The notes below the pieces were generated by a model. That model was not told where the DNA came from, did not search any database, and saw only the letters and a program-made list of their open reading frames with translations. From NCBI RefSeq assembly GCF_002937115.1, contig NZ_NHRY01000139.1:62001-126000 (forward strand): DNA of 64,000 nt. Reading direction: 5' to 3'. How positions within the stretch are numbered: position 1 is the stretch's first letter; every line of letters starts with the position of its first letter. Below, piece by piece: positions 1 through 64,000 of the stretch. Origin of the DNA: Rhodopila globiformis (lineage in GTDB: Bacteria; Pseudomonadota; Alphaproteobacteria; Acetobacterales; Acetobacteraceae). A program made the translations under genes and the position numbers.

Positions 1-1
1 G

Positions 2-106
2 CAAGCGGTCCCGCTTGAGCCAGTTCTCCATCGGCTTCGGGCAAGCATAGCCCGCATGCAGGGCAAGCGGCTGCAGGCTGAGCGAAAGCCATCCCCCGAC
101 GAGTGA
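2..106 (+). CDS. Partial ORF upstream of a ParE-like toxin, possibly its antitoxin
   Basis: An open frame enters from the left window edge and ends at the TGA at 104-106. It overlaps the GTG start of the next gene by four bases (GTGA). About 34 codons are visible and the end is basic and polar (IARMQGKRLQAERKPSPDE). ParD-like antitoxin genes commonly overlap their toxin genes like this, so an antitoxin C-terminus is possible. No fold-defining motif is visible, so this rests on position alone. Confidence 0.3.
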   Translation, partial: QAVPLEPVLHRLRASIARMQGKRLQAERKPSPDE

Positions 107-405
107 TCTCGCTCAGTCCCGAAGCCGAAGCCCAGGTCGATCGGCTTATTGCCCACTATGAAGCAAAGAAACGGATTGCAGCCGCGGTCAATCTTTTGAA
201 TGCCCTTGAGCGAGCGAAACTTCGCATCGCCCGCGCGCCAGAGGCCGGACTGGAAGCGCCCCGCCCTTATCCCGCCCTGAAACGCTATGGCCGGCGTTGG
301 ATCATTGAAGGAAGTTACTGGATTTCCTACAGCCTGACGATGCCGCCGGTTATCTCGGGCGTTTTCTACGTCACAGCGGATATACCGAACCGTATGCTGC
401 CTTGA
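103..405 (+). CDS. RelE/ParE-family type II toxin-like protein
   Basis: The 100-residue protein has the size and layout of the RelE/ParE superfamily: an N-terminal SPEAEAQVDRLIAHYE helix, a second helix rich in Lys/Arg (LLNALERAKLRIARAPEAG), and a beta-sheet end containing YGRRWIIEGSYWISY and VFYVTADIP. Members act on ribosome-bound mRNA (RelE) or gyrase (ParE); the sequence does not say which. The GTG start was chosen because it overlaps the stop of an upstream frame by four bases, typical of an antitoxin-toxin pair. The antitoxin itself lies mostly outside the window. Confidence 0.6.
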   Translation: MISLSPEAEAQVDRLIAHYEAKKRIAAAVNLLNALERAKLRIARAPEAGLEAPRPYPALKRYGRRWIIEGSYWISYSLTMPPVISGVFYVTADIPNRMLP

Positions 406-462
406 TAAGCGCCCGGTGTCTCTACCCTTGGTGGCGGCGCGGGTCCACCTGACCCTGATGAT

Positions 463-705
463 ATGACAGGACGGGATTGTGCCACGATCATTCGCGAGCA
501 ACGTCGCCGGGATGATCGCATTCCGGGGCAGAACCCCAGCCTGAAGGACAGGCTCCCCACCATCCTCGCCGAACCCTATGGCGACGCGCTGCTGGCGGCG
601 GAGCGTGTGACCAGCCTGCCGGAGAGCAGCTTTCCCACAACATGCCCCTGGCCGTTCGAGCAGGTAATCGACGATGGGTTCTGGCCGGAGGCCGTTACGC
701 AATGA
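463..705 (+). pseudogene. C-terminal remnant of a DUF29-family protein
   Basis: The 80-residue frame ends in LPESSFPTTCPWPFEQVIDDGFWPE, matching the C-terminal signature of DUF29 proteins (Leu/Phe-Pro, Thr-Cys-Pro-Trp, Glu-Gln-Val-hydrophobic-Asp, Phe-Trp-Pro-Glu). The preceding NPSLKDRLPTILAEPYGDALLAAERVT also fits that family's second half. Full DUF29 proteins are about 140-150 residues, so the N-terminal half is missing and the ATG at 463 is probably fortuitous. DUF29 has no assigned function. I read it as a decayed gene beside the toxin-like gene. Confidence 0.6.
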
Positions 706-1149
706 CGCCCGACCGGTTCCGCGATTGTCCTGCCGCTCTTGATTGGCCGCGGTGCGAGCTTGCTCAGCGGCTGGGCGTGCAGCGCGACGACCGTGCGCCG
801 ATGGTCAGCCGGGACCGAACGGGTTGCCGAGGCGGCCGCGCGGTGACTGGAAAGTGCCGCGCAGCCGCTGCGACGCGAGCCAACGCCTGGCCGGATGGCG
901 TGAAGGCGGCCAGAGCTTCCGATCAACTGAAGCCGGCCCCTTCTCAAGAGCGGTCATCATGTCGGAGAGTGCAAACTCAACTGTCTTGGGCAAGTCAGCC
1001 CGCCGTCGGTCCGGCCAGCGTTTTGGCGGAAATCCTGGACCGAAGTCGTCATGCTGTTGGCAAGCAGTACCGGTCCCCTAGCGGCCAAACCTTGTCTCGA
1101 ATCTTGTCGAACTCAGCCGGGGTCACTGGGGCTGGCATCTCCCTATATC
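706..1149. other. Gene-free stretch, nothing recognised
   Basis: Several frames are open here on both strands, but none shows a recognisable motif, a good ribosome-binding site or family-like composition. I see no palindrome, tandem repeat or RNA signature. It separates the DUF29 remnant from the convergent GC-poor gene. Confidence 0.5.
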
Positions 1150-2658
1150 CTATTGGTGGTTCGCATAGATGTTTTGCCAAAGCTGCATGAACTCTGCCCG
1201 AAACAGAAAGCCATCAGCATTTTTGAGTTCGTCTTTGAAAAACCCGCGTACAATAGGAAGGAGGGCCCAGCTCTGCCTGTCCGGCTCAATGCACCTGCTC
1301 AAGATCGGATTAATACCGATCTGGCTAATAAGTTGGCTGATAATCTCGAACTCTTGGGCGGAGGCAATGATGTAGGGCATACTCTCAACGATAGAAGCTG
1401 GTACATCGGCCTTCGCCAGCAGCGTGCCGATATGGGCCGTCAGCATTTCGTTGACGCGTGGGCTGATAAAAAACCAGTCCTCTAGCGTCAAGATCAGCGG
1501 GTAAATTGGAAGGCCGTCCGGCTTCCATGAAGTCTGCCTATCGAGACTACGCCGAATATTCTGATAATGCTGCACGATGGCCATGGCCATAATGTTCAGG
1601 TCGCGATCGAGCGGTGCCGTTTCGGAACGGACCTTTGAGCCAACCGTGAGACGCTTCGCCTTCGCCTCTACAAAGAGATGGCCAGTGTGGTCGGAGACCG
1701 TCCAGTCAACGCCGTGCATCTTCCGCTGTCCAACAAAGTAAGGCTCCTCGGGCAGGATGGTGAACCTCGGCGGTTTGCACGTAAGCTTAATAATGTCGCC
1801 CACATAGTCTTGGAAAGACTCGCCGAACGGATTGCTAAACTCCGCGAGGCTCACAAGGTCGTAGAAAATGCCGCCCGACAGCCGTCGCATTAACCACCAT
1901 GGCATAGGGCAGAGAACACGATCAGGAAAGCTCGGGTCAACACTGATTAGGGGCCGTTTCTCGAGTGGATTTTGGCCATATGCCCAATCCTGGTCATAGC
2001 GTTGCTGAGCGACGATTTCGCGGCGGAGATCTGAAGTCGTACTTGTAAGTCTACTGAGCAGTGCAATCGACGCGTCGCGGGGAATTCCTAGAACCCCATA
2101 GTCCTGATTGATACTCATGCCCGAATTGTTTAGAAAGCTCCCACTAACGGCAGATCCGAGCAAAATGGCTTGCTTTATCGTCATGCCGAGCGTCTGGACA
2201 ACAAGCCGGTCGACGGCCTCGGTTCCGAATACCTTCAACGCTCGCATCAACGGGGCCGCCCCCGCGTCAATCTGCCATGGCCACTGCCGATGAGCGATGC
2301 GGTGCAAATCGCGTAGGACATCAGCCTGAGGGTCATGTCCCGTGGTGAAGGCGACATCCTCGAGGCGCCGAATATAGTTTATCGTGTTGGCGAGGTCGCT
2401 CCATTTCTTGAGCGTGCGCGTCCCATTTGTCGATGCGTTCAGCAACAGTTCCCTCGACAGGATGTCAAGATCCCAGGGATACAAATATTTGTTCAACGGC
2501 CCATGGGCGAGCGCCGGTCGGCCGGTCAGATAATCGGGCGGTAGCGGCCGATCATAGAGCAGGTCGAGCGATAGGCGCCAAATTTCCACTAAGCTCGGAA
2601 GCAGCGGAAACTTGCGCAGATGGTTCCGAAAGGGCTTATAATCGTCGAAAAAGGCCAT
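1150..2658 (-). CDS. Uncharacterised 502-residue protein with a PD-(D/E)XK-like nuclease signature
   Basis: I do not recognise the family. Residues about 278-290 read FGESFQDYVGDII, a helix with Glu/Asp like the one preceding many PD-(D/E)XK cores. After it come VDW (Asp ~318) and FVEAKAKR (Glu ~331, Lys ~333). The spacing Asp-x12-Glu-x-Lys is the usual catalytic layout of restriction-endonuclease-like folds. The flanking regions are helical and unlike any domain I can name. Base composition is clearly poorer in G+C than the neighbours (about half G+C in sampled lines), which suggests transfer. The ATG at 2658 was preferred over a TTG at 2682. A defence or DNA-processing role is only a guess. 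Confidence 0.7.
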   Translation of the reverse strand: MAFFDDYKPFRNHLRKFPLLPSLVEIWRLSLDLLYDRPLPPDYLTGRPALAHGPLNKYLYPWDLDILSRELLLNASTNGTRTLKKWSDLANTINYIRRLEDVAFTTGHDPQADVLRDLHRIAHRQWPWQIDAGAAPLMRALKVFGTEAVDRLVVQTLGMTIKQAILLGSAVSGSFLNNSGMSINQDYGVLGIPRDASIALLSRLTSTTSDLRREIVAQQRYDQDWAYGQNPLEKRPLISVDPSFPDRVLCPMPWWLMRRLSGGIFYDLVSLAEFSNPFGESFQDYVGDIIKLTCKPPRFTILPEEPYFVGQRKMHGVDWTVSDHTGHLFVEAKAKRLTVGSKVRSETAPLDRDLNIMAMAIVQHYQNIRRSLDRQTSWKPDGLPIYPLILTLEDWFFISPRVNEMLTAHIGTLLAKADVPASIVESMPYIIASAQEFEIISQLISQIGINPILSRCIEPDRQSWALLPIVRGFFKDELKNADGFLFRAEFMQLWQNIYANHQ

Positions 2659-2966
2659 GCCGTGCTTATCCAGTCCCAGCAACGATACAACACAGTGTCG
2701 ATCCTGTCACGGCGACGATTTATGGGCAGCTATAAGCTGGCCCTCATGACGGAAGCACCCAAGCGACCTTCAGCGTCAGACCGAAGCCTCTTCCCTCTTC
2801 AACTGAACGTATGTCAGATTTTCGCGCCCTCCGCCAAGAACCCGCCATTCCGCTTTCGGCCAACTAAAGACAAGGATAGCCAGGACAAGCCCGGCAATCA
2901 CACGAGGGCAACGGTCAACCACCGCGCCTGCCAGTATCGCGCCCTCCAGCCGAACCGCCGCACCGT

Positions 2967-5816
2967 TCACCCGAACCGTTGCAGCGTGTACCGCGGATCG
3001 ATCGCCTCGCCATGCAGGATGGCCGCCGCGGTCATTTGCCCCACAACCGGCCCCAGCGTGAACCCGTTGGCGGTCACCGCATTGTAGAACCCCGGCCGCC
3101 CCGGCGCCTCGCCCAGCAGCGGCGCGCGGTCGATCGCCGGCGCAAGCCCCGTCCACGCCCGCAGCATCGACAGCGCCGCCACCGCCGGCAGCGCCCGGGC
3201 GCAGGTCCACAAATTGCCCTCGATCGCCGTCCGCTGGTTGCGCGTCCAGCCGGTCGCCGCATCCAGGCTGCCGTACCACCCGCCGCCAATCAGCAGCCTG
3301 CCGTTGGCCTGCTGCTTCACCGACAGATGCCGGCCGGCCATCGCGACCAGGTGCTTCGTCAGCACCGGCGCCGCCTCGGTCACGGTCACCTGCTGCACCG
3401 TCCCCGCCACCGGCAGGTCCAGTCCCACCATCCGGCCAACCCGCGCCGCCCAGGCGCCGGTCGCGTTCACCACCCGCCCGGCCGAGACGGTGCCCTTACC
3501 CGTGGCCAGCGTCCAGCCGGAACCCGAGCGCTCGATCGCCGTCACCTCCGCCCCGCGCAACACCCGCGCGCCATGCGCCTTTGCCAAACGCAGCAGCGCC
3601 GTCATGGCACGCAGCGGGTCGCCGAAGCCCTCGCCGGGGGCGAACGCGGCACCCAGCATCCGGTCCGACACCGCGGGGGCGAGGTCGCGCAGCTCATTAC
3701 TGGTCAGCATCCGGGTGTCGATGCCGTAGCGCTTCTCCACCGCCGCCTTGCGGCGCAGCCAGGCGACCCCGGCCTCATCCTCGGCCAGCATCAGGCCGCC
3801 TCTGACGTGCAGGCCCAGGTCGTCGCCAGCTTCGGCGGCGATGTCCTGCCACAGCCCGATACCGCGCGGTCCCAGCGGCAGGGTATGGCCGGCCGGCCCG
3901 CCGTCGGCCGGGGTCTCGCCGGTGAAGTCGTAGGACAGCAACTGCACGTGCAGGCTGCCGGCATTCGCCGTGCTGGCCGCCATGCCGATCTCGTCACGGT
4001 CCAGCAGCAGGACGTCGGCGCCGTTCTTGGCGAGGAAGTAGGCGGTCGAGACGCCAACCACCCCGCCGCCGACGACCACGACGTCCGCCTGCCGCGCCGC
4101 CACCGGCTCGGCCGGCACGGCGTGCAGGTGCGCGGGCAGCGGCGGGTCCGCCACGACGTCCGCGGCGAATTCCGGCGCCTCCCGCATCACCGCGCCGATC
4201 GGCACCGGCCGCAGCGGGGCGCGGGGCGAGGCGAAGGCGACGTCCTCCTGCTTGTCGGGGCACAGTCGGCCGATGGTATTCGCGCAGAAGCGGCCCTGGC
4301 AGTCGCCCATGCCGGCGCGCGTCGCCTTCTTCAGCGCCGGCAGCGAGGTCACGCCGGCGGCGATCTGTGCCCGCAGCTCGCCCGCGGTGACCTCCTCGCA
4401 GCGGCAGACGATCGCCTCGTCCTTGATCTTCACCCGATCGGCGTCGAACACGAACAACAGCGACTGCTGAAATTCCTTGGCGCGCGCGACGGCGATCGCC
4501 GCCCGCTCCAGCACCGGGGCGTTGAAGCCGAGGTCGCGTGCCGCCGCCTGGCCGGTCAGCCAGCCCTGCCACTGCGCAATGCGGGCGCCGCCGATGACGG
4601 TGTTGTCGCCAGCCGCGAAGACCGTCTCGATCGAGGTGCGGCCGTCGTCATCCGCCTTGGTGGCGAGGTAGCCCGGGCCGACATTGACCCACCGGTGCGC
4701 CACGCCCAGGGCGCGGGCCAGGGTGTTCTCGGGATGGAAGCCGACGTTCAGGGCGACGACGTCGACCTCGAACCGCTGCTCGCCGGCGATGGCGACCTGC
4801 ACCCGGCCGTCGCCTTCCAGGCGGTCCAGCGCCGTTTCCCACAGCACCGGCACCTTGGCCTTTTTCAGTTCCCACAGCATCTCCCGCCCCTCGCGGAGCA
4901 GGTCGCCGCCCCACCAGGACATCTTGAAGACGTCAGGCCATTGCAGCATGCCGGGGTTCATCGCGCCCTCGATCACCGCCACCGGCTTGATGCCGCAGGC
5001 CAGCAGTTCGCAGGCAAGCTGCATGTTCAGCGGGCCGTTGCCGGCGAGCAGGATACGCTCCCCGGGCGCGACGCGATGGGAGCGCACCAGGGCCTGCAGA
5101 CCGCCGGTGGTCATCACCCCCGGCAAAGTCCAGCCGGGCACCGGGATCGGCGTCTCGAACGCACCAGTGGCGAGGATCAGCCGGCGCGGGCGATAGGTGA
5201 CGGACCGGCCGCGCACCACCGCGGCGATCTCATCCGGCGCGAAGGCGCCCCAGACGATGGCGTTGGATTCAATCTGCACGCCGGCGTTGATGGCCTGGCC
5301 GCGCAGGTCGATGCCCAGCCTGAATTTCCGGTCCGGCCTGAGATTGGTGTGGCTCGGCGCCAGCGGCCGGGCGAACTCGCCGCCGGGGGCCGGGCGTTCG
5401 TCCAGAATTACCACCGAGGCGCCGGCCCGGGCCGCGGCGATGCCGGCGGACAGGCCGGCGACGCCGCCGCCGACAATCAGGATGTCGCACGCGCGTTCCT
5501 CGGCGGCCGGCGCCGCTTGCGGCACGGCCAGAGTCTCGGGCGGCGTGCTGGTCACCGTGATGCCGTCCGCCGCCGGCGTCATGCAGGCGCGCTGGCCGGA
5601 CCGGCCGTCGATGGTGACGACGCAGTCGTAGCAGGCGCCATTGCCGCAGAACGCGCCGCGTGGCGCGCCGGACTGGGTGTGGCGGAGCGTGGTGACGCCG
5701 GCGGCCGCCAGGGCGGCGGAGATGGTCTCGCCCTCCAGCGCCTTGATGGTCTGGCCATCAAACTGGAAGGTGATGGATTGGGCGGCGGGCTGGATGTTTG
5801 GATGGGTCAGGCGCAT
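2967..5816 (-). CDS. Fused HcnABC-like FAD/[2Fe-2S] amine oxidoreductase
   Basis: This 949-residue protein carries four modules usually on two or three polypeptides. (i) A ferredoxin-like [2Fe-2S] domain with Cys57, 62, 65 and 78. (ii) A pyridine-nucleotide-disulfide-type FAD domain with GGGVAG at ~116-121. (iii) A BFD-like [2Fe-2S] domain (Cys471, 473, 506, 511). (iv) A glycine/D-amino-acid-oxidase-type FAD domain (GGGVVG at ~583-588, DAO fold to the end). Hydrogen cyanide synthase HcnABC and octopine/nopaline oxidases have the same parts as separate subunits. The substrate is probably a small secondary amine, opine or amino acid and cannot be told from sequence. No partner genes adjoin it. 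Confidence 0.85.
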   Translation of the reverse strand: MRLTHPNIQPAAQSITFQFDGQTIKALEGETISAALAAAGVTTLRHTQSGAPRGAFCGNGACYDCVVTIDGRSGQRACMTPAADGITVTSTPPETLAVPQAAPAAEERACDILIVGGGVAGLSAGIAAARAGASVVILDERPAPGGEFARPLAPSHTNLRPDRKFRLGIDLRGQAINAGVQIESNAIVWGAFAPDEIAAVVRGRSVTYRPRRLILATGAFETPIPVPGWTLPGVMTTGGLQALVRSHRVAPGERILLAGNGPLNMQLACELLACGIKPVAVIEGAMNPGMLQWPDVFKMSWWGGDLLREGREMLWELKKAKVPVLWETALDRLEGDGRVQVAIAGEQRFEVDVVALNVGFHPENTLARALGVAHRWVNVGPGYLATKADDDGRTSIETVFAAGDNTVIGGARIAQWQGWLTGQAAARDLGFNAPVLERAAIAVARAKEFQQSLLFVFDADRVKIKDEAIVCRCEEVTAGELRAQIAAGVTSLPALKKATRAGMGDCQGRFCANTIGRLCPDKQEDVAFASPRAPLRPVPIGAVMREAPEFAADVVADPPLPAHLHAVPAEPVAARQADVVVVGGGVVGVSTAYFLAKNGADVLLLDRDEIGMAASTANAGSLHVQLLSYDFTGETPADGGPAGHTLPLGPRGIGLWQDIAAEAGDDLGLHVRGGLMLAEDEAGVAWLRRKAAVEKRYGIDTRMLTSNELRDLAPAVSDRMLGAAFAPGEGFGDPLRAMTALLRLAKAHGARVLRGAEVTAIERSGSGWTLATGKGTVSAGRVVNATGAWAARVGRMVGLDLPVAGTVQQVTVTEAAPVLTKHLVAMAGRHLSVKQQANGRLLIGGGWYGSLDAATGWTRNQRTAIEGNLWTCARALPAVAALSMLRAWTGLAPAIDRAPLLGEAPGRPGFYNAVTANGFTLGPVVGQMTAAAILHGEAIDPRYTLQRFG

Positions 5817-6119
5817 GGGCGCTCTATGGCAAACATCACGCCCGGCTCCAACCCGTCATTTGCATGAAACAGCCTTGCTGGGACGGCTGCCGGAGAGTCC
5901 GCCCCCCATTCCCTCAGCCGTTGCAGACCGTGACGGGGCGAAAGGCAAAGGGTGTTCCGTCACGCTCCCGTGGAGTGGCATTTGCGGCGGGCGGCACTGC
6001 CGTCCGGGCGGCTCAAGGCGGCGGCGGAGCCTGGATTGGCGACCGCTCTCAACACGGAGAACGCGAAGGACCCCGGAGGGGTGTGAACGAGTCAAACAAC
6101 GAGGCGGCGCGTGCTGCCC

Positions 6120-6224
6120 TTAAGCGATCAGCAGGGCAGATGCGAGCAGGTCCGGGTCTATCGTGCGATGCACCGCGATCACCAGCCCGATGAGGCGGTT
6201 CGTCCGGTCCCGATCGGCCGGCAT
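6120..6224 (-). pseudogene. Truncated N-terminus of a GxxExxY-family gene
   Basis: The reverse strand encodes 34 residues including RTNRLIGLVIAVHRTIDPDLLAS. This resembles the start of GxxExxY proteins (N-x-hydrophobic-x-G, AxxVHxxLGPGLLES) and then stops before the name-giving motif. The upstream DNA (about 6230-6290 in reverse) has repeated gaag/cgaag units ending in a 'caacacgaag' core, the kind of simple repeat often seen ahead of this family. The rest of 5817-6435 holds only a related 'caacacggag' repeat at ~6050 and no other gene. Confidence 0.5.
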
Positions 6225-6435
6225 GGTCCGGTCTCCGTGGCGCTTCGTGATCCTTCGTCTTCTTCGTGTTGAAGAGTGCGAAAGGATAAGCGGGTACGAA
6301 CGGTTCCGGATGGCGTCGATGCCGGCCGCCAGAGATCCAGACCCATTCCCCCAGACCTTCGACCGCGGCCAAGGCGAAAGGCGGCGGGCCTTCCGCTCCC
6401 ACATCCAACAGGGTCGGCATTTCCGGCGAGCGGCG

Positions 6436-7287
6436 CTAGGCCGGCTGCCCGAGGAAGTGCAGGACGTGCCAGGTGAACTGGTCCGGGTCCTGCAGGAACG
6501 AGAAATGGCTCGTCTCCGGCAGGATCAGCAGGCCGGCGCCAGGGATTGACGCCGCGAGGTATTCGGTGTGCGGCCGCTTGATCGCCTCGTCGTGGTCGCC
6601 GTCGGCCACCAGCGTCGGCGTGCGGATCGCGGCCAGTTGCCGCGTGGTCCAGTTTGGCTGCGTCGCCCACATGCGGCTGATGGCATCGACGAAGGCCTGG
6701 TATTCGTTGGGCGTGGTGGACAGCGCCCGGTACTCGAGGCCCGCCCGGGCGATGAAGCGGGCGAAGGTCGGGTTCTTCTCGACGCCGTTGACCACGCCCG
6801 AGGGATCGCTGTTGGCGGCGAAGGCGAAGACCTTGGTCACCCGCTCCGGGTGGCGGATCGCCAGGTCGAGCCCCAGGATGCCGCCGTCGCTCCAGCCCAC
6901 CACCGCGGCCTTGGGTACCTTCAGATAGTCCAGCAGGCCGATCACGTCGTCCGCCATCAGGTCGTACCCGTACGGCCGGTTGTCGCGGGTGCTGCGGCCG
7001 TGGCCGCGGCTGTCGAGGACGATGACCTGGTACTGCTTCGCCACCACCGGCACCTGCAGGCCCCAGTAGTTCGCGTTCGCCAGGCCGCCGTGCAGGAACA
7101 CCACCGGCTCGCCCTGGCCGAACACTGCGTGCCACAGCCGGATGCCGTTGACCGGCGCGTAGCCGCTGCGTGTCGTTTCCGGCAGGGTGGGGGTGGGAGG
7201 CAGTTCCAGCCAGAGCGGCGGCCGTGCCCAGGCCAGCGGCATCGGCAGCAGGGTCATCGCGGCAGTCACCAATCGGCGTGATATCAT
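6436..7287 (-). CDS. Exported alpha/beta hydrolase
   Basis: The 283-residue protein opens with a signal-peptide-like stretch (MISRRLVTAAMTLLPMPLAWA), so it probably acts in the periplasm. The alpha/beta-hydrolase core follows: oxyanion-region HGG near 66-68, DSRGHGRS, and the nucleophile elbow GWSDGG (Ser ~133). The late strands supply an acid in ADGDHDE and a histidine in ETSHFS, completing the Ser-Asp-His triad. The closest general type is the proline-iminopeptidase/haloperoxidase-like hydrolases; the substrate is unknown. It stands alone between a GxxExxY remnant and a palindromic repeat. Confidence 0.85.
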   Translation of the reverse strand: MISRRLVTAAMTLLPMPLAWARPPLWLELPPTPTLPETTRSGYAPVNGIRLWHAVFGQGEPVVFLHGGLANANYWGLQVPVVAKQYQVIVLDSRGHGRSTRDNRPYGYDLMADDVIGLLDYLKVPKAAVVGWSDGGILGLDLAIRHPERVTKVFAFAANSDPSGVVNGVEKNPTFARFIARAGLEYRALSTTPNEYQAFVDAISRMWATQPNWTTRQLAAIRTPTLVADGDHDEAIKRPHTEYLAASIPGAGLLILPETSHFSFLQDPDQFTWHVLHFLGQPA

Positions 7288-7374
7288 GATGTTATCCGTC
7301 CGACGATCACACGGCGGACGCTAAACGAGGCGCAGGGGCTGCGGCAAGAGACCGGCAGCCGATCGTCTCTCTAT

Positions 7375-7453
7375 CGTCGTGGCCGGGCGTGTCCCGGCCA
7401 TCCACCCCCCAACCGTTGAAGCGCAGATGGCCGGGACACGCCCGGCCACGACG
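7375..7453. repeat. Dispersed palindromic repeat, copy 1
   Basis: Two perfectly complementary 27-base arms (7375-7401 and 7427-7453) with core ggccgggcgtgtcccggcc flank a 25-base loop. The single strand could fold into a very stable hairpin. The element belongs to a family with copies near 11.8, 25.1, 31.2, 41.8, 47.6 and 52.7 kb. It sits between the hydrolase start and a small-protein gene, and a half copy lies at about 7515-7541. Confidence 0.95.
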
Positions 7454-7545
7454 GTGAGGCAACGGACTGGGCACCAAATCCTTCTCCAACCGTTGCCCTA
7501 TCCTGATACGCACGGGGACACGCCCGGCCATGACGGAGGGGCAAC
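7454..7545. repeat. Shoulder of composite repeat with half-palindrome
   Basis: Read on the minus strand, this segment contains a half copy of the palindrome arm, then gcgtatcaggata and ggttggagaaggattt, then leads into copy 1. The same order, with a few changes, occurs on the plus strand at about 52573-52653 before copy 7. The mobile or repeated unit is therefore sometimes longer than the bare palindrome. Confidence 0.65.
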
Positions 7546-7588
7546 GGCCGCCGCCATGCCGGCGCCTGTGCAACACCGCGGACGGGCG

Positions 7589-7792
7589 TCAAAAAGGCGG
7601 GCAGTAGGCATCGCTCTCGACCAGCTGCAGCTTCCGGAATTCCTCGGCCAGCAGCTCCTCGATCAGCCGCTGCTCGGCGTCGGCGCGGACCTCCTGCAGC
7701 ATGTGCTGGAACCGCTTGATGTTCGTTTGTGCAACGAACCGTTCAAGCTGCCGGCTGGGCGTCATGGAATGGGAGGCGGCAGGCTCAGCCAT
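7589..7792 (-). CDS. Small hypothetical helical protein
   Basis: The 67-residue protein has a charged helical middle (IKRFQHMLQEVRADAEQRL, then IEELLAEEFRKLQ) and ends in AYCPPF. A good ribosome-binding site (GAAGGTGA) lies five to seven bases before the ATG, which supports real translation. I recognise no domain, and no membrane segment or signal peptide is visible. Confidence 0.6.
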   Translation of the reverse strand: MAEPAASHSMTPSRQLERFVAQTNIKRFQHMLQEVRADAEQRLIEELLAEEFRKLQLVESDAYCPPF

Positions 7793-8092
7793 GAGTCACC
7801 TTCGCGAATAAAGCTAAAGCGAAACGATGCCGGCGGCCATCAGGCCGGATCTCCGCCAGGTCACCCGGCGGCTACCATTGCAGTCTTCTTATGAAACCAA
7901 CCCCTCAAAGCGAACGCACGAGGACGTTACCGTGCGGGGGTGACGATTGCAAGGAGATCGGCGTCCAGGCCACGCATGCACCCATCGCCCGGCGCGCGCA
8001 GCCACCCATCACGGCAGACCCTCAAGGCGTCGCGCTTGACACCCATGCCCCCGGTGCCACGCTGCGGCAGCCATCATCCGGGAGGCACCACA
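7793..8092. other. Gene-free spacer upstream of the luciferase-like cluster
   Basis: This spacer lies between the divergent small-protein gene and the first monooxygenase, so it should carry promoters for both. I could not pick a convincing -35/-10 pair. An in-frame upstream extension of the monooxygenase exists, but its composition does not resemble the family and the ribosome-binding site points to the start at 8093. Confidence 0.5.
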
Positions 8093-9103
8093 ATGCGCTT
8101 CGGCCTGATCATCCGCGGCCAGTACCCGCAGGGCGACGACATGCGGCTGCGCCTGCGCGAGGACCTGGATGCCGCGAAACGCGCCGAGCAACTCGGCTAC
8201 GACCTGATCGCCAAGGGATCGCACTACGCCTCGCACCCGTTCCAGTACATCCAGCAGATCCCGTATCTCTGCCAGGTCGCGCTGGTCGCGCCGAAGCTGC
8301 GCCTGTGCCCCGGCGTGGTGCTGCTGCCGCTGCACAGCCCGCTGCACGTCGCCGAGGAACTCGCATCGTTGGATATCATGTGTGACGGCAAGCTGGTGTT
8401 CGGCGCCGGCATCGGCTACCGCGAGGTCGAATTCAAGGCATTCGGCGCCACCCAGAAGCAGTCCGCCCGCCGCTTCGAGGAATGCCTGGAAGCGGTCAAG
8501 CGCCTGTGGGGCGAGGATTTCGTGACCATGAAGGGCAGCTACTTCGCGCTCGACAACGCCAACTGCACCGTCAAGCCCCTGCAGAAGCCCATGCCGCCCA
8601 TCTGGATCGGCGCCAACGCCGACGCCGGCATCCGCCGCGCCGCCCGCGTCGCCGATGCCTGGTTCATCAACCCGCACAACAAGATCGACACCATCGCGCA
8701 ACAGATGGAGGTGTACAAGCGCGCCCTGGACGCGTGCGGCAAGCCGTTGCCGAGCGAACTGCCGATGCTGCGCGAGGTCTTCGTCGCCCCCACCCGCGCC
8801 GAGGCGATCCGGCTCGCGCGTCCCTATCTGGAGGCCAAGTACAGCGCCTATCGCGACTGGGGCCAGGACAAGGTGATGCCGGCCGGGGACGCGTTCAGCG
8901 TCGACTTCGAGGACCTGATGAACGACCGCTTCCTGTTCGGCTCCCCCGCCGAGGTCACGGACCAGATCCTGGGGCTGCAGCGCCGTTTCGGTATAAACAC
9001 AATTGTGCTGGGCATCCACTGGGCCGGCATGCCCGCCAGCCTGGCAATGGAGCAGATGCAGATCATTGCCGAGGATGTCTTCCCCGCCGTCCGCTCTGCC
9101 TGA
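8093..9103 (+). CDS. LLM-class flavin-dependent oxidoreductase (1 of 3)
   Basis: The 336-residue protein belongs to the bacterial luciferase-like monooxygenase superfamily, which uses FMN or F420. Typical blocks include MRFGLIIRGQYPQ at the N-terminus, LRLCPGVVLLPLHSPLHVAEELASLD, GKLVFGAGIGYREVEF, PIWIGANADAGIRRAARVADAW and SPAEVTDQIL near the end. The start was chosen for the GGGAGG-like site before ATG 8093; upstream residues do not fit the family. It is followed after 15 bases by a second homologue. The substrate is unknown. Confidence 0.85.
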   Translation: MRFGLIIRGQYPQGDDMRLRLREDLDAAKRAEQLGYDLIAKGSHYASHPFQYIQQIPYLCQVALVAPKLRLCPGVVLLPLHSPLHVAEELASLDIMCDGKLVFGAGIGYREVEFKAFGATQKQSARRFEECLEAVKRLWGEDFVTMKGSYFALDNANCTVKPLQKPMPPIWIGANADAGIRRAARVADAWFINPHNKIDTIAQQMEVYKRALDACGKPLPSELPMLREVFVAPTRAEAIRLARPYLEAKYSAYRDWGQDKVMPAGDAFSVDFEDLMNDRFLFGSPAEVTDQILGLQRRFGINTIVLGIHWAGMPASLAMEQMQIIAEDVFPAVRSA

Positions 9104-9118
9104 CCAGGACCGTTGCAC

Positions 9119-9973
9119 ATGAAAATTGGCGCCGTCATGTTCTTCACCGCCGATTCCATGCACCCCGCCGCGCTGGGCCGGGCGCTGGAGGAGCGGGGCT
9201 TCGAATCCCTGTGGGTGCCGGAGCACACGCATGTGCCGCTGACCCGGCTGTCGGAGTATCCCGGCGGCGGCCCGCTGCCGCGCCCCTACTACGACATTTA
9301 CGACCCGTTCCTGGCGCTCAACACCGCCGCTGCCGTAACCAAAAACCTGATGATCGGCACTGGCATTTGTCTCGTCGTGCAGCGCGACCCGATCGTAACG
9401 GCGAAGATGGTGTCGTCCATCGACCAGCTGTCGCACGGCCGCTTCCTGTTCGGCGTCGGCAACGGCTGGAACCGCGACGAGATCGAGAACCACGGCACCG
9501 CCTTCGCCACCCGCAACAAGCTCGCGCGGGAACGCATCGAGGCGATGCAGGCGATCTGGACGCAGGACGCGCCATCCTACGACGGCGAATTCGTCAAATT
9601 CGGCCCGATGAACCAGTGGCCCAAGCCGTTCCAGAAGCCCTATCCCCCGATGATCGTCGGTGGCGCCTTCCCGCACGCCGCCCGTCGCGCCATCCGTTAC
9701 GGCAACGGCTGGATTCCCCGCGCCGATCGGCTGGAACATGACGGGGTCGGAACGGTGATCGGGAAGTTCCGGGCCATGGCGACCGAGGCCGGCCGCGATC
9801 CGGCGTCGCTGCCGATCACCATTTTCCGCGTGCCGGACGATTTGGCGAAACTGCGCTTCTGCCAGGAGATCGGCATTGACCGCGTCGTGTTCAGCCTGCC
9901 GGCGGAACAGGACGACAAAATCCTGCCCATCCTCGACCGCTGGGTCGCGGTGAAGCGGGACCTTGGCCTGTGA
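9119..9973 (+). CDS. LLM-class flavin-dependent oxidoreductase (2 of 3)
   Basis: This 284-residue luciferase-like monooxygenase has the marks of the TIGR03619-type F420-dependent group: MKIGAVMFFTADSMHPAALGRALEERGFESLW split over the first strand and helix, PEHTHVP, and LSHGRFLFGVGNGWNRDEIENHG. ATG 9119, preceded by AGGA, was chosen over the TTG six bases upstream. It overlaps the next gene by four bases (GTGA), so the two are translationally coupled. It diverges strongly from its neighbours, which argues against a recent tandem duplication. Confidence 0.85.
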   Translation: MKIGAVMFFTADSMHPAALGRALEERGFESLWVPEHTHVPLTRLSEYPGGGPLPRPYYDIYDPFLALNTAAAVTKNLMIGTGICLVVQRDPIVTAKMVSSIDQLSHGRFLFGVGNGWNRDEIENHGTAFATRNKLARERIEAMQAIWTQDAPSYDGEFVKFGPMNQWPKPFQKPYPPMIVGGAFPHAARRAIRYGNGWIPRADRLEHDGVGTVIGKFRAMATEAGRDPASLPITIFRVPDDLAKLRFCQEIGIDRVVFSLPAEQDDKILPILDRWVAVKRDLGL

Positions 9974-10899
9974 ACGTGAAGCTCGGCTACCTGCTGCCGA
10001 CGCGCGAGCGAATCATGGAAGGGCAGCCGGAGACCGGCACGCTGCTGGCGCTGGCGCAACGCGCCGCCGGGCTGGGCTACGACTCCGTCTGGGTCGGCGA
10101 TTCGCTGACCGCCCGGCCGCGGCACGATCCGCTGACCCTGCTGGCGGCGGTGGCGGGCCGGGTGCCCGGGCTGACGCTGGGCACGGCGGTGCTGCTGTCG
10201 GCGCTGCGCAACCCGGTGCTGCTGGCGCACCAGGTCGCCACCCTGGACCAGCTTTGCGGCGGCAACCTCATCCTCGGCGTCGGCTTCGCCGCCGATCGGC
10301 CGAACATCAGGGCGGAGTTCGCGGCGGCGGGGGTGCCGTTCGAGCACCGCATCGGCCGCATGATCGAGGGGCTGCGCCTGTGCCGCGCGCTGTGGTCCGG
10401 GCAGCCGGTGGACTGGGACGGGCGCTGGCAGACCGCCGGCGCAACCGTCGCGCCAACGCCGGCCCGCCCCGGCGGGCCGCCCGTGTGGATCGGCGGCAAC
10501 CTGCCGGCCAGCCTGGAGCGCGCGGGGAAGCACTTCGACGGCTGGTTCCCGATCGCCCCCGCCGCGCCGGATTTCGCCGCCGGGCTGCAGCACGTGCGCG
10601 CGGTCGCCGCCAGCCACGGCCGCGACCCGGCCTCGGTCAGCGGTGCGATGTACCTGACCGTGTCGCTCGACGACGAGCCGGAAGCGGCGGAGGCGCGGCT
10701 GGACGCCTTCCTGGCGCGCTACTACGACCAGCCCGCCGCGCTGATCCGCCGGCGGCAGGCCTGCTACGCCGGTCCGGCGGCCGGTATGGCGGAATGGCTG
10801 GGCAGCTATGCGCAGGCCGGGGCGGAACACCTGGTGGTGCGCTTCGCCGGCGATCATGACCGCCACCTGGATGCAGTGGCGAAGCTGCGACACGCCTAG
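9970..10899 (+). CDS. LLM-class flavin-dependent oxidoreductase (3 of 3)
   Basis: The 309-residue protein opens with the superfamily's first strand (VKLGYLLPTRERIM) and contains LGYDSVWVGDSLTARPRHDPL, LLSALRNPVLLAHQVATLDQL, GGNLILGVGFAADRP and GGPPVWIGGNLPASLERAGKHFDGW. GTG 9970 overlaps the upstream stop. The three genes form one operon. Three different luciferase-like enzymes in a row suggest a shared oxidative pathway, perhaps desulfonation or xenobiotic turnover, but no pathway marker lies nearby. Confidence 0.85.
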   Translation: MNVKLGYLLPTRERIMEGQPETGTLLALAQRAAGLGYDSVWVGDSLTARPRHDPLTLLAAVAGRVPGLTLGTAVLLSALRNPVLLAHQVATLDQLCGGNLILGVGFAADRPNIRAEFAAAGVPFEHRIGRMIEGLRLCRALWSGQPVDWDGRWQTAGATVAPTPARPGGPPVWIGGNLPASLERAGKHFDGWFPIAPAAPDFAAGLQHVRAVAASHGRDPASVSGAMYLTVSLDDEPEAAEARLDAFLARYYDQPAALIRRRQACYAGPAAGMAEWLGSYAQAGAEHLVVRFAGDHDRHLDAVAKLRHA

Positions 10900-10953
10900 C
10901 AAGAACGCGTGCAACCGGTTGCCGCCTTCCCGGCGCCGCGGTATGGACCGCCA

Positions 10954-11358
10954 ATGCCAAGCGCCAAACGATCCTCGGCGGGCAAGCCGCCGCATGCACG
11001 CATCAATTTCGACGACCGCATTGACGCCGCCGCTGCCGCCAGGAAGGCAGCCCTGGAGAAATTCCTCGCCCGGCGCGACGATCCGGTCTTCCAGCAGAAA
11101 CAGGCCGAACTGGCCGCCGTCGCCGAGGCCCGCGCCGCCCGCCTCGCCGAGCGCAAGGCCGTGAAGGCGGCCGAGGAAGCCCGCCTCGCCGAGCGCAAGG
11201 CCGTGAAGGCGGCCGAGGAAGCCCGCCTCGCCGCCGAACGCGCCGAGAAGCAACGGGAGGAGCAGCGCCGCGCCGCCGAATCCCGGGCGGCGGAGGAGCA
11301 GGACCGCAAGGCCGTCCGCGACGCCCGCTACGCCGCACGCAAGGCGCGGAAAAAGTAA
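10954..11358 (+). CDS. DUF6481-family basic coiled-coil protein
   Basis: The protein is almost entirely Ala, Arg, Lys and Glu, forming a long helix, with the family's early block INFDDRIDAAAAARKAALEKF. ATG 10954 (MPSAKRSS) was preferred; a further in-frame ATG lies at 10909. A 42-base unit is repeated exactly at 11137-11178 and 11179-11220, giving two copies of RLAERKAVKAAEEA and the start of a third, so length probably varies among relatives. No catalytic motif is visible and the function is unknown. Confidence 0.7.
   Translation: MPSAKRSSAGKPPHARINFDDRIDAAAAARKAALEKFLARRDDPVFQQKQAELAAVAEARAARLAERKAVKAAEEARLAERKAVKAAEEARLAAERAEKQREEQRRAAESRAAEEQDRKAVRDARYAARKARKK
11137..11220 (+). repeat. 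42-bp exact tandem duplication within the DUF6481 gene
   Basis: Two identical 42-base units, followed by the first ten bases of a third, encode 14-residue helical repeats. The length is a multiple of three, so the frame is kept. The exactness points to recent slippage. Confidence 0.95.
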
Positions 11359-11480
11359 GCAAATTGTAGCCAGCGTGCGGCGGCTGCCCGGCCGCCGTCA
11401 GATGCATTTGTATGGTCGCGCCACTATGTAAGGCGCTTATCCTTCAACCGGAGCGCCGCAGGGCGCAAACGGAGGCAGTT

Positions 11481-11717
11481 GTGGTCAAGCGTCATAAAGA
11501 GGAAGACATCGCCGGCATCCTCGAATTCGCCGGCAGATCCAGCGAGGATCCGGAATTTCAGGAATGGCTGGCGGAGCACAAGGCCCGCCATGGCGGGAAG
11601 ATCCGGGTCAGCAAGGGCCTGACCGGCGTGCGCGTGATGTTTGCCAAGAGTGCCGACATGGCGCTGTGGCAACGGCGGTCGGACGAGGCGGCCAAGGGTA
11701 AGAAGTCGGCCGCCTGA
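11481..11717 (+). CDS. Small conserved-looking hypothetical protein
   Basis: The 78-residue protein (KRHKEEDIAGILEFAGRS, then EFQEWLAEHKARHGGK, then GVRVMFAKSADMALW) is charged and ends in Lys/Ala residues. GTG 11481 was chosen because a GGAGG site lies five bases upstream; the in-frame ATG at 11412 has no such site. I do not recognise a family. A repeat-rich spacer follows. Confidence 0.55.
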   Translation: MVKRHKEEDIAGILEFAGRSSEDPEFQEWLAEHKARHGGKIRVSKGLTGVRVMFAKSADMALWQRRSDEAAKGKKSAA

Positions 11718-11737
11718 CCCGCAGGAGCGCTTCCGCG

Positions 11738-11886
11738 GAGCGGGGTCGTCTCTCTCGCACGGAGCGAGGCCGTCTCTCTCTCCCACGGCGCAAGGTCGTC
11801 TCCCTATCGTCATGGCCGGGCGTGTCCCGGCCATCTGCGCTTCAACGGTTGGGGGGTGAACGGCCGGGACACGCCCAGGCATGACG
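11738..11886. repeat. Palindromic repeat copy 2 with repeated 'cgtctctct' shoulder
   Basis: The arms at 11808-11834 and 11861-11886 form the family palindrome with one mismatch. About 70 bases upstream repeat an approximate unit 'gg(t/c)cgtctctct' three times. The same shoulder precedes copies 1, 6 and 7, so it is part of the dispersed unit. Confidence 0.85.
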
Positions 11887-11984
11887 ATGGAGCAACGGCC
11901 TCTCGCCCATGTTCCACCTCGTTGTGCCGCCGGTTCGCCAACTCTGTGGTTGCCATGCCTGTGTTTGCGATCGCGCCGTCCCCG

Positions 11985-13091
11985 CTATCGCAGCACCGCC
12001 TCCGTCTTGCTTTCGACCAGCCCGAAGTCGATCTCGCCGCCCAACCCCGGCGCGGTTGGGGCGTGCATCAGCCCGTCGGCGTCGATCTCCAGTTCCTTCA
12101 CCATGCCGTACTTGTGCGCGCCGTCCGGCAGCAGCACCTCCCACATCGTGGTGTTGCGCAGCGCCATGCACAGATGCAGGTTGGCGAGGTTGTTCAGCGA
12201 GTTGCCCGAATGGTGCACCTCGTAGCGGAGGCCGAACGCCTCGGCCAGGTGCGCGGTCTTGAGCATCGTCGTCAGGCCGCCCTTGTTCGGGATGTCGCCG
12301 CGCAGGTAGTCGGTGGCTTTCTCGGTCAGCCAGATCGGGTAGGTGTCCAGGCCGCCGGCGGGGAATTCGGTGGCCATGATCGGGATGTCCAGCTTCTGCC
12401 GCAGCTTGACGTAGCCGTAGATGTCCTCGTCGGCCAGCGGGTCTTCGAACCAGTAGTAGCCCATCTCCTCGATGGCGCGGCCGACGCGCAGGGCATCGGT
12501 GTAGTCGTAGGACCAGGTGGAATCGAGCATCAGCCGGAAATCGTCGCCGACGGCCTTGCGCACCGCCTCGCAGACGCGGATGTCGCGCTCGGGGTCGCGC
12601 GGCGGGTGGATCTTATAGGCAGTCCAACCCCTGGCCTTGAATGCCTGCGCCTGGTCGACATACGCCGCGGCGTCGGGCAGCACCTGTGAACTGGCGTAAG
12701 CCGGAATCGAGGTCCGGTAGGTCCCCATCAGCGCATGCACCGGCAGCCCGGCGATCTTGCCGGCGAGGTCCCACAGCGCGGTATCGACGGCGCCGATGGT
12801 GCGGTAGCTGACCGTGCGGTTGATCAGCCGCATGCCAGCGTGGATGCGCTCGCGCTGCAGCGGGTCCTGGCCCATCAGCATCGGCTTCAGCGAGCGGATC
12901 AGTTGCGGCCCGTCCATCGACGCGGGATTGCTGGCGGAGCCGAGGAAGGCGTGGCCTTCCAGGCCAGCGTCCGTGCGGATCCGCAGCAGGCCGAGATTGC
13001 TGCCCGAGGCGGCGGTGGCGCCCTGGTGATAGACGGTGACCGGGATATTGTCCCAGGCGAAGATCGTCAGGGTGACGTCGTCGATTTTCAT
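11985..13091 (-). CDS. Mandelate racemase/muconate lactonizing enzyme family protein
   Basis: The 368-residue protein belongs to the enolase superfamily, which abstracts a proton next to a carboxylate using Mg2+. Visible blocks are the N-terminal capping domain (MKIDDVTLTIFAW), YKIHPP in the position of the KxK lysine region, the metal ligands in LMLDSTWSYD, FEDPLADED and ATEFPAGG, and HHSGNSLNNLANLHL late in the barrel. Start ATG 13091 has GGGGAG upstream. The substrate, probably a sugar acid or other hydroxy acid, cannot be assigned. It sits alone. Confidence 0.85.
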   Translation of the reverse strand: MKIDDVTLTIFAWDNIPVTVYHQGATAASGSNLGLLRIRTDAGLEGHAFLGSASNPASMDGPQLIRSLKPMLMGQDPLQRERIHAGMRLINRTVSYRTIGAVDTALWDLAGKIAGLPVHALMGTYRTSIPAYASSQVLPDAAAYVDQAQAFKARGWTAYKIHPPRDPERDIRVCEAVRKAVGDDFRLMLDSTWSYDYTDALRVGRAIEEMGYYWFEDPLADEDIYGYVKLRQKLDIPIMATEFPAGGLDTYPIWLTEKATDYLRGDIPNKGGLTTMLKTAHLAEAFGLRYEVHHSGNSLNNLANLHLCMALRNTTMWEVLLPDGAHKYGMVKELEIDADGLMHAPTAPGLGGEIDFGLVESKTEAVLR

Positions 13092-13202
13092 GGTGTTTTC
13101 TCCCCGTTGGCCGGCGGGGAAGAGTGGCATGAAAGGCGGGGACGGGGAAATTTGCGCGAACGGCCCGCTTCTTTCCCTGACGCGTGCCCGGCAGCGTCGT
13201 GC

Positions 13203-13772
13203 CTATGTCGCGTAAACGTCCTCGACGGTGATCACCATGCCTGGCGGGTCAAACCGGATCTCACCCGCGGTCAGGATTCGTGTATCGAATTCCTGGCTGC
13301 CATTCCGCCGCCGATAATGAATCACCCGCGGCCGATCGGCATCGAAGATGAGGTAGTGGCGGATGGACGGCACCTGGAAATAGCCGACGAGCTTTCGGGT
13401 CAGGTCGTTGGCGCGCGTACTGGGCGAGAGCACTTCGACAACGATCAGCGGTGCCGGCACGACAACCGCATCGCCGGGCAGCTTACCGCCGCAATGCACG
13501 ACGGCATCCGGTTCATAATCACCGTCTTCACCGGCCTCGATTGTCATTCCATCCGGATAGACGTGGCATGGCAGGTTCGCCTCCGCGACGGCCCGGCGCA
13601 GCGCCAGCCAGGCAAGCGCCTTGCGATCAGCGTGGCTTGCACGTTCCGGCGCCATGGCGACGACCTGGCCGTCGATCCGCTCGAAGCGGCCGCGTGGCTG
13701 GGCCTCGGCCCAGCGGCGATAGGCATTGCGCGACATGACGCCGAGAGACTGGTCTTCGGCAGTGCTACTCAT
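13203..13772 (-). CDS. Uma2-family endonuclease-like protein
   Basis: This 189-residue Uma2 (formerly DUF820) protein adopts a PD-(D/E)XK fold. Visible are the N-terminal YRRWAEAQPRGRFERIDGQVVAMAPE, then DYEPDAVVH (catalytic Asp) and LIVVEVLSPSTR (catalytic Glu), followed by KLVGYFQVPSIRHYLIFDADRP. These genes are often numerous, and their targets are mostly unknown. It is a single gene with no partner. Confidence 0.85.
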   Translation of the reverse strand: MSSTAEDQSLGVMSRNAYRRWAEAQPRGRFERIDGQVVAMAPERASHADRKALAWLALRRAVAEANLPCHVYPDGMTIEAGEDGDYEPDAVVHCGGKLPGDAVVVPAPLIVVEVLSPSTRANDLTRKLVGYFQVPSIRHYLIFDADRPRVIHYRRRNGSQEFDTRILTAGEIRFDPPGMVITVEDVYAT

Positions 13773-13935
13773 CGGGAGATCCCTCGATCAGCCTCTATAG
13801 CGCGATGGCCCTGGGGAACTCCAGATAGCTTGTTGAAGGCCGGCCTCGGCACCATCGGCTGGGCCGAGCCGAGACTTCGATAACGCACTGACGGACCCGG
13901 CTACGCCGGTGTCACAGCCGGCCAGCTCACCGCCG

Positions 13936-15153
13936 CTACAACGGCTTGCGCACCCGCCACAGCGTCACCGGCAGCGCGGTCCGCCAGGTGTCGAACCGCC
14001 CCAGCGGCTCGGCGTGCGCGACCGACAGGCGCACAAGATCGCCGCCCAGCCGGGCGCGCAGGTCCGCCAGCATCGCCTCGGTCTGCACCGTGACCGCGTT
14101 CGCCACCAGCCGCCCGCCGGGGCGCAGCGCCTCCCAGCAGCGTTCCGGCACGCCGGGCACGGTCAGGCCGCCGCCGATGAAGATCGCATCCGGCGTTTCC
14201 AGCCCGTCCAGTGCCGCCGGCGCCCGGCCAGAGACGATCCGCAGCCCGGGTACGGCCAGCGCGTCCCGGTTGCGCGCGATCAGCGCCTGCCGCCCCTCAT
14301 GCGCCTCGATGGCGATGGCGCGGCAGGCCGGGTGGCTGCGCATCCACTCGATGCCGATGGAGCCGCTGCCGGCGCCGATATCCCACAGCAACTCACCGGG
14401 CAGCGGCGCCAGGTGCGCCAGCGTCACCGCCCGCATGTCGCGCTTGGTCAGTTGCCCATCGTGCTGGAACGCCTCGTCCGGCAGGCCGGCCAGCCCGGAC
14501 CAGCCGCGATGGTCCGCATCGGCCGCGCATTCGACGGCAACCACGTTCAGCTCGGCGCAGCGCGGCACGTCCCAGCCGGCGGCGGTGCCGCTGCGCCGCG
14601 CTTCCTGCGGCCCGCCCATATGTTCCAGCACCTCGATCCGGCTGGCGCCGAAGCCGTGCCCGGCCAGCGCCTGCGCCAGCGCCGCCGGGCTGCTGCCATC
14701 AGCCGACAGCACCAGCAGCCGGGCGCCCTCATGCACATGCCGCAGCACCGCCGCCACCGGCCGCCCGGTCACGCTCAGCAGCGCGGTATCCTGCAGCGCC
14801 CAGCCCAGTCGCGCCGCCGCCAGGGCGAAGGCCGAGGGCGCCGGCAGCACCCGCATCTCCGCCGCCGGCACCAGCCGCGCCAGCGTCGCGCCGACGCCGA
14901 ACAGCATCGGGTCGCCGCTGGCCAACACGCACACCGGCATGCCGCGCCAGGCCAGCACGCAGCCGGCGTCGAACGGGCGCGGCCAGGGGTGACGCTGCTG
15001 GCTCACCACCGCCGGCACCAGCGCCAGGTGCCGCTCGCCGCCCACCAGTACGCAGGCGTCCGCGATCGCCTGCCGCGCGGCGGCGCCGAGCCCGTCCAGC
15101 CCGTCCTCGCCGATGCCCACCACCGTCAGCCACGCCGTCATCCGCCGCCCCAT
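13936..15153 (-). CDS. cobL: Precorrin-6Y C5,15-methyltransferase (decarboxylating)
   Basis: CobL methylates C5 and C15 of precorrin-6B and decarboxylates the C12 acetate, giving precorrin-8X. The 405 residues hold both halves: an N-terminal CbiE-type SAM-dependent tetrapyrrole methylase ([30 protein letters not shown]) and a C-terminal CbiT-type Rossmann methyltransferase ([24 protein letters not shown]). ATG 15153 is used; ATG 15141 (MTAWLTVVG) is an alternative. It is transcribed away from cobH across a ~130-base shared promoter region in which I see no riboswitch. Confidence 0.95.
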
Positions 15154-15281
15154 GCCCGCAAATCCGCCGGGCGTTCATAGGGCAGGGCTGCCATCGGCAA
15201 AACAGCTTGTTCATTGCCGCCCGGTTCGGTACGACGCCCGCGACTTTCCGTTCCGCCTCAACTTCCCCGGGGGGATGCTTC

Positions 15282-15908
15282 ATGCTCGACTATCGGCGCG
15301 ACGCGGCCGACATCTACGCGCGGTCCTTCGCCATCATCCGCGCCGAGGCCGATTTGTCCCGCATTCCGCCGGACCTGGAGAAGCTGGCGGTGCGCGTGGC
15401 GCACGCCTGCGGCATGCCGGACGTGATCGACGACCTGCGATTCTCTCCCGGCGCCGGCACCGCCGGGCGCGCGGCGCTGGCGGCCGGAGCGCCGATCCTG
15501 TGCGATTGCCGGATGGTCGAGTCGGGGATCACCCGGGCGCGGCTGCCGGCGGCGAACCGCACCATCGTCACGCTGGACGCCCCCGCGGTGCCCGACCTGG
15601 CGCGGCAGCTTGGCACCACCCGCTCGGCCGCCGCGGTCGACCTGTGGCAGCCGGTGCTGGCCGGCGCGGTCGTGGCCGTCGGCAACGCTCCCACGGCGCT
15701 GTTCCGCCTGCTGGAACTGCTCGACGCCGGCGCCCCCAAACCCGCCCTGATCCTGGGCTTCCCGGTCGGCTTTGTCGGCGCCGCCGAGTCGAAGGAGGCC
15801 CTGGCGGCCAACAGCCGCGGCGTCCCGTTCGTCATCGTGCGCGGCCGGCGCGGCGGCAGCGCCATGGCCGGCGCCGCGGTCAACGCCCTGGCGGCCGAGC
15901 GCGAGTAG
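15282..15908 (+). CDS. cobH: Precorrin-8X methylmutase
   Basis: CobH moves the methyl group from C11 to C12 of precorrin-8X, forming hydrogenobyrinate. The 208-residue protein has the family blocks YARSFAIIRAEADL, VRVAHACGMPDV (carrying the catalytic His), DCRMVESGI, VGNAPTALFRLLELL and GFPVGFVGAAESKEAL. The ATG is preceded by a G-rich site. The frame is open far upstream, but that extension overlaps cobL in reverse and is not coding. cobJ starts right after its stop. Confidence 0.95.
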   Translation: MLDYRRDAADIYARSFAIIRAEADLSRIPPDLEKLAVRVAHACGMPDVIDDLRFSPGAGTAGRAALAAGAPILCDCRMVESGITRARLPAANRTIVTLDAPAVPDLARQLGTTRSAAAVDLWQPVLAGAVVAVGNAPTALFRLLELLDAGAPKPALILGFPVGFVGAAESKEALAANSRGVPFVIVRGRRGGSAMAGAAVNALAAERE

Positions 15909-16676
15909 ATGGCCGCCGGACGCCTCGCGGTCGTCGGCCTGGGGCCCGGCTCGCCCGGCCTGATGGCGCCGGACGCCCGCGCCGAGCTCGACCGCGCGCA
16001 GGACATCGTCGGCTACGCCACCTACGTGCAGCTCGCCGGCGCCTTCCGTCCCGACCAGACGCTGCATGTCTCCGACAACCGCGAGGAACTCGACCGCGCC
16101 CGCCACGCCTTCGCCCTGGCCGCGTCCGGCCGGCATGTCGCGGTGGTGTCGTCCGGCGATCCCGGCGTGTTCGCCATGGCGGCGGCGGTGCTCGAGGCGC
16201 TGGAGCAGTCGGATGACCCGGCCTGGCACGCGGTGGATCTCGTGGTGCTGCCCGGCATCTCCGCGGCGCAGGCGGCGGCGGCGCGGGCCGGGGCACCGCT
16301 GGGGCACGATTTCTGCACCATCTCGCTGTCCGACAACCTCAAGCCCTGGGCGGTGATCGAGCGGCGGCTGGATGCCGCGGCCGGGGCCGACTTCGTGCTG
16401 GCGCTGTACAACCCGGTGTCCCGCGCGCGGCCGTGGCAGCTCGACAGCGCCCTGTCGCTGCTGCGCCGCCACCGCGACGCGGCGACGCCGGTGGTGCTCG
16501 GCCGCGACATCGGCCGCCCTGGCGAGACGCTGACCGTCACCACGCTGGGCGCGGTCACCGCCGCGATGGTCGATATGCGTACCGTGGTGATCGTCGGCTC
16601 CTCGGAAACGCGGGTGTTGCCGCGTTCCGGCCATGGCGCGTGGGTCTATACGCCGCGCCGCTATCCCGAACGCTGA
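15909..16676 (+). CDS. cobJ: Precorrin-3B C17-methyltransferase
   Basis: CobJ adds the C17 methyl and drives ring contraction, making precorrin-4 from precorrin-3B. The 255 residues show the tetrapyrrole-methylase signatures VVGLGPGSPGLMAPDAR, VVSSGDPGVFAMAAAV and VVLPGISAAQAAAARAGAPLG, then DFCTISLSDNLKPW and LALYNPVSRARPWQL, typical of CobJ/CbiH. It abuts cobH. Confidence 0.95.
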   Translation: MAAGRLAVVGLGPGSPGLMAPDARAELDRAQDIVGYATYVQLAGAFRPDQTLHVSDNREELDRARHAFALAASGRHVAVVSSGDPGVFAMAAAVLEALEQSDDPAWHAVDLVVLPGISAAQAAAARAGAPLGHDFCTISLSDNLKPWAVIERRLDAAAGADFVLALYNPVSRARPWQLDSALSLLRRHRDAATPVVLGRDIGRPGETLTVTTLGAVTAAMVDMRTVVIVGSSETRVLPRSGHGAWVYTPRRYPER

Positions 16677-16709
16677 TCCGTTCATTCTCACTATAATGAT
16701 GGAACCTCC

Positions 16710-17768
16710 ATGACCGATCGTCCCTGGACCCCGCCCGCCATTCCGCCGCTGGCGCAGCACCGCGCCGCGGAGCTGCAGGCGCGCATCGACTTCAAGACCA
16801 AGCCGCCGGGCTCGCTCGGGCGGCTGGAGGAGATTGCGCTGCAGCTCGGCCTGATGCAGGACACCACCCATCCGGAACTGCGCAAGCCGACGGTGGTGGT
16901 GTTCGCCGGTGACCACGGCCTGGCGGCCGAGGGCGTCAGCCCGTTCCCGCCCGAGGTGACGCCGCAGATGGTGGCGAACTACCTGGCCGGCGGCGCCGGG
17001 ATCAACGTCTTCGCCCGCGCGGCCAACCTGGCGATCGTCGTGGTCGATGCCGGCGTCGCCGTCGACCTGCGGCCGCATCCCGATCTGCTGGTGCGCAAGG
17101 TCCGCTATGGCACCCGCAACGCCCTGCACGAGGATGCGATGACCGATGCCGAGGTCGCGCTGTGCCTCTCGCGCGGCGCCGAGGTCGTCGCCGGCGTTGC
17201 CGCGAGCGGCTGCAACGCCATCCTCCCCGGCGAGATGGGCATCGGCAACACCTCGTCGGCCGCGCTGCTGACCAGCGCGCTGGCGCCCGCGCCGCTGGAT
17301 GAATGCATCGGCATCGGCGCCGGCCATGTCGGCCCCGGCCTGGCGCACAAGAAGGCGGTGCTGGCGAAGGTGCAGCAGCGCCGTCCGGACGTGCATGACC
17401 CGCTGGCCGCGCTGGCCGCGTTCGGCGGCTGCGAGATCGCCATGATGACCGGCGCCATGCTGGAGGCGGCGTCGCGGCGCATGCTGATCGTGGTGGACGG
17501 GCTGATCTCCACCGCCGCCGCGCTGGTGGCGGCGCGGATCGACCCGGCGGTGACCGGCTATATGCTGTTCGCGCACGCCTCCGGCGACCGCTCGCACCAC
17601 CACGCCCTGCAGGCGCTGGGCGGCAAGCCGCTGCTCGACCTCGGCCTGCGGCTGGGCGAGGCGACCGGCGCGGCGCTGGCCTGGCCGCTGATCGCCGCCT
17701 CGGCCGGCTTCCTGGCCGAGATGGCAACGTTCGAATCCGCCGCGGTCAGCCAGCGGACCGCCCCGTGA
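16710..17768 (+). CDS. cobT: Nicotinate-nucleotide--dimethylbenzimidazole phosphoribosyltransferase
   Basis: This enzyme (CobT in Salmonella naming, CobU in P. denitrificans) makes alpha-ribazole phosphate from DMB and nicotinate mononucleotide. The 352-residue sequence has KTKPPGSLGRLEEIALQL, VVFAGDHGLAAEGVSPFP, LAGGAGINVFAR, GEMGIGNTSSAALL and GAGHVGPGLAHK, plus the catalytic Glu region near the C-terminus (GLRLGEATGAALAW). It overlaps the following cobS by one base. It is not the cobaltochelatase CobT subunit, which is absent here. Confidence 0.95.
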   Translation: MTDRPWTPPAIPPLAQHRAAELQARIDFKTKPPGSLGRLEEIALQLGLMQDTTHPELRKPTVVVFAGDHGLAAEGVSPFPPEVTPQMVANYLAGGAGINVFARAANLAIVVVDAGVAVDLRPHPDLLVRKVRYGTRNALHEDAMTDAEVALCLSRGAEVVAGVAASGCNAILPGEMGIGNTSSAALLTSALAPAPLDECIGIGAGHVGPGLAHKKAVLAKVQQRRPDVHDPLAALAAFGGCEIAMMTGAMLEAASRRMLIVVDGLISTAAALVAARIDPAVTGYMLFAHASGDRSHHHALQALGGKPLLDLGLRLGEATGAALAWPLIAASAGFLAEMATFESAAVSQRTAP

Positions 17769-18523
17769 TGGCGTTCGCCGCCCGCGAGGGGCGTGCCGTG
17801 TGGGCGGCGGCGATGTTCTTCACCCGCCTGCCGCTGCCCTCGCTGCCGGTGCTGCGGCCCGAGGACGAGAGCCGCGCCACCGGCTGGTGGCCGCTGATTG
17901 GCGTCGGCGTCGGCGCCCTGGTGGCGGCTGTGTGGTGGCTGGCCGCGCGCGTTCTGCCGGGCGGCGTCGCCGTGGGGCTGGCGCTGGCGGCGGGCATGCT
18001 GTTCACCGGCGCGATGCACGAGGACGGCTTCGCCGACGTCTGCGACGGCTTCGGCGGCGGCCGGACCCGCGAGCGCGTGCTGGAGATCATGCGCGACTCC
18101 CGTGTCGGGGCTTACGGCGCCGTCGGCGTCGTCATGCTGCTCGGACTGAAATGGCAGGCGATGGCGGCGCTGCCGGCGGGGCTGCTGCCGGCGGTGGTGA
18201 TCGCCGCGCACGCGCTGAGCCGCGGCGCGGCGCTGGGGATCACCGCGACCTTGCCCTATGCCCGCAGCGACGGGCGGCCGGCGCAGCGCATGACCGGGGT
18301 CTCCGGCGCGCGGCTGGCGGCTGGGGCGGTGGTGGCGTTGGCGCCGCTGCTGCTGCTGCCACTCGGCACGCGGGTGGCCTGCCTGGCGGTGACGGTGGCG
18401 GCGTGGGCCGGCTGCGCCCTGTGGTTCCGCCGCCGCCTGGGCGGCTACACCGGCGACTGCCTGGGCGCAACGCAGCAGGTCGCCGAGATCGCCATCCTGC
18501 TGGCCGCGCTGGCCACCCTATGA
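17768..18523 (+). CDS. cobS: Adenosylcobinamide-GDP ribazoletransferase
   Basis: The membrane enzyme (CobS, or CobV in P. denitrificans naming) joins GDP-cobinamide with alpha-ribazole, the last assembly step. The 251-residue hydrophobic protein contains AAMFFTRLPLPSL, the acidic block AMHEDGFADVCDGFGGGRTRERVLEIMRDSRVG (metal and substrate binding) split around Asp residues, and GGYTGDCLGATQQVAEI at the end. Several membrane helices lie between. ATG 17768 overlaps the cobT stop; GTG 17765 is the alternative. It overlaps the next gene by four bases. Confidence 0.95.
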   Translation: MAFAAREGRAVWAAAMFFTRLPLPSLPVLRPEDESRATGWWPLIGVGVGALVAAVWWLAARVLPGGVAVGLALAAGMLFTGAMHEDGFADVCDGFGGGRTRERVLEIMRDSRVGAYGAVGVVMLLGLKWQAMAALPAGLLPAVVIAAHALSRGAALGITATLPYARSDGRPAQRMTGVSGARLAAGAVVALAPLLLLPLGTRVACLAVTVAAWAGCALWFRRRLGGYTGDCLGATQQVAEIAILLAALATL

Positions 18524-19068
18524 CCCTGCTGCTGATCCGGCACACCGCGGTGATGGGCGCCGGCGGCCTGTGCTACGGCCGCACCGAGGTCCCTCTGGCC
18601 GCCAGCTTCGCCGCCGAGGCCGCCGCCGTACGCGCCGCCCTGCACACCACCTTGGCGCCCCAACCCTGGACGCTGTACGCCAGTCCCGCGCTGCGCTGCC
18701 GCCTGCTGGCCGAGACGCTCGACGCGCCGGTGACCCTCGATCCCCGCCTGGGCGAGGTCGATTTCGGCGACTGGGACGGCCACGCCTGGGACGACCTGCC
18801 GCGCGCGGCGCTGGATGGCTGGTGCGCGGATTTCGTCCACGCCCGCCCGCCCGGCGGCGAATCCTTCAAGGACCTGATCGCCCGCGCCGAGGACTTCGTC
18901 GCCGACGTCGCCCGCCGGCACGCGGACGGCACGGTGCTGGCGGTGACGCACGCCGGCATCATCCGCGCCTTGCTCGCCCCGCGCCGCGGCCTGGGCTATG
19001 CCGACGCCTTCAGCATCGCCGTGCCGCACGGCAGCATCCACGCCGTATCGGAGAGCCTCGCGCCATGA
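18520..19068 (+). CDS. Histidine phosphatase, probable alpha-ribazole phosphatase
   Basis: The 182-residue protein has the phosphoglycerate-mutase-type phosphohistidine signature LLIRHTAVMG (His8) with Thr in place of the usual Gly, as in CobC phosphatases. It also has YASPALRCRLLAETL, DPRLGEVDFGDWDG and VTHAGIIRALL. Its place between cobS and cobF, with ATGA overlaps on both sides, fits removal of phosphate from alpha-ribazole-5'-phosphate or adenosylcobalamin-5'-phosphate. It corresponds to Salmonella CobC, a name also used for a different enzyme at 35.2-36.3 kb, so no symbol is given. Confidence 0.85.
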   Translation: MTLLLIRHTAVMGAGGLCYGRTEVPLAASFAAEAAAVRAALHTTLAPQPWTLYASPALRCRLLAETLDAPVTLDPRLGEVDFGDWDGHAWDDLPRAALDGWCADFVHARPPGGESFKDLIARAEDFVADVARRHADGTVLAVTHAGIIRALLAPRRGLGYADAFSIAVPHGSIHAVSESLAP

Positions 19069-19835
19069 GCATGATCTACCTGATTGGCATGGGCCCCGGC
19101 GGCCCCGAATACCTCACCATGCAGGCCATCGCGGCGCTGCGGAAGCTGGATGTCGTCTTCATCCTGGAGAAGGACGGCCGCGGCAAGGAGGCGCTGAGCG
19201 AGGCGCGGCGGCAGATCCTGGATACCTACTGCGAGCCCGGCACCTTCCGGATCGTGACCGCGCCCAGCCCCGGGCGGCGGCCGGCCGGCGAGGACTACCT
19301 GGACGTCGTGGCCGACTGGCACCAACGCAAGACCGCGCTGATCGCCGGCATGATCCGCGACTCGCTGCGGCACGGCGAGATCGGCGGCATCCTGGTCTGG
19401 GGCGATCCGGCGCTGTACGACAGCAACATCGCCATCCTGCATCGCATCCGCCGCGAGCATCTGCCGGCACTGAGGTTCGAGGTGATCCCCGGCATCACCA
19501 GCGCCCAGTTGCTGACCGCCCGCCACCAGGTGCCGCTGAACGAAATCGGCGAGGACGTGCTGATCACCACCGCCCGCCGGATGCAGGCCGGCAGTGTCGA
19601 CGGCCACTCCAGCGCAGTGGTGATGCTGGACTCGAACGCCGCGTTCGAGCGGATCGACGGGGACGACCTGGATATCCACTGGGGCGCCTACCTGGGCACG
19701 GAGAATGAGGTGCTGGTCTCCGGGCCGCTGCGCGAGGTGCGCGGGCGGATCGCCGAACTGGTCGCCGAGCAGAAGCAGCGTCACGGGTGGATTTTGGACA
19801 TCTACCTGCTGAAGCGGCGGCGGGCCGGGGGGTGA
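19065..19835 (+). CDS. cobF: Precorrin-6A synthase (deacetylating)
   Basis: CobF methylates C1 and releases acetate in the aerobic pathway, forming precorrin-6A. The 256-residue protein shows YLIGMGPGGPEYLTMQAI, VFILEKDGRGKEAL (a CobF-typical block), ILVWGDPALYDSN, FEVIPGITSAQLL and HWGAYLGTENE. It overlaps the phosphatase gene by four bases and ends the cobT-cobS-phosphatase-cobF run. Its presence marks the oxygen-dependent route. Confidence 0.95.
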   Translation: MSMIYLIGMGPGGPEYLTMQAIAALRKLDVVFILEKDGRGKEALSEARRQILDTYCEPGTFRIVTAPSPGRRPAGEDYLDVVADWHQRKTALIAGMIRDSLRHGEIGGILVWGDPALYDSNIAILHRIRREHLPALRFEVIPGITSAQLLTARHQVPLNEIGEDVLITTARRMQAGSVDGHSSAVVMLDSNAAFERIDGDDLDIHWGAYLGTENEVLVSGPLREVRGRIAELVAEQKQRHGWILDIYLLKRRRAGG

Positions 19836-20010
19836 TGGGAAAACCTCAGCCGGTAATCGACCTGGTCATGCCCTCTGCCCGCGGCTCGGCACATGGGATC
19901 ATGGGTGACCATTAACGGCTGAAGGGAAACAGCACGAGTTTATTAGGACCTGCGCCTCGTCGAGGCCATCCTCCATCTGAGAGCGATGTTCTCGATGAGG
20001 GAGGCAGGAA

Positions 20011-20217
20011 TTGTGTCTGCTATGCATGGCCAATGTGGAACGCAGATCCTCGGCGGGTCGCGCCCATGTGCTCCAACTCCTGGCGCTCGTTGAGCATCCT
20101 GATGCGCTCCCGGCCGAGGCGGCGCTGCGGCTCGCCGGAGAAATTCTGGAACTGATCCGGGAGGAACGGACCGAGCGCCGGTGCGAGCCCGTGACTCCGC
20201 CTTCAGGCAGCCCATGA
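20011..20217 (+). CDS. Possible small helical protein
   Basis: A 68-codon frame starts at GTG 20011 with a strong GGGAGG site eight bases upstream. It encodes MANVERRSSAGRAHVLQLL from a second start at 20026, then PAEAALRLAGEILELIREER. The composition suits a short helical protein. No family is recognised, and nothing else is seen in the 19836-20246 spacer. Confidence 0.4.
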   Translation: MCLLCMANVERRSSAGRAHVLQLLALVEHPDALPAEAALRLAGEILELIREERTERRCEPVTPPSGSP

Positions 20218-20246
20218 AGCCCGCTGGAACACGAAGGGAGGCGATC

Positions 20247-21536
20247 ATGAAGAACAACAGCACCCAGACGCCGGAACACGGCACCATGCCCGGCCCATCC
20301 CAGGATCTCCTCACCGAGCTGGAGGCAGCCTACAAGGATATTCACGCCCATCCCGAGCTGTCGATGCAGGAGCGCCGCACGGCGGGCATCGCCGCCGCCT
20401 GGCTGCGGACGCATGGCTACGACGTCACCGAAGGCGTCGGCGGCACCGGCGTCGTCGGGCTGTTGCGCAACGGCGATGGCGCCACGGTGCTGCTGCGTGC
20501 CGACATGGATGCGCTGCCGATCGCGGAGAGCACAGGCCTGCCCTTTGCCAGCAAGGCAACCGGCACCGACCGTTTCAGCCAGTCCACCGCGATCGCGCAT
20601 TCCTGCGGCCACGACATGCATGTCGTCTGGCTGATGGGGGCGACACGCATCCTGGCCGAGAACCGCGACCGCTGGCACGGCACGGTGATGGCGGTGTTCC
20701 AGCCCGGGGAGGAAACCGCCCAGGGCGCGCGCGCCATGATCGAGGACGGCATGGTCAGGCGCTTCCCGAAGCCGGACGTGACATTGGGCCAGCACGTCAT
20801 GCCACTCAGCGCCGGCCTCATCGGCTGGCGCATCGGCACCATGCTCTCGGCCGGCGACAGCTGGGAGGTGACGCTGTTCGGCCGCGGCGCCCACGGGTCG
20901 ATGCCGCAGAAGAGCATCGACCCCGTGGTGATGGCTGCCTCCGCCGTCATGCGCCTGCAGACGGTGGTGTCGCGCGAAGTGGCCATGACCGACAGCGCCG
21001 TGGTCACGGTCGGCACCCTCCGGGCGGGCATGAGCGAGAATGTCATTCCGGACCGGGCCCTGCTCCGGCTCAATATCCGCACCTTTAAGGACCAGGTGCG
21101 CAGCCGGGTGCTGGCCGCGACCCGGCGCATCCTGGAGGCGGAGGCCACGGCATCGGGCGCGCCGAAGCCGCCGGAGTTTTCCGTGCTGAGCGAATACCCG
21201 GTGACCCGCAACGACGAGGCTGCCACGCGCAAGGTCGTGGCGGCCCTGGCGCGTCATTTCGGCACGGACCAGGTGCTCGAGATCGAGCCTGCCACGGCAA
21301 GCGAGGACTTCGGCCTGTTCGGCGCTGCCTGGGACGTGCCCGCGGTGTTCTGGGTCGTCGGCGGCACCGATCCGGAGAAATTCAAGGCGGCCGAGCAGGC
21401 CGGCAAGCTGGATGAGATTCCGGTCAATCACGCGCCGGACTTCGCGCCGGTGATCCACCCCACCCTGCGCACCGGCGTCGAGGCGATGCTTGCCGCCGCG
21501 GGTGCCTGGCTGGCCGCCGGGGAGGAAAAGCCCTGA
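20247..21536 (+). CDS. M20-family amidohydrolase/aminoacylase
   Basis: The 429-residue protein resembles hippurate hydrolases and IAA-amino acid hydrolases, dinuclear metalloenzymes that cleave N-acyl amino acids. Visible are IHAHPELSMQERRTA, LLRADMDALPIAE, the ligand cluster HSCGHDMHV, the catalytic Glu in FQPGEETAQGARAM, GRGAHGSMPQKSIDPV (dimerisation domain) and NHAPDFAPV near the end. There is no signal peptide, so it is likely cytosolic. A GAAGGGAGG site precedes ATG 20247. It is coupled to the next gene. Confidence 0.9.
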   Translation: MKNNSTQTPEHGTMPGPSQDLLTELEAAYKDIHAHPELSMQERRTAGIAAAWLRTHGYDVTEGVGGTGVVGLLRNGDGATVLLRADMDALPIAESTGLPFASKATGTDRFSQSTAIAHSCGHDMHVVWLMGATRILAENRDRWHGTVMAVFQPGEETAQGARAMIEDGMVRRFPKPDVTLGQHVMPLSAGLIGWRIGTMLSAGDSWEVTLFGRGAHGSMPQKSIDPVVMAASAVMRLQTVVSREVAMTDSAVVTVGTLRAGMSENVIPDRALLRLNIRTFKDQVRSRVLAATRRILEAEATASGAPKPPEFSVLSEYPVTRNDEAATRKVVAALARHFGTDQVLEIEPATASEDFGLFGAAWDVPAVFWVVGGTDPEKFKAAEQAGKLDEIPVNHAPDFAPVIHPTLRTGVEAMLAAAGAWLAAGEEKP

Positions 21537-22174
21537 GCGCCATCGAACCGGCAATCCTGCTGGTCAGGATACTCGATCTCATCGGCGCGTTCGTCTTCGC
21601 GATCAGCGGCGCGGCGCTGGGCGTGCAGCGCGGCATGGACCTGTTCGGCGTGCTGGTGCTCGCCTTCGTCACCGCCGTGGTGGGCGGCATCACGCGGGAT
21701 ATGCTCATCGGCGCCATCCCGCCTGACTCCATCGCGAGTTGGCACAATCTGGCGCTGGCCGTCGTGGCCGGGCTGCTGGTCTTTCGCTTCCACAGGCTGC
21801 TCGACCGGCTGCAGCACCCGGTGCTGTTCTTCGATGCGGCCGGGCTTGGGGTGTTCGCCGTGGCCGGGACCCAGAAAGCCCTGGAGTACGGGATCAATCT
21901 GCCGATGGCGGCCATCCTGGGCATGGTCAGCGGCATCGGCGGCGGCATGGTGCGCGACGTCCTGACGGCACAGGTGCCGACTGTCCTGCGCTCAGATATC
22001 TATGCCGTCGCCGCGCTGGCGGGCGCGTTGGTGGTGGTCGCAGGCAGCCAGGCCGGGCTGCCGCCGGCTGTCGTCGCGCCGGCCGGGATCGTACTCTGCG
22101 TGTTCCTGCGCCTGATGGCACTCTATCGAGGCTGGAAGCTGCCCGGCGCCCGCTTCGAAAAAGCCGGGCAATGA
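21533..22174 (+). CDS. Trimeric intracellular cation (TRIC)-type channel, apparent CTG start
   Basis: This UPF0126/TRIC membrane protein of about 213 residues has two pseudo-repeats: ILDLIGAFVFAISGAALGVQ then AVVGGITRDMLIGAIPP, and LGVFAVAGTQKALEYG then GIGGGMVRDVLTAQVP, with hydrophobic helices between. The first helix is essential to the fold, yet no ATG, GTG or TTG lies in frame ahead of it. The only placed candidate is CTG 21533, overlapping the M20 stop as CTGA and lying seven bases after GGAGG. GTG 21623 would delete helix 1. Confidence 0.8.
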   Translation: MSAIEPAILLVRILDLIGAFVFAISGAALGVQRGMDLFGVLVLAFVTAVVGGITRDMLIGAIPPDSIASWHNLALAVVAGLLVFRFHRLLDRLQHPVLFFDAAGLGVFAVAGTQKALEYGINLPMAAILGMVSGIGGGMVRDVLTAQVPTVLRSDIYAVAALAGALVVVAGSQAGLPPAVVAPAGIVLCVFLRLMALYRGWKLPGARFEKAGQ

Positions 22175-22250
22175 GCCACCGTCCTCGCAACCATGACGGG
22201 ATTGGCGCCGGCGCGTCCTGGCCGGCTCCCATGACGAAGCAGGAACAATT

Positions 22251-23039
22251 CTATGCCGCCTCTCCCACCCAGCGCGTCCCCGGTACCAGGATCATCGCGA
22301 AGTACGGCACGCTGGCCGGATCGACCTCGGCCAACGGTAGCACGCGCTGGCGGGCCATAGTGCCGCGCTCGACGTAGATCGCCCGGCCGGTCATCCCGAG
22401 TTCCCGCAGCACGCCGCATACCTTGGGGAAATTGCCGCCCAGCTTCATGATCGCCGCCGCCTCGGTCCGCGCCAGGTGCCGGGCCAGATCTTCGGCCGGC
22501 AGCACGCCGGACAGCACCGTCAGCGTCTGGTTGCGGTACATCAGCGGCGTGGACGCCGCCGCGGCGCAGGCCACCACCGAGCAGACGCCCGGCACCACGA
22601 TCGTTTCGTAGCGGCCGGCCAGGCGGTCATGCAGGTACATATACGAGCCGTAGAACAGCGGATCGCCCTCGCAGATCGCGGCGACGTCGCGGCCGGCGTC
22701 CAGGTGCCTGGCCACCGCCACGCAGGAGTCGTCATAGAAGTCCCGCAGCGCGGTCTCGTAGCAGAACGGCGGCGGAAGCTTCTCGGTGGTCACCGGATAG
22801 ACCAGCGGCAGCCGGACCTGTTCCGGGCGCAGGTAGCCCTCGACGATGCCCAGCGCATTGCTGGCGCGGCCTTTCGCCACCGGATAGGCGACCACCGGTG
22901 CCTCCTGCAGCAGGCGCAGCGCCTTCAGGGTGATCAGCTCAGGATCGCCCGGGCCGACGCCGAGGCCAAGCAGGCGGCCGGTGTGGCGCGCGGAGAAATT
23001 CGGTGTGTCGTTCATGGGACCTGCTGCGGGCGATATCAC
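22251..23039 (-). CDS. cobI: Precorrin-2 C20-methyltransferase
   Basis: CobI adds the C20 methyl, giving precorrin-3A. It has [54 protein letters not shown] and [15 protein letters not shown], the block characteristic of CobI/CbiL. GTG 23039 overlaps the cobM stop by four bases and has GGAG upstream; ATG 23015 (MNDTPN) is an equally possible start. It is the last gene of the operon DUF1636-cobW-cobN-cobM-cobI. Confidence 0.95.
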
Positions 23040-23803
23040 TGGCCGCGCTCCGGGCGGAAGCGGCGGCGGTAGTCGGGATCATACAGGGCGCTTTCGCGGA
23101 AAGCGTCGGCCTCCAACGCACGCCCGACCAGCACCAGCGCGGTACGCTCGATCGGTGCCGCGGCAAGCTGGGCGGCTATGGAGGACAGCGTGCCGCGCAC
23201 CACGCGCTGGTCGGACCAGCTTGCCCGTTCCACCACCGCCACCGGACAGTCCGCGCCATACAGTGGCGTCAGTTCGGCGACGATGCGGTCCAGCGCGTGG
23301 ATCGCCAGGTGGATCGCCAGCGTCGCGCCGGTGGCGCCGAACGCCGACAGAGTCTCCGTTGGCGGCATTGCCGAGGCGCGGCCGGAGACGCGGGTCAGCA
23401 CCAGGCTCTGCGCCACCTCCGGCACCGTCAGCTCCTGCCCGAGCACCGCGGCGGCGGCGGCGAAGGCGGGGACGCCGGGGGTCAGCGTATACGGAATGCC
23501 AAGCCGCCGCAGCCGCCGGACCTGCTCGGCCACCGCGCTGTACACCGACAGGTCGCCGGAGTGCAGCCGCGCGACGTCCTCGCCCGCTTCATGCGCCTTG
23601 ACGTATTCCGCCTCGATCTCATCCAGCGACAGCGGCGCGGTGTTGACGATGCGGGCGCCGGGCGGGCAGTGCGACAACAGGTCCTCCGGCACGATCGAGC
23701 CGGCGATCAGGCACACCGGGCAGCGCGCCAGCAAATCCCGCCCGCGCAGGGTGATCAGGTCCGCGGCGCCCGGGCCGGCGCCGATGAAATGCACGGTCAT
23801 CAC
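23036..23803 (-). CDS. cobM: Precorrin-4 C11-methyltransferase
   Basis: CobM methylates C11, yielding precorrin-5. The 255-residue protein has [51 protein letters not shown] and [18 protein letters not shown], the last typical of CobM/CbiF. Four-base overlaps tie it to cobN upstream and cobI downstream. Confidence 0.95.
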
Positions 23804-26800
23804 TCGTCTCCAGACAGAAGGCCGATCACCGCGTTGCGGCGGGGGCGCCAGAGGTCGCGGCGCAGGGCTTCGCGCAGCCGCGCCTGCATTGCCGCGCGGG
23901 CCTGCGGATTCGCGGCGCGCAGGAAGTCATCCACCTCGGGGTTGCCCAGCGTGGCGTCGAACAGCAGGTCGAACGGGCGGTCCAGCCGCTGTGGCAGGGT
24001 GGCGGCGAAGGCGAACAGCCCGTCGACGGCGCGGGCGATCTCGGCGCCGCCGCGGTAGCCGTGCCGCATCATGCCGGCGATCCAGGCCGGATTGGCGGCG
24101 CGGCCGCGGGTCACCAGCGCGACTTCCTCGATCAGCGTGCGAGTGTGGGGAGCCTCGGGCTGCGAGGTGTCCAGGTGGTACAGCGCCGGAAGCTGCCCCA
24201 GCGCGTCCGCCGCCGCCGCGAAGCCGCCCTCGTGCGCGGCATGTTCGCCGCCGTCCAGCAGGTCGGTCTCGCGATGGTCCTGGGGGTGAACGAAGGCATC
24301 CGCGGCGGCGACGCGCGCTGAAAAATCGGCGCCGCAGTCCAGCCCGCTGCCGTAGGCATGGGCCGAGCCGGCCAGGTAAGCGGCGCCAAGCGCGGCGCGG
24401 TCGCGCCAGGTGCCGGCGGCCAGCGCCGCGTCCACGCCGGCGCCGTAGTCGCCGGGCGCGCTGCCGTAGATCCGGGCGGTGGCGCGGCGAAACGCCTCGG
24501 CGTCCAGGCCGCGTGCCGTGGCGGCCAGGCGGTTCCAGTCCGGCGCCTCGTCGCGTTCCGCCACCAGGCGGACGGCGGAGTCGAACAGCAGGATTTGCTG
24601 CTCGAACATGTCGCGGAACAGGCCGGAGATGCGCAGCGTCACGTCCACCCGGGGGCGGTCGAGCACCGCCAGCGGCAGCACGGTGACGCCGGTGACGCGG
24701 GCCGATGAATCGTCCCATGTCGGCCGCACGCCCAGCAGCACCAGGGCGAGGGCAAGATCCTCGCCGCCGGTGCGCAGGCTTGCGCTGCCCCACAGGTCCA
24801 GCACCAGCGACCGCGGCCAGTCGCCATGGTCCTGCAGGTGCCGGCGCAGCAGGTCGTCGGCCGCCCGCTCGGCCAGCGCGACGGCGGAGCGGGTCGGGAT
24901 GGTGCGCGGATCGACGGTGAACAGGTTGCGCCCGGTCGGCAGCACGTCGGCCCGCCCGCGCGTCGGCGCGCCGGCCGGGCCGGGGGCGACCCAGCGGCCG
25001 TCGAGCGCGGCGCACAGGGCGGCGGCTTCGGAAGGAGCGCAGCGGTCGAGGGCAGCTTCGATCCGGGCGAACGTCGGGTTGGCGTCGTGGCGGTGCGCAT
25101 CGGCAGGCGGCAGGAGCGCCCCCTCGGCCCTCTCCGCCCCATCGTCATGGCCGGGCGTGTCCTGGCCATCCACCGCCCGCCGCTGAAGCGCAGATGACCG
25201 GGACACGCCCGGCCATGACGATGGGGCTGGGGCTCGCCGCCCGACGTCCCCGCACGCCCGGCGCAGCGCCGCCACCAGCGCCGCGCGGCTGTCCGCACCC
25301 GGCGCCTGCCCGAACACATGCAGCCCGTCGCGGATCTGCAGTTCCTTCACGTCGCACAGGTAGGCATCCAGCCGCGCCAGCGCCTCGTCCTCCGGCGCAT
25401 CCGGCGCCACACCGCTCTCCGCCAGCAGGCCCAGCGACGCGGCACGGTCCAGCACCTCCCGCCGCAACAGCGTGGCGCGGCGGCGGTCCAGGCCATCGGC
25501 GACGGCGTATTCGTCGATCAGCCGCTCCAGTTCGATGGCGCCGCCATGGCTGCCGGCGCGCTTCAGCGGCGGGGTCAGGTGGCCGATGGTGACGGCGCCC
25601 AGCCGGCGCTTGGCCGCGGCGGCCTCGCCGGGGTTGTTGACGATGAACGGATAGACCACCGGCAGCCCGCGGCACAGCGCCGCCGGCGTGCAGGCCTCCG
25701 ACAGCGCCACCGCCTTGCCCGGCAGCCACTCCAGCGTGCCGTGGGTGCCGAGATGCAGCAGCGCATGCGCGTCAAGCCGCATCCGCAGCCACAGGTAGAA
25801 CGCGACATAGGCATGCCGCGGCGGCTGGACCGGATCGTGATAGGTCGCGCGGCGCTCCTCGGCGCGGCCGCGTTCGGGCTGCACCGCCAGCACGAAGCCG
25901 CCCCGGCGCACGTGGCGGAGCACGAACTGTCCGTCCTGCACCGCCGCATCGGCTTCCGGCTCGCCCCAGCACGCCAGGATGTCCTGCCGCAGCGCCGCCG
26001 GCAGGGTGGTGAAGACATCCCGGTAGTCCGCGACGGTCAGCAAAGGGGCCGGTGGCGCCTCGGTCAGCATCCGGGTCAGCGCGGCCGCGCCGGGCGAGGC
26101 ACCGCCGGTGTCGTAGCCCTGTCCGGCCAGCAGCGACAGGATGGCATCGAGGCTGGCGAAGCTGTCCAGGCCGACGGCGTGCCCGACCTGTCCGCCCTCG
26201 CCGGCGGCACCGGGGTAATCCGACAGCACCACCGCCACCCGCCGCCCACCGCGCGGCGTCGCCGCCAGCCGCGCCCAGCCCAGCGCCCGGTCCGCCGCCA
26301 GGGCAACGCCTGCCTCATCGGCGCAATGCCGGGTGCGGGCGAATTCCAGCATCGGCTCCGGCGCCGCCTGCTGCTTGAACGCGATCGCCGTCGTCAGCAG
26401 CCGCCCGTCCAGTTCCGGCAGCACCACCTGCATGGCCAGGTCCGCCTGAGACAGGCCGCGGCTGGACTCCGCCCAGGCCTCGCGCGCCGCGCCCGACAGC
26501 AGCACCTGCAGCACCGGCACGCCGGCGGCATCCAGCGGCGAGCCGGCATCGCCCTGCGCCGCGCTGAAAGCGGTCGCGTTCAGCACCACTGCCGGCGCCC
26601 AGTCCCGCAGCCGCGCCGCGACGAACGCGCCCACGTCCGGGTCCTTGAGGCTGGATACATACACCGCCCGCACGCCGAATCCGCGATCGGCCAGGGCGGC
26701 GGCCAGCGTCTCCACCGGCGCGATGTCGCCGGCCAGCAGATGCGCGCGGTAGAACACGATCACCGCCAGCCCGGCCTCGCCCGTCGCCGGCACCGGCAGG

Positions 26801-27342
26801 GCATGCTCGCCGGCATCGGGCACCGGCACGGGCGGCGCGGGGCAGGGGGCATCCAGCCCGCCCAGCCGCGCCGCCAGCCGCAGCGCCTGCGCCAGGTTGT
26901 CCGGGCCGCCGTGCCGCAGATAGGCATCCATCTGCCGCAGCGCCGCCTCCGGCACCGTGGACAGCGCCGCCAGCCGCGGGTCGTCGCGCGCGTCGCCCGG
27001 TACGATCGCCAGCGCGATGCCCAGGCGCCGGCAGTGCGCCGCCACTTCCTCGGCACCGTAGGTCCAGTAGTCCAGCCCGCCGAGCAGGCGGACGAGCACA
27101 CAGCGTGCCCGCGCCACCACCTGCTCGACATACAGGTCCACCGACATCGGATGCCGCAGCCGCCCGAGGCTGGCCAGCCGCAGCGACGGCCGCCCGTCGC
27201 CCAGCGCCTCCCACACCGCGGCGGCGGCGGCCAGGTCGCTGTCGGCGAACGACAGCAGCACGATATCGGCCGGAGTCTGGCCGAGATCCTCCGCGCGCTG
27301 CTCGTCGTCGAGCGTCCGGCCGTCCTGGACCAGAAGATGCAT
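23800..27342 (-). CDS. cobN: Cobaltochelatase large subunit CobN, carrying an in-frame palindromic insert
   Basis: CobN is the tetrapyrrole- and cobalt-binding subunit of the ATP-dependent chelatase acting on hydrogenobyrinate diamide; its CobS and CobT motor subunits are not in this window. The 1180 residues contain family blocks such as [72 protein letters not shown] and [17 protein letters not shown]. Residues about 707-734 are encoded by a complete copy of the dispersed palindrome ([14 protein letters not shown], then DGQDTPGHD). They fall in a linker between [10 protein letters not shown] and the LPTGRN block, so the enzyme may still work. Four-base overlap with cobM. Confidence 0.95.
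25141..25222. repeat. Dispersed palindromic repeat, copy 3, inside cobN
   Basis: Arms at 25141-25169 and 25194-25222 are near-perfect complements with the same loop type as the intergenic copies. The reading frame of cobN passes through without a stop and continues into conserved CobN sequence on both sides, so this is a genuine protein-coding insertion. Confidence 0.95.
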
Positions 27343-27345
27343 CGA

Positions 27346-28401
27346 TCAGGCTGCCCCAGGGGCGGCAATGGCGTTGGCGATGGCGGCGCGGTCCAGGCCG
27401 CGCTGGCCGATGACCACCAGCCGCCCCTCACGCGCCGCGTCCCACGGCCGGTCGAAGGCGTGCTGCAGGCGGGTGCCGACGCCCTGCACCGCGAGGCGCA
27501 TCGGCTTGCCGCTGACCACGGCGAATCCCTTCACTCGCAGGATATCGTGCGCGGCGCACACCGCTTGCAGCCGCTGCACAAGGTCCTCCGGCGCCGCCAC
27601 TTCCGGCAGGGGGACGACGAAGCTCTCGAAATCGTCGTGCTCGTGCGCGCCGTTCATGGCGTCGTGGTGCGAGGGCCGGGACGCCAGGTCATCCTCGGCC
27701 GCCGCGCCCAGCCCCAGCAGCACCGCCGGATCGAGCCGCCCGTGCCGCGCCGGCACCAGCTTCACCGCGCGGGCCAGCGCGCCGCCGATGTCGTGCCGCA
27801 GCCGCGCCAGCGTCGCCGGGTCCAGCAGGTCCGCCTTGTTCAGCACGACCATGTCGGCCGCCTGCAACTGGTCCTGGTAAACCTCGGCCAGGGGGTTGTC
27901 GTGATCGACCGACGGGTCCTCGGCCCGCTGCCGCTCCACCGCCTCGGGGTCGTCGGCGAACCGCCCGGCCGCCACCGCCGGGCCGTCCACCACCGCCAGC
28001 ACGCCGTCGACCGTGACGCGGGCGCGCACCGCCGGCCAGCCGAATGCCTTCAGCAGCGGCTTGGGCAAAGCGAGGCCGGAGGTCTCGATGACGATGTGCT
28101 CCGGCGGGTCCGCGCGGTTGATCAGGGCTTCGATGGTGGGAAGGAAATCGTCGGCCACGGTGCAGCACAGGCAGCCGTTGGCCAGTTCGACGATGTCCTC
28201 GTCGCGGCAGCCCGGGACGCCGCAGTTGCGCAAAATGTCGCCGTCGATGCCGAGTTCGCCGAACTCGTTGACGATGACGGCGATGCGCCGGCCGCCGGCG
28301 TTCTCCAGCAAATGGCGGACCAGCGTGGTCTTGCCGGCGCCGAGGAAGCCGGTGACGATGGTGGCGGGAATGCGGGCGGCGCCGCGGTTGGTCAGGCTCA
28401 T
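27346..28401 (-). CDS. cobW: CobW-type GTP-binding metallochaperone
   Basis: This 351-residue P-loop G3E GTPase is thought to supply cobalt to the chelatase. Visible are the Walker A GFLGAGKTTLVRHLL, EFGELGID, the metal-binding NGCLCCTV (CxCC motif), the GTPase NKADLLDP, a His-rich patch HHDAMNGAHEHDD near residue 255, and the C-terminal CobW domain ending LVVIGQRGLDRAAI. It lies four bases upstream of cobN and overlaps the DUF1636 gene by four bases. That context favours a cobalt rather than zinc role. Confidence 0.95.
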   Translation of the reverse strand: MSLTNRGAARIPATIVTGFLGAGKTTLVRHLLENAGGRRIAVIVNEFGELGIDGDILRNCGVPGCRDEDIVELANGCLCCTVADDFLPTIEALINRADPPEHIVIETSGLALPKPLLKAFGWPAVRARVTVDGVLAVVDGPAVAAGRFADDPEAVERQRAEDPSVDHDNPLAEVYQDQLQAADMVVLNKADLLDPATLARLRHDIGGALARAVKLVPARHGRLDPAVLLGLGAAAEDDLASRPSHHDAMNGAHEHDDFESFVVPLPEVAAPEDLVQRLQAVCAAHDILRVKGFAVVSGKPMRLAVQGVGTRLQHAFDRPWDAAREGRLVVIGQRGLDRAAIANAIAAPGAA

Positions 28402-28769
28402 GCGAGTGTCTCCAGGGCAGGCACGCGGGCCAGGATGGCGTTGCGCAGCGAGGCGGGACGGCGGGACGGCAGCACCGCCCCCGAGCGGGACGCCACATAG
28501 GCGGCGCCGTAGTCGATCAGGTCGCCGGCCTGCGCGGGCGTGAGGTCCGCGAGCAGGTAGGTCCACTTGCCCGGCATGGCGATGGCGGCGGTGCAGCCGC
28601 GCGCGCAGTTGGCGAGGCAGGCGACGCCGGAGAGGGAGAGCGGCGCGTCGCCGGCGGCCAGCCTGCTTTCCAGTTCGGCGTGCAGCACCGTACCGGGTGG
28701 GGTTTCGTCCGCGGCCAGGTCGCGCCCGGCGCGGCAGGTGGTGCAGACAATCAGCCGCGCCCGGGTCAT
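28398..28769 (-). CDS. DUF1636 thioredoxin-like [2Fe-2S] protein
   Basis: The 123-residue protein has Cys at LIVCTTCRAGRD and CLANCARGCTAAIAMPGKW, the four-cysteine layout of DUF1636, a ferredoxin-like family often next to cobW. ATG 28769 (MTRARLIVCTTC) is chosen; upstream codons lie in repeat-rich DNA. It is the first gene of the cobW-cobN-cobM-cobI operon. A role in cobalt handling or redox supply is inferred from this linkage only. Confidence 0.85.
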   Translation of the reverse strand: MTRARLIVCTTCRAGRDLAADETPPGTVLHAELESRLAAGDAPLSLSGVACLANCARGCTAAIAMPGKWTYLLADLTPAQAGDLIDYGAAYVASRSGAVLPSRRPASLRNAILARVPALETLA

Positions 28770-28880
28770 GCGGGCGCTCCCGGGTTGGAAGGCCCGTTCA
28801 GGCGGCGTGTGGCGGGAGGCGGCACGCGCGGGACGGGCGGTGGTGCGCAACGGGCGCCGCCGTTGCGGTTTCGCTGACCG

Positions 28881-29089
28881 GTTTTCAACACGGAGAAGAC
28901 GGAGGTCACACGGAGTTCCACGGAGAAGAATGGTATTGCGCTTCGCGCGAAGCGCCTGAAGAAGAATGATATTACGCTTTGCGCGAAGCGCCTGAAACCA
29001 CCGGACGGCGCCATTGGGCCGATCAGGCCGATACCCCCGGAAAGCTCTGTGGAACTCCGTGTAACCTCCGTTAACTCCGTGTTGAAAAC
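28881..29089. repeat. Inverted repeat with internal 36-bp tandem repeat
   Basis: The left arm 28881-28925 (gttttcaacacggagaagac...) and right arm 29045-29089 (...ttaactccgtgttgaaaac) are near complements of about 45 bases. Between them lie two 36-base tandem units, 28925-28960 and 28961-28996, each containing gcgcgaagcgcctgaa. The cacggag/ctccgtg words resemble repeats upstream of the GxxExxY remnant at 6.1 kb. It occupies the divergent DUF1636/cobO spacer (28770-29257); I see no gene or riboswitch there. Confidence 0.9.
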
Positions 29090-29257
29090 GCGGAGCCGGC
29101 TACGCCCCAGCCGGTTCCGGCGTGGCACGCCCGCCCCGACACAAGGTGCGACCAGGTCGCCGCCCATGCCTGCCCTGGTGTCTCCCCGCCGCAACCGCCC
29201 CTGGCGCCGCCCGCCTCGCCGCTGCCATAACCCTCGCTTTCCACCAAGGAGCCCACC

Positions 29258-29866
29258 ATGGCCGAGCCCGACGACGCCGCCCGCCACCGCGCCAAAATGG
29301 AAAAGCGCAAGCAGATGCAGGACACCGAGGCCGCCGCCCGCACCCGCGAGCAGGGCCTGCTGATGGTCCACACCGGCACTGGCAAGGGCAAGTCCACCGC
29401 CGCCTGGGGCTTGGCGCTGCGCATGCTGGGGTATGGCAAGCGCGTCGGCGTGGTGCAGTTCATCAAGGGTGCCTGGACCACCGGCGAGCGCGCCGCGCTG
29501 GAAAGCTTCGGCCCGCTCGTCACCTGGCACACGCTGGGCGAGGGCTTTACCTGGAACACCCAGGACAAGGCCCGCGACATCGCCACCTGCCGCCGCGCCT
29601 GGGAGCAGGCGCTGGCGCTGATGCAGGACCCGGACCTCGCGCTGCTCATCCTCGACGAACTCAACATCGCCCTGCGCTACGACTACCTGCCGCTCGACGA
29701 GGTGCTGGACGCGCTGCGTAACCGTCCGCCAGGGCTGCACGTGGTGGTGACCGGCCGCAACGCGAAGCCGGCCCTGGTCGAGGCGGCCGACATGGTCACC
29801 GAGATGACGCTGGTGAAGCATCACACCGCCGCGGGGGTGAAGGCGCAGCCGGGGATCGAGTTCTGA
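29258..29866 (+). CDS. cobO: Cob(I)yrinic acid a,c-diamide adenosyltransferase
   Basis: This enzyme (CobO/BtuR/CobA-type) transfers the 5'-deoxyadenosyl group from ATP to Co(I) corrinoids. The 202 residues show MVHTGTGKGKSTAAWGLALR (P-loop ~37-50), QFIKGAWTTGERAAL, LILDELNIALRYDYLP, VVVTGRNAKPALVEAADM and VTEMTLVKHH. AAGGAG precedes the ATG. Its last 46 bases overlap the end of the convergent cobA. Confidence 0.95.
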   Translation: MAEPDDAARHRAKMEKRKQMQDTEAAARTREQGLLMVHTGTGKGKSTAAWGLALRMLGYGKRVGVVQFIKGAWTTGERAALESFGPLVTWHTLGEGFTWNTQDKARDIATCRRAWEQALALMQDPDLALLILDELNIALRYDYLPLDEVLDALRNRPPGLHVVVTGRNAKPALVEAADMVTEMTLVKHHTAAGVKAQPGIEF

Positions 29867-30636
29867 TCCTCGCCGGGTAACGCCGCCAGCACCAGGATGA
29901 ACACCACCGGCGGTTCCAGCGCCGCCTGCTCCAGCCGCGCCGCGATGGAATCCAGTGGCGCGGTCACCTGCCGCTGCGCCGGCAGGCTGGCCTGGGAGAT
30001 CGCAGTCACGTCCACCGCGGTGCCCGCCGGCAGGGCGGCGCGCAGGCGCGACACCAGGCCGGTCAGCGCGCGCAGGCCCATGTAGAACACCAGCGTGGTG
30101 CCGCCGGCCAGCAACGCCGCCCAGTCCTCGGCCTGGTCCGGCTCGCCCTCGGCGGTGCGGCCGGTGCACAGCAGAACGGCGGAGGCGCGGTGCCGCTCGG
30201 TCAGCGGCACGCCGGCCAGGCTGGCGGCGGCGAGGCCGGCGGTGATGCCGGGGACGAACTCATAGGGGATGCCGTGCGCGGCCAGGAAGCGGGCCTCCTC
30301 GGCGGCGCGGCCGAACACCAGCGGGTCGCCGGATTTCAGCCGCACGACGCGGCGGCCCTGCTGCCAGCCCTCCTGCATCAGCGTGTTGATGCGGGCCTGC
30401 CGCGCGTCCTGGCCCTCGGCCGAGCCGCAGCGGCGGCCGACATCGACGATCTCGGCGCGCGTCCCGGTGGCGGCCAGCAGCGCATCGGGCACCAGCAGGT
30501 CGCGCAGCACCAGGTCCGCCTCGGCGATGCGGCGGAAGGCGCGGCGGGTGAGAAGGTCGGGATCGCCCGGCCCGGCACCGACGATGCTGACCGCGTGCCG
30601 GAGGATCGTGGCGTCCATCATGGTTCTCTTGCTCAT
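29821..30636 (-). CDS. cobA: Uroporphyrinogen-III C-methyltransferase
   Basis: SUMT methylates C2 and C7 of uroporphyrinogen III, making precorrin-2, the branch point to corrinoids. The 271-residue sequence contains VSIVGAGPGDPDLLTRRAFRRI, DLVLRDLLVPDALLA, RLKSGDPLVFGRAAEEARFL, EFVPGITAGLAAASLAGVPLTER and FYMGLRAL. There is no CysG dehydrogenase/chelatase extension. It ends the ten-gene riboswitch operon and overlaps cobP by four bases (ATGA). Its 3' end overlaps convergent cobO. Confidence 0.95.
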   Translation of the reverse strand: MSKRTMMDATILRHAVSIVGAGPGDPDLLTRRAFRRIAEADLVLRDLLVPDALLAATGTRAEIVDVGRRCGSAEGQDARQARINTLMQEGWQQGRRVVRLKSGDPLVFGRAAEEARFLAAHGIPYEFVPGITAGLAAASLAGVPLTERHRASAVLLCTGRTAEGEPDQAEDWAALLAGGTTLVFYMGLRALTGLVSRLRAALPAGTAVDVTAISQASLPAQRQVTAPLDSIAARLEQAALEPPVVFILVLAALPGEDQNSIPGCAFTPAAV

Positions 30637-31151
30637 TTCAGTTGCACCGGGCAGCCGGCGACCAGCAGCCAGGCCTCGGTGGCGGCGGCGGCGGTGCGCT
30701 GGCCCAGCCAGCCGGTCAGGTCGCGGAAGCGCCGCAGGGCGGCATCCATCGGCACCGGGCTCCAGCCGATTTCGTCGCCGACGATCACCACGGGGTAGGG
30801 CGCGGCGCGCAGGCGGTGAAGCAGCGCACTCCATGCGTCGAGGATGGCGGCGTCCGGCTGGTCGAACCGCGCCGCGGCCCACAGCACGATGCTGTCCAGC
30901 AGCACGCCGGCGGGCGGCGGCGACAGCGCGTCCAGTGCGGCGGCGATGTCGGCGGGCGCTTCCAGGGTGCGCCAGCCGGGCGGACGCTCGGTCTGGTGGC
31001 GGCGGACCCGCTCTAGCATGTCGGCGTCGTCCGGGTCGGTCTGCCAGGTGGCGATGAACACGACGCCGTCGCCCCAGGCGCGGGCGATGTCCACCGCCCG
31101 CGCGCTCTTGCCGCTGCGCACCGGGCCGGTGAGGAAGGTCAGCTCAGCCAT
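30633..31151 (-). CDS. cobP: Bifunctional adenosylcobinamide kinase/guanylyltransferase
   Basis: CobP (CobU in Salmonella) phosphorylates adenosylcobinamide and attaches GMP. The 172-residue protein has the P-loop FLTGPVRSGKSARAVDIA, FIATWQTDPDDADMLERVRRHQTERPPGW (split over the guanylylated-His region, RRHQ), and VVIVGDEIGWSPVP. ATG 31151 (MAELTFLTGP) was chosen; in-frame residues upstream derive from the palindromic repeat. The start overlaps the extended cbiO reading frame by eight bases. Confidence 0.95.
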   Translation of the reverse strand: MAELTFLTGPVRSGKSARAVDIARAWGDGVVFIATWQTDPDDADMLERVRRHQTERPPGWRTLEAPADIAAALDALSPPPAGVLLDSIVLWAAARFDQPDAAILDAWSALLHRLRAAPYPVVIVGDEIGWSPVPMDAALRRFRDLTGWLGQRTAAAATEAWLLVAGCPVQLK

Positions 31152-32076
31152 GCGGGGGCCTTTCGCGGCGAAGCGGGGCGGCGGCCGCTCCGTCAGGGGC
31201 CGCCAATTCGTCATGGCCGGGCGTGTCCCGGCCATCGGCGCTTCGACGGTGGGGAGTGGATGGCCGGGACACGCCCGGCCATGACGGTGAGGAAACGGGC
31301 CGCCGCCCATCGGCGAACCGCCGCGGCCGCAGCCCGGCGGCGGCGATCACCGGCGCGTCGTCCAGTACCGCGGCGGCGCCGCCGTGCGCGATCACCCGGC
31401 CCTGGTGCAGCACCGCCACCTCATCCGCCCAGTGCCGCGCCAGCAGCAGGTCGTGCGTCGAGAACACCACCGTCATGCCCTGCGCATGCAGCGCGTCGAG
31501 GTGATCCAGCAAAATGTCGATCCCCGCCGGGTCCAGCCCGGCCGTCGGCTCGTCCAGCACCAGCATGGCCGGGCGCATCGCCAGCGCCCCGGCGATCGCC
31601 GCCCGCTTGCGCTGGCCGTGGCTGAGCATGTGCGGCGGCAGCGCGCCGAGCGCCTCCAGCCCCACCGCCGCCAGCGCCGCCGCCACCCGGCGCGCCACCT
31701 CGGCCGGATCCAGCCCGAGGTTCAGCGGCCCGAAGGACACGTCCTGCGCCAGCGTGCCGGCGAACAACTGGTCGTCCGGGTCCTGGAACACCAGCGCCAC
31801 GGCCTGCCGCAGCGCCGCCAGCCCGCGGCGGCTGTAGTCAATCGGCTGCCCCTGCCAGCGGACCTCGCCGGATGCCGGGCGCAGCGTGCCGTTCAGGTGC
31901 AGCAGCAGCGTCGATTTGCCCGAGCCGTTGCCGCCGAGCAGCGCCAGCCGCACGCCCGGCCGCACTGCCAGGCTCGCTCCGGCCAGGGCCTCGCGGCGCT
32001 GCCCGGGCGCCCGCGCCGCGGCGGCTTCGGTGCCGGGCCAGGCGTAGCGCAGGCCGATGGCGTCCAGCAGCGTCAT
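31144..32076 (-). CDS. cbiO: Cobalt ECF/ABC transporter ATPase with repeat-derived C-terminus
   Basis: CbiO powers cobalt import through CbiMNQ. Visible are Walker A LLGGNGSGKSTLLLHLNG, the Q-loop VFQDPDDQLFAGTL, LSHGQRKRAAIAGALAM (signature), Walker B MLVLDEPTAGLDP and the switch His in VFSTHDLLLA. The ABC fold ends near residue 255. Residues ~264-290 (SWPGVSRPSTPHRR, DGRDTPGHD) are encoded by a palindromic repeat, with about 20 further residues to a stop just inside cobP. The insertion has therefore replaced or extended the natural C-terminus. Confidence 0.95.
   Translation of the reverse strand: MTLLDAIGLRYAWPGTEAAAARAPGQRREALAGASLAVRPGVRLALLGGNGSGKSTLLLHLNGTLRPASGEVRWQGQPIDYSRRGLAALRQAVALVFQDPDDQLFAGTLAQDVSFGPLNLGLDPAEVARRVAAALAAVGLEALGALPPHMLSHGQRKRAAIAGALAMRPAMLVLDEPTAGLDPAGIDILLDHLDALHAQGMTVVFSTHDLLLARHWADEVAVLHQGRVIAHGGAAAVLDDAPVIAAAGLRPRRFADGRRPVSSPSWPGVSRPSTPHRRSADGRDTPGHDELAAPDGAAAAPLRRERPPHG
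31209..31286. repeat. Dispersed palindromic repeat, copy 4, in the 3' end of cbiO
   Basis: Perfect 27-base arms at 31209-31235 and 31260-31286. It is read in the same frame and strand sense as copy 3 in cobN, giving the related peptide SWPGVSRPS...DGRDTPGHD. It lies inside the riboswitch operon between the cbiO core and cobP. Confidence 0.95.
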
Positions 32077-32828
32077 GCGCCGATGGCCCGGGCGAGGCCG
32101 AACGCCACGCCGCCGAGCAGCATCGGCACGCCGGCGGCCAGCGTCCAGCCGAGGGGGCTGGCGGCGGAATCGGGCGGCAGCACCGGCAGGCGATCGACAT
32201 AGCCGCGGGCCGCCAGGCCACGCTCCAGCCGCGCGGCGCGATCCAGGCTGCGCAGGAACAGCAGCGCCATCGCCTGCGCGGCGGAGCGCAGCATCAGGCG
32301 TTTCGTCGCGAAGCCCAGCCGGTTGTCCAGCGCGCGGACCATGCTGGCGCGTGTCTCATCCAGCACGAACAGGGTGCGGTGCACCAGCATCAGCAGGTCG
32401 AGCAGCGCCTCCGGCGTGCCGGCGCGGCGCAGCAGGGCGATCCAGGCCGCGGCGGGCACGGTGCAGGCGAAGCACAGCGTCACCGCCAGCGCCCCGGCGG
32501 CGCGCAGGCCGGCCCGCAGCGCGGTCGCCGCACCGGCGGCGCTCAGGCCGATGGTCACGCCGTGGTCGAAGCCCAGCGTCACGCACAGCGCCAGCGCGCT
32601 GGTCAGCAGGAAGCCGAGCGGCACCAGCATGGCGCCGAGGAACAACCGCCCCGGCACGCCCGCGCCTGCCACGGCGGCGAGGCCGGCGGCGATGCCGATC
32701 AGCGGCCCGGCGGCCAGCGGCGGCGCCAGCAGCACGCAGGCCATCAGCCCGGCGCAGAACAGCGTGACGGGGCCGGCGTGGCGGTGCCAGCGGTTGGTGT
32801 TGGCGCAGGACTCAATCGCGCGCAGCAT
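32073..32828 (-). CDS. cbiQ: Cobalt ECF transporter transmembrane component
   Basis: CbiQ is the T-component that couples CbiO to the substrate-binding CbiM. The 251-residue protein has several hydrophobic helices (LFCAGLMACVLLAPPLAAG, GRLFLGAMLVPLGFLLTSAL) and the coupling motif region MVRALDNRLGF...AARLERGLAARGY, resembling the conserved A-R-G pattern of T-components. ATG 32828 ([14 protein letters not shown]) overlaps cbiN slightly. It overlaps cbiO by four bases. Confidence 0.9.
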   Translation of the reverse strand: MLRAIESCANTNRWHRHAGPVTLFCAGLMACVLLAPPLAAGPLIGIAAGLAAVAGAGVPGRLFLGAMLVPLGFLLTSALALCVTLGFDHGVTIGLSAAGAATALRAGLRAAGALAVTLCFACTVPAAAWIALLRRAGTPEALLDLLMLVHRTLFVLDETRASMVRALDNRLGFATKRLMLRSAAQAMALLFLRSLDRAARLERGLAARGYVDRLPVLPPDSAASPLGWTLAAGVPMLLGGVAFGLARAIGA

Positions 32829-33129
32829 CGTCACGCCCCACCCCGTCCCGTTTTGTCCGCCGCCCGCGCACATAGCCCAGGACATAGCCGACGGCGCCGG
32901 CGCCGATGGCCGCCTGCACGCCGAACAGCAGGCTTTCCACCTCGCTGCTCGGCGGCTGCCACAACGGCTTGAACCAGCGGTGGTAGCCGGGGTCGAGTTT
33001 CTGGATCATCGCCGTCGCCTGGTCGTCCGAGCCGCCGAACGAGTGGTCTCCGCCCGGCGTGATCAGCGCCAGTGGCAGCGTCGCCAGCGCCACCGCGCCC
33101 AGCGCCAGCAGGATGTTCTGCGTCCTCAT
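32812..33129 (-). CDS. cbiN: Cobalt transporter accessory subunit
   Basis: The 105-residue protein has an N-terminal helix ([18 protein letters not shown]), an extracytoplasmic loop [38 protein letters not shown] and a second helix ([17 protein letters not shown]), the known two-helix layout of CbiN, which assists CbiM in cobalt loading. It overlaps cbiM and cbiQ. The basic tail [14 protein letters not shown] lies in the cytosol. Confidence 0.9.
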
Positions 33130-33812
33130 GACTGCACCGCCTTGGGCCGCACCGGCTTGGCTGGCAGCAGCCCGGCAAGTTGCCCGCCGGCGTGGCTGCG
33201 CAGCATGTTCATCACCAGCACCGTCAGCAGCCCCTCGCTGATCGCCAACGGCACCTGGGTGATGGCGAACACGCCGAGGAACTTCACCGCCGCCCCGAGG
33301 ATGCCGCCGACGGGGTCGGGGAAGGCCAGCGCCAGCTGCAGCGAGGTGACGCAATAGGTAACCAGATCGGACAGCGACGCGGCCAGGAACAGCGTCAGGT
33401 TCACCGGCAGGCCGACGGCATTGCCCGCCCGCCAGATCCACCAGGCGGTGAAGCTGCCGGCGATCGCCATGGAGAAGGTGTTGGCGCCCAGCGTGGTCAG
33501 CCCGCCATGCGCCAGGAACAGGGCCTGGAACAGCAGCACGACGCAGCCGACGACGCTCATGATCCACGGTCCGAACAGCACGCTGCCGAAGCCGATGCCG
33601 GTGGGATGCGAGCAACTGCCGGTCACCGAGGGCAGCTTCAGCGACGACAGCACGAAGGTGAAGCCGCCGCTCGCCCCCAGCAGCAGCCGCGCCTCCCCGT
33701 CTTCCCGCAGCCGATCGGCCAGCTTTTTCACGCCGTAGCCGACGAAGGGGGCGGCGACGGCGGTCCATGCGGCGGCGTGGGCGGCGGGCAGGTAGCCTTC
33801 CATGATGTGCAT
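33126..33812 (-). CDS. cbiM: Cobalt ECF transporter substrate-specific component
   Basis: CbiM binds Co2+; the N-terminal MHIMEGYLP, with His2, is the metal-binding signature of the CbiM/NikM family. The 228-residue membrane protein also has [56 protein letters not shown] in its central helices, and a His in a conserved loop. It lies directly downstream of cobB within the operon, consistent with B12-controlled cobalt uptake. Confidence 0.95.
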
Positions 33813-33827
33813 GTTGCGGTCCTTGGC

Positions 33828-35252
33828 TCAGGGACAGGCGGTGGCGCGCAGCCGGGCGACCAGGCGGTCCGCCAGGTCCGGGCGCTGGGCGAGGGGGATG
33901 TGCAGATAGCTGGCCAGCAGGCCCTTGTCAGCATGGCCGGCGGGCATGGGTGATGCGCCGGCGCGGGTGCCACAGGCGCGCCAGGCGGGGGCGGGCGGCG
34001 CGGCGGCACGGTCCCAGGTGCTGTAGTGGAACTCGTGGCCGCGCAGCGTATCGCCGGCATCGGCCAGCGAGGTGTCGGCCAGGGCGGTGGCCTCGCGGTA
34101 GCCCAGCGCGGCCAGGCGCGGGGTCATGCGCGTCTCGCCCGGCACCAGGCCGGCCATCGTGTGGCGTGCGCCGCCGGCATCGACCAGCGCTTCGGTCAAC
34201 GCCATGAAGCCGCCGCACTCGGCCAGCAGCGGGGCGCCGCGGGCGTGCAGGGCGCGCAGGTCCTGCCACAGGCCGGTGTTGGCGCTGAGCGCGCGCGCAT
34301 GCAGTTCCGGATAGCCGCCACCGAGCCAGACGCCGGCGGCGCCGGGCGGCAGACGCTCGCCGGCGACCGGGCTGAACCAGGCGAGGCGCGCCCCGGCGGC
34401 GGCGAGCAGGTCGAGGTCGTCCTGGTAGTAGAAGGCGAAGGCCGCATCGCGGGCCACCGCCAGCATTGGCCCATCCGTTGGCCCGTCCGCTGGCCCATCC
34501 GCTGGCCCGTCCGCTGGCCCGTCCGCTGGCCCATGCGCCGCCGGTGCCGGGGCGGGCAGGGGCGGCGCCGCCGCGGCCAGGCGCAGCAGCGCATCGAGGT
34601 CGAAGCGGGCGGCCACCGCCTCGGCCGCGGTGTCCAGCACCGCGTCGGCGGATCCAGCCTCGGCGGCGAGGTGCAGGCCGAGGTGCCGCTCCGGCACCGT
34701 CAGCCCGGTTTCGCGCGGCAGCCAGCCAAGGATCGGCAGGCCGGTCGCATCGGTGATCGCCGCGCCGCAACCGCGCGCGTGCCGTTCGGAGCCGGCGAAG
34801 TTCAGCGCCACTGCCGCCACCGGGCGGGCCGGATCGAACCGGGCGAAGCCGAGCGCGGTCGCCGCGGCGCTGCGGGCGGAGCCGGATATGTTCAGCACCA
34901 GCAGCACCGGCGCCTGCACCAGGGCGGCGATCTCGGCGGCGGAACCGGCGTCGCTGTCGAAGCGGGCGCCGTCGAACAGGCCCATCACGCCCTCGATGAT
35001 GGCGATGTCGGCGCCGGCGCAGCCGCGGCGGAAGCTGTCGCGCATGGCCTGTTTGCCCAGCATCCAGGTGTCGAGGTTGCGGCACGGGCGGCCCGCGGCG
35101 CGGCTGTGCCAGCCGGGGTCGATGTAGTCGGGACCGCACTTGAACGGCTGCACCCGCAGGCCGCGGCGGCGCAGCACGCCGATGAGGCCGGCTGTCAAGA
35201 GCGTCTTGCCGACGCCCGAGCCGGTGCCGGCGATCAGCAGGCGGGGGATCAT
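33828..35252 (-). CDS. cobB: Hydrogenobyrinate/cobyrinate a,c-diamide synthase with Gly-Pro-Ala-Asp tandem linker
   Basis: CobB amidates the a and c side chains using glutamine and ATP. The 474-residue protein has the P-loop-like LLIAGTGSGVGKTLLTAGLIG, FKCGPDYIDPGWHS, IIEGVMGLFDGARFDSD, and a class I amidotransferase domain with GVWLGGGYPELHA, the catalytic Cys in PLLAECGGFMAL and GHEFHYSTWDR. Between the domains, residues ~239-262 are a repeat of the tetrapeptide GPAD/GPTD encoded by a 12-base tandem repeat. It overlaps cobC by four bases. Confidence 0.95.
   Translation of the reverse strand: MIPRLLIAGTGSGVGKTLLTAGLIGVLRRRGLRVQPFKCGPDYIDPGWHSRAAGRPCRNLDTWMLGKQAMRDSFRRGCAGADIAIIEGVMGLFDGARFDSDAGSAAEIAALVQAPVLLVLNISGSARSAAATALGFARFDPARPVAAVALNFAGSERHARGCGAAITDATGLPILGWLPRETGLTVPERHLGLHLAAEAGSADAVLDTAAEAVAARFDLDALLRLAAAAPPLPAPAPAAHGPADGPADGPADGPADGPTDGPMLAVARDAAFAFYYQDDLDLLAAAGARLAWFSPVAGERLPPGAAGVWLGGGYPELHARALSANTGLWQDLRALHARGAPLLAECGGFMALTEALVDAGGARHTMAGLVPGETRMTPRLAALGYREATALADTSLADAGDTLRGHEFHYSTWDRAAAPPAPAWRACGTRAGASPMPAGHADKGLLASYLHIPLAQRPDLADRLVARLRATACP
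34467..34538. repeat. 12-bp tandem repeat in cobB
   Basis: About six units of tggccc(a/g)tccgc in tandem keep the frame and encode alternating Gly-Pro-Ala-Asp in the linker between the synthetase and glutaminase domains. Such arrays often change length by slippage without damaging the protein. Confidence 0.9.
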
Positions 35253-36277
35253 CGGCGCAGCTCCGTCCGCAGCGCCGCCAGCAGGGCCGCGCGCGGCTCC
35301 GGCGGGGCGGCGCGCAGGCGGATCCAGCCGGGCAGGCCGAACGAGGTACAGTCGCGCACCCGCAGCCCGTGCCGGCGCAGGGCGGCGGCGACCGTGGTGG
35401 CCTCGCCCACCTCGGCCATCAGGAAGCTGGCCTGGCTTTCGCGCACGGCGCAGCCCAGGTTGGCCAGGCCGGTGGCGAGGGCGCGGCGCCAGTCCGTCAG
35501 CACCGGCCGGGCGGCCTCCAGCCAGTCCAGCGCCGGCGCGCCGATGGTGGCTTGCAGGAACGCCACGCCGTCCGGACCCACCGGCCAGGAAGCGGCGCAT
35601 TCGTGCAGTTCCGGCCAGGGATACGGCGTGACGGCGTAGCCGGCGCGCAGGCCGGTGAGGCCGAATGCCTTGTTGGGTGCATACAGCCGCACGGCGCGGG
35701 AAGCGGCGGCCTCGATGGCGTCCAGCATCGGGCGCGGACAGAGCGGCGCATAGGCCAGGTCCGCCACCAGAGGCCCGTGGGACGCCGCCTCGACGAGGAA
35801 GCCGAGGTCGCAACATTCGCCGTCCGGGTTGTTCGGCCAGCAGAGGAAGCCGAGTCCCCGGTGGTCCTGCGGATGGGTGGAACACTGCTCCCGCTGGTGC
35901 TGCAGAAAGTTCGCCGGGGAGGTGACCGCGCGCACCGTCCGCCCCTCGATCCGGGCGCAGCGGGCATATTCCGAGAACGTCGGCCGCAATACCAGCACCG
36001 GGCCGGGACAGGCGCGCACCAGGCGCAGGATCAGCTCGCTGACCCCGGTACCGACGACGATGCAGGCCGGGTCGGTGGCATGATGCGCCGCCAGCGCCTG
36101 CCGCAGCGCAACGTAGTGCGGATCGGGGTAGCGCGTGAGGTCCGCCGCCCACACCGCCTCCAGCACCGCGGGGCAGGCGCCGAGGGGATTGGCGTTGGTG
36201 GAGAAATCCCAGCGCGGCTCGGGCCCGGAATCGGTGCCGCCATGCTGCGGCAGCAGCGGGAAGGTGTGGTCAGCCAT
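35249..36277 (-). CDS. cobC: L-threonine-O-3-phosphate decarboxylase (aminotransferase fold)
   Basis: This PLP enzyme (CobC in P. denitrificans, CobD in Salmonella) makes (R)-1-amino-2-propanol phosphate for the nucleotide-loop linker. The 342-residue sequence is of the histidinol-phosphate aminotransferase type: FSTNANPLGACP, VVGTGVSELILRLVRA, LCWPNNPDGEC, VADLAYAPL and the PLP-lysine region RLYAPNKAFGLTGLRAGY. It overlaps cobB downstream and cbiB upstream. Confidence 0.9.
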   Translation of the reverse strand: MADHTFPLLPQHGGTDSGPEPRWDFSTNANPLGACPAVLEAVWAADLTRYPDPHYVALRQALAAHHATDPACIVVGTGVSELILRLVRACPGPVLVLRPTFSEYARCARIEGRTVRAVTSPANFLQHQREQCSTHPQDHRGLGFLCWPNNPDGECCDLGFLVEAASHGPLVADLAYAPLCPRPMLDAIEAAASRAVRLYAPNKAFGLTGLRAGYAVTPYPWPELHECAASWPVGPDGVAFLQATIGAPALDWLEAARPVLTDWRRALATGLANLGCAVRESQASFLMAEVGEATTVAAALRRHGLRVRDCTSFGLPGWIRLRAAPPEPRAALLAALRTELRR

Positions 36278-37169
36278 GCGCCAGTTCCAGTCCCGCCGGC
36301 AGCAGGGCCAATGGCAGCGCCAATGCCAGCCCGGCCAGGCGCGCCCGTGCCAGCGCCTGGCGCACCTGTGCCGGCGCCGGCGCCGGCGCCGTGGGATTCA
36401 GCAGATAGACGCCCGGCTTGCCGAGCCGCACGCCCAGGGCCAGCGCCAGGGCCGCCATCGGCCAGCCGGAATTCGGCGAGCTGGTCCGCCGCGCCTCCCG
36501 CATCAGTTCCGCCAGCCGTTCCGGCCGCGGCAGCCCGAGCAGGGCCAGGGCGGTCAGCCGGGCCGGGATCAGGTTCAGCACGTCGTCAGCGCGCGCGGCC
36601 CACTTGCCGGCCCATTCCCAGCGGCCGCGATAGCCCCACATCGCATCGGCGGTGTTGGCGAAGCGGTACAGCGCGGCGCCGGGCAGCCCGAGCAGGGCGT
36701 ACCAGAACAGCGGCGCCACCAGGGAGTCGGACAGGTTCTCGGACAGCGACTCCAGCGCCGACTCCCGGACCTGGTCCGCCGAAAGCGCCGAGGTGTCGCG
36801 GCTGACGATGCGCGCCAGGCGGGCGCGGCCGGCGTCCAGCCCTTCGGCGAGCGCGTCCTCCACGCCGCTCACTTCATCCAGCAGCAGGCGGAGGGAAAGC
36901 AGCGGCTTCAGCAGGATCGCGCCCAGCGGCACCGCCAGCCAGCCGGGCACCTGCCGCAGCGCCCAGGCCGCCGCCAGCGCCGGCACGACGACCAGGGCCG
37001 CGCCGCCGCACCAAGCCAGAGCGCCGGCGATAAACGCTGCCTGCGGCGGCAGGTCCGGCAGGGTGCGGCCGGCGCGGCCGAGGTAGGTGCCCATCCACAC
37101 CACCGGATGCCAGCGGGCCGGCGGCTCGCCGAACAGGTGGTCGAGCAGCAGGGCGAGCAGGATGGTCAT
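36270..37169 (-). CDS. cbiB: Adenosylcobinamide-phosphate synthase
   Basis: The integral membrane protein (CbiB, or CobD in P. denitrificans) attaches aminopropanol phosphate to adenosylcobyric acid. The 299 residues show LLALLLDHLFGEPPARWHPVVWMGTYLG, the conserved SRDTSALSADQVRESALESLSENLSDSLVAPLFWYALLGLPGAALYRFANTADAMWGYRG blocks (given here only as landmarks around residues 140-200), and SPNSGWPMAALALALGVRLGK. It overlaps cobE by four bases. Confidence 0.95.
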   Translation of the reverse strand: MTILLALLLDHLFGEPPARWHPVVWMGTYLGRAGRTLPDLPPQAAFIAGALAWCGGAALVVVPALAAAWALRQVPGWLAVPLGAILLKPLLSLRLLLDEVSGVEDALAEGLDAGRARLARIVSRDTSALSADQVRESALESLSENLSDSLVAPLFWYALLGLPGAALYRFANTADAMWGYRGRWEWAGKWAARADDVLNLIPARLTALALLGLPRPERLAELMREARRTSSPNSGWPMAALALALGVRLGKPGVYLLNPTAPAPAPAQVRQALARARLAGLALALPLALLPAGLELAHG

Positions 37170-37822
37170 GCCGCCTCCGCCCTGCGCGCCACCGCGAGCG
37201 TATGATGATGCCCGCCGGGCAGCCTGGCCTTTTGCCGCGGCAGCAGCAGCGTGCCGGCGTTGGCCGTTGCCAGCGCCGCCGCCTCGGCGATACCGGGCAA
37301 GCCGTGGCGTGCCTGAACATAAGTCGAGCGCGTCGGCCCGGGATGCGCCGCCAGGGTCGCGTCATCGCAGGCGACGAATCCCGCGCCGAGCCCCTGCGCC
37401 CAGGCCTGCAAGGCCGGTTCCGCGGCCCGCCGCGCCGTGGTGGCGACGACCGCCACCGCCTGCGGCGCCAGTCCCGCGGCCCGCAGTATCGCCTCGGCCG
37501 AGGCGGCGAAGGCATCAGGCGGGATGCCGCCGGTGCAGCCGGCGCCGACGCACAGCACCCGCGGCCACAGCGGAACCACCGGCACCGGCGCGGACAGGGC
37601 GCGCCAGGTCAGCGTGACCAGGACGTCGAACCGGGTGAAATCAATGTCGTCCAGCCGGGTGAACGCCACCCCGCCCAGGCGGTGCGCCAGGCCCGGGGCA
37701 TCGACGCCGGCAAGCTCCACCAGCAGCGCCGCGGGGCGCCTGGCGAGCGCGTGCAGCACCGCGGCATCGTGCTGCGGCGAAAGCGGCCAGGCAACCGGCG
37801 GCATGACCGCGGCGAGCGGCAT
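37166..37822 (-). CDS. cobE: CobE/CbiG C-terminal-domain protein
   Basis: The C-terminal part (VLCVGAGCTGGIPPDAFAAS, then ATTARRAAEPALQAWA and the end PGGHHHTLAVARRA) matches the CobE/CbiG C-terminal domain, thought to assist early ring-modification steps. The 218-residue protein also carries an N-terminal segment (PVAWPLSPQHDAAVL, FDVLVTLTWRAL) unlike the catalytic CbiG half. ATG 37822 was chosen for the GAGGAG site six bases upstream; a longer frame reaches 37870. It is the first gene after the cobalamin riboswitch. Confidence 0.8.
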   Translation of the reverse strand: MPLAAVMPPVAWPLSPQHDAAVLHALARRPAALLVELAGVDAPGLAHRLGGVAFTRLDDIDFTRFDVLVTLTWRALSAPVPVVPLWPRVLCVGAGCTGGIPPDAFAASAEAILRAAGLAPQAVAVVATTARRAAEPALQAWAQGLGAGFVACDDATLAAHPGPTRSTYVQARHGLPGIAEAAALATANAGTLLLPRQKARLPGGHHHTLAVARRAEAA

Positions 37823-37940
37823 GCGGAACTCCTCAGCAGTCGGCAGTGTCGGACTGCCGCACATCGACACGGCGATTGCTGCCTACGGGACTCGCTCCCG
37901 CTGCGTCCGGTCCGTCCCGCCCGGGCGCGCGCGCGCACTC

Positions 37941-38115
37941 TCGACGCCGGCCGGTCTCCTGGCTGACGGGTCGTCGCCTTGCCCGGCCTTCTCGTCCGAA
38001 CGGACAATGGCCACCTCGGGCAGGCTCACCGCCTACAGTTGCGGGTGCAGCCGCGGTTCGGGCCGAGGGGGCCTGCCGCGCGTTCCCGTTTGAGCCCTTG
38101 CGGGCACCGGCATCT
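37941..38115 (-). promoter_or_regulatory. Cobalamin riboswitch (AdoCbl/B12 aptamer)
   Basis: Read on the minus strand, the segment contains in order GGTGCC, AACGGGAA, the conserved GCCCGCAACTGTA, GGTGAGCC, the B12-box variant GGTGGCCATTGTC (usual core GCCACTG), GAAGGC and the terminal AGCCAGGAGACCGGCC with its complementary GGCCGG region. Order and spacing fit the cobalamin aptamer. It precedes cobE and the nine overlapping genes after it, so B12 should repress cobalt import and corrin synthesis from this operon. Confidence 0.95.
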
Positions 38116-38180
38116 GGCCGGACCTTATCGCCGCGTTCATCATTCTGCAAAGAGTTTAGCGTTACGGCCGGCGCCCGCCC

Positions 38181-39563
38181 GTGCTTAATGCGGCCGTGAC
38201 GACACAGCCTGCCGCCCCTGACGTGCTGGTGATCGGCGGCGGCGTGGCCGCGCTGTGCGCCGCGATCGCGGCCCGGCGGGCCGGGGCGTCGGTGCGACTG
38301 GCCGAACTGGCGCCGCCGGCGTTGCGCGGCGGCAACACCCGGCATTCACGCAACCTCCGCATCATGCACGACGCGCCGACGCCGTTCTCGCCGGAATGCT
38401 ACGGCGCCGAGGAATACCTGGCCGAGTTGCGGCGCGCGGCCGAGGGACACGGCGATCCGCTGCTCAGCCGGATGCTGGTGGAGCACTCGGCCGCCATCGT
38501 GCCGTGGCTGGCCGCGCAGGGCGTGGTGTTCCAGCGGGCCGGCGACGGGCTGCTGCCGTTCTCGCGGCGCACCTGTTTCTTCTGGGGCGGCGGCAAGGCC
38601 GCGGTGAATGCGCTGTATGCGACGGCCGGACGGCTTGGCGTCGCCATCGGCTACGACAGCGGCGCGCGCGGGCTGGCGGTGGCCGACGGGCGGGTGCGGA
38701 CGGTCGACCTGATGACGCCCTCCGGCCCCGAAACCCTGTGCCCGCGCGCCGTCGTCGTCGGCTGCGGCGGTGCCCAGGCCCATCGGCCGGGGCTGCGCGC
38801 GTGGTGGGGCGAGGCGGCGGACCGCTTCCTGATCCGTGGCACGCCCTATGCCGACGGCGCCATCCTGCGCGACCTGATTGCGCAAGGCGCGGCGACGGCG
38901 GGGGAGCCGGGCGCCTGCCACCTGGTGGCGGTCGACGCCCGCTCGCCGGAGGTGGACGGCGGCATCGTCACCCGGGTGCGGGGCATCCCGGCCGGCATCG
39001 TCGTGGACCAGGCCGGGCGGCGCTTCCATGACGAGGGCGGCGACACCGGGCCGACTCGCTACGCCGTCTGGGGCCGAAAGGTGGCGGAGCAGCCGGGGCA
39101 GGCCGCCTGGCTGATTCTGGACGCGGCGGCCGAGCAGCGCGTGCCGCCACCGGCCTTCCCGCCGCTGCGGGCCGCAACGGCGGCGGACCTGGCGGCGCTG
39201 GCCGGGCTGGACCCGGCAGCGCTGGTGGCGACCCTCGGCGCCTACAACGCCGCCGTGCGGGACGGGCGCACCGTCGGCCTGGCGCCGGACAAGTCGCGCT
39301 ACGCCCGGGCGCTGACCGAGCCGCCGTTCGCCGCGGTGCCGATCGGGCCGGGGATTACGTTCACCTGTTTTGGGGTGAAGGTTGATGCGCAGGCGCGCGT
39401 GGTGTTGAAGGACGGCGGATCGATTGCGAACCTGTATGCCGCGGGGATGATCATGGCGCAGAGCATTCTTGGCACCGGCTACCTGGCCGGCGCCGCCGTC
39501 GTCATCGGCGCCGTGTTCGGCCGCATCGCCGGGCAGGAGGCCGCGCGCCATGCCGCAGGCTGA
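38181..39563 (+). CDS. cobZ: CobZ/TcuA-like FAD-dependent oxidoreductase, candidate precorrin-3B synthase
   Basis: The 460-residue flavoprotein is of the fumarate-reductase/tricarballylate-dehydrogenase type: VLVIGGGVAALCAAIAARRAG, GNTRHSRNLRIMHD, GGKAAVNALYATAGRLGV and, at the end, LYAAGMIMAQSILGTGYLAGAA. In Rhodobacter capsulatus a flavoprotein named CobZ replaces CobG for the precorrin-3A hydroxylation/lactone step. CobG is absent here and this gene overlaps cobK, so the CobZ role is favoured. The C-terminal Fe-S/heme half of R. capsulatus CobZ is missing. GTG 38181 or GTG 38196 may be the start. Confidence 0.75.
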   Translation: MLNAAVTTQPAAPDVLVIGGGVAALCAAIAARRAGASVRLAELAPPALRGGNTRHSRNLRIMHDAPTPFSPECYGAEEYLAELRRAAEGHGDPLLSRMLVEHSAAIVPWLAAQGVVFQRAGDGLLPFSRRTCFFWGGGKAAVNALYATAGRLGVAIGYDSGARGLAVADGRVRTVDLMTPSGPETLCPRAVVVGCGGAQAHRPGLRAWWGEAADRFLIRGTPYADGAILRDLIAQGAATAGEPGACHLVAVDARSPEVDGGIVTRVRGIPAGIVVDQAGRRFHDEGGDTGPTRYAVWGRKVAEQPGQAAWLILDAAAEQRVPPPAFPPLRAATAADLAALAGLDPAALVATLGAYNAAVRDGRTVGLAPDKSRYARALTEPPFAAVPIGPGITFTCFGVKVDAQARVVLKDGGSIANLYAAGMIMAQSILGTGYLAGAAVVIGAVFGRIAGQEAARHAAG

Positions 39564-40317
39564 GCCCGGGCTGCTGATCCTCGGCGGCACCACCGAGGGC
39601 TATGCGTTGGCCGCGGCCCTGGTCGGTGCGGCCGGGCTGCGGGTGGTCAGCTCGCTGGCCGGCCGCACGGCGAATCCGCGCCTACCCGCCGGCGCGTGCC
39701 GCATCGGCGGGTTCGGCGGGCCGGAGGGGCTGGCGGCCTACCTGCGCGAGTCGCGCATCGCCGCGGTGGTCGATGCCACGCACCCTTTCGCCAGCCAGAT
39801 GGGCTGGAACGCCGCCGCCGCCTGCGCCGCCACCGGGACGAGCCTGCTGCGGCTGGAACGCCCGGCCTGGCAGCCGGGGCCGGGCGACCATTGGCACGTG
39901 GTAGCCGACTGGACGGAGGCCGCCGAAATCGTCGGCCGCATCGCGCGGCATGCGTTGCTGGCGCTCGGGCGGCAGGAGATCGGCGCCTTCGCGCCGCTGG
40001 ACCATGTCCGCTTCCTGATCCGCATGGTGGACCCGCCCGACCCGATGCCGCGGTTCGCGCAGGCCGAGCTGCTGCTGGCGCGCGGACCGTTCACGGAAGA
40101 CGCGGAGTACGCGCTGCTGCGGGACCGGCGGATTGACACGATCGTCTGCAAGAACAGCGGCGGCAGCGCCACCGACGGCAAGCTGGCGGCGGCGCGGCGG
40201 CTGGGCATCCCGGTGGTGATGCGCCGCCGTCCGGCGCGGCCGGACACGCCGCACGCCGCCACGGTGGCGGAGGCGGTCGCCTGGGTGCGGGGCGCCCTCG
40301 GGAGCATCGCCGCATGA
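39550..40317 (+). CDS. cobK: Precorrin-6A reductase
   Basis: CobK reduces precorrin-6A with NADPH. The 255-residue protein has [74 protein letters not shown] and [20 protein letters not shown], all typical of the family. It overlaps cobZ by 14 bases and cobQ by four. Confidence 0.95.
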
Positions 40318-41771
40318 CCCGCGCGCTGATGCTGCAGGGCACCGGCTCGGACGTGGGCAAGTCGCTGCTGGTGGCCGGGCTGGCGCGGGCGCTGGTGCGG
40401 CGCGGCCTGCGGGTGCGGCCGTTCAAGCCGCAGAACATGTCCAACAACGCCGCCGTCACCGCCGACGGCGGGGAGATCGGTCGGGCCCAGGCGCTGCAGG
40501 CGCGCGCCGCGCGGGTGCCGCCGTCCGTCCACATGAACCCGGTGCTGCTGAAGCCGCAGAGCATGATTGGCTCGCAGATCGTGGTGCAGGGGCAGGTCGT
40601 CGGCCAGGCCTCGGCGGCGGCGTATCAGAGCTGGAAGCCGCGGCTGATGGCGGCGGTGCTGGACAGTTACGCGCGGCTGCGGGCCGAGGCCGACATCGTG
40701 CTGGTGGAAGGCGCCGGCAGCGCGTCGGAGATCAACCTGCGCGCCAACGACATCGCCAACATGGGCTTCGCGCGCGCTGCCGGCGTGCCGGTGGCGCTGA
40801 TTGGCGACATCGACCGCGGCGGCGTCATCGCCAGCCTGGTCGGCACGGCGGCGGTGCTCGATCCGGACGACGCGGCGATGATCGCCGGCTTCATCGTCAA
40901 CCGCTTCCGCGGCGATCCGGCGCTGTTCGCCGACGGGATGCGGTTCATCGCGCAGCGCACCGGCTGGGCGCCGCTCGGCCTGGTGCCGTTCCTGCCGGAC
41001 GCGGCGCGGCTGCCGGCCGAGGATGCGCTGGCGCTGGCACAGGCGCCGCCGCGCCGCCCGGAGGCGAAGCTACGCGTTGCCGTGCCGGTGCTGCCGCGGA
41101 TCGCCAATTTCGACGACCTCGACCCGCTGGCGGCGGAGCCGGCGGTCGAATTGGTGCGGGTCGAGCCGGGCGGCGTACTGCCGGGGGATGCCGGGCTGGT
41201 CATCCTGCCGGGGTCGAAATCCACCATCGCGGACCTGGCGGTGCTGCGGGAGGCGGGGTTCGACATCGACATTGCCGCGCATGTGCGGCGGGGCGGGGCG
41301 GTGCTGGGGCTGTGCGGCGGCTACCAGATGCTGGGCGCGCGCATCGCCGATCCGGACGGGGTGGAGGGACCGGCGGGCAGCGTGACGGGGCTGGGACTGC
41401 TGCAGGTGGAAACGGTGCTGTCCGGCGCCAAGCGGCTGGAGCCGGTCCGCGGCACGACCAGCGACGGGGTCGCCTTCAGCGGCTACGAGATGCACATGGG
41501 CGTCACCGAGGGACCCGACCGGGGCCGTCCGTTCGCGCGCCTGGACGGCGGGCTGGCCGAGGGGGCGATGGCGGCGAACGGCCGCGTGTTCGGGACCTAT
41601 GTGCACGGGCTGTTCGCCGACGACCGGCAGCGTGGCGCATGGCTGGCGCGGTTCGCCGCCGGGGCGCCGGCACTGGAATACGAGGCGTCGGTCGAGGCGG
41701 CACTGGATGCGCTGGCGCGGCATGTCGCGGCGCATATCGATCTCGATCGGCTGCTCAACCTGATGCGGTGA
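40314..41771 (+). CDS. cobQ: Adenosylcobyric acid synthase (glutamine-hydrolysing)
   Basis: CobQ amidates the b, d, e and g side chains. The 485-residue sequence has [80 protein letters not shown] and a glutaminase domain with [12 protein letters not shown], the catalytic Cys in [12 protein letters not shown] and GYEMHMG. It is the last gene of the cobZ-cobK-cobQ run; a palindromic repeat follows. Confidence 0.97.
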
Positions 41772-41824
41772 AGCGCGGGCGGCCTGGGGAACGAAAAGAT
41801 CGGCGTTCAGGCCCGTTACCGCAC

Positions 41825-41902
41825 CGTCATGGCCGGGCGTGTCCCGGCCATTTGCGCTTCGACGGTGGGGGGTGGATGGCCGGGACACGCCCGGCCATGA
41901 CG
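41825..41902. repeat. Dispersed palindromic repeat, copy 5
   Basis: Perfect 27-base arms at 41825-41851 and 41876-41902 lie between convergent cobQ and the 68-residue small-protein gene. The resulting hairpin could act as a bidirectional terminator, though no U-tract follows. Confidence 0.95.
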
Positions 41903-41966
41903 GTGGTGCACCGACCGTGCCTCATTCCGGCGGCCCGCCGCCCCGGCGGCGGCGTTGCGGCGCGGA

Positions 41967-42173
41967 TCAGGCCGCGAGGGACTCCGCCGGCGGCATCAAG
42001 GCGTAGCCGGCGTCCGGCTCATCGTCTTCGTCGTCGCCCAGCGCGAGCGCCTCGGCGACGGCTGCCGCGATGCGACGTTGATCGTCGGGGCCAGGGTCGG
42101 CATTGCGACAGTCGAAGAACACCCGCGTGACACGGCGCGGCTCGATCAGTGTTTCGATCATCGGCATGGCCAA
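41967..42173 (-). CDS. Small acidic hypothetical protein
   Basis: The 68-residue protein (IETLIEPRRVTRVFFDCRN, then an acidic DDEDDEPDAGYALMPP) has an AAAGGG site upstream of its ATG. It lies ten bases after the DUF1150-like gene in the same direction. I recognise no family. The order suggests an operon of very small proteins. Confidence 0.55.
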   Translation of the reverse strand: MAMPMIETLIEPRRVTRVFFDCRNADPGPDDQRRIAAAVAEALALGDDEDDEPDAGYALMPPAESLAA

Positions 42174-42183
42174 CCCTTTCCGC

Positions 42184-42447
42184 TCAATGGACGGCGATGA
42201 AACTCAGGCCCATTTCCGACGCCATCTCGGCGACCTCGTCGATATCGTCGGCCGTCGCGACGGGCAGGCCGTCGGCGCCATACAGCACGAAAAGGAATTC
42301 GCCGTCGTGCTGGCGGCCCTTGAGATAGGCGACCCGGTGCGCGCCCAGTTGCAGCAACTGCTCGGCGGTCATCTGGCGCAGCGCGGCAACCCGGTCATCG
42401 GCGGTGTCGAAGCGCTCGGTGGATAGGTCGGTTGACTGCATGTCCAT
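42184..42447 (-). CDS. DUF1150-like small protein
   Basis: The 87-residue protein has the pattern of DUF1150: MTAEQLLQLGAHRVAYLKG, then FLFVLYGADGLPVATADDID, and a terminal Val-His after GLSF. DUF1150 proteins in alphaproteobacteria are often encoded beside small heat-shock genes and are uncharacterised. The match rests on pattern memory; the longer N-terminus (MDMQSTDLSTERFD) is unusual. Confidence 0.65.
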   Translation of the reverse strand: MDMQSTDLSTERFDTADDRVAALRQMTAEQLLQLGAHRVAYLKGRQHDGEFLFVLYGADGLPVATADDIDEVAEMASEMGLSFIAVH

Positions 42448-42533
42448 GGCGTCTGTCCCTTCTGCTGTTGCCGCGTGTCAGGATCGTTGGTTGCTTTGCC
42501 CGCCGGGCCGGGCGACCAGGTGGGCGCGGGCGT

Positions 42534-42710
42534 TCATGCGGGCCTCGCCGCCGATATGCGGGCCGGGGCGGGCTGGTCATCGGCCATGGCCGCGTAGCGG
42601 TTCGCCAGGCGGATCAGCGCGTCGCGCACCTCGGCTGACGCTTCGACCCGGGCCATTGCCAGCAGGTCCGGCGCGATTTCGATGAGTTCGGCTACGGTGA
42701 CGTGGGACAT
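42534..42710 (-). CDS. 58-residue small helical protein
   Basis: A short frame from ATG 42710 to TGA 42534 encodes MSHVTVAELIEIAPDLLAM, then SAEVRDALIRLANRYAAMAD, a compact helical sequence ending in Ala/Pro. Its stop overlaps an ATG (ATGA) that would start a 19-codon frame. It is upstream of, and parallel to, the DUF1150-like gene. The third-position G/C bias and helical regularity suggest it is real; no family is recognised. Confidence 0.5.
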   Translation of the reverse strand: MSHVTVAELIEIAPDLLAMARVEASAEVRDALIRLANRYAAMADDQPAPARISAARPA

Positions 42711-42872
42711 GGACTGCCTTTAGCGGTTTGATCGGGTGGCTCGCTGTGACCCGGGCAACGTTTTTGGCGGATTGCGGGAGACGGTCCGCGTCTCCGGCGC
42801 CGCCTGCTGCCGCAGGCAATCGGTCGTGCGTCTCGGTTCCCGGCCCAGGGGCGCCGTACTGGATCCAGGCGG

Positions 42873-43202
42873 TCAGTCAGTCGCCGTGGTATCCGTCATC
42901 GCGTTGTCCTGTCCTTCCACCAGGTTTTCCAGCACATGGCCGACGGACCGGAAAACCAGCGGCCGACCGAGGAGGGGTTGGACGATGATGGATTCGGTGG
43001 TGCGCCAGATCAGCAGGAAGCATGTTTGTTTCGTATTCGTACGGAACGCGATGACTTCTTCGTAGTCCTCGTTGTCGACGTCGTGGTCGAGCCGGATCAC
43101 CATGCGGACGCCATGCCGATCGGCCCAGTCCCGCATGCGAAGCAGGTCGTGGATCGCGAATGCGAGTCCCTTCGGCGCAGCGGCCGGGCGGCGGGCCATC
43201 AT
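42873..43202 (-). CDS. Hypothetical protein of about 109 residues
   Basis: From ATG 43202 the frame encodes AFAIHDLLRMRDWADRHGV, RMVIRLDHDVDNEDYEEVIAF and RTNTKQTCFLLIWRTTESII, a mixed alpha/beta sequence with plausible core strands. A longer frame upstream is Arg-rich and probably non-coding. I recognise no family, and no signal peptide is visible. Confidence 0.55.
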   Translation of the reverse strand: MMARRPAAAPKGLAFAIHDLLRMRDWADRHGVRMVIRLDHDVDNEDYEEVIAFRTNTKQTCFLLIWRTTESIIVQPLLGRPLVFRSVGHVLENLVEGQDNAMTDTTATD

Positions 43203-43768
43203 GCGCGTGGCTCCGGCGACGCGCAGGCGGGCGCGGGATCGATGGGCGATGCGTGCAGGCCGGGCGCCGGATCGGCTGCGGCACAGGCTGGAGCGGCATT
43301 CTGTGGCAAGGCGATGGCGTGCATGGGTCACCGTATTGCTGACAGTTTTTCCTACCCGGGATCCAAATGAAGCGCCGCGGAAGGATGTCTGGCCTCCCGC
43401 GGCTCAAGTTTGGAGAGGGAGGAAGCACAGGCTGTATAACTCACGGATTGGTGATTTGAAACGAAAATCACAAATCATCGTGATCACAATTTTGGTGCAA
43501 TGTAGAAATAATATGCAATTTACATTACGCATCGTTTTTCCGACGATCACGAAACCGGAAATGAACTGGTTTCCATCATCACAAAGTGCGGTTCCGAACG
43601 GATATGGGCCAACCGTCGGCGTCATGGCCGCATCGTGCCGGATGGGGCGATTGTCGGGCGAAGGTTAGCGGCTTCGGGCAGCGACACATGGCTGCGACAG
43701 CCGCCCAGGATCGCAGAGGCGCGCGCAATGGCTGATGTGCGCGTGATGTCGCTGTGGCTTTGAGCGGA
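43203..43768. other. AT-rich patch without a recognisable gene
   Basis: Positions about 43430-43600 fall to well under half G+C, the lowest in the window. Small palindromic words occur (gtgatcac; tgattt/aaatca flanking gaaacga), but no frame resembles a protein family. It lies just past the 3' end of the tRNA-Cys gene, a common place for foreign DNA to enter. No attachment-site duplicate was found. Confidence 0.5.
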
Positions 43769-43842
43769 TGGAGGTCCGTCCTGGAGTTGAACCAGGCTGA
43801 TTGGATCTGCAATCCAGTGCGTCGCCGCTCCGCCAACGGACC
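43769..43842 (-). tRNA. tRNA-Cys (GCA)
   Basis: On the minus strand the acceptor GGTCCGT pairs fully with ACGGACC, followed by T and an encoded CCA. The D-arm is TGGCGGAGCGGCGACGCA with GCG/CGC pairing. The anticodon loop TTGCAGA gives GCA. The T-arm CCTGG/CCAGG encloses TTCAACT. The total is 74 bases. The first anticodon-stem pair is a C-A mismatch (CTGGA against TCCAA), which is unusual but leaves four good pairs. Confidence 0.93.
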
Positions 43843-44278
43843 GTGTTGTGAGGATAGTGCGGCAGCATAAGACGTTTTCCAACTCATATTAGTGTTATTC
43901 ATCATGAACGCAGATCATGCCGGACGTGTCTGCCGGATTGGGGCAACTGGTACGCACCCGTCGTAACGGAAACGGGAGGGCCGTCCTGGCGCGCGGTGGA
44001 GACGGCGCCGCATGCGGAATGGCTCCGGCCGGGAGCGACAAGGCCGGTGACCCGCTGGCGACGGACAGCCCAGGCGATGCCGCCTGTCCTTTGGCTTCGG
44101 CGGCTGGCGGCGGTAGTCGCAGACGGCCAGCGGGTGAAAGCCGTTGCCGCGGTCACGGTGGGGCAGGATCAGCGGCGGCTGGCCCCGGCGCGGCATCTCG
44201 ATCATCGGCAGGCAGAGCGCCCTGTCCGGCGATCCTGGCGCCTGAGCGAACCACTCCGGGTGATCCTGGCGGCGGCGA
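43843..44278. other. Spacer between tRNA-Cys and metallo-hydrolase gene
   Basis: Frames are open on both strands but show no motif or ribosome-binding site. The tRNA promoter should lie at the left end (just above 43842). I see nothing else. Confidence 0.4.
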
Positions 44279-45040
44279 TCACACGTAGGGCTCCGCACCG
44301 GTGCGCAGACTGGCCCATTGCGCGGCATCGTGGCCGAACAGGACGGTGGCGCCGTCCTGCTGCAGGCGGGCGATGGTTTCGATCGAGACTATCGCCTGGT
44401 CCACGTTCCAGGTGTTCTTCGGAGCGTAGCGTTCATCGAGATGCGCCCGGACGGCGACGGAGTCGGACGCCAGCACGAAGGCGCCATCGCGGTCGAGCAC
44501 CACGTGCGCCGCCATCATGCCCGGGGTGTGGCCCGGCACGTGCAGCAGGGTGATCCGGCCGTCGCCGAACAGGTCGCGCGCGCCATCGAGCGGCTCGATC
44601 GGATTGGGAAGGTCCCATTCGATCGCGCGGTATCCCCGGGATTCGCTGTTCCCGGCCCGGGCGGCGGCGATTTCGGTGGCCTGGATCAGGACCGTTGCGC
44701 GGGGGAAGAAGACGTTGCAACCGCAATGATCGGGATGCAGGTGGGAACAGACGACGACGTCGACGTCGCCGGCCGTGACGCCGGCCAGGGGCAACTGGTT
44801 GATGACGGCTTGCTGCTCGGCGAAGACCGGCGCCATCAGCCGGGCCAGGCCGCCCCAGCGGGCTTCGGCATTCGTTACGACCGAGGGATGGCAACCGGTG
44901 TCGAACAGCACCAGGCCCTGCTTGTGCTTCAGCAGCGCGCAACTGACCGGGAGTTCGATCGTTTCTTCCCGGTCGGCTCCGGGATAATAGATGCCGCGCC
45001 GATAGCGTAGACGGCCGCCGGACAACAGATGCATTTTCAT
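44279..45040 (-). CDS. MBL-fold metallo-hydrolase (lactonase-like)
   Basis: The 253-residue protein has the metallo-beta-lactamase signature SHLHPDHCG (HxHxDH), a further ligand His in LLHVPGHTPG, Asp in LASDSVAV and a terminal-region His in LFGHDAAQW. The N-terminal MKMHLLSGGRLRYRRGIYYP and CALLKHKQGLVLFDTGCHP resemble N-acyl homoserine lactonases. It follows gntR in the same direction after 119 bases. It may hydrolyse a lactone or thioester linked to aromatic catabolism or quorum signals; the substrate is open. Confidence 0.85.
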   Translation of the reverse strand: MKMHLLSGGRLRYRRGIYYPGADREETIELPVSCALLKHKQGLVLFDTGCHPSVVTNAEARWGGLARLMAPVFAEQQAVINQLPLAGVTAGDVDVVVCSHLHPDHCGCNVFFPRATVLIQATEIAAARAGNSESRGYRAIEWDLPNPIEPLDGARDLFGDGRITLLHVPGHTPGMMAAHVVLDRDGAFVLASDSVAVRAHLDERYAPKNTWNVDQAIVSIETIARLQQDGATVLFGHDAAQWASLRTGAEPYV

Positions 45041-45159
45041 GCCAGGGGTCCTTGTTTCTGTACCGCTTCGGAAAGGGCGTCGACGATGGGTTCGCAGTGC
45101 GTGCCGCGGCGGCGGTTGCCGGACCGGGCGCCGCGGATCTTGGCGCCGGCAGCCGGGTT

Positions 45160-45948
45160 TCAATCTGGCGCGGCCGGGGCGCTCGCCGTCCTGGCATCGC
45201 CCGGTTGTGCGGCAATGCGACGCCGCATGACGTCCAGCGTGCGCTCGATGTGGTCCCCAAGCGCGGCACAGGCGCGATCGGCGTCCCGGGCGAGCGCGGC
45301 ATCCTTGATCGCCGCATGCTCGGCATGGACATTGCGCGGCACGCTGCGCGTGGTCAGGGCAGCCCGCCGGTAGCGCTCGGTCTGCTGGTACAACACCCCT
45401 TGCACGTAGTGCAGCCAGCGCGAGGGGCAGCTGCTGAGCAAGGCGGTGTGGAAGTCCTGGTTGCGGGCCTCCCACTCCGCCCACAACTGTTCACGCGTCT
45501 CCTCGGTCAGCCGTTGCTCGACCCTGGAGAGACGGTGGAAAGCCGCGACAACCGTCGCTTCCCAGGCGTCGCCGCCATGGACAATGGCCTGGCGCAGCGC
45601 CTCGCACTCGACCAGCTTTCTCACCTGGGTCAGATCGGCGAGGTCGTCCACCGACATCGGCGCCACCCGGAAGCCGCGCTGGCCTTCGGCCGTTACCAGG
45701 GCTTCGCCGATAAGCCGCGTCAGCGCCTCCCGCAGCGTACTGCCGGAAACGGCGTAGTGCTCCTTCAGCACCTCGGTGCGCAGCTTCATGTCCGGTGGCA
45801 GCGTGCCGTCCACGATGTCGCGGCGCAGCGCCGCATAGACGCTCTCGACCAGGGTACGGGCGCTCGACGCCGGGCTCACGGGTTCGGCGAGCGGATCATG
45901 GCGGCTGGCAGCCGGCCGCAGCGGCGGGTGATTCTCGATTCGAGACAT
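45160..45948 (-). CDS. GntR-family (FCD) transcriptional regulator of the phenol operon
   Basis: The 262-residue protein has an N-terminal winged helix (VYAALRRDIVDGTLPPDMKL, KLRTEVLKEHYAVSGSTLREALTRLIGEAL) and a C-terminal FCD ligand domain with the metal/effector residues around DFHTALLSSCPS and EHAAIKDAAL. FadR-type GntR proteins often repress catabolic operons until an intermediate binds. It diverges from dmpK across a spacer with a palindromic operator candidate, so it is the likely local regulator. The effector is unknown. Confidence 0.85.
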   Translation of the reverse strand: MSRIENHPPLRPAASRHDPLAEPVSPASSARTLVESVYAALRRDIVDGTLPPDMKLRTEVLKEHYAVSGSTLREALTRLIGEALVTAEGQRGFRVAPMSVDDLADLTQVRKLVECEALRQAIVHGGDAWEATVVAAFHRLSRVEQRLTEETREQLWAEWEARNQDFHTALLSSCPSRWLHYVQGVLYQQTERYRRAALTTRSVPRNVHAEHAAIKDAALARDADRACAALGDHIERTLDVMRRRIAAQPGDARTASAPAAPD

Positions 45949-46028
45949 AGGGTAACGCTAACCCGGATTCTCGGAAATTTCCATAGTCCTCTCTCGAAAG
46001 CATGTACACGGCACGGAACGCAAAACAA

Positions 46029-46086
46029 CGATATTTTTGTGAATATCGATATTCCTGTTGACAGCCGATAACGCCGCCCTATGGTG
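46029..46086 (+). promoter_or_regulatory. Candidate phenol-operon promoter and GntR operator
   Basis: TTGACA at 46058-46063 is a perfect -35 hexamer; TATGGT at 46080-46085 follows after 16 bases as a fair -10. Just upstream lies the perfect palindrome gaatatcgatattc (46041-46054), overlapping an inverted repeat cgatatt/aatatcg (46029-46048). The position between divergent gntR and dmpK suits operator binding that blocks polymerase. There is no sigma54 -24/-12 element of the DmpR type. Confidence 0.65.
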
Positions 46087-46157
46087 CGCGTGTGGACCGG
46101 CTGACGCAGGACAGCGCCACGCCGGCAATAAACGGCCAAGCATAAGGGGCAGCGCAC

Positions 46158-46493
46158 ATGGGGCGCGCAGGGTGGGAAGAAGCAGTCGAACACGGGGCAG
46201 CGCCGCCCGCCCGTGTGCGCGTCACCGGGTTGCGGCGCGACGCTTACGTCGAGTTCGTATTTTCGCTCGGCGACGACACGCTCACCGTCGAGCTCATCCT
46301 GCCGTTCGCCGGCTTCGCCGAGTTCTGCGCGCAACGCCGCGCCACGATCGAGACGCCGGCGCCGGACATCGGCGCGCAGATCGAGCGGCTCGCCTGGCGC
46401 CTGCGCCGGCCGGAGCTGTTCCGGCAACTCGGCTACATCGCGCTGCCCGCGCAGGCGGCGCCTGCCAGCAGTGGCGTAACGACACAGTCATAA
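46158..46493 (+). CDS. dmpK: Phenol hydroxylase P0 (assembly) subunit
   Basis: The 111-residue protein matches the DmpK/PHK family: RVTGLRRDAYVEFVFSLGDD, then VELILPFAGFAEFCAQ, and a short C-terminal helical part. DmpK is not part of the active enzyme but helps activate the diiron hydroxylase. AAGGGG precedes ATG 46158. It is the first gene of the phenol operon, 13 bases before dmpL. Confidence 0.9.
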   Translation: MGRAGWEEAVEHGAAPPARVRVTGLRRDAYVEFVFSLGDDTLTVELILPFAGFAEFCAQRRATIETPAPDIGAQIERLAWRLRRPELFRQLGYIALPAQAAPASSGVTTQS

Positions 46494-46506
46494 CCGGGAG
46501 AACAAC

Positions 46507-47502
46507 GTGACCGTCGATCTCAAGACGATTGCGATCGAGCCGAAGCGCCAGACCTTCGGCCACATCGCCCGCCGCTTCGGCGCCGATCGGCCCGCCACGC
46601 GGTACGAGGAAGCAACGCTGGATGTCCAGGCGACGGCCAACTTCCACTACAAGCCGCTGTGGGAACCTGAATACTGGCATTACGACGTGCGCAAGACGCA
46701 GATCGTCATGCAGGACTGGTATTCGCTGCGCGACCCCCGCCAGCTTTACTACGCCACTTATAATATAGGCCGCGCCGGCTGGAACGGGGCCTGCGAGCGC
46801 AACTTCGCCCTGGCCGAGAAGCGCAACCTGCTGGGTGGGCTGGACCCGGCCCTGCGCGGGCGGATCGAGCGGTTCCTGCTGCCGCTGCGCCACGCGCACT
46901 GGGGCGCCAACATGAACATGAGCGAGGCGTGCCAGCGCGGCTACGGCACTGCGGTCACCGCGCCGTGCATCTTCTCGGCGGGCGACCACCTCGGCATGGC
47001 GCAGATCGTCAGCCGCATTGGCCTGCTGCTGGACGGCCAGACCGGCCACAGCCTGGACCGGGCCAAGGAGAGTTGGATGACCGATCCGGCCTGGCAGGGT
47101 GTGCGCCGACTGGTCGAGGACAGCTTCGTCGAGCGCGACTGGTTCCGCCTGCTGGTGGAACAGACGCTGGCGATCAACAGCGTGGTGTTCGGCCTGATCT
47201 ACGACCGCGCCGACGCCGCCTGGGACAGCGCCGCGACCACTGTTTCGCTGCTGACCGAGTTCATGGCCGACTGGCGCGACGACGAAGGCCGCTGGGTCGA
47301 CGCTGTCATCAGTGGCGCCGCCGCCGAGAGCGAGGCCAACAAGCAACTGATTTCACGCTGGGCCGCCCGGGCGATCGACCGTGCCGCCGCCGCGGCGCGT
47401 CCGTTGGCCGCGGCGCTGCTGGGCGACGAAGCCGCCGCCGAAGCCGCCGCCAACGACGCCCGCACGCGCGCCACCCGGCTCGGTGTGACGCTCGATGCGT
47501 AA
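46507..47502 (+). CDS. dmpL: Phenol hydroxylase beta subunit (P1)
   Basis: The 331-residue protein is the smaller hydroxylase subunit of the soluble diiron phenol monooxygenase: NFHYKPLWEPEYWHYDVRKT, QDWYSLRDPRQLYYATYN and HWGANMNMSEACQRGYGTAV are conserved landmarks. It lacks diiron ligands and supports the alpha subunit DmpN. A 284-base spacer filled with tandem and palindromic repeats separates it from dmpM, which is odd within an operon. Confidence 0.95.
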   Translation: MTVDLKTIAIEPKRQTFGHIARRFGADRPATRYEEATLDVQATANFHYKPLWEPEYWHYDVRKTQIVMQDWYSLRDPRQLYYATYNIGRAGWNGACERNFALAEKRNLLGGLDPALRGRIERFLLPLRHAHWGANMNMSEACQRGYGTAVTAPCIFSAGDHLGMAQIVSRIGLLLDGQTGHSLDRAKESWMTDPAWQGVRRLVEDSFVERDWFRLLVEQTLAINSVVFGLIYDRADAAWDSAATTVSLLTEFMADWRDDEGRWVDAVISGAAAESEANKQLISRWAARAIDRAAAAARPLAAALLGDEAAAEAAANDARTRATRLGVTLDA

Positions 47503-47560
47503 TGCAGGCACAGTTGGCCAGCTGGCGGCGATGGCAGTCCGAAGGTTGACAACGGCAGCG

Positions 47561-47640
47561 GCCGTTACTTCCCCGTCATGTCCGTTACTTCCCCGTCATG
47601 TCCGTTACTTCCCCGTCACGGCCGTTCTCTCTCCGTCATG
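47561..47640 (+). repeat. 20-bp tandem repeat, four units
   Basis: Units at 47561, 47581, 47601 and 47621 share ccgttacttccccgtcatg; the fourth is degenerate and runs into the left arm of palindromic copy 6. The array appears to be a multiplied shoulder of that element. Confidence 0.9.
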
Positions 47641-47711
47641 GCCGGGCGTGTCCCGGCCATCCACCCCCCGCCGCCGCAGCGCAGATGGCCGGGACACGCC
47701 CGGCCATGATG
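47634..47711. repeat. Dispersed palindromic repeat, copy 6, between dmpL and dmpM
   Basis: Arms 47634-47660 and 47685-47711 differ by one position at the outer end. The hairpin would form in the polycistronic dmp transcript between two subunits of one enzyme. It could alter relative expression or mRNA processing. Confidence 0.95.
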
Positions 47712-47786
47712 ATGGGCCGGGGACCTTGCCCCGATCGACCTTGAGCGCCAGCGAGACCGCATTCTGATAATAAAGGAACTCCAGGA

Positions 47787-48059
47787 ATGGCCCAGTTCGC
47801 GTCACTGACGCTGCAGCAGACCGATGCCGCGCGTCCGATCATCGAGGCGATCATCGCCGACAATCCCGGCGTGCGCGTCCTCAATATGCCAGGTGCCGTC
47901 AAGCTCGACTGCGACGGCAAGCTCACCGTCAACCGCGCCTCGGTCGAGCAGCGCATCGGCCGGACGTGGGACCCGCAGGAAATCCACCTCGTGCTGATCT
48001 CGATGGCCGGCAATCTCGACGAGGACGACGACCACTTCACCATCGCCTGGCGTCACTGA
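47787..48059 (+). CDS. dmpM: Phenol hydroxylase regulatory/effector subunit (P2)
   Basis: The 90-residue, cofactor-less coupling protein contains SLTLQQTDAARPIIEAI, then IADNPGVRVLNMPGAVKLD, VNRASVEQRIGR and WDPQEIHLVLISMAGN, typical of the MmoB/DmpM family that modulates the diiron site. Start ATG 47787 has AAGGAAC upstream. It is followed closely by dmpN. Confidence 0.95.
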   Translation: MAQFASLTLQQTDAARPIIEAIIADNPGVRVLNMPGAVKLDCDGKLTVNRASVEQRIGRTWDPQEIHLVLISMAGNLDEDDDHFTIAWRH

Positions 48060-48071
48060 GGAGGCGCGATC

Positions 48072-49586
48072 ATGTCCGCACGCAAGCTCGGCCTGAAGCA
48101 GCGCTATGCGCTGATGACCCGCGGCCTGGACTGGGAAACCACCTACCAGCCGATGGAGGAGGTCTACCCCTACGACCGTTTCGAGGGCATCAAGATCCGC
48201 GACTGGTCGGAGTGGGAAGACCCGTTCCGCCTGACCATGGACAGCTACTGGAAGTTCCAGGCGGAGAAGGAACGCAAGCTGTATGCCGTGCTCGACAGCT
48301 TCGCGCAGAGCAACGGCCAGACCGGCATCTCCGACCCGCGCTACATCAACGCCATCAAGCTGTTCATCACCGGCGTCTCGCCGCTGGAGTACCAGGCGCA
48401 TCGCGGCTTCGCCTTCACCGGGCGGCACCTGCGCGGCGTCGGCCCGCGCGTCGCGGCGCAGATGCAGTCGCTGGACGAGCTGCGCCATGCCCAGACGCAG
48501 ATCCACACGATCAGCCACTACAACAAGTTCTTCAACGGCATGGCCGAGTGGCCGCACATGCACGACCGGGTGTGGTACCTCTCGGTGCCGAAGTCGTTCT
48601 TCGACGACGCACGCACTGCCGGCCCGTTCGAGTTCATGATCGCCATCGGCTTCGCCTTCGAGTACGTGCTGACCAACCTGCTGTTCGTGCCGTTCATGTC
48701 GGGCGCCGCCTATAACGGCGACCTCGCCACGGTCACGTTCGGGTTTTCGGCGCAGTCCGACGAGAGCCGCCACATGACGCTCGGCATCGAGGTCATCAAG
48801 TTCCTGCTGGAGCAGCATCCGGACAACCTGCCGATTGTGCAGAAATGGGTGGACAAGTGGTTCTGGCGCGGCCACCGCGTGCTCGGGCTGGTGGCGATGA
48901 TGATGGACTACATGCTGCCGAAGAAGGTGATGTCCTGGAAGGAAGCCTGGGAGATCTACTTCACCGAGGCCGGCGGCGCGCTGTTCCAGGACCTCGCGCG
49001 CTATGGCCTGCGCCCGCCGAAATACGCCGACGTCGCCACCGCCGAGGCCGAGCACATTTCGCACCAGAACTGGTGCACCTTCTACCAGTACACCCACGCC
49101 GCCGCCTTCCACACCTGGCTGCCGACGGCGCAGGAGATGGACTGGCTGTCGGAGAAGTATCCCAACACGTTCGACAAGTATTATCGCCCGCGTTATGAGA
49201 TGTGGGCGCAGATGGAGAAGGACGGGCACCGCTTCTACAACATGGCGCTGCCGCAGCTGTGCACCACCTGCCAGATCCCGATGGTGTACACCGAGCCCGG
49301 CGACCCTACCACCATCGCCTTCCGGCAGTCCATGTACAAGAACGAGCGGTATCATTTCTGCTCCGACGGCTGCAAGGACATCTTCGACGCCGAGCCGGAG
49401 AAGTTCGCGCAGAGCTGGCTGCCGGTGCACCAGATCTTCCAGGGCAACTGCGGCGGCGCGACCGTGCCCGACGTGCTCGACTGGTACAAGCTGAAAGTCG
49501 GCGAGGACAATTTGGACTTCGGCCAGTCCCCGGACAGGAAGACCTGGGACGAATGGCAGGCCAGCAAGTCGCGGCTGGCCGGTTGA
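48072..49586 (+). CDS. dmpN: Phenol hydroxylase alpha subunit (P3), diiron catalytic
   Basis: The 504-residue catalytic subunit ortho-hydroxylates phenol to catechol. The six carboxylate/His ligands are visible: Glu106 (LEYQ), Glu136 and His139 (DELRHAQ), Glu197 (FEYV), Glu231 and His234 (DESRHM). The C-terminal part has CTTCQIPM and FCSDGCKDIFDAEPEKF, the YHS-like region of the family. It follows dmpM by 12 bases and is well conserved throughout, so the enzyme should be active. Confidence 0.97.
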   Translation: MSARKLGLKQRYALMTRGLDWETTYQPMEEVYPYDRFEGIKIRDWSEWEDPFRLTMDSYWKFQAEKERKLYAVLDSFAQSNGQTGISDPRYINAIKLFITGVSPLEYQAHRGFAFTGRHLRGVGPRVAAQMQSLDELRHAQTQIHTISHYNKFFNGMAEWPHMHDRVWYLSVPKSFFDDARTAGPFEFMIAIGFAFEYVLTNLLFVPFMSGAAYNGDLATVTFGFSAQSDESRHMTLGIEVIKFLLEQHPDNLPIVQKWVDKWFWRGHRVLGLVAMMMDYMLPKKVMSWKEAWEIYFTEAGGALFQDLARYGLRPPKYADVATAEAEHISHQNWCTFYQYTHAAAFHTWLPTAQEMDWLSEKYPNTFDKYYRPRYEMWAQMEKDGHRFYNMALPQLCTTCQIPMVYTEPGDPTTIAFRQSMYKNERYHFCSDGCKDIFDAEPEKFAQSWLPVHQIFQGNCGGATVPDVLDWYKLKVGEDNLDFGQSPDRKTWDEWQASKSRLAG

Positions 49587-49599
49587 GGGAGCAGGCACC

Positions 49600-49968
49600 A
49601 TGAGCGTCATCGCCATCCGCCCGGACTACGAGGCTCACACCGAGGTCCGCGATCGGCTCGGGAACTTCCACGGCAACCAGGTGGTCTATGTGCACTGGGA
49701 GAAGCATCTCTCCTTCTGCGCCGCGATCGCTTTTCCGTTGCCGCCGGACATGCCGTTCGGCGCCTTCATCGACAACGTCATCAAGCCCCACTACGCCCCC
49801 CACCCGCAGGCCGAGGCGATCGACTGGGCGGCCGTCACCTGGCAGATCGACGGCGCCGACGCGACACCCGATCTCGGGAAATCGCTTGCCGAAAACGGCG
49901 TCGGCCACAAGTCGATTGTCCGTTTCTGGACCCCCGGCCTCGACGGCTACCACGGCTCGGCGTCCTGA
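49600..49968 (+). CDS. dmpO: Phenol hydroxylase gamma subunit (P4)
   Basis: The 122-residue protein belongs to the phenol hydroxylase conserved region of DmpO: RDRLGNFHGNQVVYVHWEKH, FCAAIAFPLPPDMPFGAFID, WAAVTWQIDG and, at the end, VRFWTPGLDGYHGS. It forms the third polypeptide of the (alpha-beta-gamma)2 hydroxylase. AGGCACC precedes the ATG. One base separates its stop from dmpP. Confidence 0.95.
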   Translation: MSVIAIRPDYEAHTEVRDRLGNFHGNQVVYVHWEKHLSFCAAIAFPLPPDMPFGAFIDNVIKPHYAPHPQAEAIDWAAVTWQIDGADATPDLGKSLAENGVGHKSIVRFWTPGLDGYHGSAS

Positions 49969-49969
49969 C

Positions 49970-51025
49970 ATGCCGACGCTGAGCATCGAACCGCTGGGAC
50001 AGGCCATCGAGGTACGCAGCGGGCAGACCATCCTGGATGCCTGCCTGCGCGCCGGCATCTGGCTGCCGCACGCCTGCGGCCACGGCCTGTGCGGCACGTG
50101 CAAGGTGGACGTGCTGGAGGGCGAGGTGTCGCTGGGCGACGCCTCCGCCTTCGCGCTGATGGATTTCGAGCGTGACGAAGGCAAGGCGCTGGCCTGCACC
50201 TGCACGCTGCTGGGCGACGTCACCATCGAAGCCGACATCGACGAGGACCCCGACGCGCAACTGATCCCGGTCAGCGACTTCATCGGGACAGTAACCGCGG
50301 TCGAGGACCTGACGCACGACGTCAAGGGCATCACGCTGGCCTTGCCGCCGCCGGGCATGCACTTCCAGCCCGGCCAGTATGTGAACCTGGAAATCCCCGG
50401 CGTCACCGGCCCGCGCCCGTTCTCGATCGCCAACGCGCCGGGCGAGGGCGACAAGGTATGGCTCCAGGTCCGGCGCGTGCCGGACGGCGCCGCGACGGGG
50501 TGGCTGCACACGGAGCTGCGCCCGGGGCAGCAGCTTCGTCTCTCCGGTCCGTACGGCCAGTTCTTCGTGCGCAAGTCGCGCGGCGGGCCGCTGCTGTTCC
50601 TCGCCGGCGGCACCGGCGTCTCCAGCCCGCGGTCGATGATCCTCGACCTGATCGAGGAGGGCTACGACCAGCCGATAACGCTGATCCACGGCGTGCGCAC
50701 GCAGGCCGATCTGTATGGCCAGCAGGAATTCGCTGAGTTGGCGGCACGGCATGCCAACTTCCGCTATGTCCCGGCGCTGTCGCAGGAGCCGGACGGCAGC
50801 GCCTGGGCGGGCGAGCGGGGCTTTGTGCACGACGTGGCGCAGCGCCTGTTCGGCGGCGGCTTCGCGGGGCTGACGGCTTATCTCTGCGGTCCGCCGCCGA
50901 TGATCGAGGCGTGCCTGCGCACGCTGATGCAGGGCCGGCTGTTCGAGAAGCACATCTTCACCGAACGCTTCCTGACCGCGCAGGACGGCGCGGCCAAACG
51001 CAGTCCCGTGTTCCGCAAGGTGTGA
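49970..51025 (+). CDS. dmpP: Phenol hydroxylase reductase (P5)
   Basis: DmpP passes electrons from NADH through FAD and [2Fe-2S] to DmpN. The 351 residues begin with a plant-type ferredoxin domain (CGHGLCGTC, Cys36, 41, 44, and Cys ~76), then the FAD site RPFSIANAPGEG and the NAD site FLAGGTGVSSPRSM, and end with the conserved CGPPPMIEACL. ATG 49970 (MPTLSIEP) follows the dmpO stop directly. Confidence 0.97.
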   Translation: MPTLSIEPLGQAIEVRSGQTILDACLRAGIWLPHACGHGLCGTCKVDVLEGEVSLGDASAFALMDFERDEGKALACTCTLLGDVTIEADIDEDPDAQLIPVSDFIGTVTAVEDLTHDVKGITLALPPPGMHFQPGQYVNLEIPGVTGPRPFSIANAPGEGDKVWLQVRRVPDGAATGWLHTELRPGQQLRLSGPYGQFFVRKSRGGPLLFLAGGTGVSSPRSMILDLIEEGYDQPITLIHGVRTQADLYGQQEFAELAARHANFRYVPALSQEPDGSAWAGERGFVHDVAQRLFGGGFAGLTAYLCGPPPMIEACLRTLMQGRLFEKHIFTERFLTAQDGAAKRSPVFRKV

Positions 51026-51030
51026 CGGCG

Positions 51031-51456
51031 ATGGACCAGACCGAAATCCGCACTGTCCACCGCATCCGCGTGCCCGGCACCGACATCGACGTGCCGTGCC
51101 GCCCGCAGCAGAACGTGCTCGACGCGTTCGAGCGCCGCGGCCTCTGCCGCGACATCAGGATCGGCTGCCGCAACGGCGGCTGCGGCGTGTGCCGCGTGCA
51201 GGTGCTGGAGGGCACGGTGCGTGCGGACCGCATGGGCGCCAACCACGTGACCGCGGACGAGCGCCTGGCGGGCTACGCGCTCGCCTGCCGTATCTACCCG
51301 GAGAGCGACCTGCTGATCGCAGCCGCTCCACGCAACCCGTGCGCCACCCGGGCGCGGACGGACGAAACCATTGCTACAGCAGACCGCAGGTTAGTTGGGA
51401 CGCAGACGGCCTGTCTTCATCGTCATGGCCCGGCTTGTCCGGGCCATGACGAGTGA
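51031..51456 (+). CDS. dmpQ: [2Fe-2S] ferredoxin, DmpQ/XylT type, with element-derived C-terminus
   Basis: DmpQ-type ferredoxins reactivate catechol 2,3-dioxygenase by reducing oxidised iron. The cysteine set is Cys46, 51, 54 (GCRNGGCGVC) and Cys86 (LACRIYP). The 141-residue frame is longer than usual (about 110). Codons from ~115 on lie inside a 129-base inverted-repeat element (51373-51501), so the last ~27 residues are foreign. The Fe-S domain itself is complete. Confidence 0.9.
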   Translation: MDQTEIRTVHRIRVPGTDIDVPCRPQQNVLDAFERRGLCRDIRIGCRNGGCGVCRVQVLEGTVRADRMGANHVTADERLAGYALACRIYPESDLLIAAAPRNPCATRARTDETIATADRRLVGTQTACLHRHGPACPGHDE

Positions 51457-51501
51457 GGTGCGCCGTCGCCGTGTCTCAACCAACCTGCGGTCTGCTGTAG
51501 C
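51373..51501. mobile_element. MITE-like inverted-repeat element at the dmpQ 3' end
   Basis: The terminal arms 51373-51400 and 51474-51501 (gctacagcagaccgcaggtt...) match at 26 of 28 positions. A 31-base palindrome, cgtcatggcccggcttgtcc..., lies inside at 51421-51451. The 8-base word cgaaacca occurs at 51363-51370 and again at 51501-51508, resembling a target duplication offset by two or three bases on the left. There is no internal gene, as expected for a non-autonomous element. Confidence 0.75.
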
Positions 51502-51536
51502 GAAACCACCAACCAATAACCCAAGGAGCAGTTTTC

Positions 51537-52457
51537 ATGGCCATTACTGGTGTTCTGCGTCCCGGCCTGTGCCAGATCCGGGTTCTCGACATGGCCGCGG
51601 CCAAGACCCACTACATCGACCGGGTCGGCCTCGACTTCGTCGGCGAAGGCCCGGACGGGCGGGTCTATCTCAAGGCCTATGACGAGTTCGACCGCCACAG
51701 CATCGTGCTGCGCCAGGCCGACGAGTCAGGCTGCGACCTGTTCGCCTTCCGCGTCGCCCGCCCGTCCGACCTCGACAGCTTCGAGCAGCGGATCAAGGAC
51801 TACGGCTATACGGTCTATCATGTCGAAGCCGGCGAGATGCCCGGCGTCGGCCGCCGCATCGGCACCGTTATACCCTCGGGCCACCGCATCGAGCTGTACG
51901 CCGAGATCGAGATGGCCGATCGGCACCCGCCGATCACCAACCCGGACCTGTGGACCGACGAGCCGCACGGCATGCGCCCGATCCGCATGGACCATGCCCT
52001 GCTGTATGGCCCGAACATCGAGGAAGTGCAGGACTTCTTCGAGAAGGCGCTGGATTTCCGCTGCGCCGAGAAGGTGATGCTGCCGGACGGGCTGCTGGCC
52101 ACCTGGCTGACCTGCAGCACGAAGGCGCACGACATCGCATTCGTGAAGCATCCCGAGCCCGGCAAGTTCCACCACGTTTCGTTCTTCCTGGAGGACTGGA
52201 ACGCCGTCGGCTGGGCCTCGGACATCATCACCCGCTACAACATCTCCCGCGACATCGGCCCGACCCGCCACGGCATCACCCGCGGCACGACGATCTACTT
52301 CTTCGATCCGTCCGGCAACCGCAACGAGGTGTTCGCCGGGGGCTATACTTATTACCCGACCGACCCGACACGGATGTGGGACGAGACCGAGCTGGGCAAG
52401 GGGATCTTCTACTACGAGCAACAGCTCAACGAGCGCTTCCTGACGGTCGTGACCTGA
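51537..52457 (+). CDS. dmpB: Catechol 2,3-dioxygenase
   Basis: This extradiol enzyme cleaves catechol to 2-hydroxymuconic semialdehyde. The 306-residue two-domain vicinal-oxygen-chelate protein has iron ligands His153 (RMDHALL), His213 (KFHHVSFF) and Glu264 (GNRNEVFAGGY). Conserved surroundings include YFFDPSGN and WDETELGKGIFYYE. AAGGAG precedes the ATG. It is followed by a 343-base repeat-filled gap before dmpC. Confidence 0.97.
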   Translation: MAITGVLRPGLCQIRVLDMAAAKTHYIDRVGLDFVGEGPDGRVYLKAYDEFDRHSIVLRQADESGCDLFAFRVARPSDLDSFEQRIKDYGYTVYHVEAGEMPGVGRRIGTVIPSGHRIELYAEIEMADRHPPITNPDLWTDEPHGMRPIRMDHALLYGPNIEEVQDFFEKALDFRCAEKVMLPDGLLATWLTCSTKAHDIAFVKHPEPGKFHHVSFFLEDWNAVGWASDIITRYNISRDIGPTRHGITRGTTIYFFDPSGNRNEVFAGGYTYYPTDPTRMWDETELGKGIFYYEQQLNERFLTVVT

Positions 52458-52572
52458 GACGAGGCAGGCCGTGCGGATTGCTCGCTATGACGTTTTGGCA
52501 ACGACTGTGCGTCCCAGTCAGCCTACGGCTTGCCATGTCAGGGCCTTGGCGGGTGCGGCGTTAATGCCCAGC

Positions 52573-52653
52573 CGTCATGGTCGGGCGTGCCCCCATGCAT
52601 ATCAGGATAATGGTGGTTGGAGAAAGGTTTGCCGGCGCGGCCGCTCTCTCTTC
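52573..52653. repeat. Half-palindrome and composite shoulder before copy 7
   Basis: A degenerate arm (ccgtcatggtcgggcgtgc) is followed by gcatatcaggataatggtggttggagaaagg, matching in order the region beside copy 1 at 7.45-7.54 kb in reverse. The rest of 52458-52572 shows nothing recognisable. Confidence 0.65.
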
Positions 52654-52730
52654 GTCATGGCCGGGCGTGTCCCGGCCATCCACCCCCCGCCGTCGAAGCG
52701 CGGATGGCCGGGACACGCCCGGCCATGACG
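52653..52730. repeat. Dispersed palindromic repeat, copy 7, between dmpB and dmpC
   Basis: Perfect 27-base arms 52653-52679 and 52704-52730. As with copy 6, it separates two genes of the same catabolic operon, 71 bases before the dmpC start. Confidence 0.95.
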
Positions 52731-52800
52731 ATAGGGAGATGACCTCGCTCCACCCGCCCCTCGGCGCCAGCGAAACCACATTTTCATAGCAGGACCAGAA

Positions 52801-54309
52801 ATGAGCACTGATATGCTTGCGCACCCGGCCCCGCCGGTTGCCACGGGCATCCGCGACGCTCGTCATTTCATCAATGGCACGTTCACCATGGGCGGCACCG
52901 GCCGATCCTGGCAGAACCGCTGCCCGGTGGACAACAGCGTCATCGGCACCGTCCCCGAAGGCGGCGAAGCCGAGGTCGACCAAGCGGTGCGTGCCGCCCA
53001 CGCGGCGCTGCGCGGCCCGTGGGGCAAGATGACCATCACCGAACGCACCGACCTGCTGGCCGGCGTCGCCGACGAGATCACCCGCCGCTTCGATGAGTTC
53101 CTGGAGGCCGAGTGCCTCGACACCGGCAAGCCGAAATCGCTCGCCTGCCACATCGACATCCCCCGCGGTGCCGCCAATTTCCGCATGTTCACCGAGGTGG
53201 TGAAGACCCATGCGGACGAACTCTTCCGCATGCCGACGCCCGACGGCAAGGGCGCGCTCAACTACAGCCTGCGCCGCCCGAAGGGCGTGATCGCGGTGAT
53301 CTCGCCGTGGAACCTGCCGCTGCTGCTGATGACCTGGAAAGTCGGCCCGGCGCTGGCCTGCGGCAATACCGTCGTCGTCAAGCCCTCGGAGGAGACACCG
53401 CTGACCGCCACGCTGCTTGGTGAGGTGATGAACACCGTCGGCGTGCCCGCCGGCGTCTACAACGTGGTGCACGGCTTCGGCCCGAACGCGGCCGGCGAGT
53501 TCCTGACCCGCCATCCGCTGGTGGACGGCATCACCTTCACCGGCGAAACCCGCACCGGCGAGGCGATCATGCGCCAGGCGGCCGTCGGCCTGCGCAACGT
53601 GTCGTTTGAGCTTGGCGGCAAGAACCCCGCCATCGTCTTCGCCGACGCCGATCTGGACAAGGCGATCGAAGGCACCCTGCGCTCCTGCTTCGCCAACTGC
53701 GGCCAGGTCTGCCTGGGCACCGAGCGCGTCTATGTCGAGCGCCCGGTCTTCGAGGCGTTCGTCGCGCGCCTCAAGGCCGGCGCCGAAGCCCTGCGCCACG
53801 GCCGTCCCGGAGACGCGGGCACCAGCATCGGCCCGCTGATCTCGAAGGAGCACCAGGCCAAGGTGCTGTCCTACTATCGCCGGGCCGTCGAGGAAGGCGC
53901 CACCGTGGTAACCGGCGGCGGCGTGCCCGAGATGCCGCCCGAGCTGGCCGACGGCGCCTGGGTGCAGCCGACGATCTGGACCGGCCTCGCCGACGACAGC
54001 AGCGTGGTGCGGGAAGAGGTATTCGGCCCGTGCTGCCACATCCGCCCGTTCGACACCGAGGAAGAAGCGGTCCGGCTAGCCAACGACACCCATTACGGCC
54101 TCGCCGCCGCGGTCTGGACCGAGAACCTCTCGCGCGCCCACCGCGTCGCGGCACAGCTCGAGGTCGGGATCTGCTGGGTGAATTCCTGGTTCCTGCGCGA
54201 CCTGCGCACCCCGTTCGGCGGGGCCAAGACCTCGGGCATCGGCCGCGAAGGCGGCGTGCATTCGCTCGAGTTCTACACCGAACTCACCAACGTCTGCGTG
54301 AAGCTCTGA
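52801..54309 (+). CDS. dmpC: 2-Hydroxymuconic semialdehyde dehydrogenase
   Basis: The NAD-dependent aldehyde dehydrogenase oxidises the ring-cleavage product to 4-oxalocrotonate. The 502 residues show [27 protein letters not shown] (landmark around residue 165), the catalytic Glu in [12 protein letters not shown], the nucleophile in [16 protein letters not shown], and [12 protein letters not shown] 52801 is preceded by AGGA. Its presence and the absence of dmpD fix the route through the oxalocrotonate branch. Confidence 0.95.
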
Positions 54310-54310
54310 C

Positions 54311-55096
54311 ATGACCAGCCAAACCAACATCGCCGCCGAACGCCTGTGGACGGCGGCGGCCAGCCTCACTCCCTGCGCGCCGATCCGCGACCTGATCGAG
54401 CCGACCGACGTGGAAAGCGCCTATGCGGTGCAGGAGATCAACACCGTCCGCCACCTCGAGTCCGGACGCCGCCTCGTTGGCCGCAAGATCGGCCTGACCG
54501 CCCGCGCCGTGCAGAAGCAGCTCGGCGTCGATCAGCCGGACTACGGCATGCTGTTCGCCGACATGTCGGTGTCCGACGGCGAGCCGATACTGCCCGGCGC
54601 GGTGATGCAGCCGAAGGTGGAGATGGAGATCGCCTTCGTCATCGGCCGCGACCTGACGCACGAGCAGCTCACCATCGCCGACATGCTCGGCGCGGTGGAA
54701 TACGCGCTGCCGGCGATCGAGGTCGTCGGCAGCCGCATCGCCAACTGGGACATAAGGCTGGCCGATACCATCGCCGACAACGCTTCCTCCGGCCTGTACG
54801 TGCTGGGCGCGGAGCCACGGAAGCTCGGCAGCTTCGACCTGCGGCTGTGCGGCGGCGTGATGGAGAGCCGCGGCGAGCCGCTCTCGGTCGGCGCGGGCGT
54901 CGCCTGCATGGGCAATCCGCTGAACGCCGCGCTGTGGCTGGCGAAAGTCATGGTGAAGACCGGCCGCCCGCTGCGGGCCGGCGACGTCATTCTCTCCGGC
55001 GCGCTCGGCCCGATGGTGGCGGCGCAGCCGGGCGACACGTTCGACGTGCGCATCAACGGTCTCGGCAGCGTGCGCGCCGCCTTCGCGAAGGAATAG
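54311..55096 (+). CDS. dmpE: 2-Oxopent-4-enoate hydratase
   Basis: The 261-residue protein of the hydratase/decarboxylase family hydrates 2-hydroxypenta-2,4-dienoate to 4-hydroxy-2-oxovalerate. Landmarks are [36 protein letters not shown], the metal ligands in [15 protein letters not shown] and [10 protein letters not shown], and [11 protein letters not shown]. It forms a complex with DmpH in known systems. It starts one base after dmpC. Confidence 0.95.
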
Positions 55097-55099
55097 ATC

Positions 55100-56041
55100 A
55101 TGGCCAGGATCAAGTGCGCCATCATCGGGTCGGGCAACATCGGCACCGACCTGATGATCAAGGTGATACGGACGTCGCAGCATCTGGAAATGGGCGCGAT
55201 GGTCGGCATCGACCCGGACTCGGACGGCTTGGCCCGTGCCGCGCGGCTCGGCGTGCCGATCACGCATGAGGGCATCGACGGCCTGACGCGCCTGCCGGGC
55301 TACGACGCGATCGGCGTGGTGTTCGACGCCACCTCGGCCAAGGCGCATATCCGGAACGACGCCATCCTGCGGCGCGACGGCAAGAAGGTGATCGACCTGA
55401 CGCCGGCCGCCATCGGCCCCTACACCGTGCCGGTGGTCAACATGGCCGGCACCGTCGATGCGCCGAACGTCAACATGGTCACCTGCGGCGGGCAGGCGAC
55501 GATCCCCATCGTCCATGCCGTGCGCCGCGTGGTGGAGCGCCTGCCATATGCCGAGATCGTGGCCTCGATCTCGTCCCGCTCGGCCGGCCCCGGCACGCGC
55601 GCCAACATCGACGAGTTCACCGAAACCACCAGCCGCGCGATCGAGAGCGTCGGCGGCGCCGAGCGTGGCAAGGCGATCATCGTCCTCAACCCGGCCGAGC
55701 CGCCGCTGATGATGCGCGATACGATCTTCTGCCTGTCGCAGGGCGGCACGCAGGACGCGATCGAGCAGTCGATCGAGGACATGGTCGTTTCCGTGCAGAA
55801 ATACGTCCCCGGCTACCGCCTGAAGCAGAAAGTGCAGTTCGAGCACATCGGCGACAACGCGCCGGTGCGCATCCCGGGCCTCGGCCGCATCGCCGGCCTG
55901 AAGACAACGGTGTTCCTCGAGGTGCAGGGCGCCGCGCACTACCTGCCGGCCTATGCCGGGAACCTCGACATCATGACCTCCGCCGCGCTGGCGACCGCCG
56001 AGACCTGGGCGGCGCGCGTGGCGCAGAAGGAGCTTGCGTAA
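55100..56041 (+). CDS. dmpF: Acetaldehyde dehydrogenase (acetylating)
   Basis: DmpF converts acetaldehyde to acetyl-CoA in a channelling complex with DmpG. The 313-residue protein has the Rossmann start [23 protein letters not shown], the catalytic Cys129 in [32 protein letters not shown] and the C-terminal [23 protein letters not shown] landmarks. It is followed without a gap by dmpG. Confidence 0.97.
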
Positions 56042-57073
56042 ATGGCCCGCCCGAACCCCGACAAGCTGTATGTGCAGGACGTCACCCTGCGCGACGGCAT
56101 GCACGCCGTGCGCCACCAGTATAAGTTGGACACCGTGCGCGGCATCGCCCGCGCGCTGGACCAGGCGCATGTCGACGCCATCGAGATCTGCCACGGCGAC
56201 GGCATCAACGGCGCCTCGTTCAACTATGGCTTCGGCAGCGACGACGATACCGACTGGGTTGCCGCGGTGGCGGCGGAGGTCGGCAACGCCGTGGTGACGG
56301 TGCTGCTGATCCCCGGCATCGGCACCGTGCATGACCTGAAGCACGCCTACGATGCCGGCGCGCGCAGCGTGCGGATCGCCACCCACTGCACCGAGGCCGA
56401 CGTCTCCCGGCAGCATATCGAGGCGGCCCGTGCGCTGGGCATGGACACCATCGGCTTCCTGATGATGGCGCACATGATCCCAACGGAAAAGCTGGTGGAG
56501 CAGGCGCTGCTGATGGAGAGCTACGGTGCCGAGTGCGTCTATGTCACCGACTCCGCCGGCGCGCTGCTGCCGGCGCAGGTCAGCGAGCGGGTGCGCGCCT
56601 TCCGCGACGCCCTGAAGCCGGAAACCGAGATCGGCATCCACTGCCACCACAACCTGACCATGGGCGTGGCGAACTCGGTGGCCGCGATCGAGGCCGGGGC
56701 GGTGCGCGTCGATGCCTCGCTCGCCGGCATGGGCGCCGGCGCCGGCAACGCCCCGCTGGAGGCGCTGATCGCCGTGCTGAACCGCATGGACATCGCGACC
56801 GGCTGCGACCTGTATGCCCTGATGGACGCCGCCGACGACCTGGTGCGGCCGCTGCAGGACCGTCCGGTGCGGGTGGATCGGGAGAGTCTCTCGCTGGGCT
56901 ATGCCGGGGTCTATTCCAGCTTCCTGCGGCATGCCGAGACCGCCTCGCGGCAATACGGCATCGACACCCGCACCATCCTTGGCGAACTCGGCCGGCGCCG
57001 CATGGTCGGCGGGCAGGAGGACATGATCGTCGACGTTGCACTGGACCTGCTGAAGCAGGGAGCGGACGCATGA
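56042..57073 (+). CDS. dmpG: 4-Hydroxy-2-oxovalerate aldolase
   Basis: This class II (metal-dependent) aldolase splits 4-hydroxy-2-oxovalerate into pyruvate and acetaldehyde. The 343 residues have the HMGL-like barrel signature [18 protein letters not shown] (metal Asp and catalytic His), [11 protein letters not shown] and the ligands in [15 protein letters not shown]. The C-terminal communication domain includes [18 protein letters not shown]. It overlaps dmpH by four bases. Confidence 0.97.
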
Positions 57074-57840
57074 GCACCCTGGTTGAATTCGCCCGGATCG
57101 TCGATGAAGCGGCGCGCACCGCGTCCGCGATCCCGCAACTGACCGAGACGCATCCGGCGCTCTCGGCCGAGGAAGCCTATGCCGTGCAGGCGCTGTCCGT
57201 CGCGCGCCGGCGGACGCGCGGGGAGAAGCGCGCCGGCTACAAGATGGGCCTGACCAGCCGCGCCAAGATGCAGCAGGTCGGCGTCAGCGAGGTGATCTGG
57301 GGCCGGCTGACCGATGCGATGCGGGTGGAGGAGGGGGGCGAACTCAGCCGCGCCCGCTTTGTGCATCCGCGCGCCGAGCCCGAGATCGCGTTCATCATGC
57401 GCCGTCCGCTGGAAGGGCGCGTGACGGCGGCGGAGGCCCTGGCGGCGGTGGAGGCGGTGTCGCCGGCCATTGAGATCATCGACAGCCGCTACAAGGACTT
57501 CCGCTTCGCGCTGCCGGACGTGATCGCGGACAACTCGTCGTCCTCGGGCTTCCTGCTGGGCGCCTGGTACCGGCCGGAGACCGACGTCGCGAACCTCGGC
57601 CTGCTGGTAGAGGTGGACGGGCAGGTGGTCCAGGTCGGCTCCAGCGCCGCCATCCTGGGGCATCCGCTGCGCTCGCTGGTCGCAGCGGCGCGGCTGATCG
57701 CGGCGGCGGGCGAGCGGCTGGAGCCGGGCGACATCGTCCTGGCGGGCGGCGCGACGGCGGCGCATGCGCTCAGCCCCGGGCAGTTCGTGCGGGCCGAGTT
57801 CGAAGGGCTTGGCAGCGTCAGCTTCACCGTCGTTTCCTGA
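57070..57840 (+). CDS. dmpH: 2-Oxo-3-hexenedioate (4-oxalocrotonate) decarboxylase
   Basis: DmpH decarboxylates the keto form of 4-oxalocrotonate to 2-hydroxypentadienoate. The 256-residue protein is homologous to DmpE, with [31 protein letters not shown] (landmark at ~38-68), metal ligands in [14 protein letters not shown] and [13 protein letters not shown], and [11 protein letters not shown]. The four-base overlap with dmpG supports coupling. Confidence 0.95.
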
Positions 57841-57852
57841 GAGAGGTCCGCC

Positions 57853-58050
57853 ATGCCGATCGTCGATATCACGCTGATCGAAGGACGCAGCGACGAGGCC
57901 AAGGCGCGGCTGTGCGCCGGGGTGACCGAGGCCGTGGTCTCCGCCATCGGCGCGCCGCGGGAGGCGGTGCGCGTCATCCTGCGGGAGGTGCCGCCGCAGC
58001 ATTTTGCTGTCGGCGGCGTGACCAAGGCGGCCGTGAAGCCGCCGGCATAG
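57853..58050 (+). CDS. dmpI: 4-Oxalocrotonate tautomerase
   Basis: The 65-residue tautomerase has the catalytic amino-terminal proline after Met removal (PIVDITLIEGRSDEAKA) and the conserved Arg of the family in VRVILREVPPQHFAVGG. It isomerises 2-hydroxymuconate to the oxo form used by DmpH. A GAGAGG site lies before the ATG. It is the last gene of the dmp operon. Confidence 0.95.
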   Translation: MPIVDITLIEGRSDEAKARLCAGVTEAVVSAIGAPREAVRVILREVPPQHFAVGGVTKAAVKPPA

Positions 58051-58210
58051 CGCCCCGGCCGAGCAACGGCGGTCCAGGCATGAACGGCTGAGCCAGGACG
58101 ATGCGACGGCCGATCGGCGTTGTGTCCGGCAGACGGCCAGCCAGTCCCGGCGGCCGTTGCGCACAGGCGCCGAGGCTCGGCTGGCCGGGCTGGACCCGCC
58201 GGCGGCGCAG

Positions 58211-58366
58211 GGCTCCGGCGCTGCGCCGGCGGCGTGGTCCGGTTTCCGGCCTGGGGCAACCGGGACGCTGGCACAGGGGTGGCTGCGTCAGGTCAGCCTG
58301 CGGTCGCGATCCACCCGGGCGTGCGGGATGGTGGGCGTGATCCGGCCGCGTTCGCCGCGCCGGCGG
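58211..58366. repeat. Diverged dispersed repeat, copy A
   Basis: The segment shares ccggcgctgcgccgg, cgtggtccggtttccgg, ggctgcgtcaggtcag and cgtgatccggccgc, in the same order and spacing, with 60745-60920. No gene is evident in the 58051-58366 spacer. The two copies bracket the toxin-antitoxin island. Confidence 0.7.
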
Positions 58367-58702
58367 TCAGGAACCACGGTAGGCGGTTACCAAACGCGGC
58401 GGGCGGTTGCCCTCGGTGATCCAGACCGTGGTGATGCACGGGTTGCGACCGTCCTGTGTTCGTTCCGAACACGGAACGGCATGCTTGATCCCGTGTGAAG
58501 ATTGGGATGTTTCAGCAATGTCGTTGTGCAGCGGATGCGCCCGCAGCGTGTCACGCAGGATATGCCATGCGTCGCGCGTGAACCCGAACGCCTGGAACAG
58601 CGCTGCCTTGCCCTTGTTTTCCTGATCATCGGGATTCAGCAGGTCGTCACGAACCTTCTTTTCTTCGACCAATGCCGACTCGGCATCGGGCAAGCGGCTC
58701 AT
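58367..58702 (-). CDS. DUF6883-family protein
   Basis: The 111-residue protein matches DUF6883: LPDAESALVEEKKVRDDLLNP, ENKGKAALFQAFGFTRDAWH, and the end TTVWITEGNRPPRLVTAY. Genes of this family often lie next to DUF4926 genes, as here (four-base ATGA overlap), and a toxin-antitoxin-like pairing has been suggested by such linkage. No catalytic residues are assigned. The frame is intact. Confidence 0.8.
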   Translation of the reverse strand: MSRLPDAESALVEEKKVRDDLLNPDDQENKGKAALFQAFGFTRDAWHILRDTLRAHPLHNDIAETSQSSHGIKHAVPCSERTQDGRNPCITTVWITEGNRPPRLVTAYRGS

Positions 58703-58880
58703 GCAGGGAGGTTGCCGGCTTCGAGCGTGACGACGGCATGAAACGGCGTTTCGAATTCGACCTCGTAGCCGATACCATCGCCGTAGGCCGCGACGACCGT
58801 GCCCCGCGCGCGCTTCGGGAGTAGCCGGCCTTTCACCTCTATGTCATGGGGACGAACGGTCGAGAGTTCGGGAAACGCAT
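58699..58880 (-). pseudogene. DUF4926-family gene with probable frameshift
   Basis: The downstream frame encodes FPELSTVRPHDIEVKGRLL, then GTVVAAYGDGIGYEVEFET and HAVVTLEAGNLPA, a clear DUF4926 pattern (GTVV, YEVEF, AVVTL). That frame has no start codon before FPEL. The neighbouring frame begins ATG-CGT-TTC-CCG at 58880, so losing one base in the CCC run at about 58870 explains the break. GTG 58836 could give a 45-residue remnant. Confidence 0.65.
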
Positions 58881-59093
58881 AGCCAGCCGGTTCCGGGCGT
58901 CCATCAGCGTCCTGATGCCGCGGGGCATTCCCGGCGATCTCATTTCATCGTACCAAACCGCCCTCCACCCAATCTGTAAGTCGTTATACTGGCACACAAT
59001 TTCCGATCCTCCCAATGATCATTCCGGGAGCCGGGCGCGGCGGCATCCGGTCACGTTGGTGCGGCCGGCATCCACATCCAGGCCGATCAACGC

Positions 59094-59204
59094 ATGGCGG
59101 CGGTGCCGGGGCAGCCAATCGGCCGTGCGGAGCGGGATGTCCTGCGGAACCTGTGCATCCTGGCAGGGGGCGAACGCGCGCATGCGGTTGTTCAGGCCGC
59201 GTGA
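59094..59204 (+). pseudogene. C-terminal remnant of an MNT nucleotidyltransferase
   Basis: Thirty-six codons to TGA 59204 read PGQPIGRAERDVLRN, then CILAGGERAHAVVQAA. This aligns throughout with the end of the second MNT copy (GRPVDLVERGAIRNPYILA, SIERAHEVVYAA). The N-terminal catalytic part is gone, and no HEPN gene follows this copy. The rest of 58881-59327 holds nothing else recognisable. Confidence 0.6.
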
Positions 59205-59327
59205 AGCAATGCAAGCAGGTGACAGCTTCCAGCCTGCTTGGCGCCATCCCGACGCGGCACAGCGCATGCTACCACAATGCCGCCGACATGCGGTAAACAG
59301 GCGCCATTGCCTCTCCCGGACGAGGTC

Positions 59328-59642
59328 ATGCACACGCTGATCGAACAGCACCGCGCCGAGATTGCCGCATTATGCCGCCGCTACGGCGTGCGGCAACTGG
59401 CGGTGTTCGGGTCCGCCGCCCGAGGCTCGGACTTCGACCCGGCAACCAGCGATGCCGACTTCCTGGTGACCTTCACTGCCGAGGCCAACTACGACCTGGC
59501 CGGGTTTGCCGACTTCAAGGATGCCCTGGAGGCCCTTCTCGGTCGGCCGGTCGATCTGGTCGGTCGCGGGGCGGTGGAAGAAAGCCGCAATACCATCCGC
59601 CGCCGTCGCATTCTGAGTGAAGCCGAGCCAGTCTATGGCTGA
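59328..59642 (+). CDS. MntA-like minimal nucleotidyltransferase antitoxin
   Basis: The 104-residue protein has the nucleotidyltransferase signature [21 protein letters not shown] (GS-x9-DxD layout) and the family end [20 protein letters not shown]. MntA proteins neutralise HEPN RNase partners by AMPylating them. GAGG precedes ATG 59328. Its stop overlaps the start of the HEPN gene by eight bases. It appears intact although its partner is not. Confidence 0.85.
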
Positions 59643-59996
59643 ACGCGTTGGCGGCGATGCGGCGTTGTTGCTGGATATGTTGCTGGCGGCGCCTGAAGCC
59701 AGTGGATTTGTCAAGGACCTGGACAAGGCCGCTTTCCTGGCAAGCCGGCTGCACCAGAACGCCGTGATCCGGTCCCTGGAGGTTATCGGCGAAGCCGCGG
59801 GCAAAGTGTCATCCGCGATGCAGGCGGCACACCCGGAGATCGCCTGGCGGCAAATCATTGGCATGCGCCTCGGCTGATCCACGGTTACGCCGAGGTCGAG
59901 CTGGACGTGGTCTGGTTCGTCTTGCAGCAGCGCCTTGACCCGCTGATCGCGTCTCTGACGCCGCTGGTGGCCGAGGAGGGCAGGGACGCGGGTTGA
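59635..59996 (+). pseudogene. HEPN-domain toxin gene 1, frameshifted in its catalytic motif
   Basis: From ATG 59635 the frame encodes [37 protein letters not shown] and AWRQIIGMR, then reads LG and stops at 59877. The next frame continues exactly as the family should ([20 protein letters not shown]) to a TGA at 59994-59996. The R-x-x-L-x-H RNase motif is therefore split by a one-base loss at about 59866. Unless rescued by frameshifting, no active toxin is made. Confidence 0.8.
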
Positions 59997-60058
59997 GAAC
60001 GCCTCGTCACGGGGTGATTATGGTCAACATGAGCCGCTGAACGTTCCGAGCGAGGGCC

Positions 60059-60398
60059 GTGTACACGTTGGTTGATCAGCGCCGCGCCGATATTGCCCTG
60101 GTGTGCCGCCAGTACGGCGTGCGCCGGTTGGCGGTATTCGGCTCGGCCGCGCGGGGCACGGATTTCGATCCCGCCACCAGCGATGGCGACGTCCTGGTCG
60201 CGTTCGAGCCGGATAGCCGCTTGCCCCCGCTGCGGCGGTTCTTCGGTCTTGCCCAAGCTGCGGCAGTTCTTCGGTCTTGCCGAGGCGCTGGAGGGGTTGC
60301 TGGGGCGCCCGGTCGACCTTGTGGAGCGGGGCGCCATACGGAACCCATACATCCTGGCCAGCATCGAACGCGCGCATGAGGTTGTTTATGCCGCGTGA
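60059..60398 (+). pseudogene. MNT nucleotidyltransferase gene 2, disrupted by a 28-bp duplication
   Basis: GTG 60059 (GAGG upstream) starts YTLVDQRRADIALVCRQYGV and [21 protein letters not shown], then LPPLRRFFGLA. A 28-base tandem duplication (60230-60257 and 60258-60285) shifts the frame. The proper C-terminus ([22 protein letters not shown]...RAHEVVYAA) continues in another frame to TGA 60398. Removing one unit would restore one continuous gene of family length. Confidence 0.85.
60230..60285 (+). repeat. 28-bp tandem duplication
   Basis: Two units beginning ctgcggc(g/a)gttcttcggtctt differ at only a few positions. Because 28 is not a multiple of three, the duplication breaks the MNT frame; the differences between units show the event is not brand new. 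Confidence 0.9.
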
Positions 60399-60745
60399 TG
60401 CCCGGGCATACTTGTGGGACGAGCCAGGCGCCGCTGCCGCGATCTCGGGTTTCGTCGCTGGCCTGGATGCTGCCACTTATGCGGCAAGCGATGGTGTTCA
60501 CGCCGCGGTGGAGTGGACGTTCGGGATCATGGGTGAGGCGCTGAACCAACGTGCGAAGCGGGACTCCTTCCCTGGCGCGCCGCATCCCCGATCGTCGTGA
60601 CATCATCGCTTTCCGCAACCTGCTGATCCACGGCTATGCGATGGTTGACCACGATCGTGTCTGGCAGATTGTCAGCCAATCCCTGCCGGAACTGCGCACA
60701 GCCGTCGATGCCCTGCTGGCTGAGCTGGGGCCGCCGGAGGCGTAG
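60388..60745 (+). pseudogene. HEPN-domain toxin gene 2, frameshifted before its catalytic motif
   Basis: ATG 60388 overlaps the MNT stop by 11 bases. The frame encodes YLWDEPGAAAAISGFVAGL, WTFGIMGEALNQRAKRDS and then runs out at 60600. The next frame gives SLARRIPDRRDIIAFRNLLIHGY (split here at R-N-L-L-I-H), then DHDRVWQIVSQSLPELRTAVDALL to TAG 60745. A single extra base near 60560 (tccttcc) explains it. The break falls just ahead of the RNxLxHxY motif, as in HEPN gene 1. Confidence 0.8.
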
Positions 60746-60920
60746 GACCCGGCGCTGCGCCGGCGCTTGAACGCCGTGGTCCGGTTTCCGGCTTGGTTCA
60801 GCCGGGACGCTGGCTCAGGGACGGCTGCGTCAGGTCAGCAACCGGTTGCGTTTCACCCGGTCGTGCGGGGCGGCGAGCGTGATCCGGCCGCATTCGCCGC
60901 GCTGCGGGCGGACCACGCGG
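60745..60920. repeat. Diverged dispersed repeat, copy B
   Basis: This segment shares at least four blocks in order with 58211-58366 (see copy A). It occupies most of the 60746-61107 spacer; the remainder holds a stem-loop at 61054-61074 near the IS end. Confidence 0.7.
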
Positions 60921-61053
60921 TCGCCCTTCCTGGTGCGCAAGGTCCCCTCGCTCTTGTAAGGCAAACCACGGACCTGTCCGCTCAAAGATCTCATCTCCGT
61001 ATTGCGCAACGGGCGAGTTCTTGTCTGTAGTTTCCAGGCGACGTTTCTTCTCC

Positions 61054-61074
61054 GTGGCGCTGAATTAGCGCCAC
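61054..61074. repeat. Perfect stem-loop near the IS end
   Basis: gtggcgct and agcgccac pair over eight bases around a gaatt loop. It lies 34 bases beyond the transposase stop and could be part of the IS terminus or a weak terminator. Confidence 0.6.
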
Positions 61075-61107
61075 GTACCCGGAACGATGATGGCGGCGTT
61101 GGATGAC

Positions 61108-61478
61108 TTACGCGGCTTTGGCGGTGGGCGGCGCTGACGCCCCGCCTGTGCCTGCCGGAGCAGCCCCGATTTTCCCCCAGATCGCCGCGATGAAGGCCGC
61201 TCGCCCGACCTCGCGGAAAATCCGGGCGATGCCGGCCTGGATCAGCCCGGCGGTGCGGGTGTCGGGCGCGCGCCAGGGGGCGGGTTGAGCCAAGCCAGCC
61301 AGGTGCGCCGGATCAGTGAAGGCCAGCATCTGCGGGATCGCGTAACCGACCGCCCGCACCGTGACCCAGCGCATCAGCGCCTGGCGCGACTGCTGCCAGG
61401 CATCCTTCAGGCCAAAGCCGTGCTTGAGGTTCCGGAACAGCGACTCGATACACCATACAAGACACCGCTGATAATTTG
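61108..61478 (-). pseudogene. IS transposase, C-terminal part
   Basis: The reverse strand encodes IESLFRNLKHGFGLKDAWQQ, then SRQALMRWVTVRAVGYAIPQMLAF, the C-terminal DDE-region pattern (catalytic Glu in IESLF) of IS4/IS701-like transposases, and runs to a stop at 61108. Sequence before IESLF does not belong to the transposase. The matching upstream part (ending AKRWAV) lies at the right window edge on the same strand, so the gene is split by the recombinase element between them. Confidence 0.7.
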
Positions 61479-61551
61479 ACAGGATTCGACGAATCCCCGA
61501 GACTCGGCCTCCAAGCGCTGTGCGCGTTGGTGCGCTGGCTTGGATCACGCG

Positions 61552-61815
61552 ATGAGCGAGGGGGTATCCTGTCCGGTCTGGGAGACGCTGCCGGCCGAAC
61601 GGCAGCAGGGTCTGGTGCGCACACTCGGCCACATGGCGATGCGCCAGATCCGCAACCCGTCGAACACCCAGCCGAGCGTCGGGGAGGCCGCCGATGATGA
61701 CGAACGGGGATCTCATGTCACGGCCGCCCGGCGGCCTGTCGGAGAAAATCCTGCGGCAGCATCGAGACCGTCTGGCAATTGTCTATATCCGCCAGTCGAC
61801 GGTGCAGCAGGTTGA
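61552..61815 (+). CDS. Small ORF preceding the serine recombinase
   Basis: From ATG 61552 the frame encodes EGVSCPVWETLPAERQQGL and VRTLGHMAMRQIRNPS, a plausible helical start, then becomes polar and overlaps the recombinase by over 100 bases. Short helper ORFs with a similar VWETLP...GHMAxRQ pattern commonly precede such recombinases. Function unknown; the overlapping tail may not be conserved. Confidence 0.5.
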   Translation: MSEGVSCPVWETLPAERQQGLVRTLGHMAMRQIRNPSNTQPSVGEAADDDERGSHVTAARRPVGENPAAASRPSGNCLYPPVDGAAG

Positions 61816-63847
61816 ACGCCACCAGGAATCGACCCGGCTGCAATACGCCTTGGTCGAGCGCGCCTTTGATCTCGGCTGGGCGCGGGAGAGCATCGTGGTG
61901 GTCGATAACGATCTTGGCCGCTCGGGCGCCACAATCGAAGGCCGGCTCGGCTTTCAGCGCCTGGTGGCCGAAGTCGGGCTCGGCCGTGTCGGTCTGGTGC
62001 TCGGGGTGGAGATGTCGCGTCTGGCCCGGTCGAACCGGGACTGGCATCAACTGCTGGAGATCTGCGCGCTGTTCGACACGCTTATCGCCGATGTCGATGG
62101 CGTTTATGATCCCGCCCACTTCAACGATCGGCTGTTGCTCGGGCTGAAGGGGACGATGTCGGAAGCGGAACTGCACATCCTCAAGGCACGGATGCTGGCC
62201 GGGCGGCGTGCCAAGGCGCGGCGGGGCGAGCTCGGCAAGCCGGTGCCGATGGGCTATGTGCGGCGCCCGTCCGGCGAGGTGGCGCTTGACCCGGACGAGC
62301 AGGCACAGGCCACGATCCGGCTGGTGTTCGCGCTGTTCGAGCGGTTTCGCACCGTCGGCAAGGTGTTGAGCTATCTGGTCGCGCACGACATCCGGATGCC
62401 GGTGCGCATCGCTGGCGGCCCCAACAAGGGCGAGCTTGACTGGCGCCGTGCCAACCGGCCGACGCTGCACAACCTGTTCGGTAACCCGATATACGCCGGT
62501 ATCTACGCCTATGGCGTGCGCACGACGGAGCGGCGGCGGCAGAAGCCGGGGCGGCCGGGTACCGGGCGACGCCCGCCGCGTGCCGGCGAGGCCGAGGTGT
62601 TGCTGCCGGACCGGCTGCCAGCCTACATCAGCCGCGCGCAGTTCGACCGCAACCAGGCGCAGCTTTGCGCCAACCGCACGGAGAATACCGGTCCGACGCA
62701 TGCCGGCACCGCGCTGCTGTCGGGCCTGGTGGTGTGTGGCCGCTGCGGCTTGCGCATGACAGCAGGCTACAACAACAACGGCCATGCGGCGCGCTACATC
62801 TGTAGTGGCGAGAATTCAAGCTATGGCACGGCTTTCTGCCAATCGCTGAAGGCGGCTCCGGTTGACGCGCAAGTAACGTCTATCGTGCTGCAAGCATTGC
62901 AGCCGGCAGCACTGGAAGCCAGTCTTGCGGTTGCCACCGATCTGCAAGCCGAGCGCGCCGCGCTCGAGCAACAGTGGCGTCAACGTCTGGAGCGTGCGCA
63001 ATACAAGGTCGACCAGGCACGCCGGCGCTATACCAGCACCGAGCCGGAGAACCGGCTGGTGGCACGAACGCTGGAGCGGGACTGGGAGGAAGCCCTGGCC
63101 GAGCAGGTGCGGCTGACGGCCGAGCATGACCGCTTCCGGCGCGAACGCCCGCAAGCGCCGGGGCCGGGAGAACTCGCCGCGATCCGGCAACTGACGACGG
63201 ATCTGCCGGCTTTGTGGCAAGCGCCGACGACGACCGGCGAAGACCGTCAGACCATCGTGCGGCTGTTGCTGGAGCGCGTTCTGCTGACCGTGATCGACGC
63301 CACCGAGCAGGTCCGCCTGGACTGCCATTGGCATGGCGGGAGCAAAACGAGCCACACGCTGATCCGCCCGGTGGCGCGGGTGACGGCCCTCAGCACCTAT
63401 GCCGCGCTGCTGGCACGTGCCACGGATCTGCATCGGGCGGGTCACGGCTGCGCCAATATCGCGGCGATCCTCAACCAGGAAGCTTGGCGACCGCCGAAGC
63501 GGCGCGACACCTTCAACGCCGCCATGGTGCGTCGCCTGCTGACCGCCGCAGGCGTGATCGAACCCGCGCCGCGCCGGCCCCGGATCGTCTCGGAGCGACG
63601 GCCGGATGAATGGACGATCCGCGAACTGGCCGCGGAACTTGGCGTGCCGCAGCCAACGCTCTATCACTGGGTGCAGACCAAACGCCTGCCCAGCCGCTCG
63701 GTCAAGGCCGGTAGCGGGTCTGCGACGTTGGTCACCGCCGACGCTGCCACGATTGCCAATCTGAAGACGATCCGGGCAACGCCGCCGCCTTGGCGCCGAT
63801 TGCCGCCGCCCGGGAGGACTACCAACCACGCAACCCTTGATTCTTGA
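61694..63847 (+). CDS. Large serine recombinase
   Basis: The 717-residue protein has an N-terminal resolvase domain with the catalytic Ser in VYIRQSTVQQVERHQESTR and the conserved EMSRLARSNRDWHQLLE. A recombinase domain follows (PMGYVRRPSGEVALDPDEQ, LFGNPIYAGIYAYG), then a zinc-ribbon region (CGRCGLRM...C...C), a coiled coil at ~415-470 and a terminal MerR-like helix-turn-helix (TIRELAAELGVPQPTLYHWVQ). It should move its element by serine-mediated strand exchange. The start could also be ATG 61715. Confidence 0.9.
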   Translation: MMTNGDLMSRPPGGLSEKILRQHRDRLAIVYIRQSTVQQVERHQESTRLQYALVERAFDLGWARESIVVVDNDLGRSGATIEGRLGFQRLVAEVGLGRVGLVLGVEMSRLARSNRDWHQLLEICALFDTLIADVDGVYDPAHFNDRLLLGLKGTMSEAELHILKARMLAGRRAKARRGELGKPVPMGYVRRPSGEVALDPDEQAQATIRLVFALFERFRTVGKVLSYLVAHDIRMPVRIAGGPNKGELDWRRANRPTLHNLFGNPIYAGIYAYGVRTTERRRQKPGRPGTGRRPPRAGEAEVLLPDRLPAYISRAQFDRNQAQLCANRTENTGPTHAGTALLSGLVVCGRCGLRMTAGYNNNGHAARYICSGENSSYGTAFCQSLKAAPVDAQVTSIVLQALQPAALEASLAVATDLQAERAALEQQWRQRLERAQYKVDQARRRYTSTEPENRLVARTLERDWEEALAEQVRLTAEHDRFRRERPQAPGPGELAAIRQLTTDLPALWQAPTTTGEDRQTIVRLLLERVLLTVIDATEQVRLDCHWHGGSKTSHTLIRPVARVTALSTYAALLARATDLHRAGHGCANIAAILNQEAWRPPKRRDTFNAAMVRRLLTAAGVIEPAPRRPRIVSERRPDEWTIRELAAELGVPQPTLYHWVQTKRLPSRSVKAGSGSATLVTADAATIANLKTIRATPPPWRRLPPPGRTTNHATLDS

Positions 63848-63848
63848 G

Positions 63849-64000
63849 AGCCGCCATGACTGGTCGATATCCACCGCCCAGCGTTTCGCGTATCCGCTGA
63901 TCACCAGCTCTGCGCACAGCCCCGGGTCGGTGCAGATCAGCAGCCGCTGCTGGCGCGGCTTGTCGCGCCGGTCGGGGCGCTCGAGTTCCACTCACACTGC
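63849..64000 (-). pseudogene. IS transposase, upstream part, running off the window
   Basis: The minus strand encodes VELERPDRRDKPRQQRLLIC, TDPGLCAELVISGYAKRWAV, resembling the segment just before the catalytic-Glu helix in IS4/IS701-like transposases. It then passes into the recombinase element. Joined to IESLFRNLK at 61478, it would form a typical continuous transposase. Confidence 0.65.

Follow-up and report, generated by a model that had tools for sequence, protein, structure and literature searches.

The cobN gene of Rhodopila globiformis carries within its reading frame a head-to-head dimer of REP sequences of the CGTC class. It is highly likely that this non-autonomous element was copied into a permissive linker of the cobaltochelatase subunit CobN, happened to stay in frame, and is now tolerated as a flexible loop whose peptide has no function of its own. 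The gene occupies positions 23800..27342 (reverse strand) of the window, by which we mean the whole 64,000-nt stretch of DNA analysed here. Its 1180-aa frame runs without a stop codon, palindrome included, and was assigned by a Pfam match to PF02514 (CobN-Mg_chel, E 5.4e-281) spanning residues 140-1170 and by a Foldseek match of its AlphaFold model to the solved CobN 7c6o (E 5.1e-88). The surroundings form a cobalamin and cobalt-uptake cluster, in which a Pfam search places two corrin methylases below cobN and, above it in this order, a CobW-type gene, a frame matching no Pfam family, a corrin methylase, an ABC ATPase, CbiQ, and CbiN.

Anatomy of the Repeat within cobN

The dimer (25143..25220, 78 nt, codons of residues 708-734) is composed of two 27-nt monomers on opposite strands. 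The first, at 25143..25169 of the forward strand, has the CGTC tag, a 9-bp stem, and a 5-nt loop; the second lies at 25194..25220 of the reverse strand, and a 24-nt spacer of the GAAGCGC type (25170..25193) separates them. Both arms carry the CGTC tag, each has a single substitution relative to the query, and 73 of the 78 positions agree with the consensus of subfamily A, to which this copy belongs, leaving five differing sites. On either side follows an outer arm (25126..25142, degenerate in this copy, and 25221..25238, both with approximate boundaries) of a kind conserved among the copies of the genome. The predicted RNA fold of 25131-25232 reaches -83.3 kcal/mol, as compared to -44.5 +/- 4.2 kcal/mol for 200 dinucleotide shuffles (z = -9.22), none of which folds equally well. 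The palindrome, with its two 27-nt arms, indeed lies inside an unbroken cobN frame, as the first-pass annotation had claimed. The coding signal is present on both sides of the dimer (scores 47.6 and 29.9, third-position GC 0.90 and 0.90).

The CobN Linker and Conservation of the Enzyme

Between the fixed anchors at residues 681 and 781, the window CobN has 101 residues, whereas the closest relative found (L001, 72% identity, labelled Acetobacteraceae) has 45. The linker is 15-45 residues long in 65 of the 70 aligned rows, an alignment from which rows with best-segment identity below 45% were excluded and in which seven rows duplicate a gene already included; the remaining five rows have 119-136 residues there, of a different sequence. 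Close relatives with a similar linker, named in advance as evidence against an insertion, were therefore not observed in this alignment. The size of the addition had been underestimated: instead of about 28 residues, the net gain over the closest relative is about 56, of which the dimer encodes about 26 and the outer arms about 12, while about 18 are unaccounted for by the repeat unit; the ends of the insert are approximate, the nearest relatives being too diverged to fix them. In the CobN loci of named relatives, no REP was detected at up to six mismatches of 27 (0 of 80 loci, 722,510 bp).

The AlphaFold model, built with 48 rows, has a mean pLDDT of 87.9 and a pTM of 0.88. Its only long stretch with pLDDT below 50 is residues 700-754 (codons 25081..25245, reverse strand), which are extra with respect to the relatives; the model places them in a linker between predicted helices 683-698 and 758-766, in agreement with the linker position proposed earlier, and draws two short helices within them. 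Such low confidence is weak evidence of disorder, as it is expected anyway for a stretch that the relatives lack.

Conservation extends to both sides of the insert, another point on which the initial reading held. The window CobN retains every one of the 121 columns that do not vary among the other 47 rows. Differences from the closest relative at codon positions 1/2/3 amount to 0.160/0.141/0.350 before the insert and 0.137/0.113/0.363 after it, that is, third positions differ 2.2 and 2.6 times as often as first positions. Judged by these sequence patterns, cobN encodes a conserved enzyme and is not a pseudogene, although part of the conservation signal predates the insertion.

The Repeat Family in the Genome and Genus

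The draft assembly (7.25 Mb, 278 contigs) contains 671 forward and 653 reverse half-sites with at most two mismatches, 1,324 in total, and the reversed control yields none. In 427 kb, comprising the window and 19 other stretches, 52 opposed (head-to-head) dimers were counted, most commonly 78 nt (22 dimers), 80 nt (13), or 79 nt (11) long; other arrangements of neighboring half-sites are fewer, and their lengths are scattered. Alignment of both arms of 168 dimers demonstrates that conservation continues for about 17-22 nt outside the CGTC tag. Hence what spreads is a unit of roughly 115-120 bp, and the element regarded at first as complete at about 80 bp in fact extends further on each side. 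Each of the four tag letters has a frequency of 0.99 in the 336 arms, partly by construction, since the search pattern itself contained CGTC (at most three mismatches allowed). The two main subfamilies are A (83 dimers, 58 of them of 78 nt) and B (72 dimers, 53 of them of 80 nt), and 13 dimers are mixed. The consensus of subfamily A is ATGGCCGGG / CGTGT / CCCGGCCAT, followed by CCA, with stem, loop, and tail as in CGTC REPs.

The window contains seven REP dimers, five of which (7375..7453, 11808..11886, 41825..41902, 47634..47711, and 52653..52730) lack a frame having coding signal on both sides. The other two are the cobN dimer and one at 31209..31286, read in frame at the end of a cbiO-like gene. 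The initial description of dispersed copies lying between genes is therefore correct as to dispersal, given the 1,324 half-sites of the genome, and not as to location for the cbiO-like copy. Tandem 20-bp units CCGTTACTTCCCCGTCATGT at window positions 47562-47641 directly adjoin one of the dimers.

In the 32 genus mates (designated G001 and so on, this genome being G000), the number of half-sites ranges from 0 in G022 to 548, as compared to 1,491 in G000 with the same, slightly wider pattern. A search for transposases, using PF01797 (Y1, RAYT-type domain) and covering G000 and 20 of the 32 genus mates, gave no match in G000, which is 98.55% complete; among the control genomes, 5 of 14 matched. 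The domain is present in four of the 20 genus mates, not the repeat-richest ones (half-sites: 105 in G006, 28 in G007, 7 in G013, and 26 in G020), and the repeat-rich G010 (417 half-sites) and G001 (366) have no PF01797.

Rarity of In-Frame Copies

Copies within reading frames are exceptional, the repeat showing a strong avoidance of genes. Among the 27 dimers surveyed systematically at first, none was called in a coding frame, as opposed to 912 of 2,000 random places. A two-sided coding test for internal in-frame dimers was positive for one of the seven dimers of the window and for three of 45 in stretches partly chosen for in-frame hits (L155-L173). In stretches chosen regardless of frame it was positive for 0 of 57 (L174-L233) and 0 of 33 (L234-L253, contigs picked mostly for holding repeats resembling the cobN copy), 0 of 90 altogether. 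The avoidance is consistent with selection against most insertions into genes.

A search for more in-frame copies, suggested at the outset, was productive: four internal cases were added to CobN, namely a VWA-domain protein, alanine racemase (Alr), PutA, and HypF with two repeats, as well as the CbiO-like tail. Of the 176 distinct dimers surveyed in total, five are crossed by a coding frame according to a one-sided test; HypF is missing from these five because of the second repeat upstream. The widest in-frame search used two consensus peptides, scoring the best 150 of 864 and the best 150 of 792 candidates.

Several groups of candidates were rejected. Many hits of the consensus peptides fell in long open frames, and 20 stretches chosen for this (35 dimers) had coding signal on both sides in 0 of 35 cases. 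The best-looking long frame, of 1110 aa on contig 86, turned out to lie upstream of what we take, without a family search, to be an RND-type transporter gene. In a GC-rich genome, the length of an open frame is by itself no evidence. Two single half-sites called in frame, each with three mismatches, are probably chance matches and were discarded. Weak repeat-like half-sites in the CobNs of sister species (residues ~1030-1110, three to five mismatches) were set aside as a coding coincidence, since that segment aligns without gaps to conserved CobN sequence.

In-Frame Repeats in Other Proteins

In the same cobalt cluster, the 310-aa CbiO-like ABC ATPase (31144..32076, reverse strand) has its C-terminal end encoded by the dimer at 31209-31286, which is read in the same peptide frame as the cobN dimer; this case fails the two-sided test and was detected by the one-sided one. 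HypF (L163:13656-16139, reverse strand) contains its two in-frame REPs between the zinc fingers and the YrdC-like domain. With 450-nt flanks it passes the two-sided test, though at threshold 3 only; with 300-nt flanks it fails because of the second repeat upstream. It was kept on the basis of Pfam and alignment. The same linker of HypF in G008 has a palindrome of another CGTC subfamily (z -8.0). In G006 and G025 it has REP-like peptides whose folding is no better than that of shuffles (z 0.2 and -0.9), so that peptide likeness is what points to a REP origin there, and G020 has no insert in it.

In PutA (L170:10742-14878, reverse strand), the REP lies between the proline dehydrogenase and aldehyde dehydrogenase parts, and the linker is about 80 residues longer than in four relatives. 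In Alr (L169:17863-19146, reverse strand), the REP peptide occupies a loop that is short in 24 of the 25 aligned genus mates (of 32). Alr of G027 (L275) has a different, proline/glycine-rich repeat-like peptide at the same loop. Comparison of the Alr genes gives about 38-40 extra codons; no target duplication was recognised by eye. Finally, the VWA-domain protein has a relative at E 1e-20 in only one of the 32 genus mates, with 37% identity and in the C-terminal part alone.

CobN Linkers in Sister Species

CobN matches of at least 50% identity occur in six of the 32 genus mates, one of them being a 57-residue fragment. Among the five with a comparable CobN, three have other in-frame CGTC palindromes, located in two other linkers, one has a degenerate palindrome, and one has none. 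Fold scores for these linkers and for those of HypF were computed against shuffles that preserve base composition and not dinucleotides. Linker 1, near residue 188, contains a full CGTC dimer in G025 (z -8.2), a TGTC-tagged palindrome in G006 (z -3.6), and a much degraded, slightly displaced palindrome in G013 (z -4.7), and has no insert in G008 (z -0.6) or in the partial CobN of G021. Linker 2, near residue 430, contains palindromes in G008 (z -10.4) and G006 (z -6.4); G025 keeps only a shortened piece, the fold of which is not significant (z -1.7), and G013 and G021 have no insert. G034, from the same family, has no insert in either of these linkers. The linker bearing the insertion of the window is empty in G006, G008, G013, and G025, and the CobN of G021 stops short of it.

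In the CobN tree, the window protein groups with its closest relative L001 (support 100/100), and genus mates G006, G008, G013, and G025 form a separate clade (100/100). From this position in the tree, the cobN gene of the window was probably acquired from elsewhere, likely horizontally, and its insertion would be independent of those in the sister species.

The subfamily found in linker 2 is dispersed, occurring in 19 of the 33 genomes of the genus at up to 120 sites. The linker-2 inserts of G008 and G006 differ at 9 of 90 sites, with three, four, and two differences at the three codon positions, whereas elsewhere in cobN third positions predominate among the differences, at rates of 0.24-0.27. 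The codon pattern expected for a selected peptide is lacking here, yet the insert is less diverged than would be expected of fully neutral sequence; these few sites hint that it is not selected as a peptide.

Proposed Origin and Possible Roles of the Insertion

We propose that a CGTC-REP dimer was copied into the linker between a helix ending at about residue 698 and one starting at about residue 758, an insertion rather than growth in place. By chance, the net gain would have been a multiple of three with an open frame, and the gene would now encode about 55 extra residues. That cobN stayed open is explained by these two circumstances, three of the six frames through the copy being open. The additional residues would form a flexible and neutral loop, which the enzyme may tolerate because linker length varies freely among its relatives, and the protein is presumably made and active. 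The REP-coded peptide itself is most likely functionless. This reading is favored by similar cases in Alr, PutA, HypF, and the VWA-domain protein and in the CobN linkers of G006, G008, G025, and, less clearly, G013.

The palindrome could act instead as an RNA or DNA element of the cobalamin cluster (a transcript hairpin, an attenuator, or a gyrase or processing site), its coding capacity being incidental. The very stable predicted hairpin (-83 kcal/mol), the conservation of the arms as DNA, and the second dimer in the neighboring CbiO-like gene would agree with such a role. However, the stem is not an ordinary terminator, as no T-run adjoins it on the coding strand of cobN; the same repeat is found at hundreds of other sites; and a strong block in mid-gene would presumably cost CobN itself. 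We regard this explanation as unlikely.

Hardly better or worse is the chance of a broader scenario, in which the repeats would serve the genus as a supply of flexible linkers: multidomain enzymes, CobN and HypF among them, would repeatedly take up REP peptides at a few permissive hinges, the inserts would outlast speciation, some of them would become functional, and an enzyme other than the known REP transposases would spread the repeats. Slightly more doubtful still is its counterpart for the peptide as such, namely that it was retained because CobN, or its partners CobS/CobT, would benefit from a linker that is flexible or binds, and that the genus repeatedly recruits REP peptides for this purpose. 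Such recruitment would account for the in-frame palindromes that sister species have in two additional linkers of CobN, for the linker-2 insert common to G006 and G008 and reduced to a short piece in G025, and for the REP-like peptides that several species have in the linker of HypF. Yet the inserts vary in sequence and place; that of linker 1 is absent from G008 and G021, and that of linker 2 is absent from G013 and G021 and mostly lost in G025. Moreover, only two of the nine differences in the linker-2 insert are at third positions, no excess, and dimers avoid genes overall.

That cobN is a pseudogene, or was misassembled at the repeat, might be suspected in a draft of 278 contigs with more than 1,000 repeat half-sites, and we consider it very improbable: both sides belong to one CobN that aligns end to end with its relatives without a stop, all invariant columns are kept, and the codon pattern on both sides is that of purifying selection, whereas a wrong join at the repeat would be expected to fuse two different genes. 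Growth of the linker by ordinary drift or local duplication, with the palindrome arising by chance, would suit a linker that varies from 15 to 136 residues in the 70 rows, and it is negligible in view of the 73 of 78 nucleotides shared with a genome-wide consensus and of a fold that 0 of 200 shuffles equal.

Comparison with Known Palindromic Repeats

The repeat is of an already known kind, since CGTC REPs, some of them within genes, have been on record for years (Di Nocera 2013, PMC3733652). According to the accessible parts of that paper, these have a CGTC tag, an 8-9-bp stem beginning with AT, a 4-5-nt loop, and a CCA tail, form head-to-head dimers with spacers of 20-100 nt, are mostly intergenic, and have no associated transposase genes; intragenic copies in several species encode 20-30 residues, and recB of two Xanthomonas has a REP at about the same site. 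The family described here shares with the CGTC REPs of alphaproteobacteria reported there the tag, stem, loop, CCA tail, dimers, and intergenic bias, as well as the lack of a dedicated tyrosine transposase, in our case by PF01797 search. Two features go unmentioned in the same portions of the paper: the conserved ~17-22 nt outside each tag, and the hits in different linkers of one enzyme in sister species. The paper also lists CGTC repeats as absent from Acetobacteraceae, which our data neither confirm nor contradict. GTAG REPs with RAYT transposases are likewise palindromic, often dimeric, and mostly downstream of genes, with some intragenic copies (PMC3733652, as excerpted); here the tag is CGTC, and PF01797 was not found in G000.

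The likeness to Rickettsia palindromic elements that the first-pass annotation had suggested proves closer than supposed, as RPE-6 and RPE-4 were equated with CGTC families by Di Nocera (PMC3733652, in its available text), and by that description the cobN copy resembles them as a member of the CGTC class. Like RPE-1, RPE-4, and RPE-6, the repeat is found in frame in unrelated protein genes (PMC10969869 and PMC3733652, in part). With regard to the trait typical of such elements, a palindrome inside an open gene with the enzyme kept, the open frame, the invariant residues, and the model all agree, translation being predicted. In contrast to Rickettsia, where nearly half of the first-reported elements were within genes (PMC10969869, partial text), in-frame copies are rare here among hundreds. 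The implied novelty of such a case outside Rickettsia is not supported, given the intragenic REPs published for several other species (PMC3733652, same sections). The 2024 review (PMC10969869, partial text) suggests that repeats may have altered proteins in a similar way in prokaryotes other than Rickettsia. The alphaproteobacterium Lichenicola cladoniae has more than 1,300 REPs (RepRanger 2025, PMC12306157) and is likened to our genome by count alone; the main text of that report makes no use of the word "intragenic".

Among open papers, represented mostly by titles and abstract openings, no earlier report of the cobN insertion was found. Within the literature so covered, three findings are new: the insertion in CobN, the greater length of the repeat unit, and the recurrence of insertions in several linkers of a single enzyme within a genus.

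These observations provide a natural series, in which one metabolic enzyme has palindromic repeats in three different linkers within one genus, and thus make testable the question raised by the Rickettsia elements, whether such insertions are neutral passengers or raw material for protein parts. The host, with a 7.2-Mb genome and probably free-living, is suitable for testing repeat-coded peptides. In addition, this genome is very rich in repeats and yielded no Y1/RAYT gene, which sharpens the question of what moves CGTC repeats.

Two other repetitive features were noted in the window. About six 12-bp tandem units (TGGCCCRTCCGY) lie within a long open frame at 34467-34538, and a direct repeat of 131 nt, with 85% identity between its copies, is present at 58230-58360 and 60772-60902.
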